Source: Pseudomonas sp. L5B5
Lineage (GTDB): Bacteria > Pseudomonadota > Gammaproteobacteria > Pseudomonadales > Pseudomonadaceae
DNA: 64,000 bases
NCBI RefSeq assembly: GCF_020520285.1
Contig: NZ_CP084742.1
Location: 6,683,501-6,747,500, forward strand
Direction of reading: 5' to 3'
The position numbers and the translations under genes are program-made. Within the stretch, counting starts at the first letter, position 1. Each line of letters starts with the position of its first letter. The notes under the pieces were generated by a model. It saw only the letters and a list, made by a program, of their open reading frames with translations, was not told the origin of the DNA and did not search any database. Below, one piece after another: positions 1-64,000 of this stretch.

Positions 1-103
1 ATTTCCCCAGGGTGCCGGTCCATACCCCGGCAAGTTCGGCGGACGCGGCACCGGCGTAAGCTGAAACACCGGCCAGGGCCAGGAGGGTCAAGGGCTTGAG
101 CAT
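1..103 (-). CDS. Secreted protein, N-terminal fragment (runs off the window)
   Basis: An ATG at 103 opens a frame that stays open to the window edge (34 codons seen). The product begins with a hydrophobic signal peptide rich in Leu and Ala and ending in an AAS-AE type cleavage site, so it is probably exported. The mature part begins with AELAGVWTGTLGK. This recalls the GVYEGTVGK and YRGTLGS starts of the secreted proteins at 19558 and 18590, so all three may share a small beta-rich family. A GGAAG ribosome site lies about ten bases upstream. Function unknown; only the N-terminus is visible. Confidence 0.6.
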   Translation of the reverse strand, partial: MLKPLTLLALAGVSAYAGAASAELAGVWTGTLGK

Positions 104-197
104 GGGGATCGGACTTCCGGTTGTCTGACGGGCGCGCATCATAGCTGAAACCTTGCGGCTGCCGAGGCGCTGGCGCTGAACAGTCTGCAGCTCGCGC

Positions 198-740
198 TTA
201 TGCTTCCTGGGCAACGGCATAGGGCAAGTCGATCGGCGGGGCATCCGGCAGCTGGCGCGAGGATTTCACCATCAGGTAACCGATGATCTGCGCCGAGCTC
301 AGCTCGACATGCAGCATCCCTTCATCCCCAAACCACTCGTTGGGCCAGAAGATCAGGTCCGAGGCATTGGCCTCCGGGAAGTTGGTTTCCAGCAGGTCTA
401 GGGCGTAGTCCGTATCAGACTCCGTACCTTCGCACTGGCAGATGAAATCCGTCACTGCACAGGCCTCTTCGAAGCTCAAATCGTCTACGTACTTTTTTTG
501 ATGAAAGGCCGTACGCAGGAAGTTCGCCTCGCTGGTATGGCTGTGCATGTCGCGAAATTCGTGAAACTCGAAAGCTCGGCCGGCGTGGCTGTTCCACTGC
601 TGGATCAGTGCATTGATCTCGGGGCTTTCCCGTTCCTGGTTGTCCCAGGTCGTGTCGAGGATCTGCTTGAGCAAGTCCTTCATCAAGGCACGTACTTTCG
701 GCGTCGCTGGTGTTGGTTTCAGCCGTTCCGGCATGGCCAT
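198..740 (-). CDS. Hypothetical soluble protein (180 aa)
   Basis: I chose the ATG at 740 because AGGGAGA sits seven bases upstream; the longer frame reaching 887 adds low-complexity residues typical of untranslated DNA. The product is acidic and has no signal peptide or membrane span. It has a helical N-terminal half and a C-terminal part rich in Trp, Phe and acidic residues (FWPNEWFGDEG near residue 140). I do not recognise the family. It lies alone between the secreted fragment and the sensor kinase, on the same strand as both. Confidence 0.65.
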   Translation of the reverse strand: MAMPERLKPTPATPKVRALMKDLLKQILDTTWDNQERESPEINALIQQWNSHAGRAFEFHEFRDMHSHTSEANFLRTAFHQKKYVDDLSFEEACAVTDFICQCEGTESDTDYALDLLETNFPEANASDLIFWPNEWFGDEGMLHVELSSAQIIGYLMVKSSRQLPDAPPIDLPYAVAQEA

Positions 741-853
741 GTGGGTCTCCCTGATCGTCATTTCATTTGTGTGAGTCGGCTGGTCGGCGGATGGGGGCGC
801 AAGACTGCCGCCATGGCCGAGCGGCGCACAGGATAGGCCCTTCGCGCCGCCAA

Positions 854-2224
854 CTAAAGCACCGGCCCCAGCAGCAACAGCGCACACAACCCGCCCTCAG
901 GTCGATTATGCAATTCCAGGCGCCCGCCGATCTTGCCGACGATCATCTGCACAATCGCCAGCCCCAGCCCGGCGCCATTGGCGTTGCCCTGGCTGTAGAA
1001 ACGCTCCAGCAAACGCCCGCGCTCTTCTTCATTGATACCGGGCCCGGCATCTTCCACGCACAGGTGCATGGCACCGTTCGCCTGAGGGCGCAGGCTGACC
1101 CGCACCTCGCTGCCCGCGGGGGCAAAGTTCAGGGCATTGGTCACCAGGTTCTGCAGGGCAATGGCCAGGGCCAACGGGTCGGTAGCGATCAGGCAGTTTT
1201 CGTCGCCTTCGAGCACCAGTTCCACCTGCTTCTCCAGGGCCAGGGGAGTGAGTTCCGCCAGCTCCTCGCGCACCAGGGCGCCGAGGTCGATGCGGCTCAG
1301 GCACGGGTTGCTCAACTGCGGCTCGATACGGGCCATGGTCAGCAACTGGCTGCCGATGCGGGTGGCCCGGTCGACGCCGCTCACCAGAAAGTCCAGGGCT
1401 TCCTGGCGTTGCTCCGGGCTGCTGGCACTCTGGGCGTTCTGCGCATGAATCCGCAGGATCGCCAGGGGGGTGCGCAGTTCATGGGCGGCATCGGCGATAA
1501 AGCGCCGTTCGCGTTCCAGCAGGCTATCGATCTGCGCCAGCAACTGGTTGAGGGCGGTCTGCATCGGCTCCAGGTCCTGGGGCAGCGGCTTGAGCGCCAG
1601 GGGCAGCAGGGTCTCGGCATTGCGACCGCGAATGGCCTGGGCCATGGCCCGCAGTGGCGCCAGGCCCCAGCCGATGGCCAGCCAGGTCAGCAGGGCCAGC
1701 AGCGGCACGCCGATCAGGGTTGGCCAGAGGGTATGACGGACGATGCGCTGGATCAGGTCCTGGCGGATGTCGTCACGCTCGCCGACCCAGATCAGCAGGC
1801 CCTGTTGCGGATCGGCCAGGAGAAAGGCGCACCAGTCCCTGCCGTTTTCCAGGAGGTCATGGCTCCCCAGGGTCGTGGGCGGAGTCTCCAGCACCGGGGC
1901 TTCGGCGGAACGCACCAGCAACTGGCCGTCGTCACGCCAGACCTGGAAGGTCAGGCGGGTTTCATAGGGGTGGGCGGCGCCCTCTACGCCGACCCGGCTC
2001 ATGGCCTGGTCGAAGGCCTGGTACAGACGCTCCCAGTCGGCATTGCCCGGCGCCTGCGAGCGCAAGACCCCCTGCAGCAGCCGCGCGCTCTGGGCCAGTT
2101 GGGCGTCGTAGACCTCTTCGATTTCATGGTGGCTGTCGCGCAGCACCAGCCAGCTGATCAGCACGTCCCCCAGCAGCACCAGCACCAGCACCGGCAGCAG
2201 GATTCGTGCGCGCACCGAGTTCAT
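854..2224 (-). CDS. Two-component sensor histidine kinase, QseC/TctE/PmrB type
   Basis: Inner-membrane sensor kinase of about 456 residues. A first transmembrane helix (about residues 7-27) is followed by a periplasmic sensor region, a second membrane span near residue 170, a HAMP-like linker and the catalytic core. The H-box AAHELRTPLAI carries the phospho-accepting His. The N-box is NLVTNALNFAP, the G1 box EDAGPGI and the G2 box GAGLGLAIV, so the kinase looks intact. The start at 2224 overlaps the stop of the response regulator as ATGA, which indicates translational coupling. The signal is unknown. The system is divergent from the PepSY/cytochrome b561 genes, which are plausible targets. 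Confidence 0.9.
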   Translation of the reverse strand: MNSVRARILLPVLVLVLLGDVLISWLVLRDSHHEIEEVYDAQLAQSARLLQGVLRSQAPGNADWERLYQAFDQAMSRVGVEGAAHPYETRLTFQVWRDDGQLLVRSAEAPVLETPPTTLGSHDLLENGRDWCAFLLADPQQGLLIWVGERDDIRQDLIQRIVRHTLWPTLIGVPLLALLTWLAIGWGLAPLRAMAQAIRGRNAETLLPLALKPLPQDLEPMQTALNQLLAQIDSLLERERRFIADAAHELRTPLAILRIHAQNAQSASSPEQRQEALDFLVSGVDRATRIGSQLLTMARIEPQLSNPCLSRIDLGALVREELAELTPLALEKQVELVLEGDENCLIATDPLALAIALQNLVTNALNFAPAGSEVRVSLRPQANGAMHLCVEDAGPGINEEERGRLLERFYSQGNANGAGLGLAIVQMIVGKIGGRLELHNRPEGGLCALLLLGPVL

Positions 2225-2883
2225 GGCTTGAGCTCCAGCACGTAGCCGATACCGCGCACGGTGCGGATCAGCTCGGCGCACAGCTTCTTGCGCAGGTTGT
2301 GGATCAGCACCTCCAGGGTGTTGCTCTCGACCCGGTCCTGCCAGCCGTACAGCGCCCGGGACAGGCGCTCGCGAGTGACCACCTGGCCCGGGCGGGCCAT
2401 CAGTTGATGCAGCAGTTGGTATTCCATGGGGGTCAGTACCACCTCGGCCTCGCGGTAGTGCACCTGCTGGCTGGCCGGGTCCAGGCGAATGCCCGCGTGC
2501 TCCAGCAATGGCTGGGCGCGGCCCTGGCTGCGGCGCAACAGGGCGCGGACCCGGGCCTTCAGTTCGTCGACGTCGAAGGGCTTGACCAGGTAGTCGTCGG
2601 CCCCGGCGTCCAGCCCGGCGATACGCTCGGCGGTGCCGTCGCGGGCCGTGAGGATCAGCACCGGCAGGTCCTGCTGCGCCGCGCGCAGTTGCTGCAGCAG
2701 ATCCAGGCCATCGAGCCGCGGCAGGCCCAGGTCCAGCAGCAACAGGTCGAAGCTTTCGCTGCGCAGGGCGTGCAGGGCGCTGGCGCCATCCTGCAGCCAG
2801 TCCAGGGTGTAGCCCTCGGCGCCCAGGGCCACGCGGATGCCCTGGCCGAGGGCGCGATCATCTTCGACAAGCAGCAGGCGCAT
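2221..2883 (-). CDS. OmpR/QseB-family response regulator
   Basis: DNA-binding response regulator of 220 residues. The receiver domain (1-115) has the acidic pair EDD at 7-9, phospho-acceptor Asp51 in LLLDLGLP, the switch Thr in LTARD and the conserved Lys in VKPF. The C-terminal winged helix (about 125-218) ends with the usual RTVRGIGYVL signature. It is the first gene of the operon and is followed by the partner kinase with a 4-base overlap. Similarity is closest to the QseB/PmrA/TctD branch; the ligand or stress cannot be read from the sequence. Confidence 0.92.
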   Translation of the reverse strand: MRLLLVEDDRALGQGIRVALGAEGYTLDWLQDGASALHALRSESFDLLLLDLGLPRLDGLDLLQQLRAAQQDLPVLILTARDGTAERIAGLDAGADDYLVKPFDVDELKARVRALLRRSQGRAQPLLEHAGIRLDPASQQVHYREAEVVLTPMEYQLLHQLMARPGQVVTRERLSRALYGWQDRVESNTLEVLIHNLRKKLCAELIRTVRGIGYVLELKP

Positions 2884-3053
2884 GGGCGGTTCTCGGTAGG
2901 GTGAGGGGGCAGGGAGGGGCGCATGATGACGCCGGTCGCGAGGCTTCGTCAGGGCTTTTGCCGGGGGGAAATGTTACGGCACGTTGCGGCCTAAGCTTTC
3001 ATTAAGCTTGGTTTTGCACAGTGGCGGCCCACACACCTGCGGAGCTGTTTTTC

Positions 3054-3320
3054 ATGCGCAAGATCCTGCTGCTGTCCCTCATTCTCGCCAGCCCCCTGGC
3101 CATCGCCGGCCCTCAGTGCACCACCGCCGAACGTTCACAGTGGCAGGATCAGAAAGCCTTCCAGGAGCAGCTCAAGGCCCAGGGCTACGAGATCAGCAAG
3201 TTCAAGGTCACCGACGGCAACTGCTACGAGATCTACGGCTTCGACAAGGACAAGCGCAAGGTCGAGATCTACCACGATCCGGTCACCGGCAAGGCAGTGA
3301 AGACCGAGATCAAAGGCTGA
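3054..3320 (+). CDS. Secreted PepSY-domain protein (88 aa)
   Basis: The ATG at 3054 is preceded by GGAG and opens directly with a signal peptide (MRKILLLSLILASPLAIAG); the longer frame from 3021 lacks this logic. The mature region is a single PepSY-like domain: the stretch with QLKAQGYEISKFKV, a central GNCYEIYGFD strand and a closing EIYHDPVTGKAVKTE strand is typical. Two Cys remain in the mature protein. PepSY proteins beside a two-component system and a cytochrome b561 form a recurrent proteobacterial module thought to act in the periplasm. The gene overlaps the next one as TGATG and is divergent from the response regulator gene. Confidence 0.85.
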   Translation: MRKILLLSLILASPLAIAGPQCTTAERSQWQDQKAFQEQLKAQGYEISKFKVTDGNCYEIYGFDKDKRKVEIYHDPVTGKAVKTEIKG

Positions 3321-3865
3321 TGCCAGAGGCTTCCCTGCGACTGTGGGACCCGCTGGTGCGACTGTTTCACCTGTCCATCGCCGGGGTCTTTATCGGCAAC
3401 TACTTCTTCAATGAGGCCGGTGACGACTGGCATGTCTGGCTTGGCTACTACGCCATGGCCTGGCTGCTGTTGCGCGCAGTGTGGGGGGTTGTCGGGCCGC
3501 GCAGTGCGCGCTGGTCCGACTTCTGGCCGACCCGGGCGCGGCTGACGGGGCATCTGCGCTCGCTGCTGGCCGGGCGCCCCGAGCATCGCCTGGGGCATTC
3601 GCCCCTCGGGGCTTTAGTGATGTTGCTGATGCTGCTGGCCTTGTTGCTGATCGGCATCAGCGGTTTCCTGATGGAAGAGGTCGATGCCCTGTGGGGCGCC
3701 GACTGGCCGCTGCAAGTGCACGAAACCAGCGCCGATGTGCTGCTGGGGCTGGTGCTGCTGCACGTCTGCGCGGCGATTTTTGAAAGTGTGCAGGTGCGCG
3801 ACAACCTGCCGTTGTCGATGCTCACCGGCCGCCGTCGGCCCTTGCCGGACAGAGACCGGCACTGA
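3320..3865 (+). CDS. Cytochrome b561-family inner-membrane protein
   Basis: 181-residue integral membrane protein with four predicted helices. Candidate haem-ligating His residues are in RLFHLSIAG (helix 1), DDWHVWLGYY (helix 2), the LQVHETSADV segment and LVLLHVCAAIF (helix 4), the pattern of the Ni/Fe-hydrogenase-type b-cytochrome / b561 fold. It probably passes electrons between quinol and a periplasmic partner. The ATG overlaps the stop of the PepSY gene by one base, so the two are cotranslated. The longer frame from 2984 is a reading artefact across the PepSY gene. Confidence 0.87.
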   Translation: MPEASLRLWDPLVRLFHLSIAGVFIGNYFFNEAGDDWHVWLGYYAMAWLLLRAVWGVVGPRSARWSDFWPTRARLTGHLRSLLAGRPEHRLGHSPLGALVMLLMLLALLLIGISGFLMEEVDALWGADWPLQVHETSADVLLGLVLLHVCAAIFESVQVRDNLPLSMLTGRRRPLPDRDRH

Positions 3866-3908
3866 CGTTTTCCCTTGTTCCCAACCGGCACTTGCCACGG
3901 GCCTCTTT

Positions 3909-5204
3909 ATGCGTGCGCTGTCCTTTCGCCTGATCTTGCTCAGCAGCAGCTTGCTGCTGGTCGTCGTCTTCATCGCCGCCTGGCGCAGCCATCCGCCCCA
4001 CCAGCTGGCGCCTTTTGCCCAGGCTGCTGTCAGCGACGATGCGGCCAAGACCAACAGCACACCGCAATACACCAGCCGCTTCGTCTCCTCGGAGCTGGAT
4101 GACTTCGTGCATTCCTCCTCGGTGACTGCCTTGCCCGGTGGCGACCTGATGGCGGTGTGGTTCGCCGGCTCCCGGGAAGGCGCTGCCGACGTCCAGGTGC
4201 GCAGCGCACGCTTTGACGCCAAGAGCGGCGAATGGGGCGCCGAGCAGGTGCTGGCCACCCGGGAATCGACCCGTGACGGCACCGGGCGCTACATTCGCAA
4301 GCTCGGCAACCCGGTGATCGCCCTGGGCCCGGACCAGCGCCTGTGGATGTTCTACGTATCGGTGTCGGTGGGCGGCTGGGCCACCAGCGCCATCAACCTG
4401 ATGGTCTCCGACGACCTCGGGCACAGCTGGTCGGCGCCGCGCCAGCTGGTGACCTCGCCGTTCTTCAACATCAGCACCCTGGTGCGCGCCGCACCGGTGT
4501 TCCATGCCGACGGCGCCATCGGCCTGCCGGTGTACCACGAGTTCATGGGCAAGTTCGCCGAGTACCTGTACCTCAGTGCCGACGGCGCGGTGATCGACAA
4601 ATTCCGCATCAGTCGCGGCAAGCACTCCCTGCAACCGACCATCGTGCCCCTGGACGAACGCCGCGCCGTGGCCATGCTGCGCTACGCCGGCGACACCCAC
4701 CACAAGGTCCTGGCCAGCCGCACCGAAGACGCCGGGCAGACCTGGAGCGAGCCCTATCCTCTGCAACCGTCCAACCCCAACTCGTCCCTGGCGGCGGTGG
4801 GCACCGACCACCAGGGCCTGCTGGTGGCCCTCAACGACCTGCAGGACGGGCGCTTCAAACTCAGCCTGTACGGCACCGACGCCGGCCTCAGCCAATGGCG
4901 CCCTCTGGTGGAACTGGACCAGTCCCCCGATCCCCTGGGCCAGCCGTTCTCCCACGAGGCCTACAAGGCAATCATCGGCGAAGGTTTCCGCGCCTCCAGC
5001 GGCGCCCGGCGCCTGCCACTGGAACAGCGCTTTCTGAGCAACCTCGACTACCGGGTGTGCAAGCCCCGGGGCTGCGACTTCGAGTACGAATACCCCTACT
5101 TCAGCCGCGGGGCGGACGGCATGTACCACCTGGTCTATTCCTGGAACAACACCTTTATCAAGCACGTCAGCTTCAACGCGGCGTGGCTGGCGGAGCGCCT
5201 GTGA
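3909..5204 (+). CDS. Exported BNR-repeat / sialidase-fold protein
   Basis: 431-residue protein with an N-terminal hydrophobic segment (residues 4-25; signal anchor or signal peptide) and a six-bladed beta-propeller of the sialidase superfamily. Asp-box motifs are visible as SDDLGHSW and TEDAGQTW. A F-A-G-S-R-E-G motif near residue 80 matches the active-site arginine strand found in bacterial proteins annotated as exo-alpha-sialidase. The substrate is not known, and many environmental members are not true sialidases. It is followed at once (ATGATG over the TGA stop) by a membrane protein and then a phosphotransferase-like enzyme, which suggests a role in modifying an exported glycan. Confidence 0.83.
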   Translation: MRALSFRLILLSSSLLLVVVFIAAWRSHPPHQLAPFAQAAVSDDAAKTNSTPQYTSRFVSSELDDFVHSSSVTALPGGDLMAVWFAGSREGAADVQVRSARFDAKSGEWGAEQVLATRESTRDGTGRYIRKLGNPVIALGPDQRLWMFYVSVSVGGWATSAINLMVSDDLGHSWSAPRQLVTSPFFNISTLVRAAPVFHADGAIGLPVYHEFMGKFAEYLYLSADGAVIDKFRISRGKHSLQPTIVPLDERRAVAMLRYAGDTHHKVLASRTEDAGQTWSEPYPLQPSNPNSSLAAVGTDHQGLLVALNDLQDGRFKLSLYGTDAGLSQWRPLVELDQSPDPLGQPFSHEAYKAIIGEGFRASSGARRLPLEQRFLSNLDYRVCKPRGCDFEYEYPYFSRGADGMYHLVYSWNNTFIKHVSFNAAWLAERL

Positions 5205-5815
5205 TGATGTCGCTGTGGCAAGCCCACCTGAGTTTTATCCTCCTGGGTTTCGTGCTGCTCGGCAGCCTGCGCCTGACCGCGCCCTGGCGCCCCTGGCTGC
5301 TGCCCGTGCTGGCCCTGGTGAGCTTTATCCCACTCAACCAGCTACCACTGGCGGCCTATGTGCGCAGCTTCACCGATGACCTGGCCATCAGCACCCTGGT
5401 GCTGCTGGGCTGGGTCAGCCTGCGGCGCTTGGGGGTGGTTGCGCCGCTGCCCGGCAAACACCGAGTGCAGGTCCTGCTGCTGTTTATCGGCCTGACCCTG
5501 AGCTTGTACCCCGCGACCCTGGGCCTGACCTATTTCGACCCCTATCGCTGGGGCTACAACCCGCGGCCGATGATTGTGCTCATAGGCCTGGCGGCGCTGC
5601 TGTTGCTGTGGCAGCGCAACCTGCTGGGGGTGCTGATGCTGGTGGCCGGCACCCTGGCCTTTGCCCTGCGCCTCAAGCCCTCGGAAAACTACTGGGACTA
5701 TCTGATGGACCCGCTGCTGGCGGGCTACTGCCTGATCGCCGGCAGCGTCGGGCTGCTGCTGTGGCTGTGGCGCCGCTTTGTCCTCCGCAGCCGCGGGCAG
5801 CCCCTTGCCGGATAA
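5204..5815 (+). CDS. Polytopic inner-membrane protein of unknown function
   Basis: 203 residues, beginning Met-Met at 5204 or 5207, overlapping the stop of the BNR gene. Six to seven hydrophobic helices fill most of the protein, ending in a basic RRFVLRSRG tail. A conserved-looking loop, TYFDPYRWGYNPRP, sits between helices near residue 110. I do not recognise a named family. Tight coupling with the sialidase-like gene and closeness to the LtaS-like gene suggest it helps the same envelope pathway, perhaps as a membrane partner. Confidence 0.75.
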   Translation: MMSLWQAHLSFILLGFVLLGSLRLTAPWRPWLLPVLALVSFIPLNQLPLAAYVRSFTDDLAISTLVLLGWVSLRRLGVVAPLPGKHRVQVLLLFIGLTLSLYPATLGLTYFDPYRWGYNPRPMIVLIGLAALLLLWQRNLLGVLMLVAGTLAFALRLKPSENYWDYLMDPLLAGYCLIAGSVGLLLWLWRRFVLRSRGQPLAG

Positions 5816-5864
5816 ACCAACAGGCCGCGCCGCGGCCTTCGACAACACCACACAGAGGTCAATG

Positions 5865-7898
5865 ATGGGCGGGTTGCAATCACGCCGCCTGCGCTACGGC
5901 GTGGGCGCGATAGGGCTGGTATTCGGCTTGCTGGCACTGCTGCGGCTGCTGTTCGCCGTGGGTTTTTCCGGGGTCGACCTGAGCGCTGCCAATGAGCGCG
6001 AGGCCATCCTCCAGACCCTCGGCATCGGCCTGCGCTTCGACCTGCGCCTGACCCTGCTGCTCCTGCTGCCCCTGGCCCTGCTGGCCTGGCTGCCGCGCTA
6101 CAACCTGCTGCGCCTGCCGGCCCTGCGCTGGCTGGCCCGGGCCTACCTGCTGCTGGTGCTGGGCGGGGTAGGGCTGCTGTACATCATCGACTTCGGCCAC
6201 TTCGCCTACCTCGGCGTACGCATCAACGCCACGGTGCTGCGCTACCTGGACGACGCACAGATCTCCCGACAAATGCTCTGGGAAAGCTACCCGGTGCTGT
6301 GGATCGTCCTCGCCTGGGGCACCGCCCTGGCCCTGTGGTGCTACGCCTTGCTGCGCCTGGAACGCCTGACCCTCGACCGCCCGGCCCAGGCCATTGGTCG
6401 GTTGCCCCTGGCCAGCGTCAGCGCCCTGGGCATCGTCGCCGTGTTCCTCGCCCTGCTGGGCCGGGTAGACAACCTCAACCTGGAAAACCCCGTGCCCCTG
6501 CGCTGGAGCGACGCCTACTTCTCCGGCAACAGCCAGATCGCCGCCCTGGGCCTGAACCCCGTGCTGTTCTTCTACGACACCCTCAAGGCCGGCCAGGCCC
6601 AGTACGACGAAGCCCAAGTGCGCCAACACTACTCGGCCCTGGCCCGCTACCTCGGCGTCGACCACCCCGACCCGCACAGCCTGACCTTCACCCGCCAACA
6701 AGGTATTCAGCCCTACCGCATCGACCGCCCGCGGCCGCCCAACGTCATCTTCGTCATGCTCGAATCCCTCGGCACCAGCGCCGTGGGCGCCTACGGCAAC
6801 CCGCTCAACCCCACCCCCAACCTCGACCGCCTGGCCCGCCAGAGCTGGTTCTTCAAACACTTCTACGTCCCGGTCACCGGCACCGCCAAGACCGTGTGGG
6901 CCAGCATCACCGGCGTGCCCGACGTCACCCGCCAAGAGACCGCCACCCGCCAGCCCCTGATCACCCGGCAACACAGCCTGATCAACGCCTTCAGCGACTA
7001 CCACAGGCTCTACCTGATCGGCGGCAACGCCGGCTGGGCCAACATCAACGGCCTGATCCGCCAAAGCATCGACAACGTGCGTCTATACGACGAAAGCCAC
7101 TGGCAATCGCCCCTGGTGGACGTCTGGGGCATCTCCGACCTCGACCTGTTCAAGGAAAGCGATCGCCTGCTGCGCGCCATCCCCCAGGACCAACCGTTCT
7201 TCGCCTACCTGCAAACCTCCGGCAACCACCGCCCGTTCACCATCCCCAAGGACAACGACGGCTTCCAAGCCCAGGACCTGCCCCTGGAGCAAGTCCAGGC
7301 CGCGGGTTCGCGCAGCCTTGCGCAATACAACGCCGTACGCCTGCTGGACTTCAACATCGGCCGTTTAATGGAGATCGCCAAGGCGGGTGGCTACTACGAC
7401 AACACGATTTTCGTGTTCTTCGGCGACCACAACACCCGCATCAGCCAGATCCCCCACATGGCCCCCGCGTTTGAACAGCTGGGGCTGGAAAGCAATAACG
7501 TACCGCTGCTGATTCATGCGCCAGGGATGTTGCAGCCCAGAGTGATCGAACAAGCCGTCGGCCTCGCCGACCTGCTGCCCACCGTGGCCGGCATGGCGGG
7601 GATGCCGTTCACTAATGGCGCCATGGGGCGGGATATTCAGCAGCCAGCGCCGGAGGGGGAGCGGGTGGTGCCGCTGGTATTGAGGGAAGGGACCTTCCCG
7701 GTGATTGGCGGTGTGACCAAGGATTTTCTGCTGCAGATGCAGCACGACGGTAGTGAGGCTACGTTGCATGATTTGGCGTCGAGCACCCCGCGGGAGGATG
7801 TGGCGCAAGAGCATCCGCAGGAATTTGAACGGTTGCTTGAGTTGACGCGGGGAATGCATGAGGGGGCGCGGTTGATGCTCTACCGCAACGTGCGCTGA
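5865..7898 (+). CDS. LtaS/MdoB-like alkaline-phosphatase-superfamily phosphotransferase
   Basis: About 677 residues. Five N-terminal transmembrane helices (roughly residues 10-200) carry a large periplasmic sulfatase-fold domain. Motifs follow lipoteichoic-acid-synthase-like enzymes: VIFVMLESLG (metal-binding Glu), the TGTAKTVWASI segment holding the probable nucleophilic Thr, and FVFFGDHNTR (metal-binding Asp-His). In Gram-negatives such enzymes add phosphoglycerol or phosphoethanolamine to envelope glycans. The upstream AGAGG fits the ATG at 5865 (spacing six) better than the ATG at 5862. The frame also extends back to 5778 inside the previous gene. Probably the last gene of the run beginning at 3909. 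Confidence 0.88.
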   Translation: MGGLQSRRLRYGVGAIGLVFGLLALLRLLFAVGFSGVDLSAANEREAILQTLGIGLRFDLRLTLLLLLPLALLAWLPRYNLLRLPALRWLARAYLLLVLGGVGLLYIIDFGHFAYLGVRINATVLRYLDDAQISRQMLWESYPVLWIVLAWGTALALWCYALLRLERLTLDRPAQAIGRLPLASVSALGIVAVFLALLGRVDNLNLENPVPLRWSDAYFSGNSQIAALGLNPVLFFYDTLKAGQAQYDEAQVRQHYSALARYLGVDHPDPHSLTFTRQQGIQPYRIDRPRPPNVIFVMLESLGTSAVGAYGNPLNPTPNLDRLARQSWFFKHFYVPVTGTAKTVWASITGVPDVTRQETATRQPLITRQHSLINAFSDYHRLYLIGGNAGWANINGLIRQSIDNVRLYDESHWQSPLVDVWGISDLDLFKESDRLLRAIPQDQPFFAYLQTSGNHRPFTIPKDNDGFQAQDLPLEQVQAAGSRSLAQYNAVRLLDFNIGRLMEIAKAGGYYDNTIFVFFGDHNTRISQIPHMAPAFEQLGLESNNVPLLIHAPGMLQPRVIEQAVGLADLLPTVAGMAGMPFTNGAMGRDIQQPAPEGERVVPLVLREGTFPVIGGVTKDFLLQMQHDGSEATLHDLASSTPREDVAQEHPQEFERLLELTRGMHEGARLMLYRNVR

Positions 7899-7928
7899 CA
7901 CCGCATAACCATCGGGTGACGCTGGCCC

Positions 7929-7957
7929 GTGTAGGAGCCTGGCTTGCCAGCGAAGGC
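7929..7957. repeat. REP element (single)
   Basis: The sequence GTGTAGGAGCCTGGCTTGCCAG followed by CGAAGG matches the repetitive extragenic palindrome seen elsewhere in this window (24841, 25771). It lies just after the LtaS-like gene in the intergenic space. Confidence 0.8.
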
Positions 7958-8083
7958 GGCCGCAAGACCGCCTGAGCTCTATTTAACAGACAGCCAGTTC
8001 AGGTCTGAAGCTACTGGTGGTTAGGCGTTTGAGCGCTGTATCAAGCGCCGGTCGTCGAACAGCCTGTTCTTGCGAGCAGCAGA

Positions 8084-8114
8084 AGTTAGATGGAAACGGG
8101 TTAAATCAGGCTTA
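8084..8114 (+). repeat. Left copy of a direct repeat flanking the toxin-antitoxin pair
   Basis: AGTTAGATGGAAACGGGTTA and the following eleven bases align with 8841-8872 with about three mismatches and one indel. The right copy forms a clean terminator hairpin; the left copy has lost its second arm. Confidence 0.55.
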
Positions 8115-8214
8115 TTTTTAAATACATATCTGTCTACCCACGTGTCCTCCCAGGCCGGTGCTGCGTGACATTATCCGCGCTTTCGGTGCATGGACAGCTG
8201 CGTTGGGTGCCTGA

Positions 8215-8239
8215 TACCTTATCGAAAGGTAATACCTTT
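8215..8239. promoter_or_regulatory. Overlapping palindromes: probable antitoxin operator
   Basis: Two overlapping inverted repeats are present: TACCTT-ATCGA-AAGGTA (8215-8231) and AAAGGTA-A-TACCTTT (8225-8239). They end 19 bases before the ATG of the ribbon-helix-helix gene. RHH antitoxins normally bind short palindromes like this in tandem and repress their own operon, so this is the likely operator. Confidence 0.7.
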
Positions 8240-8258
8240 AGATAACAAGGGTTCGGCT

Positions 8259-8531
8259 ATGGCCACTTCTATCAAGATTGATGACGAGCTAAAAAAACGC
8301 ATTCAGCATCTGGCAGGACTGCGTCAACGTTCGTCCCACTGGATTATGCGCGAAGCAATAGCGCAGTACGTCGAGCGCGAGGAAGCCCGTGAGGGTTTCA
8401 AACAAGAAGCCTTGGCGTCTTGGGCGGCGTATCAGGAAACGGGTCGGCATCTGACCGGCCAAGAAACTCGGGCTTGGCTCAATACCTGGGGTACCGAGGC
8501 TGAGACGGAGCTGCCTAAGTGCCACGATTGA
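8259..8531 (+). CDS. Ribbon-helix-helix antitoxin (CopG/ParD-like)
   Basis: 90 residues from the ATG at 8259. The N-terminal half (MATSIKIDDELKKRIQHLAG and onward to about residue 45) is a classical RHH dimerisation and DNA-binding domain: a beta-strand, then two helices with the S-x-H-W-I-M-R-E-A turn. The polar C-terminal tail would wrap the toxin. Its 3' end overlaps the toxin start by 13 bases, so the two are translationally coupled. Overlapping palindromes upstream support autorepression. Confidence 0.9.
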   Translation: MATSIKIDDELKKRIQHLAGLRQRSSHWIMREAIAQYVEREEAREGFKQEALASWAAYQETGRHLTGQETRAWLNTWGTEAETELPKCHD

Positions 8532-8812
8532 TTCTCACCGAAGGTGCTGCGCAAGGGTTGGAGCGTTGTCGCCAGTTTCTAGTCGAGAAAGGCCCGCTGA
8601 TCGCTCAACGAGCAGCCCAAGTGATTGAGCGTCAAATTGCTCGACTGGAGGAAGACCCAGAAATCGGTCGTCCCTTTCCAGAACTGCCGGAGCTGCGCGA
8701 GCTGATCATCGAGTTCGGTGATTCGGGTTATGTCGCACTTTATCGGCATGAGCGTGTGGATGATGCTGTTTACCTACTTGCCTTTCGGCATCAGAAAGAA
8801 GCCGGTTACTGA
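8519..8812 (+). CDS. ParE/RelE-superfamily toxin
   Basis: 97 residues from a GTG start inside the end of the antitoxin gene. The RelE/ParE fold is recognisable: an N-terminal strand (RLILTEGAAQGLERC), two helices with AAQVIERQIARLEEDPEIGRP, then strands ELIIEFGDSGYVALYR and DAVYLLAFRHQKEAGY. The Y-R-H and A-F-R-H-Q-K-E residues at the end are typical of the group. Target (gyrase or ribosomal mRNA) cannot be decided. A strong hairpin terminator follows at 8852. Confidence 0.9.
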   Translation: MPRLILTEGAAQGLERCRQFLVEKGPLIAQRAAQVIERQIARLEEDPEIGRPFPELPELRELIIEFGDSGYVALYRHERVDDAVYLLAFRHQKEAGY

Positions 8813-8840
8813 GTTTTGGTCGCAAGCTGTTTAGCGCTTC

Positions 8841-8872
8841 AGTTAGATGGCAACGGGGTAAGTCACGGCTTA
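8841..8872 (+). repeat. Right copy of the direct repeat flanking the toxin-antitoxin pair
   Basis: AGTTAGATGGCAACGGGGTA and the following twelve bases repeat the sequence at 8084. This copy includes most of the terminator stem. Confidence 0.55.
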
Positions 8873-8883
8873 CCCCGTTTTCT
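8852..8883. terminator. Rho-independent terminator, possibly bidirectional
   Basis: AACGGGGTAAG pairs with CTTACCCCGTT across a six-base loop and is followed by a short T run. It lies between the toxin gene and the convergent small gene at 8890, so it can serve both. Confidence 0.85.
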
Positions 8884-8889
8884 CCTTCC

Positions 8890-9280
8890 TCAGATTTGCT
8901 GAATGTTTTCTGCCGGTCTACTGGCATCCAGCAACGAATCCACCACCGCTCTAGCCATCTCCACCGAATGGATCATCGACCAAATCAACCCACGCTCCAC
9001 ACCGCTGGCGCGCTCGGTGATTTCATCGCTGACCTGTACCGCACAGTCCAGCAGCAACAACACATGCACCAACGCTTCTTCGGCATTGATGCCGGGGCGG
9101 ACACTAAACATGGATTGATGACCTACGGACGTAGGTACGGTGTCTTTCAGGTTATTGAGGATCGAGGTTTCAGCGCTATGCGCCGCCAAGGCCAAGCGAA
9201 TGCGCTGGGTGTCGAAATCGTGTTCGGGGGTTCTGAACTGCCCGAATATTGACAGGGGATATGGGAATGAGTTTTTTCAT
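8890..9280 (-). pseudogene. DUF3077/DUF6124-like small gene, disrupted by a frameshift
   Basis: An ATG at 9280 with AGGAGA upstream starts MKKLIPISPVNI, the usual opening of this Pseudomonas family. That frame ends after 34 codons. The family-like remainder (RTPEHDFDTQRIRLALAAHS, then a NAEEALVHVLLLLDCA and WSMIHSVEMARAVVDSLLD stretch) continues in another frame to the stop at 8890. Removing one base near the CGGGCAG at about 9240 would join them as NIGQFRTPEH. Either a real single-base indel or a sequencing error. The family's function is unknown. Confidence 0.7.
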
Positions 9281-9943
9281 GACGTATCTCCTAGTACAGC
9301 TTGTGGAGTCATCGTCGCTGCTAAAGGATTGAGTGGTGGCTGTTCGCAGGTTAACAGGCTGGTGTCTTGCGTTGCGCCTCAGAGACAATCAGCTTTTCGT
9401 CGACAACGCTCGTGTCAATCGCCATGTGCGGAGTTTGTTCCCGGTGTGTTTGGCGAAGATAGTCAAGGCTCATTGTTCCCAGACGGATTTACTGCCGAGC
9501 GTTTTGTGGAAGCTGTCGAGGCAGATGAGCTGTGGGGAGGCATTTGTTAACGGAAGGAAGGGAGTTGCCTTGGCTTGGTCTTTTGGATATGGGACATCGC
9601 TTTAGTCCTTGGGAGGGGGCAAGCGATTCGTCGTCATGTGCACAAAGCGTGATCTACCACACCAAACACACGCTACACAGCGAGCCGAGTTTGAGCAGGC
9701 GTGGTTTGGTTGGTTACAGCTTCTTGGATAGGGGATAGCCCACGAAGGCGTTTGCCGAATAGCGGCTGGAGCGGATTTCCTACCAAGGCTTGATCTCGCG
9801 CTCAATCTACAAACAAGTTGAAAGCCGCTAAAAAGTTACTTTGGGTTGTAAAATTTTAGGTTGACTAACAAAATGTCGTTCTACAAGAGACGTCGTGTTA
9901 CTCTCGGGGCTTCATGAGAAGAGAAATTGCTAGGGGCACAGCC
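9281..9943. other. Gene-poor stretch before the restriction island
   Basis: No open frame here has convincing codon usage, ribosome site or recognisable protein. The part next to 9281 resembles, in loose form, the leader of the small gene at 18134 (GTGG, GCTGT, CGC and GGTT blocks about 50 bases before the start). The last 150 bases (9800-9940) are AT-rich and likely carry the promoter for the XRE regulator or hsd operon. Confidence 0.4.
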
Positions 9944-10147
9944 ATGATCCGCTGCCACCTCGCCCGCATGATGGGTGAGCACAAGATGCGTATTGCTGAT
10001 GTTGCCAGAGAAACAGGGCTAAGCCGCGCCACGGTAACCCTGCTCTACAAAGAAACAGCGCAGAAAGTGGATCTGGAAGCCATTGAGAGGCTGTGCCTGC
10101 TGTTTGAATGCCAAATAGGCGATCTGTTTGAGCTGACACAAACATAG
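9944..10147 (+). CDS. Small XRE/Cro-type transcriptional regulator
   Basis: 67 residues from the ATG at 9944 (AGGGGC upstream). Almost the whole protein is one helix-turn-helix domain of the YozG-like Cro/CI group: MRIADVARETGLSRATVTLL is the HTH and ERLCLLFECQIGDLFEL the closing helices. It sits 92 bases before hsdM in the same direction. By analogy with controller proteins of restriction systems it may time expression of the island, but that is inference. The longer frame from 9914 adds ten residues without a better ribosome site. Confidence 0.85.
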   Translation: MIRCHLARMMGEHKMRIADVARETGLSRATVTLLYKETAQKVDLEAIERLCLLFECQIGDLFELTQT

Positions 10148-10239
10148 ATGGCGCTGCCGCCAAGGCTCCAGATCACAAACAGACGTCTTAACTACATCAA
10201 ACAAATGACAAACATTTAGATAATCAATAGGAATACCCC

Positions 10240-11802
10240 ATGACCAGCACCCAACAACGCGCCGCCCTGCAACGCCAGATTTGGGCAATTGCTAACGATG
10301 TTCGTGGCGCAGTCGATGGTTGGGACTTTAAGCAGTACGTGCTTGGCACCTTGTTCTACCGTTTCATCAGCGAAAACTTCGCCAGCTACATTGAGGGCGG
10401 AGACGACAGCATCAAATACGCTGAGTTGCCCGATAAGGTCATCACCGCAGATATCAAAGACGATGCCATTAAGACCAAGGGCTATTTCATCTACCCCAGC
10501 CAGTTGTTTGCCACTATCGCTGCCGGTGCCAACACCAACGAAAGCCTGAACACCGATCTAGCCGCCATCTTTGCCGCTATCGAAAACTCGGCAAACGGCT
10601 ACCCCTCCGAGCGCGACATAAAAGGTCTGTTTGCGGACTTCGACACCACTAGCAACCGTCTGGGCAATACCGTAAAGGACAAGAATGCGCGCCTCGCCGA
10701 CGTGCTCAAAGGTGTAGCCAAGTTGGACTTTGGCACCTTTGACGAAAGCCACATCGACCTGTTTGGCGACGCTTACGAATTCCTCATCTCCAACTACGCC
10801 GCCAATGCCGGCAAATCGGGCGGTGAGTTCTTCACTCCACAGCAGGTCTCCAAGCTGATCGCCCAGCTCGCCATGCACAAGCAAACCAGTATCAACAAGA
10901 TCTACGATCCCGCTTGCGGATCGGGCTCGCTGCTGCTGCAAGCCAAGAGGCACTTTGATGAACACATCATCGAAGACGGTTTTTTCGGTCAGGAACTCAA
11001 CCACACGACGTATAACCTGGCGCGGATGAATATGTTCCTCCACAACGTCAACTACGACAAATTCAATATCCAGCTCGGTGATACGCTGATCGAGCCGCAC
11101 TTTGGCGACGATAAACCCTTCGATGCCATCGTCTCCAACCCGCCGTATTCGGTGAAGTGGAAGGGGGCGGACGACCCCACCCTGATCAACGATGACCGCT
11201 TTGCGCCTGCCGGTGTGCTGGCTCCCAAATCGAAAGCCGACTTTGCTTTTGTGCTGCATGCCCTCAGCTATCTTTCAAGCAAAGGCCGCGCGGCGATTGT
11301 TTGCTTCCCCGGTATTTTTTACCGTGGCGGCGCTGAGCAGAAAATTCGTCAATATCTGGTGGATAACAATTACGTTGAAACCGTGATTTCGCTCGCACCC
11401 AACCTGTTCTTTGGCACCACCATTGCTGTGAATATTCTGGTGCTGTCCAAACACAAAACGGACACCAACACGCAGTTCATTGATGCCAGCGGCAAAGACT
11501 ATTTCAAGAAGGAAACTAACAACAACGTGCTGCTGGATAGGCACATAGACCAGATCATGGCGGTGTTCGACAGCAAGGCGAATGTGGAGCACTTCGCCTT
11601 GTCCGTTCCGTTCGAGAAAGTGGCCGCCAACGATTACAACCTGTCCGTCAGCAGCTACGTCGAAGCGAAGGACAACCGCGAAGTGGTAGATATTGGTGAG
11701 CTCAATGCCGAACTAAAAATTACCGTAGCCAAGATCGACCAGCTTCGGATCGATATTGATGCCATCGTCGCAGAGATTGAAGGCGAGGAGCTAGAGGCAT
11801 GA
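10240..11802 (+). CDS. hsdM: Type I restriction-modification system, DNA methyltransferase subunit M
   Basis: 520-residue adenine-N6 methyltransferase subunit of a type IC (EcoR124/EcoprrI-like) enzyme. The N-terminal HsdM helical domain ([33 protein letters not shown]) is followed by the catalytic domain with SAM-binding motif [12 protein letters not shown] near residue 224 and catalytic NPPYS near residue 300. A C-terminal helix pairs with HsdS. The stop overlaps the hsdS start as ATGA. Full length and apparently intact. Confidence 0.96.
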
Positions 11803-13004
11803 GCAGCATGAGCTTTATGGAAAAGCTGCTGGATGGCTACGAAGTTCAATGGAAGACATTGGGCGATATTGGAGATTTTATTCGTGGCTCAGGCATACAA
11901 AAGTCGGACTTCACGGAGTCGGGCGCTGGTTGCATCCACTACGGCCAGATTCATACGCACTACGGCACATGGGCTGTTAAAACCAAGTCGTTCATTAACC
12001 CTGAATTCGCTGAACGCCTACGGAAAGCAAATACCGGCAATCTGGTGATTGCCACGACCAGCGAGGATGATGCTGCTGTAGCCAAAGCCGTTGCGTGGCT
12101 GGGAGAAGAGGAAGTGGCAGTTAGCACGGATGCCTACATCTATCGGCACACCATTGACCCAAAGTACATGTCGTACTTCTTTCAAACCGAACTATTTCAG
12201 ACACAGAAGAAGCCTCACATCACAGGGATTAAGGTTCGCCGCATATCTGGTGACAGCCTCGCAAAAATCAAAATCCCCATCCCCTGCCCGGAAAACCCAA
12301 AGAGATCGCTTGAAATCCAAGCCGAAATTGTCCGAATTCTGGACGCTTTCTCCGAACTTGCCGCCGAACTTGCCGCCGAACTTACTGCCCGCAAAAGACA
12401 ATACAACTACTATCGCGATCAGTTGTTGAATTTTGATGAAAGGGACGTGGAGTGGAAGACGTTGGGTGAGCTTGCTGAAAACCTTGACTCAAAGCGCAAG
12501 CCTATAAGGAGTGGACTAAGGGATGTTGGTAATATTCCATACTACGGCGCGTCGGGCATTGTCGATTACGTTAAAGATTACATTTTTGATGGTGACTTTT
12601 TGCTTGTTTCTGAAGACGGTGCAAACCTGTTGGCACGAAACACGCCAATAGCATTTAGCGTTAGTGGTAAAAGCTGGGTAAACAATCACGCACATGTACT
12701 TAAATTTGAGACATACGCCGAAAGAAGATACGTTGAGTATTACTTAAATAGCATTGATTTAACGCCATACATTTCAGGGTCTGCTCAGCCGAAGCTGAAT
12801 CAAAAGAACTTAAATGGCATTAAAATTCCAAATCCTTTACCTGAAGAAAAAGAACGCATCGTCGCCATCCTCGACAAATTCGACGCGCTCGCCAGCTCTA
12901 TCACGGAAGGCTTGCCGCGCGAAATTGCGTTGCGCCAACAGCAATACGAGCATTACCGCGATTTGCTGCTGAGCTTCCCTGAGCCTGAAGAGATGGGGGC
13001 ATAA
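11799..13004 (+). CDS. hsdS: Type I restriction-modification system, specificity subunit S
   Basis: 401 residues with the two-fold layout of HsdS. Target recognition domain 1 begins [15 protein letters not shown], and a central conserved helical spacer ends [15 protein letters not shown]. Domain 2 begins [12 protein letters not shown], and a C-terminal helix ends [16 protein letters not shown]. The two domains set a bipartite recognition site. The central spacer contains three near-identical 12-base units encoding ELAA/ELTA, matching the TAEL repeats of EcoR124. The second recognition domain is clearly more AT-rich than its flanks, as expected for a swapped TRD. Confidence 0.95.
12354..12389 (+). 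repeat. Three 12-base units in the hsdS central spacer
   Basis: GAACTTGCCGCC at 12354 and 12366 and GAACTTACTGCC at 12378 lie head to tail and encode [12 protein letters not shown]. In the EcoR124 family gain or loss of one unit changes the length of the nonspecific spacer in the recognised DNA, so this is a potential specificity switch. Confidence 0.85.
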
Positions 13005-13005
13005 C

Positions 13006-14205
13006 ATGAGCAGGACGCTAACAGAAATTGCTCAACAACTGAGTACACCAAAAACAGTTAAAAAAACTGTACCTGAAAAAACCAAGGAGGTTGAAGAAGC
13101 CAAGCCGGTTCCAAAGGTGCAGCTGATATATGCCTTTAATGGTACAGGCAAGACACGCCTTTCACGGGAGTTCAAACAGCTGATTGCGCCCAAAGCCGAT
13201 GACAATGAGGGCGATGATGAACCCAATCAGGCTGAGTTGACGCGCAACAAAGTCCTTTATTACAACGCTTTTACCGAGGACTTGTTTTATTGGGATAACG
13301 ATCTGGAGAGTGATGCAGAACCGAAACTAAAAATTCAGCCCAATTCTTATACAGACTGGCTGCTCACTCTACTCAAAGATCTCGGCCAAGATAGAAACAT
13401 CGTTACCTACTTCCAGCGATATGCGAATGACAAACTAACTCCGCATTTTAGCGAAGACTTTACTGAAGTTAGCTTTTCACTAGAGCGAGGTGACGATGAA
13501 CGTACCGGTCATATCAAAATATCAAAAGGCGAAGAAAGTAACTTCATCTGGAGCGTTTTCCATACTCTGCTAGATCAAGTTGTAACGATTTTAAATATCG
13601 TCGAGCCTAGTGAGAGAGAAACCAACCAGTTCGATAAATTGGAATATGTGTTTATTGATGATCCAGTCAGCTCTCTCGATGAGAACCATTTAATTGAATT
13701 GTCCGTCAACTTGGCGAGCTTGATAAAATCCAGTCAATCTTCTCTAAAGTTCATCATTACAACGCACAGTCCGCTGTTTTATAACGTGCTGCATAATGAG
13801 CTAAAAAATAAAACCTGTTACATGTTGGGGCGACTTGAGGATGGCACCTTTGATCTGGTTGAAAAGCATGGTGACTCCGATACAAGCTTTTCCTATCACT
13901 TGCACCTTAAGAAAATTCTTGAGAAAGCTATTGCTGATAATCAGGTGCAAAAATATCATTTTACACTCTTGCGTAATTTGTATGAGAAAACAGCCAGTTA
14001 TCTGGGCTATCCAAGATGGGCGGAGCTTTTGCCTGACGATAAACAAACCTATTTAAAGTTTATTATTCAATTTACCAGTCATAGCACCTTATCCCACGAA
14101 ACCGTCGCCGAGCCTAGTGAGCCAGAAAAAAATACGGTCGCGCTATTGCTTAATCACTTGGCGAGCACCTACAGATTTTGGCAGCAGGAAAATCAAAATG
14201 GTTGA
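13006..14205 (+). CDS. prrC: PrrC-type anticodon nuclease (tRNA-cleaving guard of the RM system)
   Basis: 399 residues. The N-terminal ABC-like ATPase has Walker A AFNGTGKT (43-50), the signature-like SKGEESN, Walker B with D-loop [12 protein letters not shown] and an H-loop ITTHS. The C-terminal third holds Arg323-x3-Glu327-x31-His359, the same residues and spacing as the catalytic triad Arg320/Glu324/His356 of E. coli PrrC, which cleaves tRNA-Lys at the anticodon. Length and position (between hsdS and hsdR, one base after hsdS) also match EcoprrI. In the known system the associated Hsd complex keeps PrrC silent, and phage inhibition of restriction releases it. It ends with an 8-base overlap into hsdR. 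Confidence 0.93.
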
Positions 14206-17200
14206 TTACACAAAGCCCATCGCCGAATCGAATAGCTTCATCGTTCTGGACAAATACACCCAAGAATGGAACGTCGCAGAAAACTACCAAAGCGAAGGCG
14301 ACCTAGAGCGAGAGTTTATTCAAGACATGCAGAATCAGGGCTACGAGTATGCCCTTGGTTTAAACACACCTGCGAAACTGCTGTCCAATGCGCGCGAGCA
14401 GTTGCAGGCATTGAACAACATGCAGTTTCTTGAAGGCGAGTGGCAGCGCTTTGTTGAAACCTATCTGGACAGACCCAGCGACAGCATCGTCGATAAAACC
14501 CGCAAGATCCATGATGACTATATCCATGACTTTGTGTTTGACGATGGTCATATTCAGAACATATATCTGCTGGATAAAAAGAATATTGTCCGTAATAAGG
14601 TGCAGGTGATCAAGCAGTTTGAGCAAGCGGGCAGCCATGCCAACCGATACGATGTGACGATCTTGGTCAATGGTCTGCCGCTGGTGCAGGTGGAGCTGAA
14701 GAAGCGAGGCGTGGCGATTCGCGAAGCCTTTAATCAGGTGCACCGTTACAGCAAAGAAAGCTTTAACAGCGAGCAGTCTTTGTTCAAGTATTTGCAGCTG
14801 TTTGTCATTTCCAACGGCACCGATAGCCGTTATTTTGCCAACACCACCCAGCGTAACAAAAACAGCTTCGACTTCACCATGAATTGGGCAAAGTCGGATA
14901 ACAGCCTGATCAAAGACCTGAAAGACTTTACCGCTACGTTCTTTCAGAAAAACACCCTGCTCAATGTGTTGCTGCATTATTCGGTGTTTGATGTTAGCAA
15001 TGCGCTGTTGGTAATGCGTCCCTACCAAATTGCTGCCACTGAGCGAATTTTGTGGAAGATCAACAGCGCTTATCAGGCCAAGAGCTGGAGTCAGCTTGAG
15101 GGCGGCGGCTTTATCTGGCATACCACCGGCTCAGGCAAAACGCTGACCAGTTTTAAAGCGGCGCGCTTGGCTACCGAACTTGAGTTCATCGACAAAGTGT
15201 TCTTCGTGGTGGATCGCAAGGATCTGGATTACCAGACCATGAAGGAATACCAGCGTTTTTCACCGGATAGTGTGAATGGCTCTGACTCTACCGCCGGCCT
15301 GAAACGCAACCTGGATAAGGACGACAACAAGATTGTCGTCACCACGATCCAGAAGCTCAATAATCTGATGAAAAGCGAAGGCGACCTACCCATCTATAAC
15401 AAGCAGGTGGTGTTTATTTTTGATGAATGCCACCGAAGCCAGTTCGGTGAAGCTCAGAAAAATCTAAAGAAGAAATTCAAAAAGTTCTATCAGTTTGGCT
15501 TTACCGGCACTCCTATTTTTCCGCAAAACGCCCTGGGCGCGGACACTACTGCCAGCGTGTTCGGTCGGGAGTTGCATTCGTATGTAATTACCGACGCCAT
15601 TCGTGATGAAAAAGTGCTCAAGTTCAAGGTGGACTACAACGATGTGCGCCCGCAGTTCAAAGCCATCGAAACCGAGACAGACGAGAAAAAGCTGAGCGCA
15701 GCAGAGAACAAGCAAGCCCTGTTGCACCCCGACCGTATCCGCGAGATTACGCAGTACATCCTGAATAACTTCCGGCAAAAAACCCACCGCCTGCAATCTG
15801 CAACAAAAGGCTTCAACGCCATGTTTGCGGTTAGCAGCGTGGATGCAGCCAAGCTGTACTACGAGTGCTTCAGGGAGCTGCAGAAGAGCAGCGAAAAACC
15901 ACTGAGGGTGGCCACTATCTTCTCGTTCGCTGCCAACGAGGAGCAGGATGCGATTGGCGACATTCAGGACGAAAGTTTTGATGTGGCTGCCATGAACAGC
16001 AGCGCCAAGGAGTTCTTGAGCGCGGCCATTGTCGATTACAACACGCTGTTCAAAACCAACTTCAGCGTGGACAGCAATGGCTTCCAGAATTACTACCGTG
16101 ATCTGGCCAAGCAGGTTAAAGCCAAGGAAATTGACCTGCTGATCGTGGTCGGCATGTTCCTGACCGGCTTTGACGCCCCCACGCTGAACACCCTGTTTGT
16201 GGACAAGAACCTGCGCTACCACGGTTTGATGCAGGCTTACTCGCGTACCAACCGAATTTTCGACGCCACCAAGACCTTTGGCAATATCGTTACCTTCCGC
16301 GACCTGGAACAGGCGACCATCGACGCCATTACCTTGTTTGGAGATAAAAACACCAAGAATGTGGTGTTGGAGAAGAGCTACAAGGAATACATGGAGGGCT
16401 TTACCGATGTGGCCACCGGTGAAGCGCGGCGCGGTTTTGTGGGAGTGGTGAAAGAGTTGGAACAGCGTTTTCCTGACCCTTCAGCCATTGAAAAAGAGTC
16501 CGATAAAAAAGCCTTCGCGAAACTGTTCGGCGAGTATTTGCGCGTTGAGAACGTGCTGCAGAACTACGATGAATTTGCCAGCCTGAAGGCCTTGCAAAGT
16601 GTCGACCTGAATGATCCGGAGGCAGTTGAGGCATTTAAGGCCAAGCACTATTTAAACGATGAAGATCTGGCTGCGTTGCAAACAATTAAGATGCCGGCAG
16701 AGCGGAAAATTCAGGACTATCGCTCAACCTATAACGATGTTCGCGATTGGCTGCGTCGGGAGAAGTCCTCCAACGACAATGAAAAATCAACTATCGATTG
16801 GGATGATGTGGTCTTTGAGGTGGACCTGCTCAAGTCGCAAGAAATCAACCTAGATTACATCCTGGAGCTGATCTTCGAGCACAACAAAAAGGTCAAGAGC
16901 AAGTCCGACCTAGTGGATGAGGTGCGTCGCGTGATTCGCGCAAGTCTGGGCAACCGCGCCAAAGAGAGCTTGCTTGTGGACTTCATCAATCAAAACGACC
17001 TTGACCAGATTGGCGATAAGGCCAGTGTGATAGACGCCTTCTTCATCTTCGCCCAAGCGGAACAACAACGAGAGGCTCAGGAACTGATTAGCGCTGAGAA
17101 CCTTAATGCAGAAGCGGCCAGACGCTATATCACCACTGCTCTCAAGAGGGAGTTCGCCAGCGACAGCGGCACAGAGCTCAACGCCGTGCTACCCAAGATG

Positions 17201-17308
17201 AGCCCGCTGAACCCACAATACCTAACCAAGAAGCAGAGCGTGTTCCGAAAGATCGCTGCGTTTGTCGAGAAGTTTAAAGGTGTGGGTGGGAGTGTCTGGA
17301 AAATATGA
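14198..17308 (+). CDS. hsdR: Type I restriction-modification system, endonuclease/translocase subunit R
   Basis: 1036-residue motor-nuclease subunit starting at ATG 14198 ([11 protein letters not shown]). The N-terminal PD-(D/E)xK nuclease has the Asp in [11 protein letters not shown] and the ExK in VQVELKKRG (about residues 150-170). The SF2 translocase follows with Walker [13 protein letters not shown] (about 310), [10 protein letters not shown] (DEAD-box-like motif II), GFTGTPIF motif III, and later MFLTGFDAP and AYSRTNRIF motifs V-VI. A helical C-terminal domain completes it. No break is seen, so restriction should be functional with hsdM and hsdS. Confidence 0.96.
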
Positions 17309-17457
17309 AATTTAGCTCTTGGAGCTTCATTTAGCGTGAATATGCTTCATTTGTTAGCTATTTAAACCCAAGTTGACAAAAACAGAGAGCTTACAGTCAG
17401 AGCTGTGGCTCTCCGAACACCATTGCTTTAGCGAGTGAGTAGGGGGTTGAGCTTTAA
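17309..17457. other. Short spacer after hsdR
   Basis: No clear gene and no strong hairpin. The bases just after the hsdR stop are AT-rich. Confidence 0.4.
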
Positions 17458-17601
17458 TCAAGCCCAGCTTGTTAGCAGCAAGGCTACAAGTAGTAGTGGG
17501 AAACGCGGTAGGGTCAATAGCAGGGCTATGACCATACAAACGCCGGCGAAGATGCCGATCACCAGCAGCAGGTTAATAAAAAGCTGAGCGTGCATTTTCA
17601 T
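17458..17601 (-). CDS. 47-residue membrane micropeptide
   Basis: ATG at 17601 (or 17595), stop at 17458. The product has two hydrophobic segments: FINLLLVIGIFAGVCMVIAL and LLLVALLLTSW, separated by TLPRFP. This would make a short two-helix hairpin in the inner membrane. A GGGG stretch lies a few bases before the start. It is in the opposite direction to the restriction operon and has no recognisable relative. Codon use is unremarkable, so I treat it as probable rather than certain. Confidence 0.5.
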   Translation of the reverse strand: MKMHAQLFINLLLVIGIFAGVCMVIALLLTLPRFPLLLVALLLTSWA

Positions 17602-17813
17602 GGGTGAGCCCCGTTCTGTCAGTACCCGCAGCCCTTGTATCCTACTATTGGTTTTTTCCTATCTTCCGTTGTGTCCCCCGCCTGTCTCCACCACTTCATC
17701 GTCGGATGAGGTACAAATGACGTTGTACGCCATTGGACAGGGGAATACACGCCCCCAAGAATAGCTAAGCTATCAGGTGAGTTACCGGATGGGATAGGTT
17801 TATTTTGGAGAGT

Positions 17814-17842
17814 AAAAAAGCCGGTTTGTGGCCGGCTTTTTT
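17814..17842. terminator. Rho-independent terminator
   Basis: AAAAAAGCCGG pairs with CCGGCTTTTTT around a seven-base loop. It lies 11 bases after the stop of the minus-strand gene at 17853 and can stop transcription from both sides. Confidence 0.9.
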
Positions 17843-17852
17843 AGTATTTAAA

Positions 17853-18134
17853 TCAAGTACTAAACACTCTTGTTTCAATCGCCGCCAACACATCCCGGAC
17901 ATCTTGCAGCAACAACCTAGCAGTATTGGTAATGGTGCCAATGTCCTTATCGCTCGCATCTCGCAAAGTAGTACAGGCCATCAGATTCAGATAGTCGAGA
18001 GTAGTGAGCAAGCGCTCGCTAGCACACGCATGTAGATCCACCAACGGTGCATGGCTGTCGATAAACAGCACCGGAATGTCACTGGCAATTGGAGTCAGGG
18101 GGATAAAACGTTGGGACTCGTCTTGAGTCTTCAT
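17853..18134 (-). CDS. Small DUF3077-like hypothetical protein
   Basis: 93 residues from ATG 18134 with GAGGAG nine bases upstream. The body is helical (LHACASERLLTTLDYLNLMA, then ARLLLQDVRDVLAAIETRV). It resembles the short Pseudomonas proteins represented by the broken gene at 8890: similar size, helical C-terminus and a similarly placed leader block. Function unknown. Together the two genes bracket the restriction operon. A terminator follows at 17814. Confidence 0.7.
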   Translation of the reverse strand: MKTQDESQRFIPLTPIASDIPVLFIDSHAPLVDLHACASERLLTTLDYLNLMACTTLRDASDKDIGTITNTARLLLQDVRDVLAAIETRVFST

Positions 18135-18179
18135 GGCATTACTCCTCGTATCGAAATGTACGGCTGCCGTTCGCTGCGA

Positions 18180-18310
18180 ATCGAATGGGTGGCAGCTGTG
18201 CGCGGGTTCGCAGACCGAAGATACGAGAACTCGGCAGATCCGAAGATCTCCCGCACACAGCCGCCATAAAACAAACTTCGGACGCGAGGAGCGGCCGGTG
18301 TTTTATGGTG
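18180..18310 (-). promoter_or_regulatory. Structured leader upstream of the 18134 gene
   Basis: Two successive inverted repeats are visible. GGCAGCTGTGCGCGGG (18191-18206) pairs imperfectly with CCCGCACACAGCCGCC (18250-18265). CCATAAAACA (18264-18273) pairs exactly with TGTTTTATGG (18299-18308). In the transcript of the minus-strand gene this would fold into adjoining stems. No known riboswitch is recognised. The rest of 18135-18589 holds no convincing gene. Confidence 0.45.
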
Positions 18311-18589
18311 CTTGGGTTAATCGTATCTGTAGGGCTGCGAAACCCTGTCGCTGGCCGGAGCCAGCGGACGGGGCGAACTATAAACTTGGGTATTAATGGG
18401 TGCAACAGCGGAGCTGTAGGAAGCGTCTTGATTGTGGGTAGGGAAGGGCTGTTTTGCTGATTTTTGTCGTAAGGAGAGATTCTGGAGCTCTTCGTATCTT
18501 TCGTCAGCGATTACGCGACCTTATACCATCAGATGCTCACCTGATTTTGCTATCCTGCGCCCCTTTTCCCCACCGCAAGGAGCGCAGGC

Positions 18590-19558
18590 ATGACCCAGCC
18601 CATTGGCAGCAGTACGCAAACAAGGGCTGGCCAACAGCGTCACCTGCCACACCTCCTTTTCCGTCTGACCGCAGCACTCTTGCTCGGCATCGGGCTCCTC
18701 ACCCCAACCGCGCAAGCCAACCCCACCACCACCTACCGCGGCACTCTCGGTTCCACCCCGGTTGAACTGGCGCTTACCTACGACTCGCGATACGGCGGCG
18801 GTATGTCTGGCTACTGGTTTTCCGAGGCCGAGCGCCTGCCCATGGCCTTGGAATCCACGCCTTTCCATCCTGGCTCCGCGCTCTTGATCAACATCATGGA
18901 CAACCCGACCCTGCCGGCGACAGCGGTGTCGTTGCAGCCGTTCGCCGAGGGGGCGGACGTGTTGCAGGGCAGTCTGGTGGATTTGCGCACGGGCACGCAG
19001 CAGCCGTTGCAGTTGCAGCGGGTGGCGCGCTTTGGCGACAGTCAGCGGACGGCTTTCGAGGCCGATGTGCTGCAGCCGGTGTTCGATCGGGATTTCTATT
19101 TCAGTGTGCATGCGGTGGGCAAGGCCGGGGAGGATGTTGCGCGGGTGGACAGTATCCGGGTGATGAGTCGTACCACCGGCAAGCGGGTGCAGGAGATCCG
19201 GGGGCAGTGGTGCCTGTCGTCGGTCGGCACCAGGACCCTGACCTTCGGGCATTTCCAGGCCGAGGCGCGGATCGATTTCCAGGTGCAGGGCCATCGCCTG
19301 GATGAGTCGGATGGCCGGGTGTGGTGCGCGCCGACCCAGTATTACCTGTTCAACCGCGAGAACCGTGAGTACCTGCGCCATCCGCTGTTGGAGCAGTTCG
19401 CGGTGGACGGTTCGTTGCGCTTTTCCCCCAGTGGTCAGATGGAGTTCAGCAAGCAGGCCTTTGTCAATTACGACAAGCGCATTCAGCGTTGGGATTATTA
19501 CCGGGTAATCACCCCTGACCGGCTGGAATATCTGTCGTCGGGCGAGGAGCGTTTCTGA
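18590..19558 (+). CDS. Secreted hypothetical protein (322 aa)
   Basis: Starts at ATG 18590 with AAGGAG eight bases upstream. A long n-region precedes a hydrophobic signal core (FRLTAALLLGIGLLTP) and an AQA-NP cleavage site near residue 43. The mature protein opens with TTYRGTLGSTPVELALTY and alternates predicted beta strands throughout. The C-terminal part is rich in aromatic and charged residues (WDYYRVITPDRLEYLS). It overlaps the next gene as TGATG, and the two open with related motifs, so they are probably paralogues acting together in the periplasm or outside. Family not recognised. Confidence 0.75.
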   Translation: MTQPIGSSTQTRAGQQRHLPHLLFRLTAALLLGIGLLTPTAQANPTTTYRGTLGSTPVELALTYDSRYGGGMSGYWFSEAERLPMALESTPFHPGSALLINIMDNPTLPATAVSLQPFAEGADVLQGSLVDLRTGTQQPLQLQRVARFGDSQRTAFEADVLQPVFDRDFYFSVHAVGKAGEDVARVDSIRVMSRTTGKRVQEIRGQWCLSSVGTRTLTFGHFQAEARIDFQVQGHRLDESDGRVWCAPTQYYLFNRENREYLRHPLLEQFAVDGSLRFSPSGQMEFSKQAFVNYDKRIQRWDYYRVITPDRLEYLSSGEERF

Positions 19559-20241
19559 TGCGCGGGTTTGATCTTGCTCGGGGGTTGGTGGCTGGGTTGT
19601 TGGCGCTGTGGTTGCTGCCGGCGCAGGCGTCCCATGGGGTGTATGAGGGCACGGTGGGCAAGCAGGCGATTGTCTTGACCCTGGGCAGCCAGAATGCGCT
19701 CTACCAGGGCACCTATGCCTATCAGCGCTATCGCACGCCGATCCGTCTCAAGCCGACCTTGAACTTCAGCAGCGTGCTGGCCATGGATGAGTTGGATGAG
19801 CAAGGTTTGCCAGTGGCGCGCCTGCAGTTCAATGACTTGATGAACTACCGCCAGCAGGAGCAGGTACGCGGCACCTGGACCAGTTATCGCACGGGCAAGA
19901 CCTTGCCCATTGCGCTGAAGCTGGTGGGCCTGGTGGATTCGGATCGCTCGTGGCCGCAGCCGGTCACCACGCTGTTGCAGAGCGCTTCCACCAAGCGCTG
20001 GTACTTCCAGGTGCCGATGCCGGGCAATGATCAAAGGATCACGACGGTGGAGGTGATGGACAAGGCCACTGGCAAGTTGCTGGTGAGCCTGGCGATCGCG
20101 GCACCGGGGTGTCCGAATCAGGGGGTGGATACCTTGCAGTTGCAGGGTGAGGGAGAGCAACTGCGGATCGCTTTCAAGGACTGCACGTTTCCGGGGTTTC
20201 GCTGGAATGAGGGCGGTGGGAGCTTTGCACCGTTGCCTTGA
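19558..20241 (+). CDS. Secreted hypothetical protein (227 aa), paralogue of the previous gene
   Basis: ATG at 19558 overlaps the upstream stop by one base. The signal peptide (GLVAGLLALWLLPAQA) ends at AQA-SH. The mature start HGVYEGTVGKQAIVLTLGSQ parallels TTYRGTLGSTPVELALTY in the preceding protein and GVWTGTLGK at 103, suggesting a shared beta-barrel-like fold binding a small ligand or polymer. Two late Cys (APGCPN and FKDCTF) could form a disulphide. Function unknown. Confidence 0.75.
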   Translation: MRGFDLARGLVAGLLALWLLPAQASHGVYEGTVGKQAIVLTLGSQNALYQGTYAYQRYRTPIRLKPTLNFSSVLAMDELDEQGLPVARLQFNDLMNYRQQEQVRGTWTSYRTGKTLPIALKLVGLVDSDRSWPQPVTTLLQSASTKRWYFQVPMPGNDQRITTVEVMDKATGKLLVSLAIAAPGCPNQGVDTLQLQGEGEQLRIAFKDCTFPGFRWNEGGGSFAPLP

Positions 20242-20302
20242 GGCAGGGGATGGGTGTGCTGCAGTTTGCAGGCGCCGGGTGGTGAGAAAAGGAGTATTGA
20301 AC

Positions 20303-20803
20303 GTGGACACTGTGGAGCCCCGTATGGATGACAAGCAATCCCCTGTGCTGATTCAGGTGTACATGGCCGATGATGATGGCGCCGTGCGCGAGGAGCTGCT
20401 GGCGCGCCGGATCGACGGGGATACTTACGAGTTGCTGTCCTCGCCGGGGCTGGCGCAAAACCTGGCGCGGGGCGATATCGTTTCCATTCGCCATCCCGAT
20501 GCTCCGGCGCAAGTGCTGAAGCGGGGCGGGAATTTCTGCATCCAGATCTACGCCGACTACATTGATCCGGCGGTGATTACGGCACTCGAAAGCGATGTCA
20601 TTCGTGAGCTGGAAGGAACTCTGGATGGGGTGTGCGGGGGGACGCTAGCGTTGGCGGTCCCGGCAAAAAACGGGATGGAGAACATCAACCGGTTTTTCGA
20701 TGGTTTCCGCGAAAAGACCGGGATCCAGTGGTACTACGCGAACGTCTATCAGAACCTCGATGACGATGAAGACGAGACGCTGTTGAACTGGTGGTTGGAC
20801 TGA
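20303..20803 (+). CDS. DUF4265-like hypothetical protein
   Basis: About 166 residues. A GTG at 20303 has AAGGAG eight bases upstream; the ATG at 20324 also has GGAG six bases upstream, so the start is uncertain. The product is soluble and acidic. Its middle (EELLARRIDGDTYELLSSPG, ARGDIVSIR) and a G-G-N-F motif fit the DUF4265 layout, which is common in immunity-like and stand-alone bacterial genes. The end carries DDDEDETLLNWWLD. It follows the two secreted proteins by about 60 bases. Confidence 0.65.
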   Translation: MDTVEPRMDDKQSPVLIQVYMADDDGAVREELLARRIDGDTYELLSSPGLAQNLARGDIVSIRHPDAPAQVLKRGGNFCIQIYADYIDPAVITALESDVIRELEGTLDGVCGGTLALAVPAKNGMENINRFFDGFREKTGIQWYYANVYQNLDDDEDETLLNWWLD

Positions 20804-20894
20804 TTCAAGTGGTCCGCGATGGTGTTGCTCTCGGGTGTGGCGGGGCGGCGTAGATGGTTTCGATATTGGTGCCGGCGAGGGCGGTCTTGAGGAC

Positions 20895-20921
20895 GCCTTC
20901 GCCGGCAAGCCGGCTCCTACA
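20895..20921. repeat. REP element (single)
   Basis: GCCTTCGCCGGCAAGCCGGC followed by TCCTACA is the right-arm form of the REP palindrome also found at 25811-25838. It lies just after the stop of the convergent MFS gene. Confidence 0.8.
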
Positions 20922-20932
20922 GTGGGGCGGCG

Positions 20933-22252
20933 TCAGGCAGTTTGTAGCCGTGCTGTCTTGCGTACGTGGTTGACCATCAAGCCCAGCCCGCCGCCGATCA
21001 GCAGGATGGCGGCCATGAAGTACATCGCGGCCTGGGTATTGCCCGTTACCTGAGTCAGCCAGCCCACCACGATGGTGCTGAAGAATCCGGCCACGTTGCC
21101 CAGGGTGTTGATCAATGCCACGCCCGCGGCAGCTGCGGCGCCGCCCACTACGGCGGTGGGCAGGCCCCAGAACACCGGCAGGCTGCTGATCATGGCGGCG
21201 GTGCCGATGATCAGGCCGAGCATGGCCAATACCAGGTTGTCGCCGAAGAAGGTGCCGAAGGCCACGCCTAGCGCGCCAATTCCGGCGCAGACTGCCAGGT
21301 GCCAGCGGTACTCGCCGTGGCGGTCCGAGCTGCGGCCCACCAGCACCATGGTCACAGCTGCGGCGGCGTAGGGCAGGGCGGTGAGTACGCCGATGGCCCA
21401 GGGCTGCTGCACGCCGCTGTTGCGGATGATGGTGGGCAGCCAGAAGCTGATGACGTATTGGCCCAGCACCAGGCAGAAGTACACCGCGCCCAGCAGCCAG
21501 ATCTGTGGGTTGAGCAGGCCGTCGCGCAGGCGGTGGCTTTGTTTGTGGGCGGCTTCACGGTCTATGGCGGCTTGCATGCCGTGGCGTTCTTCGGGGGTGA
21601 GCCAGTGGGCGTCGGCGATGCGGTCGCGCAGGAGGAAGAACACCGCGGCACCGAGGGCCACGGCGGGCAGGCCTTCGATGACGAACAGCCATTGCCAGCC
21701 GGCGTAGCCGGACACGCCGTTGAGGTGTTGCAGGATCAGCCCGGAGATCAGGGAGCCGAACAGGCTGGAAATCGGCAGGGCCATGATGAACAGGGCGGTC
21801 ATCACTCCTCGGCGCTGGCTGGGGAACCAGGTGGTGAGGTAGAAGATAATGCCGGGGAAGAAGCCGGCTTCGGCAATGCCGATCAGCAGCCGCAACACGT
21901 AGAAGGTCAGCGGCGTCTGGATGAACATCATGGCCGCTGACAGCAGGCCCCAGGTGACCATGATCCGCGCGATCCAGCGCCGCGCGCCGAAGCGGTGCAG
22001 GGCGATATTGCTGGGGATCTCGAACAACAGGTAGCCGACGAAGAAGATCCCGGCGCCGAGGCCGTACACCGCTTCGCTGAACTTCAGGTCGTCGAGCATC
22101 TGCAGCTTGGCGAAGCCGACGTTGACCCGGTCCAGGTAGGCCACCAGGTAACACAAAATCAGCAGCGGGATGATGCGCCAGGCGGTCTTGCGGTAGGCCG
22201 AGTGCAGGGCCGCGTCGTCGAGGGCCGCAGGCGGCGGGGAAGGTGGGTTCAT
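20933..22252 (-). CDS. MFS transporter, anion:cation symporter (ACS) family
   Basis: 439-residue, twelve-helix permease. The first helix carries LCYLVAYLDRVNVGFAKLQM, the hallmark of ACS-type carriers for organic acids such as phthalate, galactonate or tartrate. The family motif RLLIGIAEAGFFPGIIFYL follows helix 4, and the linker has the charged WLTPEERHGMQAAI stretch. It is the last gene of a same-strand set with a LysR regulator and an FAD-dependent 2-hydroxyacid oxidase, so the likely cargo is a hydroxy- or sugar acid used by that enzyme. Confidence 0.92.
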   Translation of the reverse strand: MNPPSPPPAALDDAALHSAYRKTAWRIIPLLILCYLVAYLDRVNVGFAKLQMLDDLKFSEAVYGLGAGIFFVGYLLFEIPSNIALHRFGARRWIARIMVTWGLLSAAMMFIQTPLTFYVLRLLIGIAEAGFFPGIIFYLTTWFPSQRRGVMTALFIMALPISSLFGSLISGLILQHLNGVSGYAGWQWLFVIEGLPAVALGAAVFFLLRDRIADAHWLTPEERHGMQAAIDREAAHKQSHRLRDGLLNPQIWLLGAVYFCLVLGQYVISFWLPTIIRNSGVQQPWAIGVLTALPYAAAAVTMVLVGRSSDRHGEYRWHLAVCAGIGALGVAFGTFFGDNLVLAMLGLIIGTAAMISSLPVFWGLPTAVVGGAAAAAGVALINTLGNVAGFFSTIVVGWLTQVTGNTQAAMYFMAAILLIGGGLGLMVNHVRKTARLQTA

Positions 22253-22300
22253 GGCTAGCCTCTTTATTCTTGTTGTCGAAGCAATGGATGAAACAGCGGT

Positions 22301-23248
22301 TCAGGCCTCGGGCAGCAGGCGGGTGGCGGGCCATTCGCCAGAGCGGCTCATGTCGCGCACCACCTGGGCGAACAGGTTGGCGATGGCGCTGCGCAGGTTG
22401 CTGCCGGGCAGGGCCTCGCAGACGCAGATGCCCAGGGTGCGGAAGACTTCCCGGGGCTGGATGGCGTGGGCCACCAGCCGACCTTCGGCGACTTCGCGCA
22501 GGGCCAGGTTCAGCGGCATGATGCTGGGGCCGATGCCGGCTTCCACGGCGCTCTTGAGGATGTGCACCGAGTTGACCTCCATGGCCACTTGGGCCGGTGG
22601 CAAGTGCAGGCGTTCCAGGGCCTGGTCGACGCAGGCCCGGGTGCTGTGGCTGTGGGCGCGGCTGGGAAACACCAGTGGCCGGGCCACGGCTTCGGCCAGG
22701 GTGACGTCGCCTGCTGGCGGCGCGTGGCAGTCGTCGGCGCGGTGGATCAGGTAGAAGTCTTCTTCCAGCAGCGGGCTGAAGCTGACCTGCGGCGGCAGGC
22801 CGATGGGGGTGAACAGGGCAATGTCGACCCGACCCCGCACTAGTTGGTCCACCAGGTTGCCGGTGAGTTCTTCATTGAGGTGCAGCTCGACCTTGGGGTA
22901 GGTACGGGCCACGGCCTGGATCAGCGGCAGGGCCACGGTGCTGGCCACGCTCTGGGGCAGGGCGACGACGATGGAGCCGCTGAGTGCGCCGGGTTCGCTG
23001 CTGACTGCGGCGCGGGCGTCCTGCAGGTGCTTGAGCAGGCCCTGGGCGTATTCGTAGAACAGCTTGCCGGCGTCGTTGACGCGGATGCCGCTGTTGCTGC
23101 GATGGAAGAGTTGCGCGCCGAGGTCGGCTTCCAGGGCCGACATCTGCTTGCTCAGGGCCGATTGCGCCACGTGCACGTCCCGGGCGGCGCGGGACAGGCT
23201 GCCGGCATCGACCACGGCGACAAAATACTTCAGCTGGCGGATTTCCAT
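22301..23248 (-). CDS. LysR-family transcriptional regulator
   Basis: 315 residues. The N-terminal winged HTH (IRQLKYFVAVVDAGSLSRAA, then QSALSKQMSALEADLGAQLF) is standard, and the periplasmic-binding-like effector domain runs from about residue 90. It most resembles the Nac/CbbR-like branch with a VVALPQSVAS opening of the effector domain. It lies between the oxidase and transporter genes on the same strand, with about 50 bases to the transporter and 24 to the oxidase, and probably controls both in response to the transported acid. Confidence 0.92.
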   Translation of the reverse strand: MEIRQLKYFVAVVDAGSLSRAARDVHVAQSALSKQMSALEADLGAQLFHRSNSGIRVNDAGKLFYEYAQGLLKHLQDARAAVSSEPGALSGSIVVALPQSVASTVALPLIQAVARTYPKVELHLNEELTGNLVDQLVRGRVDIALFTPIGLPPQVSFSPLLEEDFYLIHRADDCHAPPAGDVTLAEAVARPLVFPSRAHSHSTRACVDQALERLHLPPAQVAMEVNSVHILKSAVEAGIGPSIMPLNLALREVAEGRLVAHAIQPREVFRTLGICVCEALPGSNLRSAIANLFAQVVRDMSRSGEWPATRLLPEA

Positions 23249-23272
23249 GGGTGCTCCTTGGCGGCCGTGGTC

Positions 23273-24697
23273 TTAGTCGATTGCCGGGCCGCGGGGGAAG
23301 ATCTTGCCCGGGTTCATCAGTTGCCGCGGGTCGAGGGCGGCCTTGATTGCCGCCATCACGTCCACCGCGTTCTGCCCGTGCTCCAGGCTCATGTAGGCCT
23401 GCTTGGTCAGGCCGACGCCGTGCTCGCCGGTGCAGGAACCCTGCAGGGCGATGGCCCGTTCCGCCAGGCGCTGGGCCACGCCGTCGGCGCGCCGCACTTC
23501 CTCGGGGTCGTCGGGGTTGACCAGGATCACCGCGTGGAAATTGCCGTCGCCGACATGGCCGAAGATCGGCGCCAGCAGGCCTTGCTGTTGCAGGTCGGCG
23601 GCGGTGGCTTCGATGCATTCGGCCAGGCGCGAGATCGGCACCACGGCGTCGGTGGTCAGGGCGCGGCAGCCGGGGCGCAGGGCCACGGCGGCGAAATAGC
23701 CATCGTGCCGCGCCTGCCACAGGCGGCTGCGGTCTTCCGGGTGCACCGCCCATTCGAAGTCCTGGCCGCCGTGTTCGTCGGCCAGCAGGCGGATGGTTTC
23801 CACCTGTTCCTTGACCGAGGACTCCGAGCCGTGCAGCTCGAAGAACAGCGACGGCGCCTCGTTCAATTGAGTTTTGCTGTAGGCGTTCAGGGCGCGCACG
23901 GTGAGGGCGTCGATCAGTTCGATACGGGCAATCGGCACCCCCAGCTGGATGGCCTGGATCACCATTTGCACCGCTTGATCAACGCTGGGGAAATTGCACA
24001 CCGCAGCAGAAATCGCTTCGGGAATCGGGTGCAGCTTCACCGTCAGCTCGGCCACCGTGGCCAGGGTGCCGCCGGAGCCCACCAGCAGGTGGGTGAGGTC
24101 GTAACCCGAGGAGGATTTGCGTGCCCGGCCGCCGGTGTGCAGCACGCGGCCGTCGGCCAGTACCGCGGTCAGCGCCAGGACGTTTTCGCGCATGGTGCCA
24201 TAGCGCACGGCGTTGGTGCCGGAGGCCCGGGTCGCCGCCATGCCGCCCAGGGAGGCGTCGGCGCCAGGGTCGATGGGGAAGAACAGGCCGGTGCCGTGCA
24301 GCGCGGCGTTGAGCTGCTTGCGGGTTACCCCCGGTTGCACGGTGACGTCCATGTCGTCGACGCGGATTTGCAGAATCTGGTTCATCGCCGACACATCGAT
24401 GCATATCCCGCCGTGAACCGCATGCAGCCAGCCTTCCAGGGAGCTGCCGCTGCCGTAGGGAATGATCGGCACCCGATGGCGGTGGCAGGCCTGTTGCACG
24501 GCGATGATTTCGTCGAGGTGATTGACGAAAGCCACCCCTTGCGGCGGCAGCGGATCGAGGGCGGAGATGTCCCGGCCGTGGTGCTCGCGAACACTGGCGG
24601 AGGTGCTGAAGCGCTGGCCCAGCAGGCGGGTCAGTTCATCCACTAGGGCGGCGGGCAAGGGCTGGAGTCGGGCGGTATCGGGGGCAGGGGGCAGCAT
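23273..24697 (-). CDS. FAD-dependent 2-hydroxyacid (D-lactate/glycolate-type) dehydrogenase
   Basis: 474 residues from ATG 24697 (GGAGA upstream); the frame from 24757 is longer but lacks a ribosome site. The PCMH-type FAD domain (about 45-225) has IIPYGSGSSLEGW, the ADASLGGMAATRASGTNAVRYGT-region loop and the SGYDLTHLLVGSGGTL motif. The C-terminal substrate domain has HVGDGNFH and GSCTGEHGVGLTK, and ends MNPGKIFPRG. This is the GlcD/DLD group that oxidises D-2-hydroxy acids and passes electrons to quinone or an electron carrier. First gene of the set with LysR and the ACS permease. Confidence 0.92.
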   Translation of the reverse strand: MLPPAPDTARLQPLPAALVDELTRLLGQRFSTSASVREHHGRDISALDPLPPQGVAFVNHLDEIIAVQQACHRHRVPIIPYGSGSSLEGWLHAVHGGICIDVSAMNQILQIRVDDMDVTVQPGVTRKQLNAALHGTGLFFPIDPGADASLGGMAATRASGTNAVRYGTMRENVLALTAVLADGRVLHTGGRARKSSSGYDLTHLLVGSGGTLATVAELTVKLHPIPEAISAAVCNFPSVDQAVQMVIQAIQLGVPIARIELIDALTVRALNAYSKTQLNEAPSLFFELHGSESSVKEQVETIRLLADEHGGQDFEWAVHPEDRSRLWQARHDGYFAAVALRPGCRALTTDAVVPISRLAECIEATAADLQQQGLLAPIFGHVGDGNFHAVILVNPDDPEEVRRADGVAQRLAERAIALQGSCTGEHGVGLTKQAYMSLEHGQNAVDVMAAIKAALDPRQLMNPGKIFPRGPAID

Positions 24698-24840
24698 CGG
24701 GCAATCTCCGGTTTGTTGTTCGCACCCTTGGCTGGGCCAGGGCGGGGAGTTGCCCATATCCTAACTGCATGAACGTGGTGCCGGTCGTGCAGATTGGAGA
24801 TGGCCTTATCGCGAGGGCAGATGGTCGCCGCCCCGCCCCA

Positions 24841-24919
24841 TACAGGAGCTGGCTTGCCAGCGAAGGCGTCCTTGAGACAAGCGCCAGTCGTGTGGGCCCC
24901 TTCGCCGGCGAGCCTGTAA
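24841..24919. repeat. BIME: two inverted REP units
   Basis: Left unit ACAGGAGCTGGCTTGCCAGC plus GAAGG and a degenerate right unit CCTTCGCCGGCGAGCCTGTA enclose about 30 unrelated bases. It occupies the space between the oxidase gene and the second toxin-antitoxin locus. Confidence 0.75.
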
Positions 24920-25084
24920 GGCATGTCTGTATTTACCGTAAGCAGTGGCTGCTCTCGATGATTGCGACCACCCTCGGTGGTTAGTTGATCAAATGCCCAA
25001 CCCTCGCGATGTCCCGCTGTCGGAGGGGGTATTGGGCTTTCTTGGGCTAGCAGGTTGTATCGGACGAATGCCTGTCTGTTCGTC

Positions 25085-25103
25085 TATACGGCCTTGCCGT
25101 ATA
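25085..25103. promoter_or_regulatory. Palindromic operator of the second toxin-antitoxin locus
   Basis: TATACGG-CCTTG-CCGTATA is a perfect 7-base inverted repeat ending ten bases before the toxin ATG. Its place and symmetry suit binding of the downstream helix-turn-helix antitoxin and overlap the expected promoter. Confidence 0.7.
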
Positions 25104-25113
25104 TGGTGGGGTC

Positions 25114-25431
25114 ATGTAGACCGTCATCGAAACTGAGGTCTTCAAGCGGTACGCCGAGCCGATCTGGAACGACACCGAGCGCTTGGAGTTCATCACCTGG
25201 CTGGTCGCTGACCCATGGGCCGGGGATGTGATCCCCGGTACCGGAGGGCTGCGCAAGGTTCGCTGGTCGTACAGTGGCAGTGGCAAGCGCGGCGGTACAC
25301 GAGTCATCTACTACAACCTGCTTTCGGAAGGTCTCATCTGGTTGTTGATCGTCTACACCAAGGCGAAGTTCGACAACTTGCCCAGTGGCTTTCTGAATCA
25401 ATTGAAAGAGGGAATCAGGCATGGACCATGA
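25114..25431 (+). pseudogene. HigB/RelE-type toxin gene with a stop at codon 2
   Basis: The expected start reads ATG TAG ACC GTC ATC GAA. The TAG is in frame with a complete RelE-like toxin: TVIETEVFKRYAEPIW, then FITWLVADPWAGDVIPGTGG, LRKVRW, RVIYYNLL and LLIVYTKAKFDNL, the HigB/YgjN-like pattern. A Gln codon CAG at that place would restore it with one base change. The only downstream in-frame start is a TTG at 25183, which would lose the first 23 residues. The toxin is therefore probably dead or very weakly made. Its 3' end overlaps the antitoxin by 11 bases. Confidence 0.75.
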
Positions 25432-25705
25432 ACTGCAGCAGTTTCAGAAGGATTTGCTGACTTCAGTGGGCCAGATGAAAGCCAGCAAGGCGGCGCGTGC
25501 CACGACGGTAAAGCTGTCCGTGGCGGCAGAGGCCCGGGCCAAGGTGGGCCTGTCTCAGAGTGCATTCGCCACGTTGTTGGGAGTCAGCCTGCGCACGCTA
25601 CAGGATTGGGAGCAAGGCCGGCGCCAGCCGACGGGCGCGGCGCAAACGCTGTTGCGTGTGGCCAGCCAGTACCCTGAAGCCTTGCGTGCTTTGCAGCCGG
25701 TGTGA
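25421..25705 (+). CDS. HTH (XRE/NadS-like) antitoxin
   Basis: 94 residues. The C-terminal half is a Cro/CI helix-turn-helix (ARAKVGLSQSAFATLLGVSL, then RTLQDWEQGRRQPTGAAQTL), the same type as HigA/NadS antitoxins encoded after their toxins. The N-terminal part (MDHELQQFQKDLLTSVGQMK) would contact the toxin. It appears intact although the toxin carries a stop codon. Presumed to bind the palindrome at 25085. Confidence 0.88.
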   Translation: MDHELQQFQKDLLTSVGQMKASKAARATTVKLSVAAEARAKVGLSQSAFATLLGVSLRTLQDWEQGRRQPTGAAQTLLRVASQYPEALRALQPV

Positions 25706-25725
25706 CGGTGAGCAATGCGATAGCC

Positions 25726-25751
25726 AGCCGGTCTTGAGGACCGGCTTTTTT
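25726..25751 (+). terminator. Rho-independent terminator after the antitoxin
   Basis: AGCCGGTC pairs with GACCGGCT around the loop TTGAG and is followed by a T run. Confidence 0.92.
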
Positions 25752-25770
25752 GTGTATGCCTGAAAGACCC

Positions 25771-25838
25771 GTGTAGGAGCTGGCTTGCCAGCGAAGGGGC
25801 CTGTGAGATCGCCTTCGCCGGCAAGCCGGCTCCTACAA
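25771..25838. repeat. BIME: complete pair of inverted REP units
   Basis: GTGTAGGAGCTGGCTTGCCA then GCGAAGG, and the inverted CCTTCGCCGGCAAGCCGGCT then CCTACA, surround about 18 bases. This is the best-preserved copy in the window and serves as reference for the others. Confidence 0.9.
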
Positions 25839-25858
25839 CGGCCTAGGACAGTTATGCC

Positions 25859-28045
25859 TCAGAAGTTGATCGAGGCGCTCAGGCGTGCATTCAGTGGCGC
25901 GCCCTGGAACAGGTAGTCGTCGCCCAGGTATTCGCCGACGTCGCGCCAGTAGCGCTTGTCGAACAGGTTGTCCACGGTCAGGCGGAACACCGTGTCGTAA
26001 CCATCGATGCGGGTGCTGTAGCGGCTGCCGATGTTGAAGATCGCGTAGCTGCCGGCGCTGACATTGCCCGTGCGGTCGGCGTACTTGCTGGCGCTGTATT
26101 GCATCCCGCCCAGCAGGGCCAGGCCATCGAGCCAGGGCAGGGCGTAGTCGCCCTGTAGGCTGGCCCGCAGGCGTGGCACGTTGAGGGCCTGGTGGCCTTC
26201 GTAGGCCGGGGTGCCGGTGTCCTCGACCCGCGAGCGAATCGCCGCGACGCTGGCGGCGATCTGCAGGCGCTGGGTGGCCCAGCCATTGGCCGAGAGCTCC
26301 AGGCCGGTGTTCTTCTGCTGGCCTTGCTGGATGTAGGTGAATTCGCCGTTGTCTTCCGGACGCGAATACTGGTAGGCCTGGCGCATCTGGAACAGCGCGG
26401 CGGTGAAGCTCATGCGCTGCCAGTCGTACTTGACCCCGGCTTCGATCTGCCGTGAAACGGTGGGGGCCAGGGTGGTGGTGCCATTCTCGGTACTGGCGTA
26501 CCAAGGCGCCTGGCCGCCCAGGGACAGCCCCTTGCTGTACTGGGTGTAGAGCGACAGGTTGGCCACCGGCTTGTAGATCAGCGCTGCCTGGGGCAGGAAC
26601 ATGTAGCGCTGGGTATGGCGTTCACGCACGCCATTGGTATCGAAGCTTTCTTCATCCAGGCGCACTTCACGCCCGCCCAGCACGGTCTGCCATTGTTCGT
26701 TGAAACTGATGCGGTCGCTGAAGAACAGGCCGTATTGACGGCTGTCCAGGCGTTTGTGGGAGTCGTTGAGCTGTTGAGTGGAGCGGGGGAAGTTTTTCGG
26801 CTCGCTGTAGATGTTGCCAGTATCGATTGGATACATCGTCTGGCCACGGTTATGCACCACTCGGCGGAACGCACTGGTGCCCAGGCTCAGCTCATGCCTC
26901 AGGCCCGCAGTATCGAAGCGGCCATTGACCACTGCCTGGATTTCGTCGTTGCGCCGGGTGTCGTCGGGGCTGGGAAAATCGTAGATGCCGTAGTTGCCTT
27001 CAGGGCTGAAATAATTGCCCTTATTGTTGACGCAGTCAGTGGTACAGCCACCCCACGCAAACGAGCTGTAGTCATCGATCACCACCCGACTGCGCGAGGC
27101 GCTCAAGTTGCCCTTCCAGTCATCGTTGAAGCGGTACTCGAAGTTGCCGCTGACATTCAGCGATTCGTTGGTCACCGGTTTCGAGCCGCTCTGGTGGGCC
27201 AGCAGCTTCTTCGGCGAGGCGTGGTGCGGCAGGGCCGTGCCGCCCAGCAGCTGGTAGCCCGGGGCCGAGCGCTGCTCCTTGTTCTGGTACTCGATGTCCA
27301 GTTGCAGCAGGGCGTTGGGGCTGATGTTCCAGTCGAAGGCCAGGGAGGCGAAATCCCGTTGGCCATTGGCGTGTTCGACATAGGAGTGCAGGTCTTCGTG
27401 GGCCAGGTTGGCCCGCAGGCCGAACTGCTGCTCGCTGCCGAACCAGCCACCCACGTCGGTGGCCAGGTAGCCGCTGCCGCGATCATCGGTGGAGACGGTG
27501 ACCGAGCGAATATCCGTGGGCCGCTTGGTCACGTAGTTGATCAGCCCACCGGGTTCGCTGACCCCACTCTGCAAGCCGGACAGGCCCTTGAGCACTTCCA
27601 CCCGCTGCTTGTTTTCCAGGGCGACGTTCTGCTCGCCGGTGATGGTGCGGCCGTTGATCTTGTAGCTGCTGGCGGCATTCAGCGAGAAGCCGCGCACCTC
27701 GAAATTCTCGTAGTAGCCCACGGGGGCGTAGCTCTGGCCCACCGAGGCATCGTTGCGTAGCACTTCGCTGAGCAGCCGTGCCTGCTGGTCCTTGATCATG
27801 TCCTCGTTGATCACGCTGATGGAGGCCGGGGTATCCAGTAGCGGCGCTTCGTCGAAGCTGCCCACCGACGCACTGTCGCTGCGATAGCCATAGGCCTGGT
27901 TGCCGCTGACGGTCTGGGTCGGCAATTCGGTAGCGGCGCCAGCGGCGGTGGCACTGCCGGCCAGCAGCAGGCCGAGGGTCAGGCGATTGAGGCTCAGTCC
28001 CGTGGCGCGCTCTGGCGCTGGGGTGGTCGGATGGGTGCGGTTCAT
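25859..28045 (-). CDS. TonB-dependent siderophore receptor
   Basis: 728 residues from ATG 28045; AAGGA lies six bases before it, and the ATG at 28051 is too close to that site. Signal peptide (about 1-38), then a plug domain with TPASISVINEDMI, QSYAPVGYYENFEVRGF and a RVEVLKGLSGLQSGVSEPGGLINYVTKR-region, then a 22-strand barrel. The end TVDNLFDKRYW and the terminal Phe (SASINF) are typical of outer-membrane receptors for ferric siderophores. No N-terminal signalling domain and no sigma/anti-sigma pair is next to it. I could not find a convincing Fur box in the 230 bases upstream. Confidence 0.93.
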   Translation of the reverse strand: MNRTHPTTPAPERATGLSLNRLTLGLLLAGSATAAGAATELPTQTVSGNQAYGYRSDSASVGSFDEAPLLDTPASISVINEDMIKDQQARLLSEVLRNDASVGQSYAPVGYYENFEVRGFSLNAASSYKINGRTITGEQNVALENKQRVEVLKGLSGLQSGVSEPGGLINYVTKRPTDIRSVTVSTDDRGSGYLATDVGGWFGSEQQFGLRANLAHEDLHSYVEHANGQRDFASLAFDWNISPNALLQLDIEYQNKEQRSAPGYQLLGGTALPHHASPKKLLAHQSGSKPVTNESLNVSGNFEYRFNDDWKGNLSASRSRVVIDDYSSFAWGGCTTDCVNNKGNYFSPEGNYGIYDFPSPDDTRRNDEIQAVVNGRFDTAGLRHELSLGTSAFRRVVHNRGQTMYPIDTGNIYSEPKNFPRSTQQLNDSHKRLDSRQYGLFFSDRISFNEQWQTVLGGREVRLDEESFDTNGVRERHTQRYMFLPQAALIYKPVANLSLYTQYSKGLSLGGQAPWYASTENGTTTLAPTVSRQIEAGVKYDWQRMSFTAALFQMRQAYQYSRPEDNGEFTYIQQGQQKNTGLELSANGWATQRLQIAASVAAIRSRVEDTGTPAYEGHQALNVPRLRASLQGDYALPWLDGLALLGGMQYSASKYADRTGNVSAGSYAIFNIGSRYSTRIDGYDTVFRLTVDNLFDKRYWRDVGEYLGDDYLFQGAPLNARLSASINF

Positions 28046-28278
28046 GGGCATTCCTTGAGGGCCAGCCTGTTCCGTGGCAGGTGCCTGGGCAGGTTCCTGG
28101 AGCTGGCGTGTGGCGAGTTGTGCGAGCAGGGCAAGCCACAGGATGTCGGGTCGACGCAGGGCGGCAATCGGCGCGCGGCTTTTGGGTTGGCGCCATCATA
28201 CAAGTTGCAACGAAGGGGTAAAGGCAGGAACGCACCAAAGGAGAGCGCGGCAGGGGCACCTGCCAAAGAAGGGTAGGG

Positions 28279-28527
28279 CTAGCGCCCGGGGTCCTGGCTG
28301 GCCTTCTGCAAGGCCTCGATCTGTTTCTCGAGAAACTCGACCCGGCGCAACAGCAGGGCGACCAGCTTCTCGTCGATGTTGCGGGCATCGTCGCTGGCCA
28401 GGGATTTTTCCAGGCGATCGACGATTTCGTGGTTCATGCTGCGGTTTTCCCTGCGGGCCACCCGCTTGACCTGGGCATGCAGGTCATTGGGCAGGCGGAC
28501 GATGAACTTCTGAACCTGGGCACGCAT
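28279..28527 (-). CDS. Arc-family ribbon-helix-helix regulator
   Basis: 82 residues. VQKFIVRLPNDLHAQVKRVA followed by RRENRSMNHEIVDRLEKSL is the Arc/Mnt DNA-binding fold that also underlies AlgZ/AmrZ-like regulators. The C-terminal helix (VALLLRRVEFLEKQIEALQK) would allow oligomerisation. It is a single gene between the siderophore receptor and the hydrolase. It is larger than phage Arc but much shorter than AmrZ, so I do not give it a name. Confidence 0.82.
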   Translation of the reverse strand: MRAQVQKFIVRLPNDLHAQVKRVARRENRSMNHEIVDRLEKSLASDDARNIDEKLVALLLRRVEFLEKQIEALQKASQDPGR

Positions 28528-28885
28528 AGCGGAATTCCAGCCGGTTGAAAAATCGCATCATAAAAAGGCCGTGAGCCCGGTGGCTTCAGGAAAATTCTGA
28601 AAAAAATGCGGATTGTGCTGGGCTAGGGGTAGGCAATCATCGAGATACCAGCCCTCCTGGAACCATTCGGGGTCCCGATGCCGAGCGCTCGAGAACATAA
28701 CGTTCCCGACCGACTCCCCATCGTTCCCGCCGGCTTGGCCCCCGGTACAGGCTCGCTCGAAGCGCCGGCCCACTTGAGCCAAACCACAACGTCATGACGC
28801 AGCCCCAGTAGCGGCCCGTGGAAAACAGCCTATACCTAGGATGGCGCAACGCTATGACTGCCGGCAGCCCTCGGGGAGACACTTT
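28528..28885. other. Intergenic region without a convincing gene
   Basis: Divergent promoter space between the Arc-like gene and the hydrolase gene. Short frames on both strands have no ribosome site or recognisable product. Confidence 0.4.
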
Positions 28886-30559
28886 ATGCATGAACACCCG
28901 CTCATTATCGTGGTTGGTGGCCTTGGCAATCATCACGCTGCCTGGAAGCGACTGGAGGCGCGGTTGCACGATCAAGGGATCAGCGGAGACTGGCACCATT
29001 ACGACACCCAGGGAGTGGGCAGCATCCTGCGGGCTGGCCGGGTACGTGACCTGACCCGAGCGCTATTGGCCAACATCGACCGGCTGGCCGGGGATTACCG
29101 GCGGATCATCCTGGTCGGGCACAGTGCCGGCGGCATGATCGTGCGCGATGCCTATCTGCTGGCGGCAGGTGCCTACCCGGATCAGCCGTCACGACGTGAA
29201 TGGTGGAGCAAGGTCGAGTCGGTGCTGTTGTTTGCCTCCATCAACCGCGGCTTTCGCCCTTACGCAACCGCTACCTGGGCCTTGGGCATGGCGCTGATGA
29301 AGCTGGTTTCGCTGCAGTGGCTGCTGCTCAAGCCACCCTCCTGGTTTGCCCTGGGCTGGCTGATGGAGTTGGAAAAGGGCTCTTTTTTTGTTACGGATCT
29401 GCGCTTGTCCTGGATGCGTCACTTCCATGAACGGGACGGTGAGCATCGGCCGTTCGTGGTGCAGTTTCTCGGCGATATCGATGGCGTGGTGGCCCGTGAG
29501 GATGTGCGCGATACCGAAGCGTTTGCCAACTCCTACACGGTGACCATCGAGGGGGCCGATCACAGCAACCTGTTCGATCCGGCGGCGCCTCCTGGTGCCG
29601 CGGGTTTTGTGCGGATACTGGAGGTGTTCCGCAACCCGGACCCTCAACTGCATGAGCCCGAGCAGGCCGGCGAGTTGCCAGCCACCGGACCTGGGCGAGT
29701 GGTGTTCGTGCTCCACGGAATCCGTGACGGCAATTCGGGCTGGGTCACCGACATTGCCGAAGCCATAGAGCAACAGGCCAAGTCAGACGGGCAGGACAAG
29801 CCACCGGCCGCTACCTGTTCGAGTCATGAGTCGCCGGTGTTGGTGGATCGCTCCACCTATGGCTGGTTTTCCGCAATCAAGTTTGCCTTGCCGTGGGTGC
29901 GTCGCGGCAACCTGGCCTGGTTTCTCGACCGTTACAGCTACCACGTGGCGCGCAATCCAGACGTGCAGTTCCACTTTGTCGGCCACAGTAATGGCACCTA
30001 TATCCTCGGCACCAGCCTGCTTGAGGTGTCGTCACTGAAGTTCGACCGGGTGTACCTGGCGGGCAGCGTACTGCCTCGGGAGTTTCCATGGCGGCGGATG
30101 ATGTTGCAGCGCCAGGTGGCGACCGTGGCGAACCAGTGCAGTTCCGAGGACTGGCCCGTAGGCGGGTTGTGCCGGGGCCTGCACTTGATCGGCTTTCGTG
30201 ACGTGGGGACCGGTGGCGTCGATGGCTTCGACGAACTGCAGGATTTGCCGACCCAGCCTCAGACCCTGTGGTTCAAGGGCGATCACGGCAAACCTCTGCA
30301 ACGGCCGAACCAATCGAAGATCGTCAACTATGTGCTGTCCCCGCATATCGCGACCCCCTTGCTGCCCGCTCCGACAGGGGCCGATCTGTGCGAGCGTCCA
30401 TCATTCTGGTTCAGGGCCAGGATGTATGGTTTTGCCCTGCTGACGGCCCTGGGGGTAGGGGTCGCGTTCTATGGCGCTTGGTGGGGGTTTACCCATGATC
30501 TTGAGGGGCTGGTGATCGCCGGGATATTGCTGCTTTATTTTGTGCTGAACACCATTTGA
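28886..30559 (+). CDS. Double alpha/beta-hydrolase with C-terminal membrane helices
   Basis: 557 residues from ATG 28886 (GGGGAGA upstream). Two hydrolase-like halves are visible. The first (IIVVGGLGNHHAAW, then nucleophile elbow LVGHSAGGMI) covers about 1-255; the second (VVFVLHGIRDGNSGW, then elbow FVGHSNGTYI) covers about 270-500. Two hydrophobic stretches at the end (MYGFALLTALGVGVAFYGAW and LVIAGILLLYFVL) would anchor it in the membrane. Each half has a G-H-S-x-G elbow, so both may be active. Substrate unknown; lipid or ester cleavage is the family norm. Monocistronic with its own terminator. Confidence 0.8.
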   Translation: MHEHPLIIVVGGLGNHHAAWKRLEARLHDQGISGDWHHYDTQGVGSILRAGRVRDLTRALLANIDRLAGDYRRIILVGHSAGGMIVRDAYLLAAGAYPDQPSRREWWSKVESVLLFASINRGFRPYATATWALGMALMKLVSLQWLLLKPPSWFALGWLMELEKGSFFVTDLRLSWMRHFHERDGEHRPFVVQFLGDIDGVVAREDVRDTEAFANSYTVTIEGADHSNLFDPAAPPGAAGFVRILEVFRNPDPQLHEPEQAGELPATGPGRVVFVLHGIRDGNSGWVTDIAEAIEQQAKSDGQDKPPAATCSSHESPVLVDRSTYGWFSAIKFALPWVRRGNLAWFLDRYSYHVARNPDVQFHFVGHSNGTYILGTSLLEVSSLKFDRVYLAGSVLPREFPWRRMMLQRQVATVANQCSSEDWPVGGLCRGLHLIGFRDVGTGGVDGFDELQDLPTQPQTLWFKGDHGKPLQRPNQSKIVNYVLSPHIATPLLPAPTGADLCERPSFWFRARMYGFALLTALGVGVAFYGAWWGFTHDLEGLVIAGILLLYFVLNTI

Positions 30560-30569
30560 GCCTTCCAGA

Positions 30570-30599
30570 AAACGGACCTGATCCAGGTCCGTTTCTTCA
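30570..30599. terminator. Rho-independent terminator between convergent genes
   Basis: AAACGGACCTG pairs with CAGGTCCGTTT around ATC and is followed by TCTTC. It lies between the hydrolase gene and the convergent dehydrogenase gene. Confidence 0.85.
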
Positions 30600-30634
30600 T
30601 CTGGGCATTGCGCCCTTGGGGTGGCCGCCCGGTC

Positions 30635-32026
30635 TCAGCGTCGATCCAGCCACACGGTCTGGGCGTTGCAGAACTCGCGCACGCCAAAGTGCGACAGCTC
30701 GCGGCCGAAGCCGCTTTTCTTCACCCCACCGAAAGTCACCCGGGGGTCGCTGGCGCTGTAGCCGTTGATGAACACACCGCCGGTTTCCAGCTCGTCGGCC
30801 AGCTGCCGGGCCCGCTCCAGGTCCTGGGTGAAGATCGTTGCGGTGAGGCCGAACTCGCTGTCGTTGGCCAGCGCCAGGGCGTGCTGGGCATCGCGAGCGG
30901 TGATGATCGAGGCCACCGGGCCGAACAGTTCCTGCTTGAACGAGGTCATCTGGTCGGTGACGCCCGCCAGCACCGTAGGCGCGTAATAGTTGCCGGCACC
31001 TTCAAGCTTGTCGCCGCCCAGCAGCAGGGTAGCGCCTTCGGCCAGGGTCGCCTGGACTTGCTGGTGCAACTCGTCGCGCAGGTCGAAGCGGGCCATGGGG
31101 CCGAGGTAAGTGTCGCTGGCCAGCGGGTCGCCCATGACCAGGGCGCGGGTGGCTTCGACGAAACGGTGGGTGAAGGCTTCCACCACCCCCTGTTCGATGA
31201 TCAGGCGCTTGGCCGCGGCGCAGACCTGTCCGGTGTTCTGGTAGCGGCCAATCACTGCGGCTTTCACCGCCTCGTCCAGATCGGCGTCGTCGAGCACGAT
31301 GAAGGGGTCGGAGCCGCCCAGTTCCAGCACGCATTTCTTCAGCGCAGCGCCGGCCTGGGAGCCGATGGCGATGCCGGCGCGCACGCTGCCGGTCAGGGTC
31401 ACGGCGGCGATGCGCGGGTCGGCGATGGCCCAGGACACCCCGTCCGGGGTGACGTTGACCAGCTCGAACACCCCTTCAGGGAAACCGGCACCGTGCAGGG
31501 CGTTGAGCAGCAGGTAGGCGCTGCCCATGACGTTCGGCGCGTGCTTGAGCACGTAGGTGTTGCCCGCCAGCAGCGCCGGCACCGCGCCGCGCAGTACCTG
31601 CCAGAGCGGGAAGTTCCAGGGCATCACTGCCAGGATCGGTCCCAGCGGCCGGTATTCGATGCGGGCCTTGTTGTTTTCAACCAGGGTCGCTTCCGGGGCC
31701 AGCATGGCCGGCCCGTGTTCGGCATACCACAGGCACAGCTGCGCACATTTCTCGACCTCGCCCCGGGCCTGGGGCAAAGGCTTGCCCATCTCCTGGGTGA
31801 TCATGCGGGCCAACGGCTCGCTGTTGTCGCGCAATACCTGGGCCAGGGCGACCAGGCGGCTGGCCCGTTCGCTGACGTCCAGGCGCTTCCACTGGCCGAA
31901 GCCGCGGCGGGCACGCTCCAGGGCCGCGTCCAGTTCGGTTTCGGACTGGTAGGGATAGGCGCCGATCTGCTCGCCGGTGGCGGGGTTGATCGACAGGGCG
32001 TGGGTGTGGCTGGAAACAGAGGTCAT
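30635..32026 (-). CDS. sad: NAD(P)-dependent succinate-semialdehyde dehydrogenase, Sad/YneI type
   Basis: 463 residues from ATG 32026. Aldehyde dehydrogenase fold with the catalytic Cys in NTGQVCAAAKR, the general-base Glu in VLELGGSDPFIV and the cofactor motif LTGSVRAG. The oxyanion Asn is in VMPWNFPLWQ. Length and motifs match E. coli YneI/Sad, which oxidises succinate semialdehyde in putrescine and GABA breakdown. A LysR gene is divergent from it 88 bases away, as yneJ/ptrR is beside yneI in E. coli, which supports the call. Confidence 0.85.
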   Translation of the reverse strand: MTSVSSHTHALSINPATGEQIGAYPYQSETELDAALERARRGFGQWKRLDVSERASRLVALAQVLRDNSEPLARMITQEMGKPLPQARGEVEKCAQLCLWYAEHGPAMLAPEATLVENNKARIEYRPLGPILAVMPWNFPLWQVLRGAVPALLAGNTYVLKHAPNVMGSAYLLLNALHGAGFPEGVFELVNVTPDGVSWAIADPRIAAVTLTGSVRAGIAIGSQAGAALKKCVLELGGSDPFIVLDDADLDEAVKAAVIGRYQNTGQVCAAAKRLIIEQGVVEAFTHRFVEATRALVMGDPLASDTYLGPMARFDLRDELHQQVQATLAEGATLLLGGDKLEGAGNYYAPTVLAGVTDQMTSFKQELFGPVASIITARDAQHALALANDSEFGLTATIFTQDLERARQLADELETGGVFINGYSASDPRVTFGGVKKSGFGRELSHFGVREFCNAQTVWLDRR

Positions 32027-32114
32027 GGCACCGTCCTGCAAGGGGGTAGTAGCGGCAGGTTACGGAGTTGGTTCTTTGCTGAAAACTGAATAATACTAAG
32101 CAAGTCATTCACGA

Positions 32115-33005
32115 ATGGAGAATGCTGTGGATCTGGTCCAGTTGGAAATTTTCAAGGCCGTAGCCGAACAGGGCAGCATCAGCGCTGCCGCGCAGTTGAT
32201 CCACCGCGTGCCGTCGAACCTGACCACGCGGATCAAGCAGCTGGAGCAGGACCTGGGCGTGGAATTGTTCATCCGCGAGAAGAGTCGCATGCGCCTGTCG
32301 CCTGCCGGCTGGAATTTCCTCGACTATGCCCGGCGCATCCTCGACCTGGTGGCCGAGGCGCGCCTGACCGTGGCCGGCGAGGAGCCCCAGGGCCCGTTTG
32401 CCCTGGGTTCCCTGGAAAGCACCGCGGCGGTGCGCATCCCGGCGCTGCTGGCGGCCTATAACCAGCGGTACGCCAAGGTCGAGCTTGACCTGTCCACCGG
32501 CCCCTCGGGGACCATGATCGAGGGGGTGCTCTCGGGTCGTCTGGTGGCGGCTTTTGTCGACGGCCCGGTGCGCCACCCGACCCTGGAAGGGCTGCCGGTG
32601 TTCGAGGAGGAGATGGTACTGATCGCTCCGCTGGGGCATACGCCCATCACCCGGGCGCAGGAGGTCAACGGTGAAAGCATCTATGCCTTTCGCGCCAACT
32701 GCTCCTATCGCCATCACTTCGAAAGCTGGTTCACCCAGGACGCCGCAGTGCCGGGCAAGATCCACGAGATGGAGTCCTACCACGGCATGCTGGCCTGCGT
32801 CAGCGCCGGCGCCGGGTTGGCGCTGATGCCCCGCAGCATGCTCGAAAGCATGCCCGGCTGTGCCACGGTGAGTGTCTGGCCGCTGTCTCCGCGCTTTCGT
32901 TTCCTGCGCACCTGGCTGGTCTGGCGGCGCGGCACCGTGTCCCAGAGCTTGAGCAGTTTTGTGAAGTTGCTGGAGGAGCGGGGGGCCGTGCTGGCTGAGG
33001 AATGA
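32115..33005 (+). CDS. LysR-family regulator, PtrR/YneJ-like
   Basis: 296 residues. [23 protein letters not shown] then [20 protein letters not shown]; the S-N-L-T-T-R-I-K recognition helix is characteristic of the YneJ/PtrR group rather than the usual S-A-L-S-x-Q-I. Divergent from the semialdehyde dehydrogenase gene with an 88-base shared promoter region, the classical arrangement for a LysR regulator and its target. Predicted to respond to a polyamine or GABA intermediate; this is inferred from E. coli. Confidence 0.87.
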
Positions 33006-33091
33006 GTGGGCCTGCTCGGCCATCGTTCGATGGCTGCCTCGGTGCGATTTGTGTAGGCTTTCGGCCTTTGCCTCGCACCTGGAAATGAGCC

Positions 33092-33334
33092 ATGACCGAT
33101 CAGCTTTGCCTTGTGTTCGTGCCGGCGTTGGTGGCGGTGCTGCTGAATGCCGAGACCACCAAGGGCACGCCCCTGACCGAAGCCGAAGTGCTGGAGATTC
33201 GTGATAACGCCGCCTGCATTGCGTTGCCGGTAGCGGTAGCACTGAGCATGGAAAACGAGCGGGGCTATCGCGATCTGGTGGCCGAGGACTGCTGGGCGCA
33301 ATGGCAGCAGTATCGGCGCGAAAACCGAGCTTGA
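33092..33334 (+). CDS. Small hypothetical protein (80 aa)
   Basis: Begins MTDQLCLVFVPALVAVLLNA, a mildly hydrophobic helix. This is followed by a conserved-looking TPLTEAEVLEIRDNAACIAL segment and an amphipathic end (CWAQWQQYRRENRA). A GGAAATGAGCC site precedes the ATG. Similar-sized proteins of unknown function are common in Pseudomonas. Not clearly secreted, since the hydrophobic stretch lacks a basic n-region. Confidence 0.6.
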   Translation: MTDQLCLVFVPALVAVLLNAETTKGTPLTEAEVLEIRDNAACIALPVAVALSMENERGYRDLVAEDCWAQWQQYRRENRA

Positions 33335-33398
33335 GCGGCCGTCTCGGCGTGCCTGCGGTGGGTTTTCGGGAGCGCAGGCAGTGGCTGGGAGCGGTTTC

Positions 33399-34019
33399 TC
33401 AGCGCCTGCTCAAGGCCAGGCGAGCCGCGAACAGCACGAAGATCATGCCGGTGGTGCGATCCATCCACTGAATCACCTTTTCCCGCCGCAGTACCCCGCT
33501 CAGGGGGCGAGTGGCGCCAATCAGCAGCAGTGACCAGATCAGCCCGAGCATCACATGGATGCCCACCAGGGCGAAGGTCCAGGGCACCAGCGGCTGCCTC
33601 TGGGGAATGAACTGCGGCAGGAAGGACACATAGAAAATCCCCACCTTGGGATTGAGCACATTGCCCAGCATGCCCTTGAGAAACCAGTTGGCATCGGGCT
33701 TGGCGTCGGTGCCTGCGGGGGCAACGGTGCGGCGCGGGCGCAGCAGCATGTTCAGCCCCAGCCAGGCCAGGTAGGCGGCGCCGCAGTACTTGAGCAGGTT
33801 GAAGGCCAGCTCCGACACCGCAATCAAGGCCCCCAGGCCGAAGGCCACGGCCGCGCCCCAGAGCAGGCAGCCGGCGTTGACCCCCAACGCTGCGCGCAGA
33901 GCCTGCCGCTTGCCTTCCACGGTGGCGGTACGCAGCACCAGGGCGGTGTCCAGGCCCGGGGTCAGGGTCAGCAACGTGGCGGCGAAGGTGAAGGCCAGGA
34001 GATTCTCGGTGATGGACAT
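33399..34019 (-). CDS. LysE/RhtB-family amino-acid exporter
   Basis: 206 residues from ATG 34019, six predicted helices. The N-terminal motif TLTPGLDTALVLRTATVEGK is the LysE/RhtB hallmark (normally TPGPN; here TPGLD). LKYCGAAYLAWLGLNML and the late GMLGNVLNPKVGIFYVSFLP segment are also standard. Exports amino acids or related metabolites by proton antiport; the exact cargo cannot be read. Convergent with the 33092 gene. Confidence 0.9.
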   Translation of the reverse strand: MSITENLLAFTFAATLLTLTPGLDTALVLRTATVEGKRQALRAALGVNAGCLLWGAAVAFGLGALIAVSELAFNLLKYCGAAYLAWLGLNMLLRPRRTVAPAGTDAKPDANWFLKGMLGNVLNPKVGIFYVSFLPQFIPQRQPLVPWTFALVGIHVMLGLIWSLLLIGATRPLSGVLRREKVIQWMDRTTGMIFVLFAARLALSRR

Positions 34020-34128
34020 GGGCAGGGCTCCAGGGGCAGGGTTGCGAACGTTAGCACAGCCGTGGAGTGCCAATCTGCTCCACGGATGCCCGTGTTAGAC
34101 CGCTGCCGCTGGTGGTCCGGGGCGAGCC

Positions 34129-34812
34129 TCAGGCCTTGCACCTGACCAGTGCCAGGTACACCCCGGCCTCTTTCTCCGACTCGATGTAATGGGCGCCTTC
34201 CAGGTCGGCGACCTGAATCGGCTCCATCGCAAGTTCCAGCTCGGGGGTGCCCTTGTAACGGTCAGCGTGATCGCTCAGTGCATGCCTGAAGGCTTGGAGA
34301 AAGGCCTCACGGTTGGCGAACTTGCCGTAGACATAGTTGCCTCGTTGGTCGCTGTAGAAGCGCGAGTAGGTCAGCAGCACGATGCCCCAGCGTTCGATGT
34401 GTTCGTCAGGGCTGGTGTGGGGAATTGGCTTGGCCAGGTCCCTGCGAATTTGCCGAATCTTGTCATACGCATTCTTGTTGTTGTGTATCACCTTGAATTC
34501 GATGGCGGTGGAGGGCTGTTCGCCGTAGCTGTCCTCGACCCAGATATCCACCTTGCGTCGCTCGGCGGCGATCAGCCAGCGCGGGACGTTGCTGCGCGGC
34601 GGCTGGTCGGAGCAGAGGCGGTAGTCTTCGCGTTCATCCAGCTGGCCGCCGAGGCCGAAGTGGTCGCGATTGATGTCCAGCAGCGCTGCCGACTCCAGGC
34701 TCAGCCACAGCTCGGGAGCGGAGGCAACGACGATGGACTTGAGGATGCGCTGGCGTTCTTCCTGTTGCAGGTGGGTCAGCAGCAGTTCGGTGAAGCGAGG
34801 AACGAAGGACAT
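34129..34812 (-). CDS. Hypothetical protein with a PD-(D/E)xK-nuclease-like core
   Basis: 227 residues, soluble. The centre reads ERRKVDIWVEDSYGEQ, then TAIEFKVIHNNKNAYDKIRQ. The Asp of KVDIWV and the E-F-K pair twenty residues later match the D...ExK layout of the restriction-endonuclease-like fold, followed by the usual helix. The N-terminal 70 residues are helical and may recognise a partner. Preceded on the DNA by a REP-type repeat. I do not recognise a named family; nuclease activity is a hypothesis. Confidence 0.65.
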   Translation of the reverse strand: MSFVPRFTELLLTHLQQEERQRILKSIVVASAPELWLSLESAALLDINRDHFGLGGQLDEREDYRLCSDQPPRSNVPRWLIAAERRKVDIWVEDSYGEQPSTAIEFKVIHNNKNAYDKIRQIRRDLAKPIPHTSPDEHIERWGIVLLTYSRFYSDQRGNYVYGKFANREAFLQAFRHALSDHADRYKGTPELELAMEPIQVADLEGAHYIESEKEAGVYLALVRCKA

Positions 34813-34852
34813 GGGATCTCCGTATCAGGTGCAAAAAGGGGGGCAGGGTGAT

Positions 34853-34955
34853 CTGTAGGCGCGAGCTTGCTCGCGATGCTTGCCAAAGCACCGCATGCTC
34901 CTGTGAGTGCGCGCTATCGTTGCCGTCCTTGGCGAGCCAGCTCGCTCCTGCGAGA
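34853..34955. repeat. Second-type BIME (CTGTAGGCGCGAGCTTGCTC family)
   Basis: CTGTAGGCGCGAGCTTGCTC plus GCGATG on the left and GGCGAGCCAGCTCGCTCCTG plus CGAGA on the right form an inverted pair separated by about 55 bases. The sequence differs from the GTAGGAGC type elsewhere in the window. Confidence 0.75.
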
Positions 34956-34964
34956 GGGCTGCGG

Positions 34965-35993
34965 TCAAAACGGGCTGCAGGGTTGCGGGATGCCCAGTTG
35001 CAGTTGCCGGGCTTCGACCTGTTTGTCCACGGCGTGTTTGCCACTGAGCAGCTTGAGGTGCTGCACGCTGGGCGGCAACTGGCTGTCGATCAGTGTCAGT
35101 ACATCCACCTGAGGAGCCTTGATGATGCGCAGGTCAGTGATGTTCGAAGTTTTCAGGCCGCTGAGTTCCTCCAGGGTCTTGAGGTTGATCAGGCTCATCT
35201 TGCGCAACAGCGGCGCACCGCCAAGGTCCAGCCGGGTCAATTGCGCCTGATCCTCGATCTTCAGCACGCCAAGCTGTGGAAAGCCGTCCAGGTCCAGGCG
35301 CTCGAGGCCGCGCACGCGCATGATCTCCAGCTCCCTGACGCAGGGACTATGCAACTCGGGCATCTGCTCACGGCTGCTGAACGCCACCGACAGACTGCGC
35401 AGGCCGCTCATGTCGGCGACCATCTCCAGGGTTGTGTTGGCCGGCAGGCGATGCAGGCTCAGGGTGCTGATGCTCGGACACTGGCGCAGGATCTCCAGGT
35501 CATGGCCTTGCGGGCTGAGGTGCAGGCTCTGCAACTCGGGCATGCGGGCAAGCGGCGCCAGATCGATGGCTGGGCCCTGGTCCAGGCAGAGTCGCAGGCT
35601 GTGCAGGCGTTCGAGGTTGGGCAGGGCCAGAAGCCCGGGCAGATCGGCCCGGAAGACTTCCAGGGCAAGCTCCCTGAGCTGGTGCAGGCTGCCAATGGCC
35701 TGGAAGTGGTCCAGGGTCTCGAGGCCGTCCAGGCTCAGCGAGTGGACGTTGGGCAGGGCGAGCAAGGTCCGGCCATCAAAACTTCTGCTCGAGTAATGGT
35801 TGTAGAAACGCACGGTGATGCGCTCGCCATAACGTGCGCAGAGGGCATCGATCTGTTCCAGCAGTTGGCAATCGTATTGTTCGACGCTGTGCCACTGGAC
35901 GATGACCCGGGCCCGCGGATCGGCCTCCAGCCGCGCACCGACCTGCAGACGCAGGTCGGCCTGGGTCGGTGCCTTGATTCGATGGGGAAACAT
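34965..35993 (-). CDS. Leucine-rich-repeat protein, tandem copy 1
   Basis: 342 residues from ATG 35993 (MFPHRIKAP), chosen because the identical start and ribosome site (AAGGA) occur in copy 2. An N-terminal domain with VIVQWHSVEQYDCQLLEQID is followed by 9-10 irregular leucine-rich repeats (LPNVHSLSLDGLETLDH, MPELQSLHLSPQ, FPQLGVLKIEDQAQLTRLDL). No signal peptide is evident. Very similar to the gene at 36092 along its whole length. Function unknown; LRR horseshoes usually bind proteins. Confidence 0.8.
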   Translation of the reverse strand: MFPHRIKAPTQADLRLQVGARLEADPRARVIVQWHSVEQYDCQLLEQIDALCARYGERITVRFYNHYSSRSFDGRTLLALPNVHSLSLDGLETLDHFQAIGSLHQLRELALEVFRADLPGLLALPNLERLHSLRLCLDQGPAIDLAPLARMPELQSLHLSPQGHDLEILRQCPSISTLSLHRLPANTTLEMVADMSGLRSLSVAFSSREQMPELHSPCVRELEIMRVRGLERLDLDGFPQLGVLKIEDQAQLTRLDLGGAPLLRKMSLINLKTLEELSGLKTSNITDLRIIKAPQVDVLTLIDSQLPPSVQHLKLLSGKHAVDKQVEARQLQLGIPQPCSPF

Positions 35994-36091
35994 CAGCGGT
36001 CCTTGATGATTGTCGCGCGGCATAATGCCATCACTCTGGGCTCGGCGTAACACTGATGGCCAACTGGCCGCCGCGGTCGAAGTGCTTGCGA

Positions 36092-37120
36092 TCAATACGG
36101 GCCGGTGGGTTCAGGAATGCCCAGTTGCTGTTGCCGGGCTTCGAGCTGTTTGTCCATGGCGCGTTTGCCACTGATTAGCTTGAGGTGCTGCACGCTGGGC
36201 GGTAGCTGGCTGTCGATCAGTGCCAGCAGATCCATCTGTGGGGCCTTGATGATGCGCAGGTCAGTGATGTTCGAGGTTTGCAGGCCGCTGAGTTCCCCCA
36301 GGCTCTTGAGGTTGATCAGGCTCAGCTGGTGCAGCCGCTCCAGCCCGGCGAGATCCAGCCGGCGCAGTTGCGCCTGGTCCTCGATCTTCAGGACCTCAAG
36401 CTGTGGAAAGCCATCCAGTTGCAGTTGGTGGAGGCCGCGCACCCGCAGGATCTCCAGATCCGTGACCTGGGGGTTGCGCAACTCCGGCATGCTCTCGCGG
36501 CTGCCGAAACTCAGCGCCAGGCTGCGCAGCCCGGCCATGTCGGCCACCATGCCCAGGGTGGTCTTGGCCGGCAGGCGATGCAGGCTCAGGTGCCTGATGC
36601 TCGGGCACTGGCTCAGCACATCCAGCTGATGGCTCTGCACGCTGATGCTCAGGCTGTGCAACTCGGGCATCCAGCCAATCGGCGCCAGTTCAATCGCCGG
36701 GCCCTTGTCCAGGGACAGCCGCAGGCTGTGCAGTTGCTCCAGGTTGGGCAGGCTGAGCAGTTCAGGCAGGTCGGCGCTGATCACCTGCAGGGCAAATTCC
36801 CGAAGCAGGGGCAGGCGGCCGATGGCCTCGTAGTGATCCAGGGTGTCGAGGCAGTCCAGGCTCAGGGACTGCACATGGGGCAGGGCCAGCAACACCCGGG
36901 CATCGAACGCGCTGCCCGGGTAATGGCTATAGAAACGCAACTTGAGGCGTTCACCGAAACGGGCGCAGAGCGTGTCGAGCTGACTCAGCAGTTCGCCGTC
37001 GTACTGTTCGGCCTTGGCGAACTGGACGATGACCTGGGCCTGGTCATCGGCCTCCAGGCGGGCGCTAACCTGCAGTTCCAGGTCGGCCTGGCAGGGGGCT
37101 TGAATTCGATGGGGAAACAT
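36092..37120 (-). CDS. Leucine-rich-repeat protein, tandem copy 2
   Basis: 342 residues, same length as copy 1. It has the same opening (MFPHRIQAP), a matching N-terminal domain, the same LRR register and the same closing IDSQLPPSVQHLKLISGK. An AAGGA ribosome site lies seven bases before the ATG. About two thirds of residues look identical to copy 1, and the 50 bases upstream of each ATG are also alike, so the duplication included the promoter region. Retention of both copies full length suggests that both are used. Confidence 0.82.
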   Translation of the reverse strand: MFPHRIQAPCQADLELQVSARLEADDQAQVIVQFAKAEQYDGELLSQLDTLCARFGERLKLRFYSHYPGSAFDARVLLALPHVQSLSLDCLDTLDHYEAIGRLPLLREFALQVISADLPELLSLPNLEQLHSLRLSLDKGPAIELAPIGWMPELHSLSISVQSHQLDVLSQCPSIRHLSLHRLPAKTTLGMVADMAGLRSLALSFGSRESMPELRNPQVTDLEILRVRGLHQLQLDGFPQLEVLKIEDQAQLRRLDLAGLERLHQLSLINLKSLGELSGLQTSNITDLRIIKAPQMDLLALIDSQLPPSVQHLKLISGKRAMDKQLEARQQQLGIPEPTGPY

Positions 37121-37224
37121 CAGCGGTCCTTGATGATTTTCGCCGCGGCATCATGCCATTGCGTGATCTTCACCGCCATGCGCGCGCAACCCCGGGCCGT
37201 CGCCGAGCCGCCCTGCAGCACCGG

Positions 37225-38223
37225 CTACGGGTCGACCTGGCCCATCAGCTCGGCCACCGACTCCGGGCGCTTGGCGTAGCGCTGGGCCAGCACCGCACAG
37301 ACCATCAGCTGGATCTGGTGGAACAGCATCAGCGGCAGGATCAACACCCCCATGGTGCTACCGGCGAACAGTACCTGGGCCATGGGCACGCCGGTGGCCA
37401 GGCTCTTTTTCGAGCCGCAGAAGAGGATGGTGATGCGGTCTTCCTGGTCGAAGCCCAGCAGCTTGCCCAGGACGCTGGAGGCCAGCAGCACCAGCGCCAG
37501 GAGGATGCAGCAGGCCACCACCAGCCCGCCCAGTTCCCACAGCGGGATCTGGTGCCAGATGCCTTCGTTCACCGCTTCGCTGAAGGCGCCGTAGACCACC
37601 AGCAGGATCGAGCCCTGGTCGACGAAGCGCAGCCAGTTCTTGTTGCGCCCGACCCAGGCGCCGATCCAGCGTCGGGCAATCTGCCCGGCGATAAAGGGCA
37701 GCAGCAGTTGCACGCTGATCTTGAGGATTGCATCCACGGTCGAGCCGCTGTCGCCATGGACGTTGAGCAGCAGGGTCACCAGCAGCGGCGTCAGGAAGAT
37801 CCCGAACAGGCTGGAGGCTGCAGCGCTGCAGATGGCCGCCGGGATATTGCCCCGGGCCAGGGAAGTGAAGGCAATCGCCGATTGCACCGTGGCCGGCAGG
37901 GCGCACAGATACAGCATGCCCAGGTACAGCTCGTTGCCCACCAGCGGCGACAGCAATGGCTTGAGGGCCAGGCCCAGCAACGGGAAGAGTACGAAGGTCA
38001 GGCTGAATACCAGCAGGTGCAGGCGCCAGTGGCCGGCCCCGGCGATGATCGCCTCGCGCGACAGCTTGGCGCCGTGGAGGAAAAACAGCAGGCCGATGGC
38101 GAGGTTGGTCAGCCAGCCGAAGCCCACCGCCACCTGGCCGCTGGCGGGCAGGAAGCTGGCCAGCAGGACGACGCCGATCAGGGTCAGGGTGAAGTTGTCG
38201 GGTAAAAGGCGGGAGCGAGTCAT
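37225..38223 (-). CDS. Bile acid:sodium symporter (BASS) family transporter
   Basis: 332 residues from the ATG at 38223; the frame reaching 38247 adds eight residues. About ten helices in two inverted halves. Family signatures are YLCALPATVQSAIAFTSLARGN and LFCGSKKSLATGVPMAQVLF, the latter forming the crossing region of the second repeat. Members of this YfeH-like branch carry organic anions with Na+; the substrate is not known. Divergent from the AraC-type regulator gene with 84 bases between starts, which probably regulates it. Confidence 0.9.
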   Translation of the reverse strand: MTRSRLLPDNFTLTLIGVVLLASFLPASGQVAVGFGWLTNLAIGLLFFLHGAKLSREAIIAGAGHWRLHLLVFSLTFVLFPLLGLALKPLLSPLVGNELYLGMLYLCALPATVQSAIAFTSLARGNIPAAICSAAASSLFGIFLTPLLVTLLLNVHGDSGSTVDAILKISVQLLLPFIAGQIARRWIGAWVGRNKNWLRFVDQGSILLVVYGAFSEAVNEGIWHQIPLWELGGLVVACCILLALVLLASSVLGKLLGFDQEDRITILFCGSKKSLATGVPMAQVLFAGSTMGVLILPLMLFHQIQLMVCAVLAQRYAKRPESVAELMGQVDP

Positions 38224-38307
38224 AGCGGGATCATCCGGGGTTGCCAAGTGCGGTGGGGCGACTCTAACGTGGCTGTGTTTTACCGACTAACGCCAAGGAG
38301 CCAGTTA

Positions 38308-39105
38308 ATGCCGCCTAAAGGACATGAAAAGATCGTCCGGCGCACTATTCCCGGGTTGCCGAGCCTGCCGCGACCGGTATACGGGCGAACCGAATCCTTG
38401 CCCAATCGGGCCCTGACCCGGCGCCATAGCCATCCCTGGGTGCAGTTGTCCTATGCGATTGCCGGGGTGCTGGAGATCCAGACCAGCGGCGGGCGTTTCA
38501 TCGCGCCCCCGCAGCGGGCGGTGTGGATACCCGCCGGGGTGCCGCACCGGGTGTTCAGTTCGCCGCGTACTGAAATGCGCAGCCTGTACCTGGATTGCAG
38601 CGTCACCGGCTGGGCCGCCACCGACCGCTGCCAGGTGCTGGCGGTCAGCGACCTGCTGCGCGAGCTGATCCGCACGTTCAGCGAGCTGCCGGTGGCGTAT
38701 GTGCAGGACAGCGCCGACGGCCGCCTGGTGCAGGTGCTGCTGGACCAGCTGGCCGCCGCGCCGCAACTGGACCTGATGCTGCCGCTGCCCCACGACGTGC
38801 GCCTGCGGGCGATCTACCGCAGCCTGCAGGCGCACCCGGAGCAGGCCACGACGCTGGGCCAGTGGAGCCAGAAGCTCGGGGTGACGGAGAAGACCCTCAG
38901 CCGCCTGTTTCTCAAGGACACCGGGTTGACCTTCCGTGCCTGGCGCCAGCGCCTGCGATTGCTCGGTGCCCTGACTCCCCTGGAGCAGGGCGAGCGGGTC
39001 ACCGATGTGGCGCTGGCCTGTGGTTATGACTCGACCTCGGCGTTTATCGCCGCCTTCCGCCAACAGTTCGACGCCACCCCGGGCGAATTCTTCCGCGACC
39101 TCTGA
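38308..39105 (+). CDS. AraC-family regulator with cupin sensor domain
   Basis: 265 residues from ATG 38308, AAGGAG upstream. N-terminal cupin/AraC-binding domain (HSHPWVQLSYAIAGVLEIQT, WIPAGVPHRV) and C-terminal double HTH (TLGQWSQKLGVTEKTLSRLF and RVTDVALACGYDSTSAFIAA, then PGEFFRDL). It resembles the NimR/YeaM-like group of short AraC proteins, which usually control a divergent transporter; here that neighbour is the BASS transporter. Confidence 0.9.
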   Translation: MPPKGHEKIVRRTIPGLPSLPRPVYGRTESLPNRALTRRHSHPWVQLSYAIAGVLEIQTSGGRFIAPPQRAVWIPAGVPHRVFSSPRTEMRSLYLDCSVTGWAATDRCQVLAVSDLLRELIRTFSELPVAYVQDSADGRLVQVLLDQLAAAPQLDLMLPLPHDVRLRAIYRSLQAHPEQATTLGQWSQKLGVTEKTLSRLFLKDTGLTFRAWRQRLRLLGALTPLEQGERVTDVALACGYDSTSAFIAAFRQQFDATPGEFFRDL

Positions 39106-39118
39106 GCCCCCGCGATTC

Positions 39119-39255
39119 CTGTAGCCGCTGCTGAGCCCGCGAAGCTGCGCAAAGGTCCGCAGGACCTTGCTTGACGACCTCCCGTCGAACCTCTATCGAT
39201 CTTAAGAACCCTACTTCCCTTCGGGCCGTTCGCAGCCTGCGGCAGCGGCTACAGG
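39119..39255. repeat. Intergenic repeat with inverted ends (TGTAGCCGCTG type)
   Basis: CTGTAGCCGCTGCTGAGCCC at the left and GGCAGCGGCTACAGG at the right are complementary ends of a 137-base unit. It contains AAGGTCCGCAGGACCTTGC, itself a hairpin. A diverged copy lies at 54046-54205. No open frame. Confidence 0.65.
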
Positions 39256-39259
39256 GTAC

Positions 39260-39361
39260 GACGATGCGACGATGCGACGATGCGACGATGCGGCAGGTGC
39301 GACAGGTGCGACAGGTGCGACAGGTGCGACAGGTGCGACAGGTGCGGCAGGTGCGACAGGT
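39260..39361. repeat. Two adjoining microsatellites (8-base x4, then 9-base x7)
   Basis: GACGATGC is repeated four times (39260-39291). Then seven units of G(A/G)CAGGTGC run from 39292 to 39354, with a partial eighth unit reaching the stop codon of the minus-strand response regulator at 39361. Such arrays change length by slippage. Confidence 0.92.
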
Positions 39362-39813
39362 CAGGCCTTTGATGGGCGCAGCAGTTCGATGCGCTCCGGC
39401 GGCACCAGGGTGCGCAAGGTTTTATACAGGGCCCGGGTCTCCAGCAGGTTCCAGATCCGCAGCAGGGTTTCCAGGGCATCCAGGGGCTTGCTGATGAAGT
39501 CCCGGGCGCCCAGGGCCAGCGCCCGCAGGCGGGTGTCGCGGGTGGCGTCGGCGGTGAGTACCAGTATCGGCAGGTAGTCGTTGGCCGGGATGCGTCGGTT
39601 CAGCTGCTCCAGTACGGCAAAGCCATCGAACTCGGGCATGTGCAAATCGAGGATCACCAGGTCCGGCTCGAAGCTGTTGAACAGCTCCAGGGCGCGCAGC
39701 GGCTGGGTGCTGCTGAGGACATTGTGCAGCCCTTCGCGGGCCAGCAGCTGTTCCATCAGGTCGAGGTTGGGGCGCTGGTCATCGATGATGAGGATGCGCA
39801 TGTCGGCAGTCAT
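39361..39813 (-). CDS. Single-domain response regulator
   Basis: 150 residues starting at ATG 39813 (GGAG upstream), overlapping the hybrid kinase stop as ATGA. Receiver domain with the acidic pair IIDDQR (10-13), phospho-acceptor Asp56 in LVILDLHMP, switch Thr in VLTADAT and Lys in ISKPLD. A 30-residue helical tail (TLLRIWNLLETRALYKTLRT) follows, but no output domain, so it likely acts by protein contact or in a phosphorelay. Last gene of the four-gene signalling operon. The microsatellite abuts its stop codon. Confidence 0.88.
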   Translation of the reverse strand: MTADMRILIIDDQRPNLDLMEQLLAREGLHNVLSSTQPLRALELFNSFEPDLVILDLHMPEFDGFAVLEQLNRRIPANDYLPILVLTADATRDTRLRALALGARDFISKPLDALETLLRIWNLLETRALYKTLRTLVPPERIELLRPSKA

Positions 39814-42143
39814 GGGAGCTCCGGGAGACAGGCATCGAGGTGGGCGAAGAACGCCGGGATGTGGATCGGCTTGGTCAGGATCGCCGTGGCCCCGGCATCG
39901 AGCAGGGCGCGCCGGGTGGGTTCGCTGGCGTCGGCGGTGATCATCAGGATCGGGGTGTTGGCCGTGGCGCCGCAGGCCCGCAGCCGTTGCAGCACGTCCA
40001 GGCCGGGCAGGTCCGGCAGGTTGACGTCCAGCAGGATCATCTGCGGCGCGTGCTGGCGGGCCAGGTCCAGGCCCATCTGGCCCTGCATGCTCGACAGCAG
40101 CTGGATGCCCGGACGCCGTTGCAGCAGGGTCTCGATCAGCGCCAGGCTTTGCAGGTTGTCCTCTATGCACAGCACCTTGCCCAGGTAGCGGCTTGCGGGC
40201 TGTGGCGCCGGCACATTCAGCGCCGGGGCGTCGAAGGGCGCCACGGCGGTTGTAGCGGCCAGGCGCAAGAAGGGCAGCTCCAGGGTGAAGCAACTGCCGC
40301 TGCCTGGGGTGCTATTCACGCCCAGGCTGCCGTCCATCATTTCCAGCAGGCTCCTGCTCAGGGCCAGCCCCAGGCCGGTGCCCTCGACCTTGGGGTCGGC
40401 ATCCAGGCGTTCGAAGGGCTTGAACAGGCGCTCCAGGCGCTCGGCGGTGATTCCGGCGCCGGTGTCGAGCACGCTGATGCGCAGGCGCGAGGCCTCGATC
40501 TCCACGTCGATGCTGACCCGGCCGCCCGTGCGGTTGTACTTGATGGCGTTGGACAGCAGGTTGAGCAGCACCTGGATCAGGCGCTGGCGGTCGGCGACCA
40601 CGCCGCTGTCCGCCGCCAGTTCCGGCAGCGGCGCCAGGGCAATGCCGGCGTCGGTGGCCATGGGCGACACCAGGGTCAGGGCTTCGTGCAGCACCGCCGC
40701 CAGGGCCATGGGCTCGACGTTCAGTGGCAGGCGCCCGGCCTCGATGCGAGCAATGTCCAGCACCTCGTTGATCAGCCCCAGCAGGTGCTGCCCGGCCCGC
40801 AGGATATGCCCCACCTGCGGCCGCTGGCCGGCGCTGGAGTCCATGTCCAGCAGTTGGGCGAAGCCAAGGATGGCATTCAGCGGAGTGCGCAGTTCGTGGC
40901 TCATGCGCGAGAGGAATTCGCTCTTGGCGCGGCTGGCGCTTTCCGCTTCTTCGCGGGCGGTGCCCAGGGCGATTTCCGCGGCGCGGCGGTCGGTGATGTC
41001 CCGGGTGATCTTGGAAAAGCCCCGCAGGGCGCCGCTGGCGTCGTACTGCGCGGTGATCACCACACTGGCCCAGAAGCGGCTGCCATCCTTGCGGCAGCGC
41101 CAGGCCTCTTCCATGTAGTGGCCGTGGGCGGTGGCTTCGCGCAGGGCCATGTCCGGGTGCTGTGGGCATTCTTCCGGCAGGTAGAACAGGGAAAAATGCC
41201 GGCCGATGATTTCCTGCTCGCTGTAGCCCTTGATCCGTTCCGCGCCGACGTTCCAGGTGGTGACCCGGCCCGCGGTGTCCAGGGCGAAGATCCCGTAGTC
41301 CTTGACCCCGTCGATGATCAGCCGCAGGCGTTCTTCGTTATCACGCAGGGCCCGTTCGCGCTCGGCCAGCAGTTGCCCGGCCTCCACCAGGCGAGTGCCC
41401 AGCTGGCCGATCTCATCCTGCTCCGGCGCCTGCGGGCGCAGCGGCTGGCCCAGGGCCAGGCGTTGGGCATTGCCCTGTACCTGCTGCACCCGCGTGACGA
41501 TGCCCCGGGACAGCAACAGCACCGCGACGATGGCGCCGAACAGGCCGCAGCCGGCGGCCAGCAAGGTGGCGAACAGCAGGCGCATGCGGGTCGCCGCGGC
41601 GGCTGCGCTACGTTCGGCCAGCAGTGCATCCTCGCGCACGCGCATGGCGCTGATCTGCTCGCGCAGCACGTCCAGCACCTGTTTGTTGTCGATCAGGATC
41701 GCGGTCATCGTCGCAGCGTCGTCGCGGCTGCCGTTGCGCAGGGCCACCAGGCCGTCGAGCTTGGTGCGGATCAGCGGGGTGATGGTCTGCAGGTAGTCGC
41801 GCATGCGCGGGTCCTGGACATTCTGGTCCAGGCGCTGCAGCGCGGCCTCGATCTGCGGCCGGGCCTGGAGGTAGGCGGGCAGGAAGTCCTCGCGCCGGGT
41901 CAGCAGGTAGCCGCGCACGCTGGCGGCGGCCTCGGCCAGCAGGGTGTGCACCGCCTGGATATCGCCCTGCACCAGTAGCACCCGGCGCACGTCCTCCTCG
42001 GCGCGGGCGGTCTGGCGCTCGGTGCTGTAGATCAGCACCAGCGACAGCAACAGGATCACCAGCGGCAGGGAGATCACCACCAGCGCCTTGCCCCGCAGCG
42101 GCAGGTCGGCCCAGCGCCGGGCGCTGAGCAGGTTCACGGCCAC
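39810..42143 (-). CDS. Hybrid sensor histidine kinase (CHASE3-PAS-HisKA-HATPase-REC)
   Basis: 777 residues from a GTG at 42143. TM1 (about 20-40), a CHASE3-type helical sensor region (TERQTARAEEDVRRVLLVQG to about 185), TM2 (about 190-212) and HAMP. A PAS domain follows (IIDGVKDYGIFALDTAGRVT, with WNVGAERIKGYS), then H-box SHELRTPLNAILGFAQLL, ATPase NLLSNAIKYN and GTGLGLALS, and a C-terminal receiver with LLDVNLPDLPGLDVL. Hybrid kinases of this type feed phosphorelays. Overlaps the LuxR-type regulator upstream and the single-domain regulator downstream. Confidence 0.92.
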   Translation of the reverse strand: MAVNLLSARRWADLPLRGKALVVISLPLVILLLSLVLIYSTERQTARAEEDVRRVLLVQGDIQAVHTLLAEAAASVRGYLLTRREDFLPAYLQARPQIEAALQRLDQNVQDPRMRDYLQTITPLIRTKLDGLVALRNGSRDDAATMTAILIDNKQVLDVLREQISAMRVREDALLAERSAAAAATRMRLLFATLLAAGCGLFGAIVAVLLLSRGIVTRVQQVQGNAQRLALGQPLRPQAPEQDEIGQLGTRLVEAGQLLAERERALRDNEERLRLIIDGVKDYGIFALDTAGRVTTWNVGAERIKGYSEQEIIGRHFSLFYLPEECPQHPDMALREATAHGHYMEEAWRCRKDGSRFWASVVITAQYDASGALRGFSKITRDITDRRAAEIALGTAREEAESASRAKSEFLSRMSHELRTPLNAILGFAQLLDMDSSAGQRPQVGHILRAGQHLLGLINEVLDIARIEAGRLPLNVEPMALAAVLHEALTLVSPMATDAGIALAPLPELAADSGVVADRQRLIQVLLNLLSNAIKYNRTGGRVSIDVEIEASRLRISVLDTGAGITAERLERLFKPFERLDADPKVEGTGLGLALSRSLLEMMDGSLGVNSTPGSGSCFTLELPFLRLAATTAVAPFDAPALNVPAPQPASRYLGKVLCIEDNLQSLALIETLLQRRPGIQLLSSMQGQMGLDLARQHAPQMILLDVNLPDLPGLDVLQRLRACGATANTPILMITADASEPTRRALLDAGATAILTKPIHIPAFFAHLDACLPELP

Positions 42144-42802
42144 TGCCCGGCAGGTTGCGCCACCAGTCCCAGGGCGATGCCGCGCACCGCGGCCTGGGTG
42201 CGGTCGGCGGCGCCGAGCTTGCCGATCACCCGCTCCACATGGGCCTTGGCGGTGCCGGTGGTGATGCCGAGCTTTTCACCGATCTCGCGGTTGCTGAAGC
42301 CGCCGGCCACCAGCCCCAGCACCTGGCGCTCCCGGGCGGTCAGGGCCTGAGCCTGGGGCGCCTGGCCGTTGCCGCGTTCGCTCATGCGTCGCAGCAGGCG
42401 GGCGCTGACGGCACTGTTGAGGGCCTCTTCGCCCCGGGCCACGCGCTGCAGGGCGTCGAGGACTTCTTCGCGGCTGGCGTCCTTGAGCAGGTAACCCACG
42501 GCGCCGGCGGCCATGGCGGCTTCCAGGTGATCGGGGCTGTCGTCCATGGTGAAGATCACCACCTTGATCTCCGGCTGGCGCTGTTGCAGCAGGCGCGCGG
42601 CCCCCAGGCCATTGAGCAGGGGCATGCGGATGTCGAGGATGGCCAGGTCCGGGCACAGTTGTTCGCACAGGGCCAGGGCTTGCTCGCCATCCCTGGCTTG
42701 CCCCACCACCTCGAACTCCGGGTTGCCCGCCAGCAGGGCGATGAAGCCGGTGCGGGTGACTTCATGATCGTCCGCCAGGACCAGGCGTATCAGCGCTTTC
42801 AT
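42134..42802 (-). CDS. NarL/LuxR-family response regulator
   Basis: 222 residues. Receiver domain with ADDHEV at 10-15, Asp57 in LAILDIRMP and Lys in GYLLKDAS. C-terminal LuxR-type HTH with LTARERQVLGLVAGGFSNRE and GITTGTAKAHVERVIGKLGA. Its ATG overlaps the stop of the partner kinase, and its end overlaps the hybrid kinase start by ten bases, so all four genes are tightly coupled. Confidence 0.93.
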   Translation of the reverse strand: MKALIRLVLADDHEVTRTGFIALLAGNPEFEVVGQARDGEQALALCEQLCPDLAILDIRMPLLNGLGAARLLQQRQPEIKVVIFTMDDSPDHLEAAMAAGAVGYLLKDASREEVLDALQRVARGEEALNSAVSARLLRRMSERGNGQAPQAQALTARERQVLGLVAGGFSNREIGEKLGITTGTAKAHVERVIGKLGAADRTQAAVRGIALGLVAQPAGQWP

Positions 42803-43959
42803 AACGCATGCTCCAAGGCATGGACCGGCACGTGGGCGAGAATCCGGGTGCCGCTGCCGGGCTGGCTGTGGCAGGTGAAACGCCCGCCCAGCAAATGGGC
42901 GCGTTCCTGCATGGCCACCTGGCCCAACTGTTCGATGCCCTGGCCGGATGCCGGCTGGAAACCTGCGCCGTCGTCGCTGATACCGAGCACGGCCTGGCCC
43001 GCTTCCAGGGCCAGGTTCAGGCTGACGTTGTGGGCCCGGGCGTGCTTGAGGATGTTGTTGATGGCTTCCTGGGCGATGCGAAACAGGGCGATTTCCAGGG
43101 CCGCCGGCAGGCGTCCCGGGTAGCGCTGCTGCCAGTGCACCGCCAGCCCGGCGTCGCGCAGGCGGTCGGCCTCGCGGTCGATGGCCCGCAGCAGGCCGAA
43201 GTCGTCCAGCACATGGGGGCGCAGGCCGCCGATCAGTTGCCGGCCTTCGCCGACGCAGCCCTGGGCCAGTTGCAGGATGGTCTGCAATTCATCGTGCAGG
43301 GGCCCTGGCAGTGGCGGGCAGCGCCCGGCGAAACCCTGCAGGCGCTGGTGCAGCCCGGCCAGGGTTTGCGCCAGGCCGTCGTGCAGGTCGTAGGCGACGC
43401 GCTTGCGCTCATCCTCCTGGGCGCTGAACAGGCGCTGCACCAGCTCCGACATGCTGCGTTCCCGGGCTTGCAGGTCTTGCAGCAGGCGCTGGTTTTCCAG
43501 GTGCGTGGCCAACAGCGTGGCCAGCAGTTGCAGGGATTCCAGGTCTTCGCTGTCCGGCGCGCTGATGGGCACGCTGTTGGCCAGCAGCAGCGCGCCGAAG
43601 GGCTGGCCGTCGGCACGGTGCAGCAGTACGCGCAGCACCCCGGTTTGCGCAAGCGGGCGCTCCAGCCACTGGGCTTGCCCGGCCACGGCACGCAGGGCTT
43701 GCAGGCACTCGCCGTGACCTTGTTCAGCGCTGGCATGGGCCACGCCGTCGCTGGTCCATTCCAGCAATAGCCCCTGGTCCATGGCGACGAAGGCGCAGGC
43801 CCGTTGCACCACCCGCTGGCGCATCTGTTCGGGGGGCAATCGCAGCAGTTCCTGGCCCGTGTCCACCAGCAGTCGCAGGCGCGCAGCGCGGCTTTGCGAC
43901 TGCCGGTACTGGCTGCGCAGGGCCAGGGCGCTGGCGGGATCGAGGGGCGGGCTGGGCAT
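42799..43959 (-). CDS. NarX-type histidine kinase with GAF domain
   Basis: 386 residues from ATG 43959 (GGAG upstream); the frame extends to 44205 without a better start. Cytoplasmic, with no clear membrane span: a GAF-like domain at about 35-180, a coiled helix with RERSMSELVQRLFSAQEDER, then HisKA_3 with RVAYDLHDGLAQTLAGLHQR carrying the phospho-His. The ATPase domain has QEAINNILKHARAHN and ISDDGAGFQ. Partner of the LuxR-type regulator that follows with an ATGA overlap. Confidence 0.9.
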   Translation of the reverse strand: MPSPPLDPASALALRSQYRQSQSRAARLRLLVDTGQELLRLPPEQMRQRVVQRACAFVAMDQGLLLEWTSDGVAHASAEQGHGECLQALRAVAGQAQWLERPLAQTGVLRVLLHRADGQPFGALLLANSVPISAPDSEDLESLQLLATLLATHLENQRLLQDLQARERSMSELVQRLFSAQEDERKRVAYDLHDGLAQTLAGLHQRLQGFAGRCPPLPGPLHDELQTILQLAQGCVGEGRQLIGGLRPHVLDDFGLLRAIDREADRLRDAGLAVHWQQRYPGRLPAALEIALFRIAQEAINNILKHARAHNVSLNLALEAGQAVLGISDDGAGFQPASGQGIEQLGQVAMQERAHLLGGRFTCHSQPGSGTRILAHVPVHALEHAL

Positions 43960-44131
43960 CGGGAAACTCCAGGGTGGGGGCGGTGCAGTGGTTCGGGGCA
44001 GGGCATTAGACTCCGCGCCCGGTATCGCGCCTATCTGCCGAATGGCATAGGCCGCGGGCTCCAGTTGGCCGATGGCACGGGCGGCGGCCCTGGGCACAGT
44101 GGGGGTCATTGAAACCCACTGGAGTCCGTGA

Positions 44132-44653
44132 ATGAAACTGAAAACCACCGCCCTGGCCCTGTTCTTCGTGCTGAGCGCGCCACTGGCCCAGGCCCTGGAA
44201 GCCACTCCCTACGTGTACCGCACCGTGGCCGAGCAGCCGCAGAACCTGCAGGACCGGGAAATCGCCGGCCTCTTCGACCATTGGAACAGCGCCCTGCAGA
44301 CGGGCAACCCGCAAGCCGTGGTCAGCCTCTATGCACCGGATGCAGTGCTGCAACCCACCGTCTCCAACCAGGTGCGCAGCACCCACGCGCAGATCCAGGA
44401 CTACTTCGAGCACTTCATGGCCTCGCGGCCGGTGGGCCAGATCAACTACCGGGAAATTCGTCACCTGGGCCCGGATGCGGCCATGGACAGCGGCGTCTAC
44501 ACCTTCACCCTGACGGCCGCCGACGGCAAGAAGCAGCAGGTCCAGGCTCGCTACACCTTCCTCTACGAACGCCTGGGCGGGCAGTGGAAAATCCTCAACC
44601 ACCACTCTTCGGCCATGCCGCAGGTGCAGCCGCAGTTGCAAGCCAGCCACTGA
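44132..44653 (+). CDS. Exported SnoaL-like / SgcJ-EcaC-family protein
   Basis: 173 residues with a signal peptide (KTTALALFFVLSAPLAQA). The mature domain is a cone-shaped NTF2-like fold: an N-terminal helix with IAGLFDHWNSALQTGNPQAV, SLYAPDAVLQPTVSN, then HAQIQDYFEHFMAS and the closing strands YTFLYERLGGQWKILNHHSS. This matches the CaMKII-association / SgcJ-EcaC oxidoreductase-like family; most members have no proven reaction. GGAG is seven bases before the ATG. Divergent from the GAF kinase. Confidence 0.83.
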   Translation: MKLKTTALALFFVLSAPLAQALEATPYVYRTVAEQPQNLQDREIAGLFDHWNSALQTGNPQAVVSLYAPDAVLQPTVSNQVRSTHAQIQDYFEHFMASRPVGQINYREIRHLGPDAAMDSGVYTFTLTAADGKKQQVQARYTFLYERLGGQWKILNHHSSAMPQVQPQLQASH

Positions 44654-44673
44654 TCCAAGCCTTTGCAGCCTCG

Positions 44674-44699
44674 CGCCGAGCCTTTGCTCGGCGTTGTTG
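44674..44699. terminator. Hairpin terminator between convergent genes
   Basis: CGCCGAGC pairs with GCTCGGCG around CTTT and is followed by TTGTTGT. It separates the SnoaL-like gene from the convergent AraC gene. Confidence 0.75.
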
Positions 44700-45701
44700 T
44701 CACTGCTCGCGGTAGCGCCCCGGGGTCATGCCGAACCAACGGATACAGGCCTTGTGAAAGCTGCTCTGGTCGCGAAAGCCCAGCAGGGCACCGATGTATT
44801 TCACGCTGCGCAGGGAGTTGCGCAGGAAGCTGTGGGCCAGCATTAGCCGGGCTTCGTCCTGCAACGCCGAGAAGTGCACGTCTTCATGGCCCAGGCGCCT
44901 TTGCAGGCTGCGGGCACTGACGCCGACCATCTCGGCGATGTGCGGCAGGTCGCTGGGGGCACCCCGGGCCAGGCACTCGGACAGGGCCCGGCGCACCCGG
45001 GCAGTCATGGAACCGCTGAGCAGCACGTTGAGTCGGGTGCGGGCGTATTCCATGTGCAACACGTCCAGGGCCGGGTCGGCACTGGGCAGCTCGATGGCGC
45101 AGTCCTGGTTGCTGAAGGTCAGGCTGTTGTGGGGCGCGCAGAACTCCAGGTTTTCTCCCAGCAACCGACGCAGGGCCCGGGTGTCCGCCGGCTCGGCGTA
45201 GGTGAACGCCGCGGCCATGGGGCGGGGCTTGTGCTGGGGCAACAGCCAGTGCAGCAGGCCCAGGGTCTGGGCGGCACCGGCGTCGATCACCGCCCGGGGC
45301 ATGAGCGAGGGCTCGGCGGTGACGTCGAAGCCGATCAACTGCATGGCCTGCGGCTGGCGTTCCAGGCACATGCAGAAGCCGTTGCTGATCAGCGCGTGGT
45401 AGTCCACCAGGCGTTGCAGCGCCGCGCCCAGGGTCGCGCAGGACATCACCGCGTAGCCCAGTGCCTTGAGGTTGGCCGGGTGGGCCTTGTTGTAGGCCAG
45501 CAGGCCCAGGTCCGGGTTGCCCGTGCGACGCGAGGCCTCGCCCATGACCTGGTAGACCAGTTCCAACCGGACGCCCCTGGGATTTTCATCAACGTCCTGG
45601 ATGCTGCTGCCGAAGTGCTCGAGCAGGGCGTCGACGTTGGCGCCGCCCTCTTTCATGACATCGGCGAGCACCCGAAAGCTGGCGCTGGTCATTCTATGCA
45701 T
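44700..45701 (-). CDS. AraC-family regulator, OruR/QhpR-type
   Basis: 333 residues from ATG 45701 (GGAAG upstream). The long N-terminal Arabinose_bd-like domain (SASFRVLADVMKEGGANVDA to about 200, with LGLLAYNKAHPANLKALGYA) is typical of the OruR/ArgR-related AraC group in Pseudomonas. The C-terminal HTH pair is LPHIAEMVGVSARSLQRRLG and SVKYIGALLGFRDQSSFHKA, ending WFGMTPGRYR. No obvious target beside it. Confidence 0.9.
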   Translation of the reverse strand: MHRMTSASFRVLADVMKEGGANVDALLEHFGSSIQDVDENPRGVRLELVYQVMGEASRRTGNPDLGLLAYNKAHPANLKALGYAVMSCATLGAALQRLVDYHALISNGFCMCLERQPQAMQLIGFDVTAEPSLMPRAVIDAGAAQTLGLLHWLLPQHKPRPMAAAFTYAEPADTRALRRLLGENLEFCAPHNSLTFSNQDCAIELPSADPALDVLHMEYARTRLNVLLSGSMTARVRRALSECLARGAPSDLPHIAEMVGVSARSLQRRLGHEDVHFSALQDEARLMLAHSFLRNSLRSVKYIGALLGFRDQSSFHKACIRWFGMTPGRYREQ

Positions 45702-45950
45702 AGGTCTTCCTGGACTGGTGGCTAAACGATGCCGATGCGGCCTCGGGCATGATTGCAATAAACAAAAGGCCGCAGACGATTAAGCAGGGGGGCAGGTTTC
45801 CGAGGACAAGCGAAAGGTGTCCGGGAACACTTCCTCCTGGACAGAGTGAGGACCGATCATGGTCGGGCAGGGACCCTTGGGTGACCGCGGCAACCGCTTT
45901 GCCGCGCCACTCTTGCCAGGGAGTGCCGTTGCCTTGTCGAGGGATCTGTC

Positions 45951-46724
45951 ATGCAAAGCAGCAATGAGTTTTATCGTGAACTGGCCGCCGGCCGTCTGCT
46001 GCTGGCTTTCCAGCCGGTGGTCTGGCTGCCCGACAGCAGCCGGGTGCTGTACTACGAAGGGTTGTTGCGACAGGACGCCGCCCGTGGCGGTGAAGCCTAT
46101 CCGCTGGCTTCCCTGGAATCGCATCCACTGATGCGCGAGCTGGATCGCGCCGTGGTGCTCTGCGTGATCGACTGCCTGCGGCGAGACGAGCGGTTGCGCC
46201 TGGGCTGCAACATCTCGGCCCGCAGCGCCATCGTCGATCCGTTCTGGTTCGGTATTCTCAAGGCGTTGCGCGAGGCTCCATCGGTGGCCGCGCGGCTAGT
46301 GATCGAGATCACCGAGAGCGCCACGCCGCCGAGCATCGAGGCGGCCAGCGAGTTTGTCCTGGCCCTGCGCGAACTGGGATGCCGGGTGGCCATCGATGAT
46401 TTCGGCGCAGGCCTGGGAACCCTGGAGTTCATCCGCCAGACCCGGCCGGACATCGTCAAGATCGACAAGGGTTACATCCAGCGTGCCCGGGGCGAGGCCA
46501 ACAGCGTGCAGACCCTGGGTCACCTGGTGCAGCTGTGCAAGACCCTGGCCCCCTGCGTGATCATCGAGGGCGTGGAAAGCGCCGCCGACCAGGGGTTGGC
46601 CAGTGCCTGTGGCGGCGAGTGGGGGCAGGGCTACCTGTTTGGCCGGCCCCAGGTGGAACGCCTGGGGCGTACATGTCGCTTGCAGCGGACCCAGCCCGAG
46701 CTGTGTGCCCCGAACCAGGCCTGA
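45951..46724 (+). CDS. Stand-alone EAL-domain protein (cyclic-di-GMP phosphodiesterase-like)
   Basis: 257 residues, almost only an EAL domain. The signature is YYEGLLRQ (EGL for EAL). The metal and catalytic residues look kept: Asn in GCNISARSA, Glu in VIEITES, the Asp pair in AIDDFGAG, Lys in IVKIDKGY, Glu in IIEGVES and Gln in WGQGYLFGRP. It is therefore probably active, not degenerate. It lacks a sensor domain, so activity is set by expression or a partner. Divergent from the AraC gene with 249 bases between starts. Confidence 0.87.
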   Translation: MQSSNEFYRELAAGRLLLAFQPVVWLPDSSRVLYYEGLLRQDAARGGEAYPLASLESHPLMRELDRAVVLCVIDCLRRDERLRLGCNISARSAIVDPFWFGILKALREAPSVAARLVIEITESATPPSIEAASEFVLALRELGCRVAIDDFGAGLGTLEFIRQTRPDIVKIDKGYIQRARGEANSVQTLGHLVQLCKTLAPCVIIEGVESAADQGLASACGGEWGQGYLFGRPQVERLGRTCRLQRTQPELCAPNQA

Positions 46725-46785
46725 GCCGGCCCCATCTCACCATGGCCAGCCTCGGGGAGTGTCACCTGCGCGTTGATCCCAGCGC

Positions 46786-47220
46786 TCAGGCCGGTGGCAC
46801 GCACAACTCGCCAACGTCCAGGAAGGGTTCGCCCAGCGGGGAGGTGCCTTCAAGGTCCGGGTACTTTCTTTCTGAGTTCATCTTGCGTTTGGGCCGCTCC
46901 GGCTGCATGGCGTCGTAGGGCAGCAGTACGGTATCGAGCAGGGCATCTGCCGGCAGGCTGACGATGATCGCGATGGGGCAGACCACCAGTACCCAGCAGC
47001 CGCCGGTGATCATGCGGCCGTAGCCATCCAGGTGGTAGCCGGTAAGCACCTGGGCGCTGGTCTGGGTGCTGCGGTAGTAGCGGTCATCGCGCCAGTCCAG
47101 GGCGCCGCCACGGGCCATGTAGGTGCCGCAGCCTGTCAGTGCCAGCAGGGTGAGCACGAGTGCAGTCGAGAGGAGTTTGATGGCGCCATTCCTTAGCCAG
47201 TGGATTTTTTGCGCGCGCAT
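46786..47220 (-). CDS. YceK/YidQ-family lipoprotein
   Basis: 144 residues with a lipobox, LALTGCGTY: a hydrophobic signal (LLSTALVLTLLALTGC) and modified Cys near residue 31. The mature part has GYHLDGYGRMITGGCWVLVV followed by SLPADALLDTVLLPYDAM, the YceK/YidQ family core. Usually small outer-membrane lipoproteins of unknown role. The ATG at 47220 lacks a clear ribosome site; an AAGGA lies inside the frame near 47184 without an in-frame ATG close to it. Confidence 0.82.
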   Translation of the reverse strand: MRAQKIHWLRNGAIKLLSTALVLTLLALTGCGTYMARGGALDWRDDRYYRSTQTSAQVLTGYHLDGYGRMITGGCWVLVVCPIAIIVSLPADALLDTVLLPYDAMQPERPKRKMNSERKYPDLEGTSPLGEPFLDVGELCVPPA

Positions 47221-47285
47221 GTTCGCAGAAGCCTGCTGCAGACGCTAGATTGGCCGCGGAAAAATCCTCGCCACCAGGAGCCCCG

Positions 47286-47597
47286 ATGAAAGCCACGCGC
47301 ACCACCGACCTGTTATTCGTTGAAGAACCGTTGACCTGGGGGTTGCGGGGTGACCCGTACCTGTGGCGCGCGATGGCGGTGCAACTGGCCAATGCACCCT
47401 GGCCGGACAGCCTGGAGCAACTGGACGCCATGCTCACCCAGGCGTTCGAGCAACTGACCGGCAGGGGCCTGGATGCTCAGGAGCATTTCTTCGTCGAAGC
47501 CTTTGCCCATGGCGGCATGTCCAGCGGGGGAATTTCCCCGCAGTTCTGGCGTGACCAGGGGTTGCCACTGCTGCGCAAGCGGTGGGCTGGCGCCTGA
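47286..47597 (+). CDS. Small hypothetical protein (103 aa)
   Basis: ATG 47286 with AGGAG seven bases upstream. The opening TTDLLFVEEPLTWGLRGDPYLWRAM and the closing GGMSSGGISPQFWRDQGLPL are characteristic of a short protein family I have seen only as hypothetical in Pseudomonas. Soluble and rich in Trp and Leu. It ends one base before the stop of the convergent DinB gene, with no space for a terminator. Confidence 0.65.
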   Translation: MKATRTTDLLFVEEPLTWGLRGDPYLWRAMAVQLANAPWPDSLEQLDAMLTQAFEQLTGRGLDAQEHFFVEAFAHGGMSSGGISPQFWRDQGLPLLRKRWAGA

Positions 47598-48134
47598 TCA
47601 GCTCGCCGAGGGAATCAGCAGCAGGAGGTCGGTGGCGCCCACATCCACCCCTGCCTGGCTCAGCAGGGTAGTGGCCTGGCCGCGGTGGTGGGTCTGATGA
47701 TTGAAGAAGTGCACCAGCAGGCCGTAGACATTGCGTTCGGCTGCGATGCCCTGGGTGTTGCTGTAGGACAGGCTGCTGTCCAGCTCGGTCTCGTTCAGCC
47801 CCTGGCTGAAATCGAGGATCAGTTGATCCAGCCACTGACGCTGCTGCCACAGCCCGCGGATGTCGGCAAACAGCAGGGTCTTGAGGTCCTGGGGCGTGGC
47901 CACCTGCTGCAGCGGCGCCAGGGCCGCAAACCGCGCCGGGTGCCGGGCAAGGCGCTTGAGCCAGATCGTGTCGCCGGCCAGCAAGTGATTGAGGGTGCCG
48001 AGGATCGAGCCGAAAAAGGCCTGCCGGTCCAGAGCCAGTTGCACATCCGGCAGGTTCATGGCGGCGCTGTACAGCTGGCTGTTCATCCACTGGTTGTAGC
48101 GGGCCATCAGGCACAGGTGCTCGGTGCGGTTCAT
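47598..48134 (-). CDS. DinB-family protein
   Basis: 178 residues from ATG 48134. Four-helix-bundle DinB/YfiT-like fold with a metal-binding His set: TLNHLLAGDTIWLKRLA, the second-helix region, and LLVHFFNHQTHHRGQATTLL near residue 135. In the wider family this site can carry thiol transferases; many members are uncharacterised. The name is historical and does not mean DNA polymerase IV. Divergent from the gamma-lyase-like gene. Confidence 0.9.
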   Translation of the reverse strand: MNRTEHLCLMARYNQWMNSQLYSAAMNLPDVQLALDRQAFFGSILGTLNHLLAGDTIWLKRLARHPARFAALAPLQQVATPQDLKTLLFADIRGLWQQRQWLDQLILDFSQGLNETELDSSLSYSNTQGIAAERNVYGLLVHFFNHQTHHRGQATTLLSQAGVDVGATDLLLLIPSAS

Positions 48135-48270
48135 TGCGGCTCCTTTCGGGTTTGCAGGCTGGCGCACAGCAGCTTCGCAAGCCCCGGTGTCGCAATGCAA
48201 GAGGCGTCGTAAAAGCCTTGTGCACAGGCCGTTTGCAGGGCTTTCAGCCATTAAAAAAACCGCCCCTTTG

Positions 48271-48296
48271 GCCCCGATAACATCGTTTCTCGGGGC
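48271..48296. promoter_or_regulatory. Hairpin upstream of the gamma-lyase-like gene
   Basis: GCCCCGA pairs with TCGGGGC across a 12-base loop. It lies just before a TATATT that could be the -10 box for the gene at 48372, so it may be an operator; alternatively it terminates readthrough. Weakly supported. Confidence 0.35.
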
Positions 48297-48371
48297 TTGG
48301 GCTTTTCTCTATATTGGCCACCAGATCCAGCGCGGCAACAGGCCGCGCACCCTTTATGGTGAGCCGTCGCA

Positions 48372-49646
48372 ATGAATAAAAAACCTGAACGCACAGGGCT
48401 GGAAAACCCCGGGACCGCTACTCGGGTGGTCTGGGGCGGAGAGCAGGTCCGTCACCCCTACAACGCCACGCAAACGCCGATTGTCGCCAGTGCCGCCTAT
48501 GGCTACGACGACATTGACCAGTGGTACGACGTGGCCCTGGGCAAGGCCCCGGGCTTTATCTACAGCCGCATGAGCAACCCCACGGTGGAAACCCTGGAGG
48601 CCAAGCTGCGGGACCTGGAAAGTGCCGAATCGGCGGTGGCCTTCAGCAGCGGCATGGCGGCCATCAGCGGCGTGCTCTACAGCTTCCTGCGCCACGGCCA
48701 GCGGGTGGTGTCGACCAAGGACAGCTACGGTGGCACCAACAAGATCTTCGAGGAATTCCTGCCGCGCATGGGCGTGGCCGTCACCCTCTGCGAAACCTTC
48801 GACCAGCAGCAGATCGAGGCCGAGATCGCCAAGGGCTGCGACCTGCTGTACCTGGAGACCCCGACCAACCCGACCCTGAAGATCGTCGACATCCAGCGCC
48901 TGGTCGCCGCGGCGAAGCAGGTCGGCGCCCTGGTGGTGGCGGACAACACCTTTGCCACGCCGCTGAACCAGAACCCCCTGGCGCTGGGCGTGGATGTGGT
49001 GATCCACAGCGCCACCAAGTTCCTCAGCGGCCACGGCGATGTGCTCGGTGGCGTGGCCTGCGGCAGCGAAGCGCTGATGAGCCAGGTGCGTCACTACCGG
49101 GAAATCAACGGTGCCAGCCTCGATCCGTTCTCGGCCTACCTGATCATCCGCGGGATCAAGACCCTGGCCCTGCGCATGCGCCAGCAACAGCACAGCGCCG
49201 CGCAACTGGCGCAGTTCCTGCTCAACGAGCCGCTGGTGGAGGCGGTGAACTACCCGGGCCTGCCCAGCCATCCGAACCACGCCGTGGCCTGTGCGCAGAT
49301 GCGCGGTTTCGGCGCCATCGTCAGCTTCGTCCTGGTGGGTGGCATGGACAGCGTCAAGCTGCTGTTGCCGCGCCTGCGCTATGCCCACTGCGCCGGCAAC
49401 CTGGGCGCGGTGGAAACCATCTACGGTCCGGCACGCACCACCAGCCATGTCGAAAACACCCTGGAAGAGCGCCAGGCCCTGGGTATTTCCGAAGGGCTGG
49501 TGCGGATCTCGGTAGGCATCGAAGACACCGATGACCTGCTGGCGGACCTGCAGCAGGCCTTCGCCTGGCTGCGCCAATCCCTCAAGCAGAACGCGGCCCC
49601 CGGCGGCGCCTCTTCCCTGGATGCCCGGGCCGAGGTCGCCCACTGA
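48372..49646 (+). CDS. PLP-dependent gamma-elimination enzyme, candidate canavanine gamma-lyase
   Basis: 424 residues of the Cys/Met-metabolism PLP family (fold type I). The PLP Lys is K216 in HSATKFLSGHGD; the ring-binding Asp is D191 in VADNTFATP, and phosphate contacts come from the YSRMSNPT motif (64-71). It is longer at both ends than typical cystathionine gamma-synthase or lyase. The downstream permease, homoserine dehydrogenase and aldehyde dehydrogenase fit the published canavanine pathway of Pseudomonas and Rhizobiales, where a gamma-lyase of this family splits canavanine to hydroxyguanidine and homoserine. Substrate is inferred; methionine- or cystathionine-type substrates remain possible. 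Confidence 0.82.
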   Translation: MNKKPERTGLENPGTATRVVWGGEQVRHPYNATQTPIVASAAYGYDDIDQWYDVALGKAPGFIYSRMSNPTVETLEAKLRDLESAESAVAFSSGMAAISGVLYSFLRHGQRVVSTKDSYGGTNKIFEEFLPRMGVAVTLCETFDQQQIEAEIAKGCDLLYLETPTNPTLKIVDIQRLVAAAKQVGALVVADNTFATPLNQNPLALGVDVVIHSATKFLSGHGDVLGGVACGSEALMSQVRHYREINGASLDPFSAYLIIRGIKTLALRMRQQQHSAAQLAQFLLNEPLVEAVNYPGLPSHPNHAVACAQMRGFGAIVSFVLVGGMDSVKLLLPRLRYAHCAGNLGAVETIYGPARTTSHVENTLEERQALGISEGLVRISVGIEDTDDLLADLQQAFAWLRQSLKQNAAPGGASSLDARAEVAH

Positions 49647-49660
49647 AAGAGCGCGCAATA

Positions 49661-49692
49661 CCCCCACAGCAAGGCAGCCAGTGGGGGCTTCA
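49661..49692 (+). terminator. Hairpin terminator after the gamma-lyase-like gene
   Basis: CCCCCAC pairs with GTGGGGG across a 13-base loop, followed by CTTCAT. The poor T run suggests partial termination, leaving the downstream permease with its own promoter. Confidence 0.55.
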
Positions 49693-49798
49693 TGAAGAGG
49701 AATAACAATAAAAACCTGGTGGCATCCGATTTGTTTTCTGCCCATTTCCACAATCGCAGAAATTGAGACTTGCCCTGACAACTTTCATGAGAACCATC

Positions 49799-51235
49799 AT
49801 GTCCCAACAAGAACAACAGACCGACTTGCGCGGCGGCTTCAAGCAAGAAATGCAGACCCGGCACATTGTCATGCTCGCCCTCGGCGGGGTGATCGGCACC
49901 GGGCTGTTCCTCACCTCCGGCTACACGGTGAACCAGGCCGGCCCGCTGGGCGCGGTGATTGCCTATATCATCGGTGCGCTGATGGTGTACCTGGTGATGA
50001 TGTGCCTCGGCGAGCTGGCGGTGCAGATGCCCGAGACCGGTTCCTTCAGCACCTACGCCACACGTTTTCTCGGCCCTGGCACCGGCTACACCGTGGCCTG
50101 GCTGTACTGGCTGACCTGGACCGTGGCCATCGGCTCGGAATTCACCGCCGCCGGGATCCTCATGGCCCGCTGGTTCCCCGAAACCCCGGTGTGGATCTGG
50201 AGCGCGCTGTTCGCCATGGTGGTGTTTTTGTCCAACGTGGTGTCGGTGCGGCTGTTCGCCGAGACCGAGTTCTGGCTGTCGCTGGTCAAGGTGATCACCG
50301 TGCTGGCGTTTCTGGCAGTGGGCGGCGGGGCGATTCTCGGTCTCTTGCACATCGACCAGGCCCACAGCATCGGCCTGAGCAACTTCACCCGCGAGGGGCT
50401 GTTTCCCACCGGCTTCATGCCGATCGCCATGACCCTGCTTGCAGTGGCGTTCGCCTTCTCCGGCACCGAACTGATCGGCATCGCCGCCGGCGAAACCCGC
50501 GACCCGCAACGCAACGTACCGCGGGCGATCCGCACCACAGTGCTGCGCCTGGCGATCTTCTTCGTCGGTACCATCTTCGTCCTCGCCACCCTGTTGCCCC
50601 GGGAGCAGGCGGGGCTGGTGGAAAGTCCGTTCGTCACGGTGTTCACCTACATCGGCATTCCGTACTCGGCGGACATCATGAACTTCGTGATCATCAGTGC
50701 GCTGCTGTCCGCCGCCAACTCCGGGCTGTACGCCGCCTCGCGGATGCTCTGGACCCTGAGCGACCAGGGCCACCTGCCCAAGCAGTTCTCGGTCCTGACC
50801 CGCATGGGCACGCCGCTCAACGCGATCATCGTGAGCATGGCCGGCGGTGCGGCTTCCCTGCTCAGCAGCGTGTTTGCCCCGGACACCATCTACCTGGCCC
50901 TGGTGTCGATTTCCGGGCTAGCGGTGGTGGTGGTGTGGATGAGCATCGCCGCCAGCCAGATCGCCTTTCGCCGGCACTTCGTGGCCAACGGCGGTGATGT
51001 GCGCGACTTGAAATTCCGTGTTCGTGGCTACCCCTGGGTGCCGCTGGGGGCGCTGTTGTGCTGCGCCCTGGCCTGTGTCGGCATCGGCTTCGACCCCGAG
51101 CAGCGCGTGGCCCTGTACTTCGGCCTGCCCTTCATCGCCTGGTGCTACTTCGTGTATTACATTACCCGCAGTAGCCGCCAGCGGCGCCTGTCCCTGGCAG
51201 CGCTGGCACGGCCCTCCGATGCCCTGCAGGGTTGA
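49799..51235 (+). CDS. Amino-acid permease (AAT family)
   Basis: 478 residues, twelve helices. The opening [20 protein letters not shown] and the following [20 protein letters not shown] are the amino-acid-transporter signatures, and the region [20 protein letters not shown] is the usual helix 6-7 motif. Closest in feel to S-methylmethionine/arginine-type permeases. Start at 49799 gives the standard short cytoplasmic N-terminus; ATG 49787 is also in frame. It lies between the lyase-like gene and a LysR regulator, so it probably imports the lyase substrate. Confidence 0.92.
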
Positions 51236-51276
51236 GGAGTGCGCCCGGCGCCCAGGGTGTCCATGAGAGCCAGGCC

Positions 51277-52167
51277 ATGAAGCAGAAAAGCTTGCCCCCG
51301 CTGAACTGGCTGCGCGCGTTCGAGGTGTCCGCCCGTTGCCTTAATTTCACCCACGCCGCCGAGGAGCTGTTCCTCACCCAGGGTGCGGTGAGCCAGCAGA
51401 TCCGCCAGCTGGAAAGCCACCTCGGGGTGGCGCTGTTCAAGCGCCTGCCCCGGGGCTTGGACCTGACCGAAGAGGGTCGTTCCTACCTGCCCGTGGTGCA
51501 GGACGCCATTACCCGGCTGGCGGTGGGCACCAACGAAATCTTCGGCCAGCACAAGCGCCGGCCGATCAAGGTGCGCGGCAGCCTGGCGTTTTTCGTCCAC
51601 TGGCTGGCGCCCAAGCTGGCGGATTTTCAGCACAGGCACCCGCTGGTGGATATCCGCTACATCAGCAATATCTGGGTCAAGGAACTGGACGGCGAAGACG
51701 ACCTGGAAATTCGCTGGGGTCATGGCCACTGGCCGGGGCTGGTGGCCCAGCGGCTGACCTGGGACACGCTGTTCCCGGTGTGCGCCCCGGCCTTGCTGGA
51801 CAGGGCGCCGCTCGAGGTACCGGCGGACCTGGCCCGGCATCCGCTGCTGCATGTGCTGGGCTACGAAGAGGGCTGGGGCTACTGGTTGCAGCGCTCTGGC
51901 GCCGAGCAGGTGGATTCGTCCCGGGGGATGCAGTTCGACACCCTGATCTCTACCTTGCGCATGGCCGAACTGGGCCTGGGCGTGGCCCTGGCGCGCTCCT
52001 CCATGGTCGACCAGATGCTCGCCGATGGGCGTTTGCTGGAGCCCTTCAGCCAGCGCATCGAAGCCAGCGAATCCTTTTACCTGGTGCGTGGTGCCGGGGC
52101 CGATCCACACCCCGATGCGCTGGAATTTTCCACCTGGCTGGTGGAACAGGCCCATCGCCATAAATGA
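51277..52167 (+). CDS. LysR-family regulator, GcvA type
   Basis: 296 residues from ATG 51277. HTH LPPLNWLRAFEVSARCLNFT and HAAEELFLTQGAVSQQIRQL are diagnostic of the GcvA branch. The effector domain follows from about residue 95 (RGSLAFFVHWLAPKLADFQH). It lies 41 bases after the permease in the same direction and 16 before the threonine-synthase-like gene, so it is probably the local regulator of the amino-acid cluster. Confidence 0.92.
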   Translation: MKQKSLPPLNWLRAFEVSARCLNFTHAAEELFLTQGAVSQQIRQLESHLGVALFKRLPRGLDLTEEGRSYLPVVQDAITRLAVGTNEIFGQHKRRPIKVRGSLAFFVHWLAPKLADFQHRHPLVDIRYISNIWVKELDGEDDLEIRWGHGHWPGLVAQRLTWDTLFPVCAPALLDRAPLEVPADLARHPLLHVLGYEEGWGYWLQRSGAEQVDSSRGMQFDTLISTLRMAELGLGVALARSSMVDQMLADGRLLEPFSQRIEASESFYLVRGAGADPHPDALEFSTWLVEQAHRHK

Positions 52168-52183
52168 CTGGCCGGAGCCAAGC

Positions 52184-53560
52184 ATGCGTTATGTGAGTAC
52201 CCGCAGTACCACCGTGCAGGTGGATTTCGAAAGCGTGGTGGTGTCTGGCGTGGCCGCCGATGGCGGGCTGTACGTGCCCGCCGAGCTGCCACGTTTCAGC
52301 CCCCAGGAGATCGCCAATTGGTCGACCCTGGATTACCCCGAACTGGCCTTCCGGGTGCTCAGCCCCTTTGTGGGCGAGTGCCTGCCCGAGGCGGATTTCA
52401 AGGCCTTGCTCTGCCGCGCCTACAGCGGCTTTGGCCACCGCGCGGTGGCGCCCCTGCGACAGATCGACCGCAACGAATGGGTGCTGGAACTGTTCCATGG
52501 CCCCACTGGCTCGGCCAAGGATTTTGCCGCGCGGTTGCAGGCGCAACTGGTGGGCTATTTCCTCCAGCGCCGACAGCGCCGCGGGGTGCTGGTGGGGGCC
52601 AGCAACGGCGATACCGCGCTGGCGGCCATCGACGCCTTCAAGGACTGTCCGCAGACCCAGGTGCTGGTGTTCTATCCGCAGCACGGCGTGCCCGAGCAGC
52701 AAGGGCAGCAGTTGCAGGCCGCGCACAACCCCGGGCTGTGGCGCTTTGCCGTGCAGGGCAGCTTCGACGACTGCCAGACCCTGGTGGGTCGCTTGCTGCG
52801 CCAGTGGCCCCTGGCGGAGCGTGAGGTGATCGGCTTCAACTCCAGCAACTGGGTCGGGGTCATGGCCCAACTGGTGCTGTATTTCCATGCCGTGCTGCAA
52901 CTGGGGGGTGGCCAGCGGCCCATCGGTTTCAGCGTTCCGGCGGCGAGCTTCGCCGAGGTCTATGCCGGCTATATCGTGCAGAAAATGGGCCTTCCCATCA
53001 CCCAGATGATTGTCGCCACCAACCGCAATGACGCCCTGCATCAGCTTTTTTTGAAGAATCGCTATTGCCGCGCCCCGGCCAGCCAGAGCCTGTCGCCGGC
53101 CATGGACCTGTCGCTGTTCGCCAACCTGGAGCGTTTTGTCTGGGAGCTGTATGGCCATGACCCGCAAGCGGTGGCGGGCCTGATGCAGCGCTTCGAAGAC
53201 AGCGGCGAGATGAGCCTGGGCAACGAGTTCTGGCTGCAGGCACGGATGATCATCGACTCCTATTCGGTGAGCGATGAAGAAACCGGCAAGGAGATCAGCA
53301 GCCTCTATCGCGATACCGGCTACATCATCGACCCGCATGCCGCCATCGGCGTCCTGGCGGCGCGCCTGTACCGCCGCAGCCTGGTGGCGCCCATGGTCAC
53401 CCTGGGGGAAATCGCACCGGCCAAGTCGGCGCGTCTGCTGGCTTCCCTGGGCATTCCCGGGCTGGCGCCTCAGCCGCTCGCGGCGCCTTACACGGCGCAG
53501 TGGCAGGCACTGGCGGCGGATGATTTTGCCGCCGTAGTGCACTGCCTGAAGGCACTGTGA
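52184..53560 (+). CDS. Threonine-synthase-like fold-type II PLP enzyme, divergent
   Basis: 458 residues with the overall plan of bacterial threonine synthase: N-terminal MRYVSTRSTT, then VVVSGVAADGGLYVPAELPR, and PLP Lys K112 in LELFHGPTGSAKDF. Several core motifs differ: the usual T-x-A-F-K-D is TGSAKD, the A-T-S-G-D-T-G loop is GASNGDTA, and the S-I-N-W-A-R segment is NSSNWVGV. With homoserine dehydrogenase and the gamma-lyase nearby it may act on homoserine, vinylglycine or a related C4 amino acid rather than O-phosphohomoserine. Housekeeping thrC is presumably elsewhere. Preceded by GGAG. Confidence 0.8.
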   Translation: MRYVSTRSTTVQVDFESVVVSGVAADGGLYVPAELPRFSPQEIANWSTLDYPELAFRVLSPFVGECLPEADFKALLCRAYSGFGHRAVAPLRQIDRNEWVLELFHGPTGSAKDFAARLQAQLVGYFLQRRQRRGVLVGASNGDTALAAIDAFKDCPQTQVLVFYPQHGVPEQQGQQLQAAHNPGLWRFAVQGSFDDCQTLVGRLLRQWPLAEREVIGFNSSNWVGVMAQLVLYFHAVLQLGGGQRPIGFSVPAASFAEVYAGYIVQKMGLPITQMIVATNRNDALHQLFLKNRYCRAPASQSLSPAMDLSLFANLERFVWELYGHDPQAVAGLMQRFEDSGEMSLGNEFWLQARMIIDSYSVSDEETGKEISSLYRDTGYIIDPHAAIGVLAARLYRRSLVAPMVTLGEIAPAKSARLLASLGIPGLAPQPLAAPYTAQWQALAADDFAAVVHCLKAL

Positions 53561-53582
53561 TGGGCACCGCGAAGGAGGCTTC

Positions 53583-54020
53583 ATGAAGCGGATTCTGGAT
53601 CCACTGGACGAGCGCATCATCGCCGAGCTGACCCGCAATGCCCGGGCGGCCCATGCCGAGCTGGCGGCCAAGGTCAACCTGTCGCGCAACGCGGTGCGCC
53701 AGCGCATCGAGCGCCTGGAGCGCGACGGTGCGATCCAGGGCTACACCATCCGGGTGGGCGAGGGGCGTGGGGCGCACACCCGGATCAATGCGCTGATCTT
53801 CGTCTACCGCTACGACCGCATGCGCGGTGCCGATGTATTGCAGGCGCTGCGCGCGATGCCGGAGATCGTCCAGTGCGAAGTGCTCAGCGGCGAGTTCGAT
53901 GTGCTGGTGCGGGTCAGCGCGGCGACGGCTGAGCGGGTGCATCGGGTGTGGAATGAAATCGCCGCCTTGCCCGGGGTGGAAAACACCGTGACGTCCTTTG
54001 TCTTGTCCTCGGTGGCCTGA
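53583..54020 (+). CDS. Lrp/AsnC-family regulator
   Basis: 145 residues. N-terminal HTH (LDERIIAELTRNARAAHAEL, AKVNLSRNAVRQRIERLERD, GAIQGYTI) and a C-terminal RAM/ActD-like ligand-binding domain (LQALRAMPEIVQCEVLSGEF and ENTVTSFVLSSVA). Such regulators sense amino acids. It lies 22 bases after the threonine-synthase-like gene and before the homoserine dehydrogenase, so the cluster has two local regulators, one LysR and one Lrp. Confidence 0.93.
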   Translation: MKRILDPLDERIIAELTRNARAAHAELAAKVNLSRNAVRQRIERLERDGAIQGYTIRVGEGRGAHTRINALIFVYRYDRMRGADVLQALRAMPEIVQCEVLSGEFDVLVRVSAATAERVHRVWNEIAALPGVENTVTSFVLSSVA

Positions 54021-54045
54021 GCGCGAAGCCCGATCTTCTGGCCTC

Positions 54046-54205
54046 CTGTAGCCGCTGGCGCAGCCTGCTAAAAGGCCCGAAGGACCTTCCCGCGCGGTAA
54101 ATCAGCATGTTGCGATGAATGGAACCCTGTGTGGTGTCCTGATGGACCGCACCGCCAGGGTTAGCGTCTCCTGCGGAGCCGGGCGCAGCCTTCGGCAGTG
54201 GTCAC
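54046..54205. repeat. Diverged copy of the TGTAGCCGCTG-type intergenic repeat
   Basis: CTGTAGCCGCTGGCGCAGCC then AAAGGCCCGAAGGACCTTCC, and further on GAGCCGGGCGCAGCCTTCGG plus CAGTGG, resemble the unit at 39119. The right end is less well kept. The rest of 54021-54318 holds the likely promoter of the homoserine dehydrogenase gene. Confidence 0.5.
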
Positions 54206-54318
54206 GGGCGCTGGGCAAAATGCTCAGCAAATACAGCAAAACGGCATATTTCACTGCCCGGGCCCGACCCCTAACCTTGTGTCCATCAGCTTCTCAACCC
54301 GGATGGAACACAACAAAA

Positions 54319-55362
54319 ATGACTGAATACAACATCGCCCTGGTGGGCTTCGGCGGGGTCAACCGAGCCCTGGCGCAACTGATTGCCGAGCGCAATCAGG
54401 CGTGGAAAAAACAACTGGGTTTCAGCTTGAAGATCGTTGGCATCAGCGATCTGTTCCTGGGTTCCATCGTCGCTCCCCAGGGGCTGGATGCCGGTCTGCT
54501 GAGCAAGCTGCCGGCAACCAAGGGCGCCTTGGCGCAACTGCCGGGCGGCCAGGTGGAGGCGCTCAACGAACAGGTGATCAAGGACTCCGGCGCCGACATC
54601 ATCGCCGAGGCTACCTTCACCAATCCGGTGGACGGCGAGCCGGCCAGCACCTTCTGCCGCTGGGCCCTGGAGCGGGGCAAGCATGTGGTAACCACCAACA
54701 AGGGCCCCATTGCCCTGCACGGCGCCGAGCTCAAGGCCCTGGCCCAGCGCAATCAGGCGGCGTTCGAGTACGAAGGCGCGGTGATGAGCGGCACCCCGGT
54801 GATCCGCATGGCCAAGCAGTCCCTGGCCGGCAGTGGGCTGCTGGGTTTCGAAGGCATCCTCAACGGCACGTCCAACTTTGTGCTGACCCGAATGGAAGCC
54901 GGCCTGGGCTTTGCCGAAGCGGTGGCCGAGGCCCAGGCCCTGGGGTACGCCGAGGCCGATCCGAGCGCGGATGTCGAAGGCTTCGATGTGCGCCTGAAGG
55001 TGGTGATCCTGGCCAACGAACTCTTGGGTGCACAGTTGACGGTCAATGACGTTGCCTGTCGCGGGATCTCCGGCCTGACGGCCCAGGACTTGGCCCAGGC
55101 CCGTGCCGAGGGCGCGTGTTGGAAGCTGGTCGGTTCCGCCCGGCGTCTTGCCGACGGCTCCCTGCAGGCCAGTGTCGAGCCGTGCCTGTTGGCGCAGGAG
55201 CATCCGCTGGCAGGTATCTCCGGGGCGATCAATGCGCTGTCGTTCAACACCGAGCTGTTGGGGGCGGTGACGGTTTCCGGTCCGGGCGCCGGGCGCATCG
55301 AGACGGCCTTTGCCTTGCTCTCGGACATCATCCATATCCACCAGTCGCGCTCGGCTCGCTAG
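54319..55362 (+). CDS. Homoserine dehydrogenase, short form without ACT domain
   Basis: 347 residues from ATG 54319. N-terminal Rossmann domain with [16 protein letters not shown] (dinucleotide loop) and [13 protein letters not shown], which carries the catalytic-type Lys. Catalytic domain with [13 protein letters not shown] and [20 protein letters not shown], the D-x3-G-x-D-x2-x-K pattern. There is no C-terminal ACT domain, so no threonine feedback site, which suits a catabolic role oxidising homoserine to aspartate semialdehyde. Followed after ten bases by an aldehyde dehydrogenase. Confidence 0.9.
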
Positions 55363-55372
55363 GAGAATGCCC

Positions 55373-56779
55373 ATGAATCTGTCTCGCCTGGTGCCTGTCG
55401 CCGATACGATTGAAGTGCGCAGCCCCTTTGATGGACGGGTCATCGGCAGCGTGCCGCGCACCGATGCCAGCGCCGTGCCCTACCTGTTGCAGCAGGCCCG
55501 CGAGGGCGTGCAGGCCTGCGCGGCGCTGCCGCGTTTCCAGCGGGCGCGGATTCTCGAGCAGGCGGCCCTGAACATTGAACGTGACGCCGAACACTTCGCC
55601 CGGTTGATCGTCGATGAGGCGGGCAAGACCCTGAAACAGGCGCAGAAGGAGGTCAAGCGCTGCGTCAATACCCTCAAGCTGTCGGCCGAAGAGGCCAAGC
55701 GCAATGCCGGTGAGGTACTGCCCTTCGACGCTTACGAAGGCTCGCAAAACCGCCAGGGCTGGTTCTCTCGCGAGCCCCTGGGGCTGATCCTGGCGATCAC
55801 GCCTTACAACGATCCGTTGAACCTGGTGGCGCACAAGCTTGGTCCGGCGATTGCTGGCGGCAACGGGGTGATTCTCAAGCCTTCGGAGCTGGCGCCGCTG
55901 TCGGCGATCAAGCTGGTGGGGTACCTGTGCGATGCCGGCCTGCCAGCGTCGGTGGTGACCCTGGCCACCGGTGGCGCGGATTTGGGCAGGGCCCTGGTGG
56001 AGGCCCGCGAGGTGCGCATGGTGTCGTTCACCGGGGGCTTCGTCACCGGCGAGCAGATCGCCCGCAGCGCCGGGTTGAAGAAGCTGGCCATGGACCTGGG
56101 CGGCAACGCGCCGGTAATCGTGATGGCCGACTGCGACCTGGCGGCGACGGTGGAAAGCTGCGTGTCCGGGGCCTTCTGGGCGGCGGGGCAGAACTGCATC
56201 GGCACCCAGCGCCTGTTGGTCCAGGCCCCGATCTATGAGGCGTTTCGCGAGGCTTTTGTCCGTCTTGCCCGTACTCAGGTCAGTGGCGACCCGCTGGCCA
56301 GCAGCACGGACATCGGACCGATGATCAGCCTGCAGGCGGCGCAGCGCGCCCAGGCGACGGTGGACGAAGCCCTGCAGCAAGGCGCGCGGCTGCTGTGCGG
56401 GCACCAGCGCCAGGGTTCCTGCTACGCCGCCACGGTGCTGGAGAACGTCGACCACCACAGTCGCCTGTGGCAGGACGAGGTCTTTGCGCCAGTGGTGGTC
56501 TTGCAACCGTTCGACGACCTGGACCAGGCCATCGCCCTGGCCAACCAGCCGGAGTACAGCCTGCATGCGGGAATCTTCACCAACGATCTGCGTATCGCCA
56601 TGGATGCCGCACGGCGCATCGAGGCGGGTGGGGTGATGATCAACGACTCTTCCGACTACCGTTTCGATGCCATGCCCTTTGGTGGCTTCAAGTACGGCAG
56701 CCTGGGGCGCGAAGGGGTGCGTTTTGCCTATGAGGAAATGACCCAGCCCAAGGTGATCTGCTTGAACCGCCTCGGCTGA
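55373..56779 (+). CDS. Aldehyde dehydrogenase, candidate aspartate-semialdehyde oxidase
   Basis: 468 residues from ATG 55373, six bases after AGGAGA. Aldehyde dehydrogenase fold with Asn in [10 protein letters not shown], cofactor loop [13 protein letters not shown] and catalytic Cys275 in GQNCIGTQR. The general-base Glu of the common E-L-G-G motif is Asp241 here (MDLGGNAPV). Similarity is to the PhnY/lactaldehyde-dehydrogenase-like branch. Placed directly after homoserine dehydrogenase, it would oxidise aspartate semialdehyde to aspartate. A strong terminator follows. Confidence 0.87.
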
Positions 56780-56810
56780 AGAGCGTAGCCGTAACACGAC
56801 AGGTCGTCGG

Positions 56811-56847
56811 CACCGGGCAGGTTTGGTCACCTGCCCGGTGTTTTTTT
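56811..56847 (+). terminator. Strong Rho-independent terminator
   Basis: CACCGGGCAGGT pairs perfectly with ACCTGCCCGGTG around TTGGTC, followed by seven T. It marks the end of the homoserine dehydrogenase/aldehyde dehydrogenase operon. Confidence 0.95.
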
Positions 56848-56934
56848 GCTGGCGACGCGGGGCGGTGAATCGGCCGCGATACGGGCAGTGGTAGAGTTCG
56901 CCGCTTCAGGATGAACGATGCGGGAAGCAGGCCG

Positions 56935-58167
56935 ATGATCAAAGTGTGGTTGCAACAAGGGCGTGGCCTGTGGCTCGCGCTGTTTCTCGGGCTGCTGTTG
57001 CCGGCCCTGGTGCACGCCGAGGAAGCGCCGCCGGGGCTGGTGAAGGTGCCCCTGGACCGGCGGGTGATCGACCTGACCGCGACCTTGGATAGCGCCACCC
57101 AGGAGCGGATGGTGCACAAGCTGGAGGCGCTGGAGCAGCGCCGCGGCGCGCAGATCGCGGTGATGCTGGTGCCCAACCTGGGCCAGCAGAGCATCGAGGC
57201 GTTGGGCAACCAGCTGTTTCGTGCCTGGAAGCTGGGGCGCAAGGGCGTAGACGACGGCATCCTGCTGCTGGTGGCGAAGAACGACCGCAAGGTGCGGATC
57301 GAGGTCGGCTATGGCCTGGAGCCGGTGGTCACCGACCTGCTGGCCGGGCAGATCATCGCCCAAGACCTGGCCCCGGCCTTTCGTCAGGGCGACTTTGCCG
57401 GCGGTATCGACCGTGCCCTGGACGACCTGATCCTGCTGGTGGACGGGGGCTTGTTGCCCAAGCCTGCGGGGCTGCCGGAGCCTGCGGAGCTGGCGGTGCC
57501 ACTGGAAGCCTATGCCTTGCTGCTGGCGTTCATTTTCGGCTCGGTGGCGGGGGTGATGCTGGCTGCCGGCTGGAACTGGCGCCGGGTACTGGGGGGCGCA
57601 GTGGTGCTGATAGCGGTGCTGGTGGGAGCCGTGGGCGGCCATGAGTGGCTGGCGCAGTTGTTCCTGGTGCCGTTGTGCATGTTGATCGGCGGTGCGACCT
57701 TCGCCGGACTGTGGCAGGCACGAGGGGTGTTCTACGGGGTGCTGGGACTGCTGCTGTACATCGGCCTGCTGACCCTGGTCAGCCAGTATCTGGGCAGTCT
57801 GACTTTCCTCTATGGCCTGGCCTGGCCAGCGGGGGTGCTACTGGTGCTGGGCGGCCATTGGCTGCTGTACTGGATGATGCGCAACAGCTGGCGCAGGAGC
57901 CCTCGGGGCTTTTTGTGGCGCTTTGCCGTGCTGCTGACGCTGGTCCTGCTGATGGGCCTGGGCGTGGATGCCTGGCAGGCGGCCCAGCGTTGGCTGACGG
58001 TAGTGCCGTTCGCCTATTTCCTGAGTTTCATACTGTTTGCCGTCGGCAGTGGCTTTCGCTGGAGCAGCGGCGGTGGCAGCAGCGGTGGTGGCCACTCAAG
58101 CTCGGGGGGCGGTTTCTCCGGGGGCGGCGGTTCCAGTGGCGGTGGCGGGGCGTCGGGCAGTTGGTGA
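56935..58167 (+). CDS. TPM-domain (YgcG-family) membrane protein
   Basis: 410 residues from ATG 56935 (56911 also in frame). Signal peptide (LWLALFLGLLLPALVHA), then a TPM domain (about 30-180) with VIDLTATLDSATQERMVHKL, RKVRIEVGYGLEPVVTD and FRQGDFAGGIDRALDDLI. About five transmembrane helices follow (190-370), then a C-terminal Ser/Gly tail with SGGGSSGGGHSSSGGGFSGG, usual for this family. The TPM domain is extracytoplasmic; plant and bacterial relatives include photosystem-II repair factors, but the bacterial role is unclear. GC-rich throughout. Confidence 0.9.
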   Translation: MIKVWLQQGRGLWLALFLGLLLPALVHAEEAPPGLVKVPLDRRVIDLTATLDSATQERMVHKLEALEQRRGAQIAVMLVPNLGQQSIEALGNQLFRAWKLGRKGVDDGILLLVAKNDRKVRIEVGYGLEPVVTDLLAGQIIAQDLAPAFRQGDFAGGIDRALDDLILLVDGGLLPKPAGLPEPAELAVPLEAYALLLAFIFGSVAGVMLAAGWNWRRVLGGAVVLIAVLVGAVGGHEWLAQLFLVPLCMLIGGATFAGLWQARGVFYGVLGLLLYIGLLTLVSQYLGSLTFLYGLAWPAGVLLVLGGHWLLYWMMRNSWRRSPRGFLWRFAVLLTLVLLMGLGVDAWQAAQRWLTVVPFAYFLSFILFAVGSGFRWSSGGGSSGGGHSSSGGGFSGGGGSSGGGGASGSW

Positions 58168-58378
58168 CGGTGCAGGGGAGGACAACCTGAGTTGCGCCAG
58201 CGCGTGCGGATTCATGGGTTGAGTGACTGCTGCGCCAACAGTGGGTGAGGCCGGGCGAACATCCTCTTGCACACCTCGTGGCAAATCCCACCCGCTTCAC
58301 GATCATGGCCTGATGGCGTTCGCCGGTTCATACCGTGTGCGGACCGGCCATGGCATGGCCGTGTCCGCCGATTGCCGA

Positions 58379-58588
58379 TCAGACCACTTCATCGATCAGT
58401 GAGGTTTTTGCCGGAGGGAGCGCGACCGGTGGGGTAGGCGTTTCCTTGAGCTTGTCCCTGAGCCGCTCCAGTGCTTCCTTCTGTTCGGCGGTCAGTGGTG
58501 GCGGCGGAGTGTCGGAGACGGGGAGGGTGATGGGGCCGTGAGTGCCGCCGCTGGTCAGTGGGGGCAGAGGGCGATTGCTGATGTTCAT
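58379..58588 (-). CDS. Small hypothetical protein (69 aa)
   Basis: Proline-rich at both ends (NRPLPPLTSGGTHGPITLPV; TPTPPVALPP) with one central helix (TAEQKEALERLRDKLKE). A GGAAG lies about ten bases before the ATG. Likely intrinsically disordered apart from the helix. No family recognised; divergent from rpmJ2. Confidence 0.5.
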   Translation of the reverse strand: MNISNRPLPPLTSGGTHGPITLPVSDTPPPPLTAEQKEALERLRDKLKETPTPPVALPPAKTSLIDEVV

Positions 58589-58676
58589 GTCACTGCTTCC
58601 GTGAGTGAGGGTTGAACCCTGGGTAGCGGCCGTTCTTTGCCGGACTTTAGTGCTGGGGGTTGTTTTTGGTGAGTTT

Positions 58677-58695
58677 GATAATTGTTCTCATTGTT
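58677..58695. promoter_or_regulatory. Fur-like box
   Basis: GATAATTGTTCTCATTGTT matches the 19-base ferric uptake regulator consensus at about 12 positions, including the whole left GATAAT and the central TCATT. It lies about 50 bases before the rpmJ2 start. Confidence 0.4.
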
Positions 58696-58698
58696 TAT

Positions 58699-58717
58699 TA
58701 TGTTATGTTATTACATC
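58699..58717. promoter_or_regulatory. Zur-like box upstream of rpmJ2
   Basis: TATGTTATG-T-TATTACATC fits the zinc uptake regulator site of gamma-proteobacteria (ATGTTAT and TATnACAT halves separated by a short centre). It is 26 bases before the ATG of the zinc-independent L36 gene, whose relatives are standard Zur targets. Confidence 0.7.
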
Positions 58718-58743
58718 TAAATCAGCCCAAGGAAACATCGCCC

Positions 58744-58893
58744 ATGAAAGTCCTGTCGTCCCTCAAGGAAGCCAAGAATCGCCACCGTGACTGCCAGATC
58801 GTCAAGCGCCGTGGTCGGATCTATGTGATCTGCAAATCCAACCCGCGCTTCAAGGCCCGCCAGGGCGGGGCCAAGAACCGGAACAAGGGGTGA
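58744..58893 (+). CDS. rpmJ2: 50S ribosomal protein L36, zinc-independent paralogue
   Basis: 49 residues from ATG 58744 with AAGGA upstream: [20 protein letters not shown], then [20 protein letters not shown]. The primary form binds zinc through C-x2-C...C-x4-H. Here the first Cys is His and the last His is Phe, so the zinc ribbon is lost. Such C-minus L36 (YkgO-type) replaces the zinc form when zinc is scarce. The upstream Zur-like site supports that. The usual partner L31 paralogue is not next to it. Confidence 0.93.
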
Positions 58894-59051
58894 GTGCAGC
58901 GGTAGGTCGGGAGGAGCAGGGCGCTGTGCGAACTGCCCGCTCTCGACAGCGCCCCGGGCCCTGGGCGCGTTGCCCCGTGGGATGCGGGCCATTGTTTCCC
59001 CGGGCCAGACCCGGTAGAAAGGCGCAACGCATTCAGAAAACAGATATCAGC

Positions 59052-59936
59052 ATGAGCGACATTGAGAAACCCAATAGCCGCCTGTTCGACCTCGACTTGT
59101 TGCGGGCCATTGTCACGGTGGCCGACTGCGGCAGTTTCACCACGGCGGCCACGCGCCTGCACTCTACCCAATCCACGGTCAGCCAGAAGATTCGTCGCCT
59201 GGAAGAGATGGCCGGGCATCGGCTGCTCGAGCGCGGCAACCGCGATGTCTTGCCCACCGATGCCGGTACGACGCTGCTGGGTTATGCGCGGCGCCTGCTG
59301 GCGCTGAATGACGAAATGCTCGAGGCCCTGTCCGGAGCCACGGTGGCCTTGACGGTGCGCATCGGCGTACCCGATGACTTTGCCACCGGCCGGACCACCG
59401 AACAGCTAGCGGCCTTCAATCGGCATTACCCGCAGGTCAAGCTGGAGGTCACCAGTGGCATGAGTCGCGACCTGAGTGCCAGCTACGACCGCGGTGAGCT
59501 GGACCTGGTGCTGCTCAAGCAACGCCAGAACAGCCGTGAGGCGCAGGCCTGCTGGCCGGAGAAAACCCGCTGGGTGGACAGTGCGAGGAACCCCTGCATC
59601 GACCTGGATCCGCTGCCGATCGTGACCTTTCCGCCACGGGGGGTCTATCGCGATGAAATGATCAATGCCCTGGAGGGCGTCGGTCGACGCTGGCACATCA
59701 GCTTCACCAGCTCCAGCCTCAGTGGCTTGCAGTCCGCCATTGCCGACGGCATGGGCATCGGCCTGCTGCCGTTGCGAGCGGTCACGGCGGACCACCAGGT
59801 ACTGTCCAGGACCACCGGGCTGCCGGCAGTGGATGTGTTCGAGGTGGCGCTGCTGCACCGTCCAGCGGCTGACCCGATGGTCAAGGAGCTGGCGCGGGTA
59901 TTGTCCCGGGTACTGGCCCAGGACACGGCGGGATAA
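59052..59936 (+). CDS. LysR-family transcriptional regulator
   Basis: 294 residues from ATG 59052 (the frame extends to 58890). HTH LDLLRAIVTVADCGSFTTAA and STQSTVSQKIRRLEEMAGHR, effector domain from about residue 95 (VRIGVPDDFATGRTTEQLAA). It resembles regulators with the D-L-D-L-L-R opening that often control catabolic enzymes. It lies 177 bases before the ureidoglycine aminohydrolase gene in the same direction, so it may regulate it. Confidence 0.9.
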   Translation: MSDIEKPNSRLFDLDLLRAIVTVADCGSFTTAATRLHSTQSTVSQKIRRLEEMAGHRLLERGNRDVLPTDAGTTLLGYARRLLALNDEMLEALSGATVALTVRIGVPDDFATGRTTEQLAAFNRHYPQVKLEVTSGMSRDLSASYDRGELDLVLLKQRQNSREAQACWPEKTRWVDSARNPCIDLDPLPIVTFPPRGVYRDEMINALEGVGRRWHISFTSSSLSGLQSAIADGMGIGLLPLRAVTADHQVLSRTTGLPAVDVFEVALLHRPAADPMVKELARVLSRVLAQDTAG

Positions 59937-60113
59937 GTCGGTCTGTAATTCGATAAATGAATGTCGCGTATTTCAGTATTTAATTTGTGCATGAAGTTGC
60001 CGCTGGATATCGTGGCGGTCATGGCCGTCCGCGTCGTTGCGTTGGACCCAGGCTTTGTTCACCCCGCCACCTGTCATGCGCGGGGCAGCAAAACAACAAT
60101 GAGGAGAGTCTCC

Positions 60114-60950
60114 ATGTCCAAGTCCACTTACTACGCGCCGCACGGCGGGCACCCGGCCCAGACCGAGCTGCTCACCGACCGTGCGATGTTCACCGAAGCC
60201 TATGCGGTGATCCCCAAGGGCGTGATGCGCGACATCGTCACCAGCCATTTGCCCCATTGGGACAACATGCGCATGTGGGTCATCGCTCGCCCGCTGTCGG
60301 GGTTCGCCGAGACCTTCTCCCAGTACATCGTTGAAGTCGGTCCCAATGGCGGCAGCGACAAGCCTGAACAGGACCCCAACGCCGAGGCGGTGCTGTTCGT
60401 CGTCGAAGGCGAAGTCACGCTTACCCTGCAAGGCCAGGAGCATGTGCTGACGCCGGGCGGTTATGCCTTCATCCCGCCGGCTGCCGACTGGAAGCTGCGC
60501 AACACCACTGGCACCGAAGCGCGCTTTCACTGGATCCGCAAGCACTACCAGAAGGTCGATGGCGTGCCGTACCCGGAGGCCTTCGTCACCAACGAGCAAG
60601 ACATCGAGCCGCGGGTGATGCCCGACACCGAAGGTCGCTGGAGCACCACCCGCTTCGTCGACATGAGTGACATGCGCCATGACATGCACGTCAACATTGT
60701 CAACTTCGAGCCGGGCGGCGTGATTCCGTTCGCCGAGACCCACGTCATGGAACATGGCCTCTATGTGCTGGAAGGCAAGGCGGTGTATCGCCTGAACCAG
60801 GATTGGGTCGAGGTCGAGGCTGGTGACTTCATGTGGTTGCGTGCGTTCTGCCCGCAGGCCTGCTATTCCGGCGGCCCGGGTCGCTTCCGCTACCTGCTGT
60901 ACAAGGATGTGAACCGCCAGATGCGCCTGACCCTGAACGCGCCACATTGA
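60114..60950 (+). CDS. allE: (S)-ureidoglycine aminohydrolase (bicupin)
   Basis: 278 residues from ATG 60114, GAGGAGAG upstream. Two cupin domains: the first with VLFVVEGEVTLTLQGQEHVL and PGGYAFIPPAADW, the second with EPGGVIPFAETHVMEHGLYV and WLRAFCPQACYSGGPG. The Mn-binding residues (E-T-H...E-H and the late Q) of YlbA/AllE are visible in the second domain. It hydrolyses (S)-ureidoglycine to (S)-ureidoglycolate and ammonia in allantoin breakdown. Other ureide genes are not in the window. Confidence 0.9.
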   Translation: MSKSTYYAPHGGHPAQTELLTDRAMFTEAYAVIPKGVMRDIVTSHLPHWDNMRMWVIARPLSGFAETFSQYIVEVGPNGGSDKPEQDPNAEAVLFVVEGEVTLTLQGQEHVLTPGGYAFIPPAADWKLRNTTGTEARFHWIRKHYQKVDGVPYPEAFVTNEQDIEPRVMPDTEGRWSTTRFVDMSDMRHDMHVNIVNFEPGGVIPFAETHVMEHGLYVLEGKAVYRLNQDWVEVEAGDFMWLRAFCPQACYSGGPGRFRYLLYKDVNRQMRLTLNAPH

Positions 60951-61006
60951 TGCGCGTGGCCAGGGCAGCGATCAACTCCTGCCCTGGCTGTACAGATTCC
61001 GACAAG

Positions 61007-61034
61007 ACCGGCGAGCGATCGCCGGTTTTCTTTT
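61007..61034 (+). terminator. Rho-independent terminator after the aminohydrolase
   Basis: ACCGGCGA pairs with TCGCCGGT around GCGA and is followed by TTTCTTTT. The rest of 60951-61412 holds no convincing gene. Confidence 0.9.
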
Positions 61035-61412
61035 GTCCCGGCAGCAGACCGGAGCAGCAGGCCCGGCCGATCTGCCTGCTCCCTCAGGCCGCTCCGTCGC
61101 GGCCAAGCCCGCCGGACGTTGCAACCGGCCCCGGTGACCTGAGGGAATACCCGGCGTGAACCAACCCGCAATGGATGGTTTGGCAAGCGCCTCGTCCGGC
61201 CACCTTCTGTGTTTCGTCGGTGTTCAGGCCCGCGTGACAGCGTGTCGCACTGGCGTGATCGCGCGGCTTGGTGTTTGCTGTTGCGGGCTTGCTCTGGTGC
61301 AGGCGGATATCGCTTCACACTGCAGGGTGGGCGGGTGTCCAGCTTCCTGTAGATGCTTGTAACGCTGCAGAAATGGACGCGGATCGTTATCGATGTTTCG
61401 ACCAAGGAGGTC

Positions 61413-61568
61413 ATGTTGAAAAAGAAATTTATGGCGGCTTCGCTGCTGTTTTGGGTGTTCTCGGCCACGGCGTACGCCGATTGCGCGGTATTGGGCCCTT
61501 GGGATGATCCGTGCACGAAGCCTGTGCTCGGGCCGACGCCCACGGTGTGCGAGTGCCCCAGTAACTGA
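61413..61568 (+). CDS. Secreted Cys-rich micropeptide, copy 1
   Basis: 51 residues from ATG 61413 with AAGGAGG just upstream. Signal peptide (KKKFMAASLLFWVFSATAYA) cleaved before DC, leaving about 29 residues with four Cys. The pattern is C-x-V-L-G-P, D-P-C, P-V-L-G-P, then V-C-E-C. The same pattern recurs in the next gene. Not similar to a bacteriocin or toxin I know. Likely exported and disulphide-bonded; role unknown. Confidence 0.7.
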   Translation: MLKKKFMAASLLFWVFSATAYADCAVLGPWDDPCTKPVLGPTPTVCECPSN

Positions 61569-61622
61569 CCTGTACCCCGACAAGGGCTATGGAATGTTGT
61601 GTGACTGACCAGGAGGTCTTGA

Positions 61623-61760
61623 ATGAAGAAAGTGATGTTGGCGGTATTGCTGCTGTGCGGTTTCTCCCTGACTGCCCAGGCCTCGTGCCCGGTGTTCGGT
61701 CCGTCCAAGGACCCGTGCAGTGGCCCGGTATTTGGGCCATCCACCTGCGTGTGCCCGTAA
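61623..61760 (+). CDS. Secreted Cys-rich micropeptide, copy 2
   Basis: 45 residues from ATG 61623, AGGAGG nine bases upstream. Signal peptide KKVMLAVLLLCGFSLTAQA, mature peptide of about 25 residues: CPVFGPSKDPC, GPVFGPS and CVCP. The spacing of GP, DPC, GP and the final C-x-C equals that of the gene at 61413, so the two are tandem paralogues. A long hairpin follows at 61766. No known family. Confidence 0.7.
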   Translation: MKKVMLAVLLLCGFSLTAQASCPVFGPSKDPCSGPVFGPSTCVCP

Positions 61761-61765
61761 GGTAA

Positions 61766-61807
61766 CTTGCCCGGCAGACCTGGCACCCGCCAGGCCTGCC
61801 GGGCAAG
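61766..61807. terminator. Long hairpin after the micropeptide pair
   Basis: CTTGCCCGGCAG pairs with CTGCCGGGCAAG, with an inner stem CCTGGC/GCCAGG. There is no T run, so it may protect the 3' end or terminate inefficiently. From 61808 to 62211 no convincing gene is seen. Confidence 0.6.
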
Positions 61808-62211
61808 ACGCTTGATAGTGCCTGCACTTCGCGCAGGACTCCCCAAACGCTGAAGGCTTTTCCTGGCGTGATCGATATCACCCTGACTGCCCCGTGGGTG
61901 AAACGCTATTGAGGCCGACCACCCTCACTGCTCTCATGAGCCCCTTGGCGCACGGCTTTTTCCCTGGGTTGGCCGTCCCGCGTTCGCCTGGCGAAAGAGT
62001 GGCAATTTGCACTTGGATGGAGTATTACGCTCCCCCAGATTCGACGTTCCGGGTCGAGTGCAAGCCAGGGCAATCGGCTCAAGCGATCAAGCGTTGAGAC
62101 GCAAAGCCCGACCTGGCGATGCCATTGCCTCCGGAACATCTCGCTCCTCAAGCCCGCTCGCTTTGTTTCGGTCGTGGGTCATGCGGTCTTGAACAGCCCT
62201 CACGTCATTGG

Positions 62212-62742
62212 ATGTCTCACTTGCTTTTACTCGTCGCAAAACTCAAGCGCAGGTTATCCCCACGTCAATTCATCCGGTTGCTTGATACCCACGATCTGGG
62301 CAAGAAACAGGCAAATCGCTTCATGGCCAAAACGGGCATTCGCACCGAGGGGCGCGTGGTCATTCGCCCACCGTTCTATTTCGAGCGTGGCAACCTGGAG
62401 CTGGGTGAAGGGGCCTTCATCAACAGCGGTTGCGTATTCCTGGACGAAGCGCCCATTCGCATTGGTCGCCACGCCATGCTGGGGCCACAGGTGCGGCTGT
62501 GCACCACTAGCCACGATGTGCACCCGGATCGGCGCAAGAGCAACGACTACACCGCGCCAATCACCGTCGGGGACAATGCCTGGATAGGGGCGGGCTCCGT
62601 GGTCTTGCCAGGTGTCAGCATCGGGCAAAACAGCGTGGTGGCGGCCAACAGCGTGGTGACCCAGGATGTCGCGCCCAATGCGCTTTATGCCGGTTCGCCG
62701 GCCAGGTTCAAGAAGTGGCTTGTAACCCCGCCCCCGGTTTGA
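62212..62742 (+). CDS. Hexapeptide-repeat O-acetyltransferase (maltose/galactoside acetyltransferase type)
   Basis: 176 residues from ATG 62212 (frame open from 62119; ribosome site weak). N-terminal helical part (AKLKRRLSPRQFIRLLDTHD), then a left-handed beta-helix: GAFINSGCVFLDEAPIRIGR, HAMLGPQVRLCTTSHDVHPD (catalytic His in TSHDVH) and NAWIGAGSVVLPGVSIGQNS. The end, VVTQDVAPNALYAGSPARFK, is the usual clasp. Acetylates a sugar with acetyl-CoA; acceptor unknown. Confidence 0.88.
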   Translation: MSHLLLLVAKLKRRLSPRQFIRLLDTHDLGKKQANRFMAKTGIRTEGRVVIRPPFYFERGNLELGEGAFINSGCVFLDEAPIRIGRHAMLGPQVRLCTTSHDVHPDRRKSNDYTAPITVGDNAWIGAGSVVLPGVSIGQNSVVAANSVVTQDVAPNALYAGSPARFKKWLVTPPPV

Positions 62743-63203
62743 ACGGGCCATGCCTGCTTCGCGCCGGGGCATGTCTTGTGTGCAAGTACAGGCCTGGCAA
62801 AGAACTCGCAAAGCATCTTCCGTGCTCGGTACTGGTCATCGAATCAGCGGCCGCTGAACACGACATACATGGAATCCTTCTGCGAGTGCGCTCTATCGTG
62901 TGGTGTGTGAGATACGGCAGCCAATCGGCTGTGTCGCTCTCTTCGGTATGCACGGTACTACCTCGAATCCTATTCTGTGTATACATACAGTAATCGAGGT
63001 TTCGCAGGCCTGCGATTTGAGGCGACGAGATGTATGGGGTATGGGGGGCTAATACTGTTCGAAAGCTTCCTGTCTTTCTGGATGGAGCTCGATGAACTGT
63101 ACTAGACGAAATTTTAGGAGAAGGCCGCTGATTGTACGGCCCTCAGGTTGATTTGAACGCTACTGCTGCATTACTGGAGCTTGTTTTTCAAAGAAGCGCG
63201 AGT
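62743..63203. other. Non-coding stretch carrying a LexA box
   Basis: No recognisable long gene. The only strong signal is the LexA box at 62975. Downstream of it, GAGG at about 63019 precedes two overlapping tiny frames starting at ATG 63030 (21 codons) and ATG 63034 (23 codons, fairly hydrophobic). Neither is assured to be translated. Confidence 0.4.
62975..62990. promoter_or_regulatory. LexA (SOS) box
   Basis: CTGTGTATACATACAG has the exact CTG-N10-CAG layout with an alternating TA centre, as in Pseudomonas SOS promoters. The controlled gene is uncertain. Confidence 0.7.
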
Positions 63204-63632
63204 CTAAGCGTCCGTAGTAACCTGAGTCTGTTCGAGATTCTTTTCAACCTCAGCAAATGCTGGGCCGCCTTTGAAAACGAATTTCCGTTTGCTCACTTTT
63301 CGGCCAGAGGCTCCTATTCCGGCGCTGAAGCCTTCGCCGTCGGCTCTCACCCCGGCGTGACCCTTGCCCGAATAATCGAAATATTCTGTCATTTCCACTT
63401 CATGGGCTGTTTCGATGCGCCGCGCGATAGCCAGCTCTTGGGCTACCCGCGCCTCAGCCTCGGACATGCGCATTTCTAGCTCCCTGCGCTCGGCCTCGAT
63501 GCGCAGCTCCTCGATCTCAACTGGCTCAAGGCGATCACTCACCGATTTTTCGAATGCGTCAATGAGGTATCCGGTGGGACTATTGAAGATCTTGAGTGCC
63601 TCGAGTGCAGCTGCTCCAATTTCGATGGCCAT
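63204..63632 (-). CDS. Hypothetical protein with coiled coil and Gly-rich tail
   Basis: 142 residues from ATG 63632 with a very strong AAGGAGG site and a TATAGT -10-like box upstream. Residues 1-30 form a mildly hydrophobic helix (IGAAALEALKIFNSPTGYLI). Residues 35-85 are a charged coiled coil (EELRIEAERRELEMRMSEAE). A Gly-rich segment (GKGHAGVRADGEGFSAGIGA) and a basic end (GRKVSKRKFVFKGG) follow. No family recognised. Lower GC than the neighbours. Confidence 0.65.
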   Translation of the reverse strand: MAIEIGAAALEALKIFNSPTGYLIDAFEKSVSDRLEPVEIEELRIEAERRELEMRMSEAEARVAQELAIARRIETAHEVEMTEYFDYSGKGHAGVRADGEGFSAGIGASGRKVSKRKFVFKGGPAFAEVEKNLEQTQVTTDA

Positions 63633-64000
63633 TTGCTTCCTCCTTGGTGGGAACGCAAAACTATAGCGGACTGATTATTCTGTCCAGCGGGCGCAAGCCA
63701 ATCGCCTGTTACGCATTGATTAAGGGAAAGCGGGGAGATCGTTCTGTGTGCATACAGTATTTCGATTGAAAGTTCCGGCTACCGGAAGCGGACGAACTGT
63801 ATGTGGGGAGGGAGGCTGCTGGCTCGGCAGAGCGCCGGAGGCGGGCTACAGCAGTATGCGCCATCGGCATATTGCGGTTGCAGTAGATTGAGGCGAAAGC
63901 CTCTTCAAAAGATCAAAATATTCGGACGCGTCCAAAAACGCTTGAGCTTGGTCGATGCCGATAGGTCAGAAGCAAAATATGCCAGACACAAAAAAGCCCT
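63633..64000. other. Window end without an assignable gene
   Basis: Contains the promoter of the minus-strand gene and a CTGTGTGCATACAG sequence with wrong LexA spacing. The final ACAAAAAAGCCCT looks like one arm of a terminator cut by the window edge; an ATG at about 63979 has too few codons to judge. Confidence 0.35.

Follow-up and report, generated by a model that had tools for sequence, protein, structure and literature searches.

The third gene of an intact type I restriction-modification (R-M) operon in Pseudomonas sp. L5B5 very probably encodes a latent anticodon nuclease of the E. coli PrrC type, which would be silenced by a type IC restriction complex, freed when a phage inhibits this complex and directed against tRNA-Lys. 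The operon, hsdM-hsdS-prrC-hsdR, occupies positions 10240-17308 of the window (the whole 64,000-nucleotide stretch of DNA analyzed here), on a replicon that is a 6.81-Mb single-contig chromosome; its four genes are on the + strand and all their frames are open. The first gene, hsdM (10240-11802, +), encodes a type I DNA methyltransferase subunit of 520 aa (TIGR00497, 634.9 bits; PF02384 and PF12161) that carries DPACGSG at residue 223 and NPPY at residue 300. It overlaps by 4 nt with hsdS (11799-13004, +), encoding a specificity subunit of 401 aa (PF01420 in two stretches; PADLOC Specificity_I, 444.4 bits). A single nucleotide separates the stop of hsdS from the start of prrC, which spans exactly 13006-14205 (+) from its ATG to its TGA and encodes 399 aa assigned by homology to an ABC-ATPase/anticodon nuclease. 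The last gene, hsdR (14198-17308, +), encodes a restriction/translocase subunit of 1036 aa (TIGR00348, 689.9 bits; PF12008 EcoR124_C) with the nuclease motif D152..ELK, TGSGKT at 310 and DECH at 409, and overlaps prrC by 8 nt (ATGGTTGA); its start was set by homology at the ATG at 14198, the mechanical ORF list giving 14117. Both HsdM and HsdR thus carry their catalytic motifs. The location of prrC between hsdS and hsdR, claimed in a preliminary description of this DNA to be as in EcoprrI, is therefore correct. A scan of 9500-17700 did not identify an operon promoter (five sites versus 8.2 expected in shuffles).

The protein matches the PADLOC PrrC model with an E value of 2.2e-146 (485.7 bits) and a single Pfam family, AAA_13; the NCBIfam search gave no family for it and the PDB sequence search at E 1e-3 matched no chain. 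It was aligned with 82 other PrrCs: one of 396 aa encoded by an E. coli plasmid (L024, about 73-75% identical), one encoded by an Azotobacter plasmid (L025) and the best 80 of 500 relatives retrieved by a genome scan, which are 60-80% identical to it in their best segments. Its set of ABC-ATPase motifs is complete: FNGTGKT (44-50) in the Walker A region (residues 42-51; 13129-13158, +), the signature SKGEES (173-178), Walker B (214-225) and the switch histidine H254. All four are strongly conserved across the 83 proteins. The alignment also delimits a block of 15 residues (85-99; 13258-13302, +), 14 of them conserved in 77 or more of the 83 PrrCs; this block is probably the 'PrrC box' described in the literature, to which it was matched by length and not by letters (PMC3014915).

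The catalytic triad consists of R323 (13972-13974), E327 (13984-13986) and H359 (14080-14082), thus extending over 13972-14082 on the + strand. These positions are occupied by Arg in 82, Glu in 83 and His in 83 of the 83 proteins. They align with residues 320, 324 and 356 of the E. coli plasmid PrrC, the very numbers published for the triad of E. coli PrrC (R320/E324/H356, with spacings x3 and x31; PMC2610378, PMC3014915), and the spacings are equal to the published ones. This register was checked on the plasmid protein, which stands in for the original E. coli CTr5X protein. The preliminary description had proposed both the PrrC family plan and this triad at the E. coli spacing, and both withstand the comparison: the family model and the motif set agree with the former, and the aligned positions correspond for the latter. 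A chance occurrence of the triad motif was rejected on the basis of the PADLOC family model and of the 83-sequence alignment. The sole PrrC of the 83 that is devoid of the triad arginine is encoded by a Desulfovibrionaceae MAG (L104:8001-9116).

The predicted fold is of moderate quality (mean pLDDT 77.8, pTM 0.65). Since pLDDT falls below 50 in the His359 loop (359-366), the model does not establish the geometry of the triad; the same low values concern residues 291-296 of the recognition peptide. Structural matches in the PDB, among the 50 listed, reach residues 1-300 at most and leave the nuclease part uncovered. No entry named HEPN is found among these 50 matches, which, given this coverage, is not evidence against a HEPN domain.

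An ABC-ATPase associated with an Arg-Glu-His triad is also found in RloC (PMC2610378), and the gene could in principle encode an RloC-like nuclease answering DNA damage on its own. This reading is extremely improbable: the protein has 399 aa versus 658-897 for RloC, contains a single Cys and no CXXC, and its gene is linked to R-M genes, a linkage reported for eight of 73 RloC (PMC2610378). RloC identity was rejected on size and on the absence of a zinc hook.

The association of prrC with its partners extends far beyond this strain. All four genes were matched in 75 of the 83 loci, in the order M-S-C-R in each of these 75 (the scripted order check was applied to the 64 loci passing the length filters); the other eight loci are devoid of one or two genes, mostly because contigs end near prrC. 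The gap between hsdS and prrC is 1 nt in 73 of the 76 measurable loci, seven loci having been dropped because hsdS was unmatched or because the alignment of their PrrC began after residue 1. The junction of prrC with hsdR is more variable: among 75 loci, it is an 8-nt overlap in 42, a gap of more than 60 nt in 25 and takes other small values in eight. Since these two junctions recur, they suggest that translational coupling sets the dose of PrrC between those of S and R. The titles of the loci with the 1-nt and 8-nt junctions point to several phyla and include MAGs.

Distances between proteins were compared over 64 operons. Correlation is highest for HsdM-HsdR (r = 0.70), lower for PrrC-HsdM (0.38) and PrrC-HsdR (0.25), and ranges from 0.18 to 0.24 for the three pairs involving HsdS; none of 999 permutations reached any observed value. 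PrrC is thus part of the cassette, but it follows HsdM and HsdR more loosely than these two follow each other. ORFs filling gaps were listed after prrC in 20 loci and between hsdM and hsdS in 15. Eight of them were scanned, five from the slot after prrC (L027, L032, L044, L069, L103) and three from the hsdM-hsdS slot (L050, L053, L081), and all eight match Pfam families: RhuM (three), Fic (two), BRO-N, YhcG/DUF1016 and AAA_14-DUF4143. RhuM with PrrC-like genes and DOC with RloC-like genes have been described (PMC3710099).

Residues 287-297 (13864-13896, +) form the region that matches the tRNA-recognition peptide of E. coli PrrC (residues 284-294), which has been implicated in the binding of tRNA-Lys (PMC3014915). 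This region shares eight of its 11 residues with the peptide of the E. coli plasmid protein, KYGDSNKSFSY, and D290, the equivalent of E. coli D287, is invariant (83/83). Two neighboring residues depart from the family pair Asn-Lys: Asp292 is unique to the L5B5 protein (Asn in the other 82) and Thr293 is found in two of the 83 PrrCs. A third odd residue, Phe352, lies seven residues before His359 and is found in this protein alone, the position being occupied by Arg in 78 and Leu in four of the 83. In a motif scan of 24 loci (21 retrieved by searching IMG/VR with PrrC and three from Pseudomonas, two of which are the same as L057 and L067 of the set of 83), the recognition motif was found in 16, with Asn at the position of residue 292 in every one.

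These substitutions, Asn to Asp and Lys to Thr, raise the question of an active PrrC with a target other than tRNA-Lys, in place of it or besides it, as substrates of PrrC may vary with the recognition sequence (PMC3014915). We consider this unlikely, since most of the peptide is kept, including the aspartate equivalent to D287, Thr at position 293 also occurs in the Desulfovibrionaceae MAG and in an IMG/VR locus (L124), and Klebsiella PrrC170, only 35% identical to E. coli PrrC, still targets tRNA-Lys (PMC11555353). A related version, in which Asp292-Thr293 (and Phe352) would shift the choice of tRNA or the tolerance of wobble modification while the R-M-gated chassis is kept, seems equally doubtful. 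If such a shift were true, nature would have supplied a variant suited to studying the reading of an anticodon by PrrC.

Another explanation is a functional restriction system with a drifting or inactive nuclease domain, in which prrC is a passenger that keeps the translation of hsdR coupled. Over 161 columns that are near-invariant in the other sequences, the protein departs from the family in one N-terminal and four C-terminal columns (family means 2.2 and 0.96, respectively), and the C-terminal excess would fit such a drift. However, the frame and the triad of prrC are intact and the C-terminal part as a whole does not stand out as an outlier (z -1.29, eleventh from the bottom among 83), a value on which a degenerate C-terminal domain was rejected; decay of the nuclease is thus quite improbable.

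We therefore favor a latent nuclease of the E. coli type, whose likely target is tRNA-Lys. A one-pattern search restricted to the UUU isoacceptor detected tRNA-Lys(UUU) genes at two places in the genome; their anticodon arms are identical, and the loop reads CTTTTAA. The tRNA-Lys of E. coli has the same loop. By analogy with E. coli, we infer how masking, release, cleavage and benefit would proceed. PrrC would dock on the HsdMSR complex and stay latent until this complex is disabled by an anti-restriction factor of a phage, whether Stp-like or not; NTP hydrolysis by the ABC domain would then release the nuclease, and freed PrrC would cut tRNA-Lys(UUU) 5' of the wobble base, halting protein synthesis and the phage together. 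Restriction would thereby form a first layer and translation arrest a second one. Such a defence in two layers has been published for E. coli PrrC/EcoprrI, and a like defence system for Klebsiella PrrC170 (PMC11555353).

Candidate triggers were searched for among phages. A tblastn search with T4 Stp against 50,697 phage records (E up to 10) matched 791 records, and Pseudomonas is not among the ten commonest name groups (eleven further groups being unlisted). Neither this search nor two follow-ups with Stp-like peptides gave a Pseudomonas phage among the 160 matches listed, 60 of them from each follow-up. T4-like phages commonly encode Stp-like peptides, and 26-codon ORFs for such peptides also occur in siphophages, Drexlerviridae among them. 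Such an ORF lies at 501-581 (+) in the loci of five siphophages (L139-L143), of which three are Drexlerviridae; it has the core HNEH-V/I-MQ-F/W-YR, and in none of the five is a CDS annotated on it; some other phage records (Rtp, ST1UNAM) name such peptides anticodon nuclease activators. A search of the phage records with PrrC itself gave no match.

Within the genus, 21 of 298 genomes (that of L5B5 included) match PrrC at E 1e-3. PrrC of the type described here is present in four of them: that of L5B5, G184, G107 and G273, where it is split over two contigs. From end to end, the loci of G184 and G107 show 100% identity with those of Pseudomonas petrae P2653 and Pseudomonas sp. 14P_8.1_Bac3, which confirms the genus given in the preliminary description. 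Nine other genomes (L106-L114; for example L109:5910-7034, +) carry a divergent PrrC with 36-46% identity (29-36% by tblastn). The remaining eight matches are weak, concern larger open frames of 554-762 aa and are probably other ABC ATPases. Triad residues, read from the alignment, are kept in all nine divergent PrrCs, which are devoid of the KxGDSNKSFSYH recognition motif; the four that were scanned match the PADLOC PrrC model at 349-473 bits. In these loci, prrC is directly followed by hsdM (9/9), hsdR-like sequence lies upstream in eight of the nine (in two pieces in L113), and the ORF just upstream was matched to HsdS in L109 only.

Horizontal acquisition of the operon, as a cassette, is probable, since it sits in a low-GC stretch: GC content falls to 41% in 13001-14000 and every other kilobase of the 8-18 kb region has 46-53%, whereas values of 60-69% are found in 1-8 kb and 19-26 kb. 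The similarity of three relatives (L181-L183) to the window stops at 7898, 7894 and 7891, with no return over the approximately 12 kb fetched beyond. ARAGORN detected no tRNA gene in the window. At the entry of the low-GC stretch, upstream of the R-M operon, lies a ParD/ParE-like pair (ribbon-helix-helix antitoxin and ParE-type toxin; 8190-8812).

PrrC-type defence is widespread and has been described before; in Pseudomonas, PrrC is listed by a survey of strains in which its presence was correlated with phage resistance (PMC12447246). Among the matches listed in our search of the literature on Pseudomonas PrrC and Stp, there was no experimental test of a Pseudomonas PrrC. What this work adds is a PrrC system of Pseudomonas that is both complete and chromosomal, together with a natural variant of the recognition peptide for tests of tRNA specificity; our view of the family is unchanged.

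Compared with E. coli PrrC/EcoprrI (hsdM-hsdS-prrC-hsdR; prrABCD), the L5B5 system is alike in (i) gene order, (ii) triad and spacing, (iii) ABC motifs, (iv) most of the recognition peptide and (v) type IC-like R-M partners. It shares the 1-nt and 8-nt junctions with its E. coli plasmid relative (L024, CP057689), which differs at residues Asp292, Thr293 and Phe352. Identity between the two systems is about 75% for PrrC and 80% for HsdR versus only 36% for HsdS, so the L5B5 HsdS likely recognizes another DNA target; these values concern the plasmid relative and not the prototype CTr5X. The plasmid also carries terminase, late-promoter-activator and Doc/Phd-like genes and looks like a P1-type phage-plasmid. 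Klebsiella PrrC170 is likewise an ABC-ATPase anticodon nuclease that is associated with a type I R-M system and targets tRNA-Lys, but its locus is described with the order HsdR-HsdS-PrrC-HsdM instead of M-S-C-R (PMC11555353); the divergent Pseudomonas loci have a like gene order, a likeness of order alone and not of sequence. RloC shares the ABC-ATPase and the Arg-x3-Glu-x-His triad but, as described, is twice the size, has a zinc-hook insert, is mostly unlinked to R-M genes and excises the wobble nucleotide (PMC2610378).
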